From a virus, in IMG/VR virus record IMGVR_UViG_3300043436_003421, positions 1 to 20,712 of that record: a DNA stretch of 20,712 nt, one strand, 5' to 3'. The notes below the pieces were generated by a model that did no database searches, was not told the DNA's origin, and saw only the letters and a list, made by a program, of their open reading frames with translations. This document shows positions 1-20,712 of this stretch, in pieces. Position 1 is the first letter of the stretch. Each line of letters begins with the position of its first letter. A program made the position numbers and the translations under genes.

Positions 1-1
1 G

Positions 2-181
2 ATAAAGAATGTTTCAGATATAGCAGATAGTGCATATAAAAAAGGATATGAACAAGCATTAAAAGATATTCTTGATAAAATTGAACAATTAGATAAAGAA
101 GAATCTAAAGAAAATCCTCCTTTTGTATCTGATGACTTTCAAATAGGTCCAGATGGTGCATATGAACACAATCAAGATTAA
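2..181 (+). CDS. Hypothetical protein, 3' end only (5' truncated by window)
   Basis: An open frame enters from the left edge (first full codon at base 2) and ends at TAA 179-181, giving the last 59 residues of a protein. The visible part is charged and hydrophilic: a likely amphipathic or coiled-coil helix rich in Lys, Asp and Glu (starting IKNVSDIADSAYKKGYEQAL), then a Pro-containing acidic tail ending in EHNQD. The next gene starts 2 bp after the stop, the same tight packing seen downstream. No family is recognised. Confidence rests on frame openness, composition like its neighbours and the tidy junction; the start cannot be seen. Confidence 0.75.
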   Translation: MKNVSDIADSAYKKGYEQALKDILDKIEQLDKEESKENPPFVSDDFQIGPDGAYEHNQD

Positions 182-183
182 TT

Positions 184-438
184 ATGACATCAATAGAATG
201 GATCATTGAACAAATCAAGTCTACTGAATGGCAAGATAAATTTATTTGGCATAAAGAAGATATATTTGAACAAGCGAAAGAAATGCACAAGCAGGAAACA
301 GAAACTCTATATACAAAAGAAGATGTATTAAAAGCTGGTGAAATAGGAGAAGTAAACCACTTTGATTATAAGCATATAGTTTCTTTATTAGACGAAGCTA
401 AGGCAATAAATAAATCACTTAAACAACCTAAACAATGA
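184..438 (+). CDS. Small hypothetical phage protein (84 aa)
   Basis: The protein is predominantly helical and charged. Its first half (EWIIEQI near residues 5-11, then DIFEQAKEMHKQE near 27-39) resembles short proteins that recur in accessory regions of gut Bacteroidetes phages, although that is recollection and not a search result. It has no catalytic motif, signal peptide or membrane segment. The ATG at 184 lies 2 bp after the previous stop, and the last bases (ATGA at 435-438) overlap the start of the next gene, so translation is probably coupled. The 3' end (from 418) is a degenerate copy of the sequence that is repeated exactly at 633 and 735. Function unknown. Confidence 0.85.
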   Translation: MTSIEWIIEQIKSTEWQDKFIWHKEDIFEQAKEMHKQETETLYTKEDVLKAGEIGEVNHFDYKHIVSLLDEAKAINKSLKQPKQ

Positions 439-656
439 AAAATAAAATACAAAAATGGCTTGATTATTTATGGTTGAATAAATATAGATGGTATAGAGAT
501 TGGAGAGGTGGTATATGGTATTTACACGAATTTACTAAAGATGTTGCAGAACTTACATTTACTGAGGGTAGGAGATGGTGGGCGAGATACCCAAAAATAA
601 ATAGATATTCAAATGTAATATTAATTGAATTACTTAAACAATCTAAAAAAGATTAG
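435..656 (+). CDS. Trp-rich small basic hypothetical protein (73 aa)
   Basis: This short protein is unusually aromatic: Trp and Tyr recur throughout residues 8-52 (KWLDYLWL, RWYRDWRGG, RRWWARYP), and it is strongly basic. Such a composition suggests binding to a membrane surface, nucleic acid or a host protein, but no family is recognised. It starts in an ATGA overlap with the preceding gene. Its last seven codons and stop lie inside the first copy of a 25-bp direct repeat (633-657). A six-A run at 645-650 just before the stop makes low-level slippage imaginable: a -1 shift would join this frame to the membrane micro-ORF at 659, but the heptamer is imperfect. Confident as a gene, not in function. 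Confidence 0.82.
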   Translation: MKNKIQKWLDYLWLNKYRWYRDWRGGIWYLHEFTKDVAELTFTEGRRWWARYPKINRYSNVILIELLKQSKKD

Positions 657-657
657 T
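633..657 (+). repeat. 25-bp direct repeat, copy 1
   Basis: The 25 bases starting CTTAAACAATCTAAAAAAG are identical to 735-759, at a spacing of 102 bp. Each copy contains a small dyad, AATCT-AAAAA-AGATT (640-654 in this copy). This copy encodes the C-terminus LKQSKKD and stop of the 435-656 gene. A degenerate third copy (CTTAAACAACCTAAA) sits at 418 at the end of the gene before. All three lie immediately before the ATG of a small gene. Confidence 0.9.
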
Positions 658-658
658 T

Positions 659-739
659 ATGAATGAATTAATAATTATAGTGGCACTTTTCTTAGGATTT
701 GTATTAGGATGTATAATAGGACATAAATTTAGACCTTAA
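659..739 (+). CDS. 26-aa single-pass membrane micro-protein
   Basis: ATG at 659 opens a 26-codon frame ending at TAA 737-739. The peptide is almost entirely one hydrophobic helix (roughly residues 3-21, from ELIIIVALFLG to GCIIG) followed by a short basic tail HKFRP. That is the pattern of a single-pass membrane peptide with a cytoplasmic positive end. It begins 2 bp after the preceding stop and is bracketed by the two copies of the 25-bp repeat, which suggests duplication or insertion. Small membrane peptides in phages can be holin-like, exclusion or toxin-type factors, but nothing here decides that. A chance ORF is possible; composition, spacing and a good leader argue against it. Confidence 0.6.
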   Translation: MNELIIIVALFLGFVLGCIIGHKFRP

Positions 740-759
740 ACAATCTAAAAAAGATTAGT
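735..759 (+). repeat. 25-bp direct repeat, copy 2
   Basis: This is an exact copy of 633-657. Here it is mostly noncoding: it overlaps the end and stop of the 26-aa micro-ORF and forms the leader of the gene at 761. The dyad AATCT/AGATT spans 742-756 with an AAAAA loop. Confidence 0.9.
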
Positions 760-760
760 A

Positions 761-1396
761 ATGAAAGGAACATTATATAAAACAGAACAAGGATGGATTG
801 TAGAATATGCTAAACATTCAGAACTTCCATTACATCCTGATGATGTAAAACAAATAGAAGAAGATGCTAAAGTGTTTGATAATATCGAAGCAAGAATATC
901 CACATATCCAGAAGTAGATTTTATTCCAATAACTGATGCCAAAATAAACATGGTAACTGTATTTGCTAAATTAGTACCGTTCAAAGAACAACAAAAGCAA
1001 CTCATTACAGAAATAATGGACTTAGATGCTAAAGATGGGTTGTATGATACTGTAAATGACACTGTAAAAAAATTAGCAGAAGAATCTTGGGAAGGTTGTG
1101 ATGGTTGTGATGAGAATGATAAATATTTCTTTATGAAAGGATTTCAAACTGGTTATAATAGAGCAAAGCCAGATGAATTATCACATGAATTAAGATATAA
1201 AGATGGTACACCAATGAGGAAATATAATTCTCCTAAATTACAAGCAATAGAAATGGAAATATCAGATGAAGAAATAGAGAAAGCAGCATTTGACTATGTT
1301 GAAAATTCTGAAGAAGATAAATGGACTGCAACATTAACTTTTATGGCTGGTGCTAAATGGTATAGAGAACAATTAAAAAAAGAGAATGAAGTCTAA
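761..1396 (+). CDS. Hypothetical acidic phage protein (211 aa)
   Basis: No enzymatic motif is recognised. The N-terminus (MKGTLYKTEQGWIVEY) is a short beta-rich segment of a kind I associate with gut Bacteroidetes phage hypotheticals. The middle holds a CDGCDENDKYFFMKGF stretch (near residue 117) whose two cysteines are too few for a zinc site. The C-terminal 50 residues (starting EISDEEIEKAAFDY and ending GAKWYREQLKKENEV) form an acidic to amphipathic helical module. That module resembles the helical element in the 84-aa protein at 184, so the two may share a small domain. The gene overlaps the next start by 11 bp. No signal peptide or membrane segment. Function unknown. Confidence 0.88.
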   Translation: MKGTLYKTEQGWIVEYAKHSELPLHPDDVKQIEEDAKVFDNIEARISTYPEVDFIPITDAKINMVTVFAKLVPFKEQQKQLITEIMDLDAKDGLYDTVNDTVKKLAEESWEGCDGCDENDKYFFMKGFQTGYNRAKPDELSHELRYKDGTPMRKYNSPKLQAIEMEISDEEIEKAAFDYVENSEEDKWTATLTFMAGAKWYREQLKKENEV

Positions 1397-1613
1397 AAGA
1401 TGTTACTACTGTAAGCATAAATATCCTTTATTTATGTTTCAAGAAGCTAAAAGGTTTGTTATTCCTAGTGATCTTGGTAAAATGAGATCATGTAGAATAT
1501 GTGTATTTAAAGCAGCTAAACATCCTGTTGTAAGATGGGATGCTACAACTAAAACCTTTAACATTGTTAAACTAACATTAAAAGAACGTATTAAAGAATT
1601 TTTTAAATTTTAG
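1386..1613 (+). CDS. Small zinc-binding protein, four-cysteine (75 aa)
   Basis: Two CxxC pairs, C6/C9 (RCYYCKHKY) and C36/C39 (SCRICVFKAA), separated by 26 residues make a convincing structural zinc site of zinc-ribbon or treble-clef type. The rest is basic, with a KERIKEFFKF tail. Treble-clef proteins of this size are common in phages as DNA-binding or host-transcription-modulating factors, and HNH endonucleases share the fold. No HNH catalytic histidines are visible, so nuclease activity is not supported. The start overlaps the preceding gene by 11 bp and the next gene begins 2 bp after the TAG stop. The zinc-binding call is a motif inference; the role is unknown. Confidence 0.85.
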   Translation: MKSKRCYYCKHKYPLFMFQEAKRFVIPSDLGKMRSCRICVFKAAKHPVVRWDATTKTFNIVKLTLKERIKEFFKF

Positions 1614-1615
1614 AT

Positions 1616-2068
1616 ATGGATAAAAAAGTTACAATTGAATGTGGGTTTGAAGAAGCATGTCTTATAGAAAGAGCTCTAGATTTATACTCTAGAGTAGGCT
1701 TACTTCAGTTTGAATATCTTACAGGATGCTATAGTCTTCAAAAATTAATATGGAGAGATAGGATAGAAGATTTTAGAGATGCTGCAGATAATATGAAAGC
1801 ATTATTTGGATATGCTCCAAATAGTAATCCTGGAATCTTTAATAAAGAAGATGTAGATGATGATGCAAGAATAGCTGCTCATTTATATCAACAGTTTAGA
1901 CATGAAAGATTTAGAAATAGAGTTAGAACTGGAGAACAAAAAGAAAGTCACTATACACAGGATGAATATCCTGCTGATATATGTCAAATAGCAGGAATGA
2001 AAATTCCTGATTGTAAAATTCAAATTGATAGTTATGAGTCATCTGAAGAAGGAAATTCTAAAAGTTAA
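1616..2068 (+). CDS. Hypothetical phage protein (150 aa)
   Basis: The N-terminal third is helical (FEEACLIERALDLYSRVGLL near residues 11-30). The middle carries a distinctive segment around residues 63-75 (LFGYAPNSNPGIF) and then an acidic-to-basic helix (DDDARIAAHLYQQFRHERF near 82-100), the sort of conserved core a family would have. The C-terminus is acidic and Ser-rich. There is no membrane segment or catalytic motif I can name. The gene is packed 2 bp after its upstream neighbour and overlaps the next by 35 bp. I believe the core recurs among gut phage hypotheticals, but this is recollection only. Confidence 0.88.
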   Translation: MDKKVTIECGFEEACLIERALDLYSRVGLLQFEYLTGCYSLQKLIWRDRIEDFRDAADNMKALFGYAPNSNPGIFNKEDVDDDARIAAHLYQQFRHERFRNRVRTGEQKESHYTQDEYPADICQIAGMKIPDCKIQIDSYESSEEGNSKS

Positions 2069-2279
2069 GGAATATATTAATGATTTAGAAGAAGACTACT
2101 ACAAAGGCCAGAAGGTTGCATATGAAGTTGTTTTAGACATTATAGATGACTCTGAAATTATTATAAAAAGAGACATATATAAGTGGCTAAAATCTAGATT
2201 TACCAAAGATGCACCTATTGAATATATAATAAATGAATATAAAAAAGAGTTTTTATATGGAAAAAGGAATTCTGATTAG
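2034..2279 (+). CDS. Small hypothetical protein (81 aa)
   Basis: I chose the ATG at 2034 (MSHLKKEILKVKEYIN) over an in-frame TTG nine bases upstream because nearly every gene here uses ATG. The product is helical and highly charged with no cysteines, membrane segment or known motif; the segment YKGQKVAYEVVLDIIDDSE (near residues 23-41) gives it an amphipathic helix. It overlaps its upstream neighbour by 35 bp and its downstream neighbour by 23 bp, so it belongs to the same transcript. Function unknown. Confidence 0.78.
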   Translation: MSHLKKEILKVKEYINDLEEDYYKGQKVAYEVVLDIIDDSEIIIKRDIYKWLKSRFTKDAPIEYIINEYKKEFLYGKRNSD

Positions 2280-2493
2280 AGAAGGTTGGTGGAAAGTAAA
2301 GTATCAAACAGATGGAATAGAAGAAATACTAAAAATATTTCCAGATAGTTATCTTCTCTTTTTAGATCAAGATGAGAATAAAGAAGTAGAATTTCAAGTA
2401 GTAGATGAATTCACACATCCTGAACTATATAAGGATATAGGATGGGGAGATGGAGAAAAGTTTGCAAAACTCTCAGGTTATCCTAAATTATAA
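2257..2493 (+). CDS. Small hypothetical protein (78 aa)
   Basis: Two ATGs are possible, 2233 and 2257. I prefer 2257 (MEKGILIREGWWKVKYQT) because it shortens the overlap with the previous gene to 23 bp and starts the protein on its first clear beta strand. The sequence alternates hydrophobic and charged residues (WWKVKYQTDG, SYLLFLDQDENKEVEFQVV), as in a small all-beta fold. The C-terminus contains DIGWGDGEKFAKLSGYP. No family recognised and no catalytic residues evident. An 18-bp A/T-rich gap separates it from the next gene. Confidence 0.78.
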   Translation: MEKGILIREGWWKVKYQTDGIEEILKIFPDSYLLFLDQDENKEVEFQVVDEFTHPELYKDIGWGDGEKFAKLSGYPKL

Positions 2494-2511
2494 ATCTTTA
2501 AAACAAAATTT

Positions 2512-3063
2512 ATGGGAGCAACAATGTTTCAAGTATCAATACATGGAGAAAGTGCTGAACATGCATATCAAAAAGCTATTGATGAAGCAACTTATGAAAA
2601 TGGAAATGATACATACAATGGTACAATTAGTACTACACTAGGTTTTAGTGATGTTACAAAAACTTTTAAGGCTAGTGGAAAATCTTTAGGTAATTTTATA
2701 CAAGAACAGTATAAAAACTTAGGAAAAAGAGACTGTCTTTGTGTTTGTATGAAAGAACCAAAAGAAAGTAAAAATAAGATAAAAACTCAAGTAAAACATA
2801 ATATTGAAAAAGGTACAAAGAAATGGTTACTAAAATATATTGTAACAGATGATTGGACCTCTAAAGTAATAGGTTCTTTTAATAGTAAAGGTGATGCTGT
2901 TAAAGCTGCTCGTAAATACACAGAAAAAACCAAAATAACTACCCTTATAGAAATGCAAAAAGTATTAGAAAGTGGAAGTCCAAAAGTAGCTGAGGTAACT
3001 TATAAGTTATCAAAATCTGAAAGAGAAGGTAAATGGGTATTCTTTGGTTGGGGTGCAGATTAA
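2512..3063 (+). CDS. Hypothetical phage protein (183 aa), two-part architecture
   Basis: Residues 1-90 begin MGATMFQVSIHG and include HAYQKAIDEATYENGN and YNGTISTTLGFSD, a repeating alpha/beta pattern that looks like a small conserved domain. Residues 95-183 are Lys-rich, with WLLKYIVTDDW and a helix DAVKAARKYTEK that resemble a compact dsRBD-sized or ferredoxin-like unit. No catalytic motif is visible. The ATG at 2512 is preferred; a second ATG at 2524 (MFQVSIHG) is a plausible alternative start. This gene ends the first tightly packed cluster, because the next gene starts only after an 89-bp gap. I recall the N-terminal domain as recurring in crAss-like and other gut phages, without any function. 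Confidence 0.88.
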   Translation: MGATMFQVSIHGESAEHAYQKAIDEATYENGNDTYNGTISTTLGFSDVTKTFKASGKSLGNFIQEQYKNLGKRDCLCVCMKEPKESKNKIKTQVKHNIEKGTKKWLLKYIVTDDWTSKVIGSFNSKGDAVKAARKYTEKTKITTLIEMQKVLESGSPKVAEVTYKLSKSEREGKWVFFGWGAD

Positions 3064-3152
3064 TGTGTCATAAAAAGTACAAAAATGTATAAAAATGTGG
3101 ATTATATAACACATTATGGCACTTTTTGTTGAAAATAAACAACATTATAAAA
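3064..3152 (+). promoter_or_regulatory. Intergenic regulatory region with imperfect palindrome
   Basis: This is the longest gene-free stretch in the window (89 bp, A/T-rich). Bases 3095-3114 form a 20-bp imperfect palindrome with 7 of 10 matching half-site positions, the outer arms being ATGTG and CACAT. AAAAAGT (3072-3078) and ACTTTTT (3121-3127) form an outer complementary pair. AAAAATGT is directly repeated at 3081 and 3091, one helical turn apart. These features fit an operator or a weak stem-loop between two transcripts. No clean TAnnTTTG Bacteroidetes -7 element was found. Regulatory function is inference. Confidence 0.4.
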
Positions 3153-3833
3153 ATGAATAAAAAAAGTAAGTTTTACAAATCAACTCCTCCTAAAGAGCAA
3201 GTTGTAAATTTCTTTAAGAGTCTACCATTTTGGAAGGGTAGAAAAAAAGGTATGATATATACCAGAGATATAGAATGGAATGATATTCGTTCTGTATTCT
3301 TTCCTAGAACATTTCAAGAAAAGTATGAGTATCTTGGATGTGTTCCCTGGAAGAGTGAGAGTGATATATTTGAAGCAATAGAACCTTTAGTTATCTTTAT
3401 GGACTATAAAGCAAGACCATGGTGGTGCCCAAGATGGGTACTTAGGTTCTTACATTTATTTGGATCTGATAATTCTATAGTAAGAGTAAGAAATAGAACA
3501 TTACATGATCTTGAGCAAAAGTTAACTAAAGGAATATTAATGACTGATTATAAAACTAAGTGGGCAGACTATGATCTTAGACTTCATATTTATGGAACAA
3601 AACAAATGAATTGGTTAGCTGATGCTATTGAAGAAAAGTATTATAGAGATGGAAGAAAAGAATATTTAAAAGAGAGACTTAGTGAACTTACAGGTAAATC
3701 AAAGGAAAGCTATGATTTTAAAATGTTACGTGAATTAGAAGATGAATATATTGAAGTTATTGAAGCTATAGAAAATAAAGTAATAGAAGATATTGAAAAC
3801 AAGAAAAACTTAAAAAATGAAAGCAACTTATAA
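3153..3833 (+). CDS. Hypothetical phage protein (226 aa)
   Basis: I chose ATG 3153 (MNKKSKFYKSTPPK) over an in-frame TTG at 3126, which would place the start in the intergenic dyad. Residues 1-80 are basic then beta-rich. Near 90-110 there is a Trp-rich segment (ARPWWCPRWVLRFLHLFG) that may be membrane-peripheral. The last 80 residues are a strongly charged helix (YYRDGRKEYLKERLSEL, then Glu/Ile/Asn-rich heptads) likely to form a coiled coil. This suggests a structural or scaffolding interaction and not an enzyme. The 3' end overlaps the next gene by 17 bp. No family name can be given. Confidence 0.86.
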   Translation: MNKKSKFYKSTPPKEQVVNFFKSLPFWKGRKKGMIYTRDIEWNDIRSVFFPRTFQEKYEYLGCVPWKSESDIFEAIEPLVIFMDYKARPWWCPRWVLRFLHLFGSDNSIVRVRNRTLHDLEQKLTKGILMTDYKTKWADYDLRLHIYGTKQMNWLADAIEEKYYRDGRKEYLKERLSELTGKSKESYDFKMLRELEDEYIEVIEAIENKVIEDIENKKNLKNESNL

Positions 3834-4116
3834 TCTAGGTGTAGATAATGTACTTGTAAAGTCAACAACAAGTGTAAGATTTCATGAGTATTTTACACTT
3901 ACTACACAAGATGATGGAGCTATTGATTTAATGGTTGAAATTACAGCAGACTTAGTTGATATTCCAGAAAAATATCATGAAGTAATGCTGAATATGCTAA
4001 GTTCAAAATACATAAATAAAGTGAGTTTTGGTCATAATCCATTCTCAAAATGTAACCCTCCAAATCATAAAGCTAAATGGTGGCAAATTTGGAGAATAAA
4101 AAGTATATTTATATGA
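3817..4116 (+). CDS. Small hypothetical protein (99 aa)
   Basis: This starts inside the end of the preceding gene (17-bp overlap) and ends in an ATGA overlap with the phosphoesterase, so it is coupled on both sides. The first half is beta-rich (ATYNLGVDNVLVK, TTSVRFHEYFTLTTQDDG, DLMVEITADLVD). The second half (from about residue 50) has a helix, YHEVMLNMLSSKY, and a basic aromatic tail containing KAKWWQIWRIK. No catalytic motif; function unknown. Coupling to the metallophosphoesterase raises the possibility of a shared role, but this is only positional. Confidence 0.8.
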   Translation: MKATYNLGVDNVLVKSTTSVRFHEYFTLTTQDDGAIDLMVEITADLVDIPEKYHEVMLNMLSSKYINKVSFGHNPFSKCNPPNHKAKWWQIWRIKSIFI

Positions 4117-4850
4117 GAACTCTTGTAATTCCAGATTTACATGGTAAAAGTATTTGGAAACTAATAACTCACCTAGAGAAACCTAATAGAGTGGTTTTTC
4201 TGGGTGATTATTTTGATTGCTATAATACATTTTCCACAGCAGAGCAGATTTATAATTTTAAAGAAATTTTAGATTATAAAAAATCTGGCGGAGCTGAAGT
4301 AATAATGCTTATAGGTAATCACGATCATCATTACTTTCCTGAAATAGGAAATACTGGTACATCTGGATATCAACATATAGGTAAGTATGAAATAGAGTAT
4401 GTTATTAATGAAAATAGAGAACACTTACAAATGGCATATCAAATGGATAAGTATTTATTCACACATGCTGGAGTAAGTGAAATCTTTATGAATAATATAT
4501 TCGGAAAACAAGGATGGAATATAGAAAATATAGCTGAAGAACTAAATGAACTTTTTAACCATAAACCTCATGCATTTACTTTTAGTGGCATAGATGGTTA
4601 CGGATATGATGTAGAGCAAACTCCTATATGGATAAGACCTTCATCATTAATGAAAGCTAACAAGACTTCAGATATAAAGAAGAAATATATTCAAATAGTA
4701 GGCCATACTGGTGTACTTAAAATAGATAAGAAAGGAAATTCTACAGGAAAGAGATACTATTTTGTAGACACATTTGAAACTTCAATGGAGTATCTAGTAA
4801 TTGAAGACAATAAACTAACATTCAAATCTTTAAACAATGCAAAAGACTAA
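4113..4850 (+). CDS. Calcineurin-like metallophosphoesterase (PPP-type phosphatase), 245 aa
   Basis: The full set of PPP/calcineurin-like motifs is present: D8-x-H10 (IPDLHG), G31-D32-xx-D35 (FLGDYFD), G68-N69-H70-D71 (LIGNHDHH), H118 (FTHAGVS) and G197-H198-T199 (IVGHTGV). These residues form the dimetal site of phosphoprotein phosphatases and symmetrical Ap4A hydrolases, the family that includes phage lambda phosphatase. The length (245 aa) is typical. The ATG at 4113, in ATGA overlap with the upstream gene, is preferred over an upstream ATG at 4077 because the conserved beta strand RTLVIPDLHG begins right after it. The substrate is unknown: host phosphoproteins, dinucleotides or RNA ends are all possible. 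The cytoplasmic enzyme should be active because no metal ligand is missing. Confidence 0.93.
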   Translation: MRTLVIPDLHGKSIWKLITHLEKPNRVVFLGDYFDCYNTFSTAEQIYNFKEILDYKKSGGAEVIMLIGNHDHHYFPEIGNTGTSGYQHIGKYEIEYVINENREHLQMAYQMDKYLFTHAGVSEIFMNNIFGKQGWNIENIAEELNELFNHKPHAFTFSGIDGYGYDVEQTPIWIRPSSLMKANKTSDIKKKYIQIVGHTGVLKIDKKGNSTGKRYYFVDTFETSMEYLVIEDNKLTFKSLNNAKD

Positions 4851-4938
4851 CGACAGAAAACTAGTAATTCAAACAATCTTTTTTACAATTTTATGGATAG
4901 TAGTAGCTGCTGCTTTATGTTACTTAGTTAAACTATAG
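4837..4938 (+). CDS. 33-aa single-pass membrane micro-protein
   Basis: ATG at 4837, 14 bp inside the end of the phosphoesterase gene, opens a 33-codon frame ending at TAG 4936-4938. The peptide has a short polar basic head (MQKTNDRKLV) and one strong hydrophobic segment (roughly residues 10-31, IQTIFFTILWIVVAAAL onward) ending in KL. This is a clear single-pass transmembrane profile. The next gene, also a membrane protein, starts 3 bp later, so the two may act together at the inner membrane. No function can be assigned. Support comes from composition and precise gene packing. Confidence 0.65.
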   Translation: MQKTNDRKLVIQTIFFTILWIVVAAALCYLVKL

Positions 4939-4941
4939 TAT

Positions 4942-5199
4942 ATGGAATATATTTTATCATTTATAGGAGTGCTTATTGCAGTTGCTATTGCAGATGTATG
5001 CTGGACATTTTACTTTATTAAGATTGAAGAGAGAAAATCATTAGCTGCTGGCTTATGGGGTGCTGGAGTATATCTATGTGGAGCACTTGCGGTAGTTTCT
5101 TATACAACTGATAAAAGTTTAATAATAGCTGCTGTTATTGGAGCAGTTATTGGTACATGGGCAACAGTAGAATATAAAAAGAAAAAAGAAAACAAATGA
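4942..5199 (+). CDS. Small three-helix integral membrane protein (85 aa)
   Basis: Three hydrophobic helices are visible: about residues 3-28 (YILSFIGVLIAVAIADVCW...), 34-54 (LAAGLWGAGVYLCGALAVV...) and 60-77 (LIIAAVIGAVIGTWATV). A lysine-rich cytoplasmic tail (KKKKENK) follows. The polar-in-membrane motif AIADVCWTFYFIKIEER and the Gly motif GAVIGTW look like conserved family features that I associate with a small phage membrane protein family. No holin assignment can be made from sequence alone. The gene is sandwiched between two other membrane micro-proteins (33 and 59 aa), with an ATGA overlap to the latter, making a three-gene membrane cassette. Confidence 0.87.
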   Translation: MEYILSFIGVLIAVAIADVCWTFYFIKIEERKSLAAGLWGAGVYLCGALAVVSYTTDKSLIIAAVIGAVIGTWATVEYKKKKENK

Positions 5200-5375
5200 A
5201 AAAGAGACTTTCTACATTTATTGCATGGATCTTATATTGTATAGGAGATTTAATATCAATTCCAATGGAGAGTCTTAAAATGTCTTTTCTTTGGAAACCT
5301 TATACTTATATAATGAGAGCATCATATAAAATTCAAATTTGGGGTGGTGCAGAAGAACCCTGGGAAAAACTTTAA
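5196..5375 (+). CDS. Small membrane-associated protein (59 aa)
   Basis: The ATG overlaps the previous stop (ATGA at 5196-5199), and the frame runs to TAA 5373-5375. The N-terminal half is hydrophobic (FIAWILYCIGDLISIPM near residues 8-24), followed by an aromatic interfacial region (FLWKPYTYIMRASYKIQIWG) and a short C-terminal PWEKL. The pattern GDxxSxPM, then W-x2-Y-x2-YxxM, then ending GxxEPW, matches a small protein type I recall in many Bacteroidetes phages, although its role is unknown. The next gene starts 1 bp after the stop. The tight junctions on both sides make it a real gene despite its size. Confidence 0.75.
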   Translation: MKKRLSTFIAWILYCIGDLISIPMESLKMSFLWKPYTYIMRASYKIQIWGGAEEPWEKL

Positions 5376-5376
5376 T

Positions 5377-5595
5377 ATGAAAGTAAAAGAACTAATCCAA
5401 AAATTATCCGAACTAGATCCAGAACTATATGTTTTTACTCAAGGATATGAAGGAGGGTTTAAAGATGCAGATCCAAGTCTTCCTCAAAAAGATATATATC
5501 TAAATGTACATGAAGAATGGTGGTATGGACCACATGACAGTCATCCAACACCATCTAAAAAAGATCAATTACCAGTAAAAGGAATAATAATATGA
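5377..5595 (+). CDS. Small hypothetical protein (72 aa)
   Basis: I placed the start at ATG 5377 (MKVKELIQKLSELDPELYVF), 1 bp after the previous stop, and not at the upstream 5344 ATG, which would overlap the 59-aa gene by 32 bp and lacks family-like sequence. The N-terminus is a helix-turn-strand ending in DPELYVFTQGYEGGF, followed by acidic, aromatic sequence (EEWWYGPHDSHPTP). I associate the MKVKELI...DPEL...GYEGG signature with a widespread short phage protein of unknown function. It overlaps the next gene by ATGA. Confidence 0.83.
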   Translation: MKVKELIQKLSELDPELYVFTQGYEGGFKDADPSLPQKDIYLNVHEEWWYGPHDSHPTPSKKDQLPVKGIII

Positions 5596-5807
5596 CAGAT
5601 AAAGAAATACTACTATGGTACTTCTATGGATTTAATGATGAACTTAAAGGTTCTTCAAATAGGAAATCAGATATTGAAATAAATAACACTGCATATAAAA
5701 TTGGCAGTATGCATGCAAGATTAGGAGATGATATGCCAAGAATTGATTACATGACAGATGACGAAACCTTAAAAATTATTAAAAATGAGCACGGAAAAAA
5801 CAATTGA
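5592..5807 (+). CDS. Small acidic hypothetical protein (71 aa)
   Basis: It begins in an ATGA overlap at 5592 and overlaps the next gene by 23 bp. The protein opens with an aromatic helix (KEILLWYFYGFNDEL) and has a conserved-looking core AYKIGSMHARLGDDMPRID (near residues 33-51) with a TDDETLKII tail. A Y-x-x-G-x-x-x-A-x-x-GDD-x3-D pattern of this sort recurs in short gut phage proteins as I remember them, but no function is known. No membrane segment, cysteine cluster or catalytic motif. Confidence 0.83.
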   Translation: MTDKEILLWYFYGFNDELKGSSNRKSDIEINNTAYKIGSMHARLGDDMPRIDYMTDDETLKIIKNEHGKNN

Positions 5808-6009
5808 AGTAGGATTAAAGTGGAGAGAAGAGTATGATGGCTATACAGTAACAGGATATGGTATAGTAAGTAAAGGATGGGAAATAATATCTCAGGACGA
5901 AGATGGTAAGTTTAACTGTAAACTTTTGTGGAATGACGCAAGTATGGGAGTTGGAGATTATGTTAAAAAGATGACAGGAGAACAGATAAGAAGAGACATG
6001 GTAAAATGA
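5785..6009 (+). CDS. Small hypothetical protein (74 aa)
   Basis: The ATG at 5785 gives a 23-bp overlap with the gene before; the end overlaps the next start (ATGA at 6006). The composition (GLKWREEYDGYTVTGYGIVSKGWEI, then FNCKLLWNDASMG) suggests a compact beta fold with a C-terminal basic helix (KKMTGEQIRRDMVK). A reverse-strand frame also spans this interval, but it disagrees with the uniform + orientation of the cluster and with these overlaps. Function unknown. Confidence 0.78.
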   Translation: MSTEKTIEVGLKWREEYDGYTVTGYGIVSKGWEIISQDEDGKFNCKLLWNDASMGVGDYVKKMTGEQIRRDMVK

Positions 6010-6293
6010 GAATGAATAGTGAAAAATATACAAAAGCAGTTATAAATTGCCTAGTAGATGTATATCAAAATGCAATTCCAAAAGCTAATTTCATAGAGCT
6101 AATGGATAATGCAGAAATAGGCCCTTCAGGAGAAAAGAAGATAAATTATAATGATTATATTATAGATGATGATCTCTTTAAAGAAATTGTTGAGAAGCAT
6201 ATAAAATTATCAAAAATTCCAAGATATTTAAGACAAAGTTTCAGATTTTCTTTGTATCTTGGGCCTTCTCCAGTTTCAGTAAAAAGTACATAA
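6006..6293 (+). CDS. Small hypothetical protein (95 aa)
   Basis: The start is in ATGA overlap with the previous gene; a second ATG two codons later is also possible. The N-terminal half is a helix (SEKYTKAVINCLVDVYQNAI). The middle is polar and acidic (NYNDYIIDDDLFKEIVEKHI), and the C-terminus is basic-aromatic ending near SLYLGPSPVSVKST, where the LGPSP turn looks conserved. No catalytic signature. It is followed 1 bp later by dNMP kinase, so it sits at the boundary between the small-gene cluster and the replication genes. Confidence 0.82.
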   Translation: MRMNSEKYTKAVINCLVDVYQNAIPKANFIELMDNAEIGPSGEKKINYNDYIIDDDLFKEIVEKHIKLSKIPRYLRQSFRFSLYLGPSPVSVKST

Positions 6294-6294
6294 C

Positions 6295-6969
6295 ATGATA
6301 ATAGGAATAAGTGGCTACTCAGGATCAGGAAAAGATACAGTTGGTGCAATTATACAGTATCTCAATTGTTATAATGTAGGTGATCTAACTATAGATGACA
6401 TACTTAAAGACTATATCAGTCATGAGTGGTGGCTAGAAGAACAATCAGGATGGGAAGTCAAAAAGTTTGCAGGGAAGCTAAAACAAATAGCTTCTCTGCT
6501 TACTGGTATTGATATGCAAAAGTTTGAGGATCAAGAATTTAAGAAATTAAATCTTGGACCTGAATGGAGTATACATGGAATGCCAATGACATATAGAGAG
6601 CTTTTACAAAAGCTTGGTACAGATGCATTACGAGATGGTCTTCATCCTAATATATGGGTAAATGCCCTATTTTCTGACTATAAAGTATTTAATGAACCAA
6701 GTATGTATCCAAATGGTGGAGGAGGTAAACATCCTAATTGGATAATTACAGATGTTAGATTTCCTAATGAAGCCAAAGCCATTAAAGATAGAGGTGGTAT
6801 AATTATTAGAGTAGATAGACCATTCTGTAAGCCAATAAATAATCATCCATCTGAGATATCTCTTGACAACTGGAATTTTGATTATAAAATTGCCAATGTA
6901 TCAGATCTTACATCTCTCTCATTTACAGTAGAGGGAATTTTATTACAAGAAAAAATTTTAATTAAGTAA
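6295..6969 (+). CDS. Deoxynucleoside monophosphate kinase (P-loop), 224 aa
   Basis: Walker A is clear at residues 4-15 (GISGYSGSGKDT, K13). Later conserved segments match the phage T4 gp1-like dNMP kinase family: RELLQKLGTDALRDGLHPNIWV (near 100-121) and IITDVRFPNEAKAI (near 151-164), where the TDVRFPNEA motif is characteristic. The enzyme would phosphorylate dNMPs to dNDPs with ATP in the cytoplasm, feeding the phage polymerase with precursors recovered from host DNA. The length is close to the family norm. It lies upstream of the radical SAM gene and PolB in the same transcription unit. Family assignment is strong; which dNMPs it accepts, including any modified base, is unknown. Confidence 0.9.
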   Translation: MIIGISGYSGSGKDTVGAIIQYLNCYNVGDLTIDDILKDYISHEWWLEEQSGWEVKKFAGKLKQIASLLTGIDMQKFEDQEFKKLNLGPEWSIHGMPMTYRELLQKLGTDALRDGLHPNIWVNALFSDYKVFNEPSMYPNGGGGKHPNWIITDVRFPNEAKAIKDRGGIIIRVDRPFCKPINNHPSEISLDNWNFDYKIANVSDLTSLSFTVEGILLQEKILIK

Positions 6970-6980
6970 AAAATACAATT

Positions 6981-7271
6981 ATGTATAATAATGATGCAAT
7001 GAATTCAATGCCTGCAGAACCAGTAGAAGATAGACCAAGAAATCCCATTGATCAAATGGAAGTTCCAAGACCAATAGATCTTACAGATCAGCAGATCTTA
7101 CAACAGTATGAAATAAGAATTGAATTCTTAGATAGAGGTGCTATTGTAAGAATTGGATGTAAAGCTATTGCATTTGAAAAAGCTCAAGATGCTATAACAA
7201 GTATTGATGCTTATGTAAAAGATCCAAAAGGTGTTGGAAAAGAATGGAGAAAACAATTTAATATGGTTTAA
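6981..7271 (+). CDS. Hypothetical protein (96 aa)
   Basis: Two parts are seen. Residues 1-35 are Pro/Asn/Met-rich and probably disordered. Residues 40-95 form a compact beta-alpha region (YEIRIEFLDRGAIVRIGCKAIAFEKAQDAI, then a helix and KDPKGVGKEWRKQF). The DRGxIVRIGCKxIAFE segment looks like a conserved core that I recall from short gut phage proteins. No catalytic or nucleic-acid-binding motif is assigned. It stands 11 bp after dNMP kinase and 3 bp before the SPL-like gene. Function unknown. Confidence 0.82.
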   Translation: MYNNDAMNSMPAEPVEDRPRNPIDQMEVPRPIDLTDQQILQQYEIRIEFLDRGAIVRIGCKAIAFEKAQDAITSIDAYVKDPKGVGKEWRKQFNMV

Positions 7272-7274
7272 TTA

Positions 7275-8126
7275 ATGAAGATAATTAAGCAGAAAACTAA
7301 AACCCTCATAACCAAAGATAATGGGAGAAGCTCAGATGCAGTTTCTCCCAATTTTGTCTATGGATGTTTGGGAGGCTGTATGAAGTCCTACTGCTATGTA
7401 GGAAGATACAACCACGACAAGGTATATATAAATGAAAATATAGATCAGATATTAACATCTATAAATAACTGGGTAGAAAAACAAGAATGGCCTAAAAAAC
7501 CTAATCAATGTGATCCAAAGTACTATACTATAGATATAGGCTGTAGCACAGATATACCATTAATGCATAAGCATTATGATTGGTATAGAGTTTTTAGATT
7601 TTTTAATCAAATAGAAAGTATAAAAAGTACATTTGCAACTAAGTATCCTACTCATTTTCGTCCAGAGTGGTATGATGTCAATCTAGATAAGCATAGAATA
7701 AGAGTGAGCTTGATGCCCCAGAAGTATTCCAGTGTTCTAGAACCAAATACAGATCTTATATCTGATCGCATACAATCTATTCCAAATCTTCAAAAATATA
7801 TGGAAGTACATATAAATTACAGTCCTATTATTTACGAACAGGGATGGCTGGATGAGTACAGAAAGCTATTTGAGGAAGTGAAGGCTGCTGGTATAGATGT
7901 TAAATGTGAGTGTATCTTCTTGACACACAATAAGTTTCAGCATGAAAGGAATTCAGAAGAAGTGAGAGAGCTTCTATGGAAACCTGAAATACAAGAAGCT
8001 AAAGATTCAGAATATGCTCCAGATAATATTAGATATGAACGCGAATTAAAGAGTCAGATGATAAGAGATTTTGTATCTTTGTATACTGAGTACTTTGATA
8101 GATCAAATATTAGGTACATCTTTTAA
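7275..8126 (+). CDS. Spore-photoproduct-lyase-like radical SAM protein with atypical cysteine spacing (283 aa)
   Basis: The protein parallels SPL along its length. The cluster motif is at residues 29-42 (YGCLGGCMKSYCYV; C31, C35, C40). GCSTDI (C90) corresponds to the ACTSDI region of Bacillus SPL that contains its H-atom donor cysteine. STFATKYP (near 117) matches the SPL RFVTKY strand. VSLMPQKYSSVLEPNTDLISDRI (near 138-160), YSPIIYEQGWLDEYRKLFEE (near 181-200) and a C-terminal RYIF complete the match. Radical SAM enzymes of this group cleave SAM at a 4Fe-4S cluster; SPL repairs thymine spore photoproduct. The odd point is CX3CX4C instead of CX3CX2C, a two-residue insertion that may alter or abolish cluster binding. 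It lies between nucleotide metabolism and PolB. Substrate is unknown: DNA repair or base modification is possible. Confidence 0.82.
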   Translation: MKIIKQKTKTLITKDNGRSSDAVSPNFVYGCLGGCMKSYCYVGRYNHDKVYINENIDQILTSINNWVEKQEWPKKPNQCDPKYYTIDIGCSTDIPLMHKHYDWYRVFRFFNQIESIKSTFATKYPTHFRPEWYDVNLDKHRIRVSLMPQKYSSVLEPNTDLISDRIQSIPNLQKYMEVHINYSPIIYEQGWLDEYRKLFEEVKAAGIDVKCECIFLTHNKFQHERNSEEVRELLWKPEIQEAKDSEYAPDNIRYERELKSQMIRDFVSLYTEYFDRSNIRYIF

Positions 8127-8135
8127 TTAATTATT

Positions 8136-10202
8136 ATGATAATTGCAAACGGAAAAGATTATAAAATAGGAATATTTGATATTGAGACATTAAAATGTTT
8201 CTTTGATTATGGTCTATATGATCCAGATACAAAAGAATGGATAGAGTTTGAGGTTAGTGAATATAAGAATGATCTATATAAACTTGTAAGTTTCTATTTA
8301 GATAATAAATATAACTATCATGTAAGCTTTAATGGTATTGGATTTGACCATCAAGTAATGCAGTTTATACTTATAAACTATAATGACTGGTATGATCTCT
8401 CTAATATAGAAATATGTGGAAAGATTTATCAGTTTGTACAACAGCATATTGATAATCAAAAATATCAAATACCTTTACCTTATAGAGAGAGTGACTTTCC
8501 TGTAGCACCTATTGATTTGTTTAAGATACATCACTTTGATAATGAGTCAAGAAGAACCTCATTAAAGTGGTGTGCATTTATGTTAAATCAAGATGTAGAG
8601 GAGATGCCAATAGCTCATGATATTGAATCTGTTACACCTGAACAAATAGAGATAATCAAGTTATATAGAAGAAATGACTGTCTTGTTACTGAAGCTTTAT
8701 TAAATCTTACTATTGGTAATGTGGATCTTCCAGAACTTAAAGATTATAAAGGTAAGAATAAGATTCAGGATAGATTTGATGTAATGAAGGAAACAGGACT
8801 GCAGTGTTTAAATTGGAGCGATGTTAAGATAGGTGAAGAATGGAATAAACTAGAATATAAACTGCAGGAAGGAATAGAAGATGATTCTACTTTATTTAGT
8901 AAAAATATAAAGCATCCATATGGACAAAAGTTTAAAAACTTTTTCCCACCTACTGTAGTCTTCAAGACAGAAAAGTTAGCTCAGTTCCAAACTGAATTAG
9001 GTAATGAATATGTTAAGAATCTAAAACAAGAATTTCCTATAGTTATAGGTAAGACAACTTATACTGTAGCAAAGGGTGGTTTGCATTCTACAGAATCTCA
9101 TAGAAAGATAGAGACTCCAAGTGGATGGATAACAAGAGATGCAGATGTTGGATCTCAGTATCCAAATTTTATAGCAAAGAATGATGTCTATCCAAAACAT
9201 CTAAAGCCCACAATAATTAAACAATTTAAAGAGAAAATTACCAGAAGGATAGTACTTAAAACAAAAGCAAAGAAGGAGACTAATCCTGTAACTGCTAGAG
9301 AGTATATGTCTGTTCAGGAAATGTTAAAGCTCTGTCTAAATGGTGGTTATTATGGTAAATTAAATCAACAGGGATCATTTCTAGAATATCCAGAAGGTAT
9401 GCTTAGAGTAACTATTGGGTGTCAAATGGAGATTCTTTTGTTGATTGAGATGTTAGAGTCTGCAGGTATAACTGTAATATCTGGAAATACTGATGGTGTA
9501 GTATCTACATTTCATGAGTCTAAGTCAGAAGAATATGCAAGAGTATGTACAGAGTGGGAAAATATTGTAGGTAATAATGAGCTAGGTAAACTTGAATATG
9601 TTGATTTCTCAGTATTATGGCAAGAAAGTATTAATCATTATATTGCTGTAAAATTAGATGGATCTGTCAAGAAGAAGGGTAGATTTATGACTGAGTTTGA
9701 AATAAATAAGAATAAGAGTAAAAGAATAATAAATCTTGCACTCGAGGCTTATTTTGTACATAAGAAAGATCCTATTGAGTTTATTACATCTCATGACAAT
9801 ATATTTGACTTTTGTATAGCAAAGAAAGCTTCTGGAAGCATGCACTATGAAGAAATTATAGAGACTGATGACAGAAATGATCCTGAAATCGTGAAACATA
9901 AGAAACTAATTAGATATTATGTCTCAAAAAGTGGAAATGTTTTTATGAAAAGAGGGTTTGATTATGAAGGAAAACCTGTAAATTCGCATTGTGAAGCTAC
10001 TGATAAAGATTACTTTTGGATGGGACAACCTAAACTAAAGTACTTCAATAAGTATTATTTTAATGGAAGCATGGAAAAGTATGACATTGATTATTCATAC
10101 TATATATTACAAACTCTCAAAAGGATAGATAGCATAGAAAAAACTAATAAGGCATTAAGTTATGCTAATAGTTTTAAAACAAAACAATATTCTTTATTCT
10201 AA
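8136..10202 (+). CDS. Family B DNA polymerase with 3'-5' exonuclease (688 aa)
   Basis: This is the replicative polymerase of the phage. Exonuclease motifs are complete: Exo I D15-x-E17 (FDIET), Exo II N66 to D71 (FNGIGFDHQ) and Exo III Y177-x3-D181 (YRRND). Polymerase motifs follow: motif A D337 (DVGSQYP), motif B K398-x3-N402 to G407 (KLCLNGGYYG) and motif C N451-T452-D453-G454 (GNTDGV), then a KKKGRF element. In most family B enzymes motif C is DTDS; here the first Asp is Asn and Ser is Gly. The acidic pair D337 and D453, corresponding to the main metal ligands, is kept, so activity is likely. The 688-aa length is shorter than cellular or T4 enzymes. It is flanked by the SPL-like gene (9-bp gap) and two small genes before DnaB. 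Confidence 0.93.
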   Translation: MIIANGKDYKIGIFDIETLKCFFDYGLYDPDTKEWIEFEVSEYKNDLYKLVSFYLDNKYNYHVSFNGIGFDHQVMQFILINYNDWYDLSNIEICGKIYQFVQQHIDNQKYQIPLPYRESDFPVAPIDLFKIHHFDNESRRTSLKWCAFMLNQDVEEMPIAHDIESVTPEQIEIIKLYRRNDCLVTEALLNLTIGNVDLPELKDYKGKNKIQDRFDVMKETGLQCLNWSDVKIGEEWNKLEYKLQEGIEDDSTLFSKNIKHPYGQKFKNFFPPTVVFKTEKLAQFQTELGNEYVKNLKQEFPIVIGKTTYTVAKGGLHSTESHRKIETPSGWITRDADVGSQYPNFIAKNDVYPKHLKPTIIKQFKEKITRRIVLKTKAKKETNPVTAREYMSVQEMLKLCLNGGYYGKLNQQGSFLEYPEGMLRVTIGCQMEILLLIEMLESAGITVISGNTDGVVSTFHESKSEEYARVCTEWENIVGNNELGKLEYVDFSVLWQESINHYIAVKLDGSVKKKGRFMTEFEINKNKSKRIINLALEAYFVHKKDPIEFITSHDNIFDFCIAKKASGSMHYEEIIETDDRNDPEIVKHKKLIRYYVSKSGNVFMKRGFDYEGKPVNSHCEATDKDYFWMGQPKLKYFNKYYFNGSMEKYDIDYSYYILQTLKRIDSIEKTNKALSYANSFKTKQYSLF

Positions 10203-10214
10203 AATTAAATTAAA

Positions 10215-10433
10215 ATGGAACTAGGATTTAAAAAGCAAACCACAATTTTTACTGTTACAGATCATGAGACAAATGAAATATTTGAAGAGGCAATTGAAGG
10301 AGATGTTAATGAAGCAATTGATTTCTTAAGAAAAGAATATCCAAGATATAGTAAAATTGTAATAAAAGGATTTGAATTAGAAGACAACTTTTTTCCTATA
10401 GATTTAGAAACAGACAATCGTGCAAGAAGATGA
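10215..10433 (+). CDS. Small acidic hypothetical protein (72 aa)
   Basis: The product is a small alpha/beta protein: beta strands TTIFTVTDHETNEIFEEAI, a helix EAIDFLRKEYPRYSK and a strand KIVIKGFELED, with an acidic C-terminal half. No active-site residues are recognised. It lies directly between the polymerase (12-bp gap) and the winged-helix protein (ATGA overlap), so it is probably co-transcribed with replication genes; an accessory factor is possible but only by position. Confidence 0.82.
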   Translation: MELGFKKQTTIFTVTDHETNEIFEEAIEGDVNEAIDFLRKEYPRYSKIVIKGFELEDNFFPIDLETDNRARR

Positions 10434-11068
10434 ATATAGAAAAATACAAAGAGATTCTAAATGAAGGTCTCCTACTAGATCATTATTATATTCTTTGTAA
10501 AATAAGCTCAAGAGAAGAAATCCCTTATACTGATCGTGTAAGGGGTTTTCTTAACTTACTTATTAAGAAAGATTATATTGATGGTGATCACAATCTTACT
10601 GAAAAGGGCATAGACTTTGTCCAAAACTGTGAGTTTGGAGAAATAGAACTATCTACAATCCAAATTACAACAAATACAATTACAATTGTAGATGAGAATG
10701 AAGATAAGAAAGACTTAAAGAAAATACTTACTGATATGTATGCAAACTGTAGAGAAAGACTTAGATATCATACAGGAAAGTATCAAGTAAGAGCTAGGAT
10801 AGAAAATAAATTTTATTCTTTCTTTCCTAACTCTACTGACTTCTTTAAAGTTGCAACAAAAGTTATAAGTCTTTATAAAATAAAGGATTTTACTTTAATG
10901 GAGAGTACTATGATATCTTATATAGATAGATGTGCATCTTCAAACACTTGGTTGCCTTTATTTAATTATTATATCTTTAAGAATGGAGCGTCATCTCTTG
11001 TAACAGATATGGAGAATCCTGATGATAATTCAGGTAGTTCATTTAAAAGTTCACAAAAACTAATATAA
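10430..11068 (+). CDS. Winged-helix-like hypothetical protein upstream of DnaB (212 aa)
   Basis: Residues 1-70 have the pattern of a winged-helix or HTH domain: helices ending YYILCKI (near 19-25), then RVRGFLNLLIKKDYID, and the wing-like LTEKGIDFV (near 57-65). The central part is charged and helical (KKDLKKILTDMYANCRERL) and the C-terminal 25 residues are Ser/Asn/Asp-rich and probably disordered. Its stop overlaps the DnaB start by one base (TAATG at 11066-11070), the strongest sort of translational coupling. Known helicase loaders and replication initiators often combine a winged helix with a helicase-binding region and lie beside dnaB, so this is a candidate loader. There is no P-loop, so an ATPase loader of DnaC type is excluded. 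Function is inference. Confidence 0.85.
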   Translation: MNIEKYKEILNEGLLLDHYYILCKISSREEIPYTDRVRGFLNLLIKKDYIDGDHNLTEKGIDFVQNCEFGEIELSTIQITTNTITIVDENEDKKDLKKILTDMYANCRERLRYHTGKYQVRARIENKFYSFFPNSTDFFKVATKVISLYKIKDFTLMESTMISYIDRCASSNTWLPLFNYYIFKNGASSLVTDMENPDDNSGSSFKSSQKLI

Positions 11069-12006
11069 TGGCAAAATTTAAAACTATTAATGAAGCAATA
11101 GTTGAAGTAGAATCTTATATCAAAAATAGGATGGAGGGAACAATTACTTCAATGAAAACAGGCTTTCCTAAGCTAGATAAGTGTATGATTGATGGCATTG
11201 AGTGGTCATCTACACTAACAATTGGAGGTAGACCAAGTGTTGGTAAGAGTGCATTCAGTGACTGTATAATTGATGGTGCATTTAAAAGTAATGTAGGAGA
11301 TGATGGGCTTCCAACATTTGATTTGTTAGATTTTAACTGGGAGCTATCATCTAAGGTAATCTTATTAAGAAGACTTTCAGCAGAGATGAAAGAAAGTTAT
11401 AAACATATTATTTCTGCAGATGGTACCAAAATAAGTCCTGTTGAGTTAAATATGATTCAACAAATTCTGAAGAATAAGTATGGTAGATTACCAATTACAT
11501 TTTCTGAAGAACCTCTTACTACAAAAGAGTTTGCTGATACTGTAAAAAGATTTGTAGATAAAGTAAAGAGAAATGTTCTAGTTAGAATAGATCATACTTT
11601 ACTAGCTAGGCAAGCTGCTAGTGAAACTTCTCAAGTACAAATGCTATTAAATCTTTTGATGGAAGCTAATTCTATAAAGAAAGAGTATCCTGTTATATTT
11701 ATGTTTTTAACTCAAGTAAATAGAGAGTTTGAAGAGAGACAAGAAGATGGTTCAGACAGAGCATTTCCAAGACAAAGTGATGTTTATGGAGGTGATGCAG
11801 CTGCAATGTTTAGTGAGACTATTCTTTTACTAAATAAACCATCTAAATATGGTGTTTCTCTATATGGAAGAAGAAATACAGATTCCTGTATCCATGTGGA
11901 TACAAATGATTTGTTTGCACATATAGTTAAGAACAGAAATTCAGAGGGTGATTTTATCTTACATTATAAAGAGAACTTTAAACACATGTCAATAAAAGAA
12001 TATTAA
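11068..12006 (+). CDS. dnaB: Replicative DNA helicase, DnaB family, C-terminal RecA-type domain only (312 aa)
   Basis: Walker A lies at residues 53-61 (GGRPSVGKS) after TGFPKLDKCMIDGI, the usual DnaB lead-in. Further motifs are the FNWELSS strand (near 91), Walker B region VLVRIDHTLL (near 171-180, Asp in place of the usual acidic pair), and FLTQVNREFEER (near 213-224) followed by PRQSDVYGGDAA, which matches the DnaB H4 motif and sensor region with its QL-NR-E pattern. C-terminal AHIVKNRNSEGDFILHYKENF corresponds to the DnaB arginine-finger-bearing end (KNR). The cellular N-terminal collar domain is absent, as in many phage helicases. It is translated after the winged-helix protein (1-bp overlap) and would unwind the fork for PolB. 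Confidence 0.91.
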   Translation: MAKFKTINEAIVEVESYIKNRMEGTITSMKTGFPKLDKCMIDGIEWSSTLTIGGRPSVGKSAFSDCIIDGAFKSNVGDDGLPTFDLLDFNWELSSKVILLRRLSAEMKESYKHIISADGTKISPVELNMIQQILKNKYGRLPITFSEEPLTTKEFADTVKRFVDKVKRNVLVRIDHTLLARQAASETSQVQMLLNLLMEANSIKKEYPVIFMFLTQVNREFEERQEDGSDRAFPRQSDVYGGDAAAMFSETILLLNKPSKYGVSLYGRRNTDSCIHVDTNDLFAHIVKNRNSEGDFILHYKENFKHMSIKEY

Positions 12007-12007
12007 T

Positions 12008-12415
12008 ATGGAAAAAGAAGAATTAATTAGTAAACTGGCAAGTCTTGGAATAGAGACTTCAAATTGTTTTAAGAAATCAACATTTCTTTTAGATAAAACT
12101 GTCTATGTAGCATTATATGGAAGTGAAACTAAAGATGATTTTTATTTCTTTAACTTATATGATAAAAAAATATATGTATTTAATAAAGTAGATGATACAG
12201 GTATATATAAACAAGATGAATCGACAAAGAAATATCTTATACCAATTACTGATTGTTCTGTAGTATGGGAAGATAAACCTTTTAAAGAGGTTGAGGATAT
12301 TCCTTTTAAGGAGATGACTCTAAGACAATATGCTTGTATAAAACTTAAAGTTCCTGATACCGGAATTGCTTGGTTAGATACAATCATAAAAAAGTCACAT
12401 AAGTATGTACCATGA
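12008..12415 (+). CDS. Hypothetical protein between the two helicases (135 aa)
   Basis: The sequence is beta-rich in the first two thirds (KKSTFLLDKTVYVALYGSE, DFYFFNLYDKKIYVFNKV, KYLIPITDCSVVWEDK), then a helix near 100-113 (PFKEMTLRQYACIKLKV) and TGIAWLDTIIKKSHKYV at the end. This suggests a small OB- or SH3-like fold, but no motif proves nucleic acid binding. It is 1 bp after DnaB and overlaps the SF2 helicase by ATGA, so it is part of the replication transcript and could be a helicase partner. Function unknown. Confidence 0.83.
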   Translation: MEKEELISKLASLGIETSNCFKKSTFLLDKTVYVALYGSETKDDFYFFNLYDKKIYVFNKVDDTGIYKQDESTKKYLIPITDCSVVWEDKPFKEVEDIPFKEMTLRQYACIKLKVPDTGIAWLDTIIKKSHKYVP

Positions 12416-13539
12416 AATTAAGAGATAAAAGACAGAAAGAGTTTGCGCAAACTTGGATCAATAAGGGCAAAAATGGAATCTTAAATCTATGTCCTAGATT
12501 CGGTAAAATTTATACTACTATAAATATACTAGAAGGTATAATACCAAAGAGTATAATTATTGCCTATCCAGATACAAAGATTAAAGATGCATGGAAAGCA
12601 GACTTTGAGAAAAGAGGATATGATGATAGTAATGTAACTTATACAACTCATATATCTTTAAAAAAGTATGTAAACCAATACTTTGATCTTATTGTAATAG
12701 ATGAGATACATTTATTATCTGACGCACAAATTGATACTGTAAATGAAATACTTCATAATCATAAGTACTTTGGAAATACACATGGTTATTTCTTAGGTCT
12801 TACAGGTACATTATCAAAATGGACAGAGAAAGATCTAAAAGATAGGATAGGATTAAATGTAGTTGCAAGATATCCTATTGAGCAAGCTATAAAAGAAGGT
12901 GTCATTGTTGATTATCAAATTACAGTGATTACAGTTCCTTTAGATAATAAAGTAAAGCAAAAGTATAAGGATAAATATAAGACTGAGAAACAACAGTTTG
13001 ATAGTTATTCCTGGGTAATATCAGATCTGGAAAGTAAGAATAGAAATACTATGTTTCTAAGACTTGCTAGAATGAGAATTATTCAGAATAGTATTGCTAA
13101 GAGAGATAAAACTAAGCAGATTTTACAGAAGTTTAAAGATGAAAGGATTCTAGTATTTTGTGGAGTTATCTCTATTGCAGAAAATTTAGGAATTACCTCT
13201 CACCACAGTAAAGTAAAAGGTCAAGATGACTTTCAAGATTTCTGTGATGGTAAAACCAATCATCTATCTGTAGTAAAAATTGGTAATACTGGTGTTACTT
13301 ATAAGTCGTTAAATAAAGTAATAATAAATTACTTTGATAGCAATGCAGAAAATCTTGCTCAGAAGATAAATAGATGTATGGCAATGGAGTATAATAATCC
13401 AGAGAAAAAGGCTAAGATCTATATCATATCTTCTGATGAAGAAGTAGAACAAAGATGGTTAAATAAAGCACTTGAGTTTTTTGATAAATCTAAAATCAAA
13501 TTTATTAAATCTAAGGTTTATGAAACAGACAATAATTGA
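12412..13539 (+). CDS. SF2-type DNA/RNA helicase with atypical Walker A (375 aa)
   Basis: Superfamily 2 signatures in order: Q-motif-like start RDKRQKEFAQTWI, motif I PRFGKIYTT (near 28-36), motif Ia SIIIAYPDTK (near 47-56), motif II DEIH (D97-E98-I99-H100 in FDLIVIDEIHLL), motif III LGLTGT (near 127-132), motif IV ILVFCGVISIAENLG, motif V LSVVKIGNTGVTYKSL and motif VI QKINRCM. The oddity is Walker A: GK is followed by Ile33 instead of Thr/Ser, so the Mg-coordinating hydroxyl is missing, although T35 and T36 lie near. Motif VI has INR in place of the usual GR. ATP hydrolysis may be altered. It starts in an ATGA overlap. Its role is likely remodelling at replication forks or recombination intermediates. 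Confidence 0.88.
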   Translation: MKLRDKRQKEFAQTWINKGKNGILNLCPRFGKIYTTINILEGIIPKSIIIAYPDTKIKDAWKADFEKRGYDDSNVTYTTHISLKKYVNQYFDLIVIDEIHLLSDAQIDTVNEILHNHKYFGNTHGYFLGLTGTLSKWTEKDLKDRIGLNVVARYPIEQAIKEGVIVDYQITVITVPLDNKVKQKYKDKYKTEKQQFDSYSWVISDLESKNRNTMFLRLARMRIIQNSIAKRDKTKQILQKFKDERILVFCGVISIAENLGITSHHSKVKGQDDFQDFCDGKTNHLSVVKIGNTGVTYKSLNKVIINYFDSNAENLAQKINRCMAMEYNNPEKKAKIYIISSDEEVEQRWLNKALEFFDKSKIKFIKSKVYETDNN

Positions 13540-13870
13540 AAAGTTATTTAATGGAGAAGAGTTAGAAAGTTCTGAAATATTAGAAGTTACAAGAAGTCTT
13601 AATTATACAGATAATTTAGAAATAAAACCTTATAATCATACAGAAGGAACAGTATTTGAAGCTTGTAATGTATCAGAAAATGATATTGATGAGCTTAATA
13701 AAAAAGTTTCAGATTTCTCAAAAGAAACAAAATCCATATCTGAAATAGTAGAGCACTGTGAAGCAATTATGGACTTAAATGTTAGCTATAAGAGATTAAT
13801 TATAATCCAGGCTATCAAGTATATGAAAGCGTCTAATGATCCATTCTTCAAGATGTTATTAGGACTTTAG
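13520..13870 (+). CDS. Hypothetical protein at the end of the helicase operon (116 aa)
   Basis: The start is taken as ATG 13520 (MKQTIIEKLFNGEEL), which gives a 20-bp overlap with the SF2 helicase; a longer start at 13472 would overlap by 68 bp and add a stretch that looks unlike a normal N-terminus. The product is an acidic helical protein with no cysteine motif or membrane segment. A central region of short helices (DIDELNKKVSDFSKE, SISEIVEHCEAIMDL) is followed by a basic C-terminal helix (YKRLIIIQAIKYMKA). It resembles helical phage adaptors only in composition. A 60-bp promoter-bearing gap follows. Function unknown. Confidence 0.8.
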   Translation: MKQTIIEKLFNGEELESSEILEVTRSLNYTDNLEIKPYNHTEGTVFEACNVSENDIDELNKKVSDFSKETKSISEIVEHCEAIMDLNVSYKRLIIIQAIKYMKASNDPFFKMLLGL

Positions 13871-13883
13871 GCGAAAAATATTT

Positions 13884-13912
13884 TTTACACTCAAGTAGTT
13901 TTTGTAAATTTG
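13884..13912 (+). promoter_or_regulatory. Candidate Bacteroidetes-type promoter for the Sak4/SSB pair
   Basis: The 60-bp gap before the AAA ATPase contains TAAATTTG at 13905-13912, an exact match to the Bacteroidetes -7 consensus TAnnTTTG. At the expected distance upstream (about 13882-13886) lies a run of Ts where the -33 TTTG element should be, so that half is weak. Just upstream is the 12-bp A/T palindrome AAAAATATTTTT at 13874-13885. The ATG follows 18 bp after the -7 element, which leaves a very short leader. This is a motif match only; a phage-encoded polymerase could use a different signal. Confidence 0.42.
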
Positions 13913-13930
13913 TAAAAATCAAAAAGTAAT

Positions 13931-14743
13931 ATGGAAAGTTTAAAAGCAGTTACCTTAAATGATGATTTTGCTTTGCCAACTAAACCTCATAAACCTGAGG
14001 TTAATGCAAACACAATGATCCTTTTTGGTAAAGAAAAGTGTGGAAAAACAACAGCAATCTCTCAGCTTGAGGATTGTTTAATAATTGACACTGAATTAGG
14101 GTCAAGAAAAGTGGAGTCATTATCTATTATGGCACCACAAGATAGAGGGCCAGTTGGCAAAATGCAATGGCTTAAAAAACTAGCAGAGAAACTAGTTGAA
14201 AGTGGAAAAAAATATGATTATGTAGCAATTGACACCTTAACTGAAGTTAATGAGTGGTCTGAATGGAGTGGTACCTTTAGATATATGAACTCTATTCAAG
14301 GTAAGTCATTTAATCGTGTAAAAGATGAAAGAGGTAATCCAATAAGAGGCGGAGAATATATAGATCCATCTGATGATGATTACATGTCTGTGCATACTTT
14401 ACCTGATGGCAATGGTTATAGATGGTCAAGAGATGAAATGTTACAGATTATAGACCTCTTCAACAATGTAGCTAAGAAGTGTGTAATTTATGTTTGTCAC
14501 GTAGAAGATAAGTATGTTGGTATGAAGGAAAATACAGAAGTTGTAGTTCCTAAACAGCTTGCTTTAACTGGTAAACTTAGAGATATACTTCCTAGAAAAG
14601 TTGATGCTATAGGATATGTATATAATGACAAAGGGACGATAAAAGTAAACTTCACTGGAACAGAAGAAAGATCTGGTGGTAGTAGAGCTAAACATCTCCA
14701 AGGATATAATGATGTATTAGATTGGAAGAAAATATTTATTTAA
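13931..14743 (+). CDS. Sak4-like RecA-fold AAA ATPase (single-strand annealing/recombination), 270 aa
   Basis: Walker A is at residues 33-41 (GKEKCGKTT), preceded by the NTMILF strand. A Walker B-like strand follows at about 100-107 (YDYVAIDTL), and another core strand VIYVCHVEDKY near 188-198 ends with the CHVED segment in the sensor position. This arrangement, with a FGKEKCGKTT loop and an acidic DTELGSR after the first strand, matches phage Sak4/AAA_24 proteins, which are RecA-like ATPases working with SSB in recombination or DNA repair. Directly downstream lies the candidate SSB. Length and motifs are normal. The molecular role in this phage is inferred from family; the P-loop is intact. 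Confidence 0.83.
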   Translation: MESLKAVTLNDDFALPTKPHKPEVNANTMILFGKEKCGKTTAISQLEDCLIIDTELGSRKVESLSIMAPQDRGPVGKMQWLKKLAEKLVESGKKYDYVAIDTLTEVNEWSEWSGTFRYMNSIQGKSFNRVKDERGNPIRGGEYIDPSDDDYMSVHTLPDGNGYRWSRDEMLQIIDLFNNVAKKCVIYVCHVEDKYVGMKENTEVVVPKQLALTGKLRDILPRKVDAIGYVYNDKGTIKVNFTGTEERSGGSRAKHLQGYNDVLDWKKIFI

Positions 14744-14762
14744 CAGTGTAAATTTTAATTTT

Positions 14763-15626
14763 ATGATAAAAGGAAAAGAACAACAGCAAACAAAAAGAAG
14801 AGAAAAGTATGAAGGTCTTACTACAGTATCAGTAAGAGCAGTTAATCCAACAAGAGCCCAAATTGATAAACTCTTAAAGAGAGAAACAATTGAAGATGGT
14901 ATGGACCCTGAATACCTCTCTCAAGATCAAGATGGAAATCAAAAAGTATCTATTAACTTCTGGTTATATTCAGAAGAATTAGATCATTACTTTATTCACA
15001 GTATTTGGTTAACAAATAAAGTAAAAGAATCAAAAGATGGTTTAAAGAAACAGTATGTAAATAGCACATGTTCTACATTCTATGTAGATGATCCTGCAAA
15101 TCTTCCTACTAACTTTACTACATTTTTAAGTAAAACCAAAGATGAGTTAGGTTATAAAAGATTCAGAGAAGCTTTAGTAGGTGAACAAGAAATGTGTGTA
15201 TTGTTAACTTCTTGGTTAGGAAGAATTAAATGGGTAGATCCTGAGACAGATGTACTTCTTGAAACAGATCAGTTATTTAAAGGTAACTATAAGGAACTTC
15301 AAGATTTAGTAGATGGTAATTATGATACACCTTTTGTTGCACTGACTGGTGTTAAAACAAAGGATACAGGTGAACAATATCAAACTATCTTTAATAAGAT
15401 GTTCTTGCCTGCAAGTTTCATGAACTATATCTCTAAAGGAAAAGTGTTTCCAACTGACTACACTAAGAAGATCTGGAACAAATTTAACACTGAAGTTTCA
15501 GGTGAATATGGATTCAATGCATATTATAACTTAGATGTAGCAAAAGTTTATGATCAGTCAAAAGACTTAGCTGCTTCAGTAGTTACAAAAGTAGATGAGG
15601 TAAAACCTACTAACTCTAAGTTTTAG
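14763..15626 (+). CDS. Probable single-stranded DNA-binding protein (287 aa)
   Basis: The protein has a basic head (MIKGKEQQQTKRREKYEG), a beta-rich core with NFWLYSEELDHYFIHSIWLTN (near 61-81) and YVNSTCSTFYVDD, a conserved-looking helix YKRFREALVGEQEMCVLLTSWLG (near 131-153), and a C-terminal tail that ends in flexible Lys/Val/Asp residues (VTKVDEVKPTNSKF). This layout, abundant aromatic beta strands followed by a variable tail, fits a phage SSB, and it is paired with the Sak4-like ATPase after a 19-bp gap and followed by a strong terminator, as for an abundantly made protein. No OB-fold signature is diagnostic by eye, so the call rests on arrangement and partial recollection of crAss-like homologs. 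Confidence 0.6.
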   Translation: MIKGKEQQQTKRREKYEGLTTVSVRAVNPTRAQIDKLLKRETIEDGMDPEYLSQDQDGNQKVSINFWLYSEELDHYFIHSIWLTNKVKESKDGLKKQYVNSTCSTFYVDDPANLPTNFTTFLSKTKDELGYKRFREALVGEQEMCVLLTSWLGRIKWVDPETDVLLETDQLFKGNYKELQDLVDGNYDTPFVALTGVKTKDTGEQYQTIFNKMFLPASFMNYISKGKVFPTDYTKKIWNKFNTEVSGEYGFNAYYNLDVAKVYDQSKDLAASVVTKVDEVKPTNSKF

Positions 15627-15653
15627 TAGAATAACCAATAGTATAAAAATTAA

Positions 15654-15685
15654 AGTCCCGATTATTCTTAGTCGGGACTATTTTT
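15654..15685 (+). terminator. Rho-independent terminator after the SSB gene
   Basis: A perfect 8-bp GC-rich stem, AGTCCCGA (15654-15661) and TCGGGACT (15672-15679), with a 10-base loop (TTATTCTTAG), is followed by A and TTTTT at 15680-15685. In a genome this AT-rich such a stem stands out strongly. It sits 27 bp after the SSB stop and 18 bp before the primase start, so it separates or attenuates two transcription units. Confidence 0.92.
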
Positions 15686-15703
15686 ATCATTAAACTTTAT
15701 CAC

Positions 15704-16696
15704 ATGGTAAAAGGTAAACAAAAACCAATACTATTATCTGTAGATGAGATATATAATCTTACCAGTGGAGGTTATGATATTTATAGATATTATCTTGGAG
15801 ATAACATATCAGCTGGTATAATGAATAGGCCTTGGGGAGGTAAAGAAAGTAAACTATCTTGGGGTATATTCTATAGAGAAGGTGTTTGGTTTTGGAAAGA
15901 TTTAGCAAGTGAAGAGTCTGGTACAGCAATTCAGTTTGTTACAAGATATTTTCATCTTTCTCAGACAGATGCAATACTAAAAATAATGTGGGATTTTGGG
16001 CTCGGTGGAAAGAAAATAGATAAAAAGCCTCAAATTGTTACATGGAATAAACCTGAAATAAGAGAGGAAAAGATAAAGATAAAGTTCTCTACTACACCTT
16101 TTGAGAAAAGACATCATGAATTCTGGAATGCAGCAGAAGTAACAGAAGATCACTGTAAAAAGTATGAGTGTTATGCAGTAAAGGATCTTATAATTGGATC
16201 TAGAAGAATTTATATTAGTCCAGACGAAAGAGCTTTTGCATATTATTGTACAGAAGAAGATGCAGTTAAGATATATTTTCCTGATAGACAATCTACAGAT
16301 AGATTTAGAAATAATGTTTCTTATCACTATTTGTGGAACTATGAGAATATAGAAAGTTCTTGTGAGACTTTAATAGTTCAAAAGTCAATGAAAGACTTGA
16401 TTGTTACTACAATGATTGAGCCATGTTGTGTTTCTACACAAGCAGAGGCTGTAAAAATCTTTAATGAAGATGTTGTAGAAAAGATAAACAAGGTTACTAA
16501 AAAACCATGGATCTGGTATGGTAGTGATTGGGATGGTGTAAAGAAATGTAAAGAGATAACAGATACAAATAAGTGGAAATATATAAACACACCTAAAGAT
16601 TTACTACCTGAGATAAATGATGCTTATGGTTATGTAAAAGCTTTTGGTTTAAAGAAGTTGGAAGAATTTATGAGATCTAAAAAAGTCATAAAATAA
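15704..16696 (+). CDS. DnaG-type primase with degenerate zinc and toprim motifs (330 aa)
   Basis: Residues 23-100 correspond to the CHC2-like primase head: YDIYRYYLGDNISAG, then GVWFWKDLASEESGTAIQFV (near 60-79) and the helix QTDAILKIMWDFGL. No cysteine or CHC2 ligand is present there, so zinc is probably not bound. A toprim-like domain follows: strand ETLIVQKSMKDLIV (near 221-234, with QKSMKD where the catalytic Glu-Gly is expected) and WYGSDWDGVKKC (D275, D277), matching the toprim DxD. The enzyme would make RNA primers for PolB with the DnaB helicase. Its ATG is 18 bp after the terminator. Loss of Glu is notable, but a similar TKS/KD form occurs, as I recall, in other phage primases. Length is short because no helicase-binding domain is fused. 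Confidence 0.78.
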   Translation: MVKGKQKPILLSVDEIYNLTSGGYDIYRYYLGDNISAGIMNRPWGGKESKLSWGIFYREGVWFWKDLASEESGTAIQFVTRYFHLSQTDAILKIMWDFGLGGKKIDKKPQIVTWNKPEIREEKIKIKFSTTPFEKRHHEFWNAAEVTEDHCKKYECYAVKDLIIGSRRIYISPDERAFAYYCTEEDAVKIYFPDRQSTDRFRNNVSYHYLWNYENIESSCETLIVQKSMKDLIVTTMIEPCCVSTQAEAVKIFNEDVVEKINKVTKKPWIWYGSDWDGVKKCKEITDTNKWKYINTPKDLLPEINDAYGYVKAFGLKKLEEFMRSKKVIK

Positions 16697-16700
16697 TTTT

Positions 16701-17417
16701 ATGGAAAAGATGGATTATGAAGACTTTGCTGATAAGTTTGGAAAATGGGCACCATTATTCAAAAAGTTTATAGAAAGTAAAGATATGTTTGATATCTATG
16801 CTAGATTAAAAGCAGATGCTCAAACAGATATAATAGTTCCAGGACATGAAAATGTATTTAAAGTATTTCAACTCACTGATCCTGATGATATAAAATGTGT
16901 GTTCTATTTAATGGACCCATATCCTAAAAAATATAAGAATGGTGTACTACATGCAACTGGTATACCAATGGATTGCTCAAATACTCCTGATGGTAAAATA
17001 CAACCTAGTCTACAGAAATTTTATGAAGGTATTGAGAGAAATTTGAAAACTAAGTTTCCTGATTCTCCAAGTCTTAAGTATTTACTTGATCAGGGTTGTC
17101 TCCTTCTAAATACAGATTTAACATGTAAGTTGAATAAGACATCTTCTCATAAAGGTCTCTGGGTAAAATTTCAACAGTATTTCTTAGAGCAAATAATGTA
17201 TGATAAAATAGGCGTAACTTATGTTCTATGTGGTGATGTCTCTCATAAAATGGAGAGGTTTATAAATCCAATAGGTAATTTTATATATAAGCTAGAACAT
17301 CCTGTTTCTGCTAGTTATAAAAACTTAGATTGGAATCACAAGAATATATTTACAATTATTAATAGAATAGCAAAGGATTATGGAAAGAAGGAAATTGATT
17401 GGAAACCTAAAATTTAG
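16701..17417 (+). CDS. ung: Uracil-DNA glycosylase, family 1-like (238 aa)
   Basis: Diagnostic motifs: LMDPYP (residues 70-75; D72 is the water-activating Asp), PSLQKFYEGI (102-111), LLNTDLT (134-140ff; N137 for uracil recognition), HSH-like SSHKGLW (148-154) and EHPVSAS (199-205; H200 in the minor-groove loop). Family 1 enzymes usually read GQDPYH, and here Q is replaced by Met; the DPYP form recalls poxvirus D4. The Phe that stacks on uracil (LAFSV in E. coli) lines up with Met90 (GIPMDC), so pocket geometry may differ. The enzyme excises uracil from DNA. It lies 4 bp after primase and 3 bp before the rIIA-like gene, in a replication/repair context; an additional structural role is possible. 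Confidence 0.87.
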   Translation: MEKMDYEDFADKFGKWAPLFKKFIESKDMFDIYARLKADAQTDIIVPGHENVFKVFQLTDPDDIKCVFYLMDPYPKKYKNGVLHATGIPMDCSNTPDGKIQPSLQKFYEGIERNLKTKFPDSPSLKYLLDQGCLLLNTDLTCKLNKTSSHKGLWVKFQQYFLEQIMYDKIGVTYVLCGDVSHKMERFINPIGNFIYKLEHPVSASYKNLDWNHKNIFTIINRIAKDYGKKEIDWKPKI

Positions 17418-17420
17418 AAA

Positions 17421-19751
17421 ATGCAACAATTAAAGTTAAGTAGTAACACAGCCAAACTTCATCAAATGTTTGGTAAGAGATTGTATTCTGATAAGTACAG
17501 TTTTGTATCTGAGATATGTCAGAATGCAGTTGATAGTCATAGGATGTCTGGCCAAACTAAACCAGTTGAAGTTGGAGTATATGATTATAAAAATGAGTAT
17601 GGATATAGAAAGTACATATTTTATGTAAGAGATATCGGTTTATCTTTTGAAGATAAAGAAGATTTTATAAAGAAAGTATGTACAATATTAGAAAGTGGTA
17701 AGACTGAGAGTAAAACTAATGATGAAAACTGTGCAATGGGAATGCATGGTATTGGTAGTATCTCAGTATCTGCATTTAATTCTGAATGGAACTATACTAT
17801 AATAACTCCAAATAAAAAGAAGTTTAAAGCTACATTAAAAGAGCAAGAAGGTATAGGTCTGACATATGATTTATCTGATTATGAAGATACAGATGAAGAA
17901 AAATCTGTACTATTTGAGGTGCAGATTCCTGAACATACTGGAACTACTAATTTTATTAATGCAATAAAAGCAAAATTAGCTTACTTTAAAGATATACTTT
18001 TTAAGTTTTCTCCTAAAGTAATAGAGGATATGCCTTCATGTCTTACATTAAATACTGAATTTCAGATATTTGAGTCAGAAGATTTTCAGTATAGTACATT
18101 AAATGGTAATACAGCTCTTCATATATCTGTAGATCAATATTCTTATCATATAAGATGGGATATGCTTGGTATGCCAGTAATTGGTAACTTTCCAATTGCT
18201 TTAAAGTTTGGATTAGGTGATGGTCTAACTCCTGATATTACAAGAGAGAATCTTATAATAGATGATAACTATAAACAAATAGTAACTGATAAAATTAAAA
18301 AAGTTGCAGAATGGTTTATAGCTAAGTATAATCAAGGTATTCCTGATCAAGGCTTTGATTCACTAAAGAAATATGAATCTTTTATTGAAGCTGGAACATA
18401 TGTAAAAATCCCTGAGATATCTAAAAACATTAATTTTCCAATAGGAGAGCTTTTAAAACGCTCTGAAACTAAAATTAAAGATATAAACTTAAAAGGTGTT
18501 GATAAAGACATAGTTGTAAATTTTATTACTAATCTTAATGGAGGAAGAAACTTGTATACTCTTCAATATGAGATTGGCAATAAAGGAACTTTAATAAAGA
18601 GAGAAGGTTCTAACTGGAGAGCTTTTAGCTATAATATAAATATCTTAATGGATGTAAATCTAGATAAAAAGAGATCTGCATACTTAAAGACAAAATATCC
18701 AGGGTCAGGTTTATATACAGTAAGAAAGCTTGGAAGGAATAGAAAGTATATTGAAAATTATTATAAGATACCTACTAAAAAGCATATTCTTGAACATTAT
18801 ATAAAGACTGGAGAAAATCTTTATAGATATTATCACCAACAATATACTTTAATGCATGAGTATTTTATAAAGGATAACTTTATAAAACTTTCATCTATTG
18901 AGGTTCCAAAAGATCAAAAAGCTACAATTAAGAAAACATCTGTTTCTTTAAGGAAGACAAAGTTTGATCCTCAGACATTAGCTGGTGAAATTAATCTAAA
19001 GTTTGCAGAGAACTTAACAAGACAGTCACATGATTATTGCTGTAAGTTTACAGATAAAATAATGAATGTGAAAGATCTTTTTAAGGTTAGAGAGTTTGTT
19101 ATTTATGGTAAAAATGAAGATAGAAATTCTCTTGATAGATTACATAAGATGATTGGTTATGTAAGTCCATGGGAATCAAAGGGCAGAGTACCAAATAACA
19201 ATATTAGAATTTGTATGGTTGGTGAAACAGACTTTAAAGTTCTTAACAAATTAAATCTTCACAATTTTATGGAAGTAAAAGATTTTACAGAAGGAAAACA
19301 TAGATTTTTTGGTGATGTAATGACTGCATATTTAATACAAAGAGATATATTAAAAAAGTATAATAGAATAATAGATAAAAGAAATAATATTAAAAACTTT
19401 ATCTCTGAAGATTTATATAACAGAATTGAGAAGTTAATTACTTATACAAAGAAATATAGACCTGATGCATATCTTGACTCATATAGATATGGAAATCTTG
19501 AAGAAGATAAGTTTACAAAAGATTTATTATCAATTTTCCATGAGAAGAGACTTCGTGATGAAACTATTTGGGAAGATGCAAAGTTTGTTTTAGATAATAT
19601 CTGCAGGGTTGAAACAGTTCAGTATTTTCCAGATACTGGTGCAGACAGTAAGCAGATTGCAATTATGCAAGATGTTGCAAAATACAGAAAGCTTAAGTTA
19701 GATCTAAAACATTATAAATCTACTAAAGATGAGTCTAAAGAAAGCATCTGA
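17421..19751 (+). CDS. rIIA: rIIA-like GHKL ATPase (776 aa)
   Basis: A GHKL (Bergerat) ATP-binding fold is clear in the first 120 residues: N-box E31-xx-x-N35-A-x-D38 (EICQNAVDSH), D71-x-G73 (VRDIGLSF) and the glycine lid G107-M-H-G-I-G112 (CAMGMHGIGSIS). The rest is long, with no further motif I can name. T4 rIIA is a GHKL-domain protein of about the same length (about 725 aa) and similar lid, so this is the best match; MutL-, Hsp90- and gyrase-type relatives share only the N-terminal fold. T4 rIIA acts at the membrane against exclusion by lambda rex and affects lysis. Here the gene lies in the replication unit, immediately after UDG, and overlaps the next gene by 23 bp, which is where an rIIB partner would be expected. 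Confidence 0.8.
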   Translation: MQQLKLSSNTAKLHQMFGKRLYSDKYSFVSEICQNAVDSHRMSGQTKPVEVGVYDYKNEYGYRKYIFYVRDIGLSFEDKEDFIKKVCTILESGKTESKTNDENCAMGMHGIGSISVSAFNSEWNYTIITPNKKKFKATLKEQEGIGLTYDLSDYEDTDEEKSVLFEVQIPEHTGTTNFINAIKAKLAYFKDILFKFSPKVIEDMPSCLTLNTEFQIFESEDFQYSTLNGNTALHISVDQYSYHIRWDMLGMPVIGNFPIALKFGLGDGLTPDITRENLIIDDNYKQIVTDKIKKVAEWFIAKYNQGIPDQGFDSLKKYESFIEAGTYVKIPEISKNINFPIGELLKRSETKIKDINLKGVDKDIVVNFITNLNGGRNLYTLQYEIGNKGTLIKREGSNWRAFSYNINILMDVNLDKKRSAYLKTKYPGSGLYTVRKLGRNRKYIENYYKIPTKKHILEHYIKTGENLYRYYHQQYTLMHEYFIKDNFIKLSSIEVPKDQKATIKKTSVSLRKTKFDPQTLAGEINLKFAENLTRQSHDYCCKFTDKIMNVKDLFKVREFVIYGKNEDRNSLDRLHKMIGYVSPWESKGRVPNNNIRICMVGETDFKVLNKLNLHNFMEVKDFTEGKHRFFGDVMTAYLIQRDILKKYNRIIDKRNNIKNFISEDLYNRIEKLITYTKKYRPDAYLDSYRYGNLEEDKFTKDLLSIFHEKRLRDETIWEDAKFVLDNICRVETVQYFPDTGADSKQIAIMQDVAKYRKLKLDLKHYKSTKDESKESI

Positions 19752-20427
19752 TGTAAATTACATGTCTTTTGAAGAATTTCTTAAAATTGAAGATGAAGAT
19801 TTAAAAAAGTATTTATTTTCCACAAAATCGATAGGTCTGTTTAAGATTGAAACTAGATTTTATGAAAATGATAAAAAGATAGCTTTTTATAATTCTTCAA
19901 AACAAATAAAAAAGAATACTTCAGGTAAATTCTATGTAAAAGATACTTTAAATGAATGGATAGTTTATGAAAAGAGCTCGGGGAAGATAAAAATATCTTC
20001 CTCGAATGCTCACATAAAAGAGTTCTTTATGAATTACTACTTCAAAAGTGAAAAGATGATATCAATGTTTTTTCCTCAATGGAGGATTACAAAATCTTTT
20101 ATAAAAAGAGTAATTGAAGACAAGATAAATACTACAGAAGATATACTAAAGTATATTAAGTCCTATATTATTAAGAATAAGAATATATCTATAGATCAAG
20201 TTTACAGATTATGTACTCATGGAATAAAAAACTATAGTATTATAAATGTATTCAAAGATCCTGAAAACCTACTATTTAATGATGATTTCTTTAAGTATCA
20301 TAATGCAGTTTCAGAATTACATGGTAAAGGATACTTTAAAATAGAGGTTTCTGATTTATCTAAAGTTACAAAAATGGTTGACGATTATGAAAAAAGACAA
20401 GGTGAAAAAACTATTGATGTCTCCTGA
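19729..20427 (+). CDS. Hypothetical protein after rIIA-like gene (232 aa); candidate rIIB-like partner
   Basis: ATG 19729 overlaps the rIIA-like gene by 23 bp; a second possible start is MSFEEFLK 11 codons on. The N-terminal part is acidic and helical (EFLKIEDEDLKKYLF), the middle is beta-rich (IAFYNSSKQIKK, KFYVKDTLNEWIVYE), and the C-terminal half is basic and helical (WRITKSFIKRVIEDKI, ILKYIKSYIIKNKN, IDQVYRLCTHGIK). In T4 rIIA is always followed by rIIB, and crAss-like phages are reported to carry both, so rIIB is a positional suggestion; I cannot see a rIIB motif. Function unknown. Confidence 0.85.
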   Translation: MSLKKASDVNYMSFEEFLKIEDEDLKKYLFSTKSIGLFKIETRFYENDKKIAFYNSSKQIKKNTSGKFYVKDTLNEWIVYEKSSGKIKISSSNAHIKEFFMNYYFKSEKMISMFFPQWRITKSFIKRVIEDKINTTEDILKYIKSYIIKNKNISIDQVYRLCTHGIKNYSIINVFKDPENLLFNDDFFKYHNAVSELHGKGYFKIEVSDLSKVTKMVDDYEKRQGEKTIDVS

Positions 20428-20712
20428 TGAAGAAGCAGTTAATTTAGGAATATTGTTAGGAAAGCAAGTACTTTCACAAAGAGAAAAATTATTAGTTTTC
20501 TCATATATAGCAAAGAAATATCCTACACTATCTGTTGATTGTGTTGATTCTTTATTTGAAAAAGTTAATAAACCGTCAGTACTATCTAATGTAGCTACAG
20601 AGTATAAAGATGATATAATGTCTTTTAAAATTACAAAAGATGGAACTAAAAAGTTTAATAGATCAGCTAATAGAGTCAGAGGTACTAGAAAACCAAGAGT
20701 TGGGACTGACAC
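20387..20712 (+). CDS. Hypothetical protein, 5' portion (3' truncated by window)
   Basis: An open frame from ATG 20387 (MKKDKVKKLLMSPDEEAVNL) continues to the end of the window without a stop, giving 108 residues. A shorter start at 20417 (MSPDEEAVNLGILLGKQVL) is in the same frame. It overlaps the previous gene by 41 bp from the first start or 11 bp from the second. The visible part is helical (KQVLSQREKLLVFSYIAKKY, then VDCVDSLFEKVNKPSVL). The C-terminal visible section (KKFNRSANRVRGTRKPRVG) is strongly basic with Arg/Asn, suggesting nucleic acid contact. An open reverse-strand frame overlaps it, but the + strand orientation, packing and composition favour this one. Function unknown. Confidence 0.72.
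   Translation, partial: MKKDKVKKLLMSPDEEAVNLGILLGKQVLSQREKLLVFSYIAKKYPTLSVDCVDSLFEKVNKPSVLSNVATEYKDDIMSFKITKDGTKKFNRSANRVRGTRKPRVGTD

Follow-up and report, generated by a model that had tools for sequence, protein, structure and literature searches.

A spore photoproduct lyase-like, putative radical-SAM protein with a CX3CX4C cluster motif in a phage replication module

Spore photoproduct lyase (SPL) chemistry is known from endospores. An SPL-like gene among the replication genes of a phage raises the question of which reaction its product would carry out, and whether it could do so with two extra residues in the cluster motif. The gene (7275..8126) encodes a 283-aa SPL-like, putative radical-SAM protein of the CX3CX4C form. 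It lies in the window, by which we mean the whole stretch of 20,712 nucleotides analyzed here (IMG/VR virus record IMGVR_UViG_3300043436_003421); window features whose coordinates are written below in this form (start..end) are on the plus strand.

Relation of the phage protein to SPL

A sequence-only reading of this locus had proposed an SPL homolog with an altered cluster motif, and translation of the open reading frame confirmed its coordinates and all quoted residues and motifs. The cluster stretch is GCLGGCMKSYCY, spelled C31-LGG-C35-MKSY-C40-Y, and the further motifs are DIGCSTD (with C90), STFATKYP, SLMPQ..EPNTD and IIYEQGW. In the alignment of 266 distinct homologs, the expected [4Fe-4S]/SAM loop is C31-x3-C35-x4-C40-Y41 (7365..7397), and the two-residue insert that lengthens the spacing from C35 to C40 is M36-K37 (7380..7385). 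Alignment with B. subtilis SPL equates Y39 with Y97, Y41 with Y99, and C90 (7542..7544) with the H-atom donor C141, the C90 column being ungapped, so that the donor position is retained as had been claimed; K123 and S145 occupy the positions of K175 and S196. The region of the SPL C-terminal hairpin, assigned from column counts, is K243-Y254 (8001..8036), where Y247 corresponds to Y306 and E246 to R305.

The best family match is to TIGR03886 (spore photoproduct lyase family, NCBIfam), which covers residues 7-283 with model positions 62-346 of 346 (E 1.7e-59). The score of 201.7 bits is under the model cut-off of 437.55, as are the scores of the CX2C phage and Lewinella homologs (317-323 bits). 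The protein exceeds the cut-off of PF20903 (SPL; 40.5 vs 27 bits) and falls far below that of the true SPL equivalog TIGR04070 (41.6 vs 400 bits). The homology, earlier described as full length, does extend through the C-terminus, whereas the N-terminal ~60 model residues are missing.

The AlphaFold2 model, based on a 55-sequence alignment, has a pLDDT of 90.6 and a pTM of 0.89, with only 60-65 for residues 31-50. The six best Foldseek matches in the PDB are all Geobacillus SPL (TM 0.81-0.82, E 1e-14 to 1e-15, best 2.4e-15), and the next-best match is a non-SPL protein at E 1.7e-3. A single-sequence phmmer search of the PDB gave nothing real, and SPL chains emerged only with a profile; with SPL rows included in the profile, they were the sole strong matches (E about 1e-103). 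Solved SPL structures are thus the only strong fold matches, in agreement with the proposed homology. By the features of the radical-SAM superfamily, the SPL-type barrel fold is matched, and the poorly modeled loop has CX3CX4C in place of the CX3CX2C spacing, as do 72/72 sequences of its clade; the equivalents of the donor Cys141 and of Tyr97 and Tyr99 are present as C90, Y39 and Y41. The window protein belongs to the SPL superfamily in a form shortened at the N-terminus, and its score, spacing and N-terminus place it outside the SPL equivalog.

Conservation and origin of the CX3CX4C form

The two-residue insert is real, being filled in 72/72 CX4C sequences and a gap in all 194 CX2C homologs. 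The CX4C spacing is shared by 67/67 distinct phage sequences of the group and five proteins encoded on the chromosomes of Neolewinella, Lewinella and Candidatus Odyssella, with the consensus C-x-[GA]-G-C-x-x-[ST]-Y-C-Y; L364 is another Odyssella-order genome that has it. With the motif and donor columns masked, the tree still groups the CX4C set as a single clade (97/88; recovered in 99% of 200 bootstrap trees), whose nearest neighbors are CX2C phage proteins, and an earlier unmasked tree recovered the clade too; both trees left out an extra X4 phage subgroup (L279, L282, L283, L287 and L288) with the motif CNAGCSNSYCYT and the donor CDTD or CDVD. Since the clade survives masking next to CX2C phage proteins, the insertion, common to phage and bacterial forms, probably arose once. 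The earlier reading had allowed that X4 might be an isolated event among CX3CX2C homologs. Its presence in all 67 phage sequences and in all cellular members of the clade, 72 distinct sequences altogether, rules out an isolated error or one-off substitution, and X4 instead defines a clade. The members in Neolewinella/Lewinella and in the Odyssella order likewise rule out a phage-only invention.

A scan of the Lewinella order (299 genomes) and class (395 genomes) revealed no intact CX4C genes beyond those known in the Lewinella group, the one partial match (G090) being without the motif region. Neolewinella maritima has two near-identical CX4C genes (L050 and L051) 18 kb apart on one contig. 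In L157 and L038 the SPL-like gene is split over two reading frames, possibly by a frameshift or a sequencing error.

The residues of the radical-transfer path are strongly conserved. C31, C35, C40 and Y39 are invariant in the 266 distinct homologs and Y41 is present in all but three. The equivalents of C141, Y97 and Y99 are kept in nearly all of the 180 distinct phage sequences, and 72/72 CX4C sequences retain the three cysteines, both tyrosines and the donor cysteine, as well as the invariant residues K123 and S145. The values of dN/dS among close phage pairs (0.05-0.18) indicate that the gene is under purifying selection. The donor column is Cys in 67/67 phage CX4C, 5/5 cellular CX4C and 110/113 phage CX2C sequences. 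Of the cellular CX2C sequences of TIGR03886 type (e.g. L071, L042 and L057), 74/78 instead carry Glu, and calling these members of a 'spore photoproduct lyase family' may therefore mislead. The published path in SPL (PMC3742179) has C141 donating an H atom to the thymine radical, and Y99, assisted by Y97, passing the radical back to 5'-deoxyadenosine. At these positions, the phage enzymes resemble a working SPL more than most of the cellular proteins that bear its name do.

Several sequences vary at these positions: phages L034-L037 have Thr at the donor position, phages L294, L297 and L299 have Thr for the second tyrosine (CTYCT) and keep the donor Cys, and a donor Cys is present in Corallococcus (L054-L056), a Cytophagales MAG (L053) and other Bacteroidota-class genomes (L361-L363). 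In the hairpin, where R305 and Y306 of SPL touch the lesion, the tyrosine is found in 66/67 phage CX4C and 105/113 phage CX2C sequences and is mostly replaced by Gly, Ser or other residues in cellular TIGR03886 proteins. The hairpin Arg is mostly Gln or Glu in both sets of sequences, so the lesion bound may differ from that of SPL.

Distribution, replication module and apparent exchange of the two forms

Scans of viral contigs returned 40, 374, 318 and at least 543 related contigs in overlapping sets. Three queries of 50,697 deposited phages found no clear member, the one weak partial match being an 18.6-kb fecal record. No PHROGs family was found for the window protein, and a CX2C phage homolog weakly matches phrog_13321 (annotated function unknown); a BFVD fold search gave no clear viral SPL (best TM 0.64/0.41). 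A literature search that covered few subscription papers found none that describes SPL as a phage gene or joins SPL with crAss-like phages.

The window, itself a fragment, has no structural genes. Its complete-looking relative G002 (121 kb, 29-base terminal repeat) encodes a crAss-type capsid protein (PF23898, 8.5e-31), CrAss_Ring_1/2 and crAss_MUZ, and these capsid, ring and muzzle proteins suggest that the lineage is crAss-like. One protein from the virion-gene half of G002 matches Gas_vesicle (PF00741, E 4e-5). Two related phages carry tmRNA (Rfam RF00023), L184 at 14994-15397 on the minus strand (90.8 bits) and L187 at 769-1179 on the plus strand (85.6 bits), the latter after a tRNA-Ile gene; a phage-borne tmRNA may play a role in infection.

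The SPL-like gene is preceded by genes for a deoxynucleoside monophosphate (dNMP) kinase (6295..6969; phrog_139 E 9.9e-43, PF21448 E 7.2e-12) and a small protein with no assigned function (6981..7271), and is followed by that of a family B DNA polymerase, PolB (8136..10202; phrog_1252 E 5.2e-105). The same module includes genes for a DnaB-like helicase, a Sak4-like protein, a primase and a uracil-DNA-glycosylase (UDG)-like protein (16701..17417; phrog_12143 E 2e-31), which bears out the replication operon recognized in the earlier reading. Among the families listed for G002, phrog_12143 and the UDG family PF03167 each have one member, presumably the same protein. The UDG-like protein of the window has the water-activating motif LMDPYP, not GQDPYH, and its specificity may differ. 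Downstream are a 776-aa protein (17421-19751) with a GHKL-ATPase-looking start (NAVDS, RDIGLSF) and a 232-aa protein (19729-20427), a pair that we take to resemble T4 rIIA/rIIB; no PHROG or Pfam family backs that reading.

Within the fetched flanks of 90 related loci, PolB is found near the SPL-like gene on the same strand in 71 and the dNMP kinase in 64. In the CX2C phage lineage, helicase, DnaB, Sak4, UDG and primase genes are neighbors in most loci with any recognized window gene, and the gene is beside a dNMP kinase in 5/159 loci, for which the flanks were shorter.

An apparent exchange of the two forms is seen in L214 (G325), a close relative of the window phage that is collinear with it from window position 2490 on and has a PolB gene 87.6% identical in DNA. 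The alignment runs up to window position 6961 and resumes at 8136, so that 6962-8135, with the small gene and the CX4C gene, is missing, and the kinase and PolB genes of L214 abut. A CX2C homolog is found instead a few kb upstream of the kinase-PolB junction, immediately before the point that corresponds to window 2490. Exactly one SPL-like gene was present in each of the 18 phage records tested, although for G325 the count covers a 14.9-kb contig and a second copy may lie elsewhere in the phage. On the basis of the swap and the single copy per record, the CX4C and CX2C forms look interchangeable, as if one isofunctional gene had replaced another.

Probable function and comparison with known systems

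By combining these observations, we propose, with modest confidence, that the most likely activity of the phage enzyme is the reversal of a thymine lesion in phage DNA, namely the SPL substrate SP (5-thyminyl-5,6-dihydrothymine) or a closely similar photoproduct. In the proposed mechanism, C31, C35 and C40 would hold the [4Fe-4S] cluster, with the insert bulging in the loop, and the cluster would cleave SAM. The 5'-deoxyadenosyl radical would take an H atom from C6 of the 5' thymine, upon which the cross-link breaks; C90 would return an H atom and Y41, with the help of Y39, would relay the radical back. Working beside PolB and UDG, the enzyme would have as its substrate DNA that is entering the cell or being replicated. 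This reading is favored by the SPL-only fold matches and the retention of the C141, Y97 and Y99 positions (and of Y306 in most sequences), by the single origin of the CX4C clade and its purifying selection, by the location in the replication module in most loci of both phage lineages, and by the replacement of CX4C by CX2C in a close relative with a single copy per record. It is further favored by the neighbors of cellular SPL-family genes, which adjoin a photolyase gene or a pair of DEAD helicase and DUF790 genes, and by the UVC induction of an SPL-family gene in Curtobacterium, a desiccation-tolerant non-spore-former (PMC12029717). Weighed against it are the wide miss of the TIGR04070 equivalog, the missing N-terminal ~60 residues, the changed hairpin Arg, the low-confidence model of the CX4C loop, and the conditions under which SP is known to form, dry DNA or the A form (PMC3742179). 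The formation of SP in packed virion DNA is a supposition on our part, and a literature search found no paper on SP forming in virions. None of 15 long relatives has a photolyase.

The loop itself could suggest that proteins of the CX4C clade no longer carry out radical-SAM chemistry and use their fold for DNA binding or damage sensing. Two residues are added to the loop, and low AlphaFold2 confidence is found there in the CX4C form alone (60-65, against 87 in an equally deep CX2C control). Since every ligand and relay residue is kept in 72/72 sequences, a [4Fe-4S] cluster is instead probably bound, and the extra residues could form a bulge that still lets all three cysteines meet; in QueE, a loop insertion (CX14CX2C) still leaves a canonical cluster (PMC4389238). 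We regard the loss of chemistry as very improbable.

Two other readings keep the chemistry and change its target, and we consider each of them unlikely. Together with the neighboring dNMP kinase, the enzyme may modify thymine or a different base, either in the phage DNA or at the level of the dNTP pool, a role consistent with the 64/90 kinase loci and the altered hairpin Arg. The thymidylate-synthase-type enzyme (PF00303) expected as a partner in a hypermodification pathway is nevertheless present in just one of 15 long relatives and absent from the other 14, and among the matches listed for G002 (up to 25 per list) no other base-modification enzyme was recognized; these matches include at least one methyltransferase of unassigned target. 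In the flanks covered, few CX2C loci have the kinase as a neighbor, and a donor Cys that returns an H atom suits repair more than the installation of a group. The base modification beside PolB that the sequence-only reading had suggested thus finds no support, nor does its premise that the phage would have little use for repair, given the retained C141, Y97, Y99 and Y306 positions and the interchange of the two forms. Alternatively, the same radical chemistry may serve the light-independent repair of another lesion (a cyclobutane dimer, a 6-4 product, or an oxidized or alkylated thymine). The hairpin does differ from that of SPL, and a literature search found no assayed substrate for any TIGR03886 protein, but C141, Y97 and Y99 together are the residues that SP chemistry uses, and B. 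subtilis SPL cleaves SP and leaves cyclobutane dimers uncleaved, according to the title of Slieman et al. 2000, a paper cited in PMC12029717.

If reversal of a thymine photoproduct is correct and the phage branch keeps the whole radical-transfer set in use, many uncultured phages would include the radical reversal of lesions in their replication machinery, which raises the testable question of whether SP occurs in packaged viral DNA. More tentatively, a large undescribed family of phage SPL-like enzymes, known from uncultivated contigs and with no clear member among deposited phages, might repair a thymine cross-link of tightly packed virion DNA, with one branch having evolved a working CX3CX4C cluster site. 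The donor Cys is present in the phage proteins and missing from most cellular TIGR03886 proteins despite their database name, and the CX3CX4C clade provides a natural test of how far a radical-SAM cluster loop stretches.

Among known systems, SplB (PF20903, TIGR04070; 4FHC-4FHG, 4K9R, 4RH0) has in common with the window protein the fold, the donor Cys, both relay tyrosines, the hairpin Tyr and the K123/S145 positions. The window protein differs from it in the CX3CX4C loop, the absence of the N-terminal ~60 residues, the replaced hairpin Arg, a score far under the TIGR04070 cut-off, and a gene located in a phage replication operon, not with sporulation. The nearest named cellular family is represented by the TIGR03886 proteins of Methylobacterium, Roseomonas, Deinococcus, Streptomyces and Corallococcus (30-40% identity), with which it shares many family-specific residues, including W235, N251, R253 and K259; unlike the window protein, the bulk of this family has Glu in the donor column and mostly no hairpin Tyr, and every member has CX3CX2C. 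The homologs of Neolewinella/Lewinella and Candidatus Odyssella (L048-L052, L364) are closer, with ~50% identity, CX3CX4C, the CSTD donor motif and the same N-terminal shortening, and form one clade with the phage proteins; their genes are stand-alone and chromosomal, and the flanks read show no recognized phage genes. The second phage lineage, exemplified by L214, is SPL-like and has the donor Cys, the replication-module site and one gene per phage record, but a canonical CX3CX2C loop. No paper naming CX3CX4C was found in a literature search thin on subscription papers. Non-standard spacing of the cluster cysteines is shared with QueE, and with HmdB (CX5CX2C) and ThiC (CX2CX4C) (PMC4389238), whereas in the window protein the extra residues lie between the second and third cysteines of an otherwise SPL-type protein.
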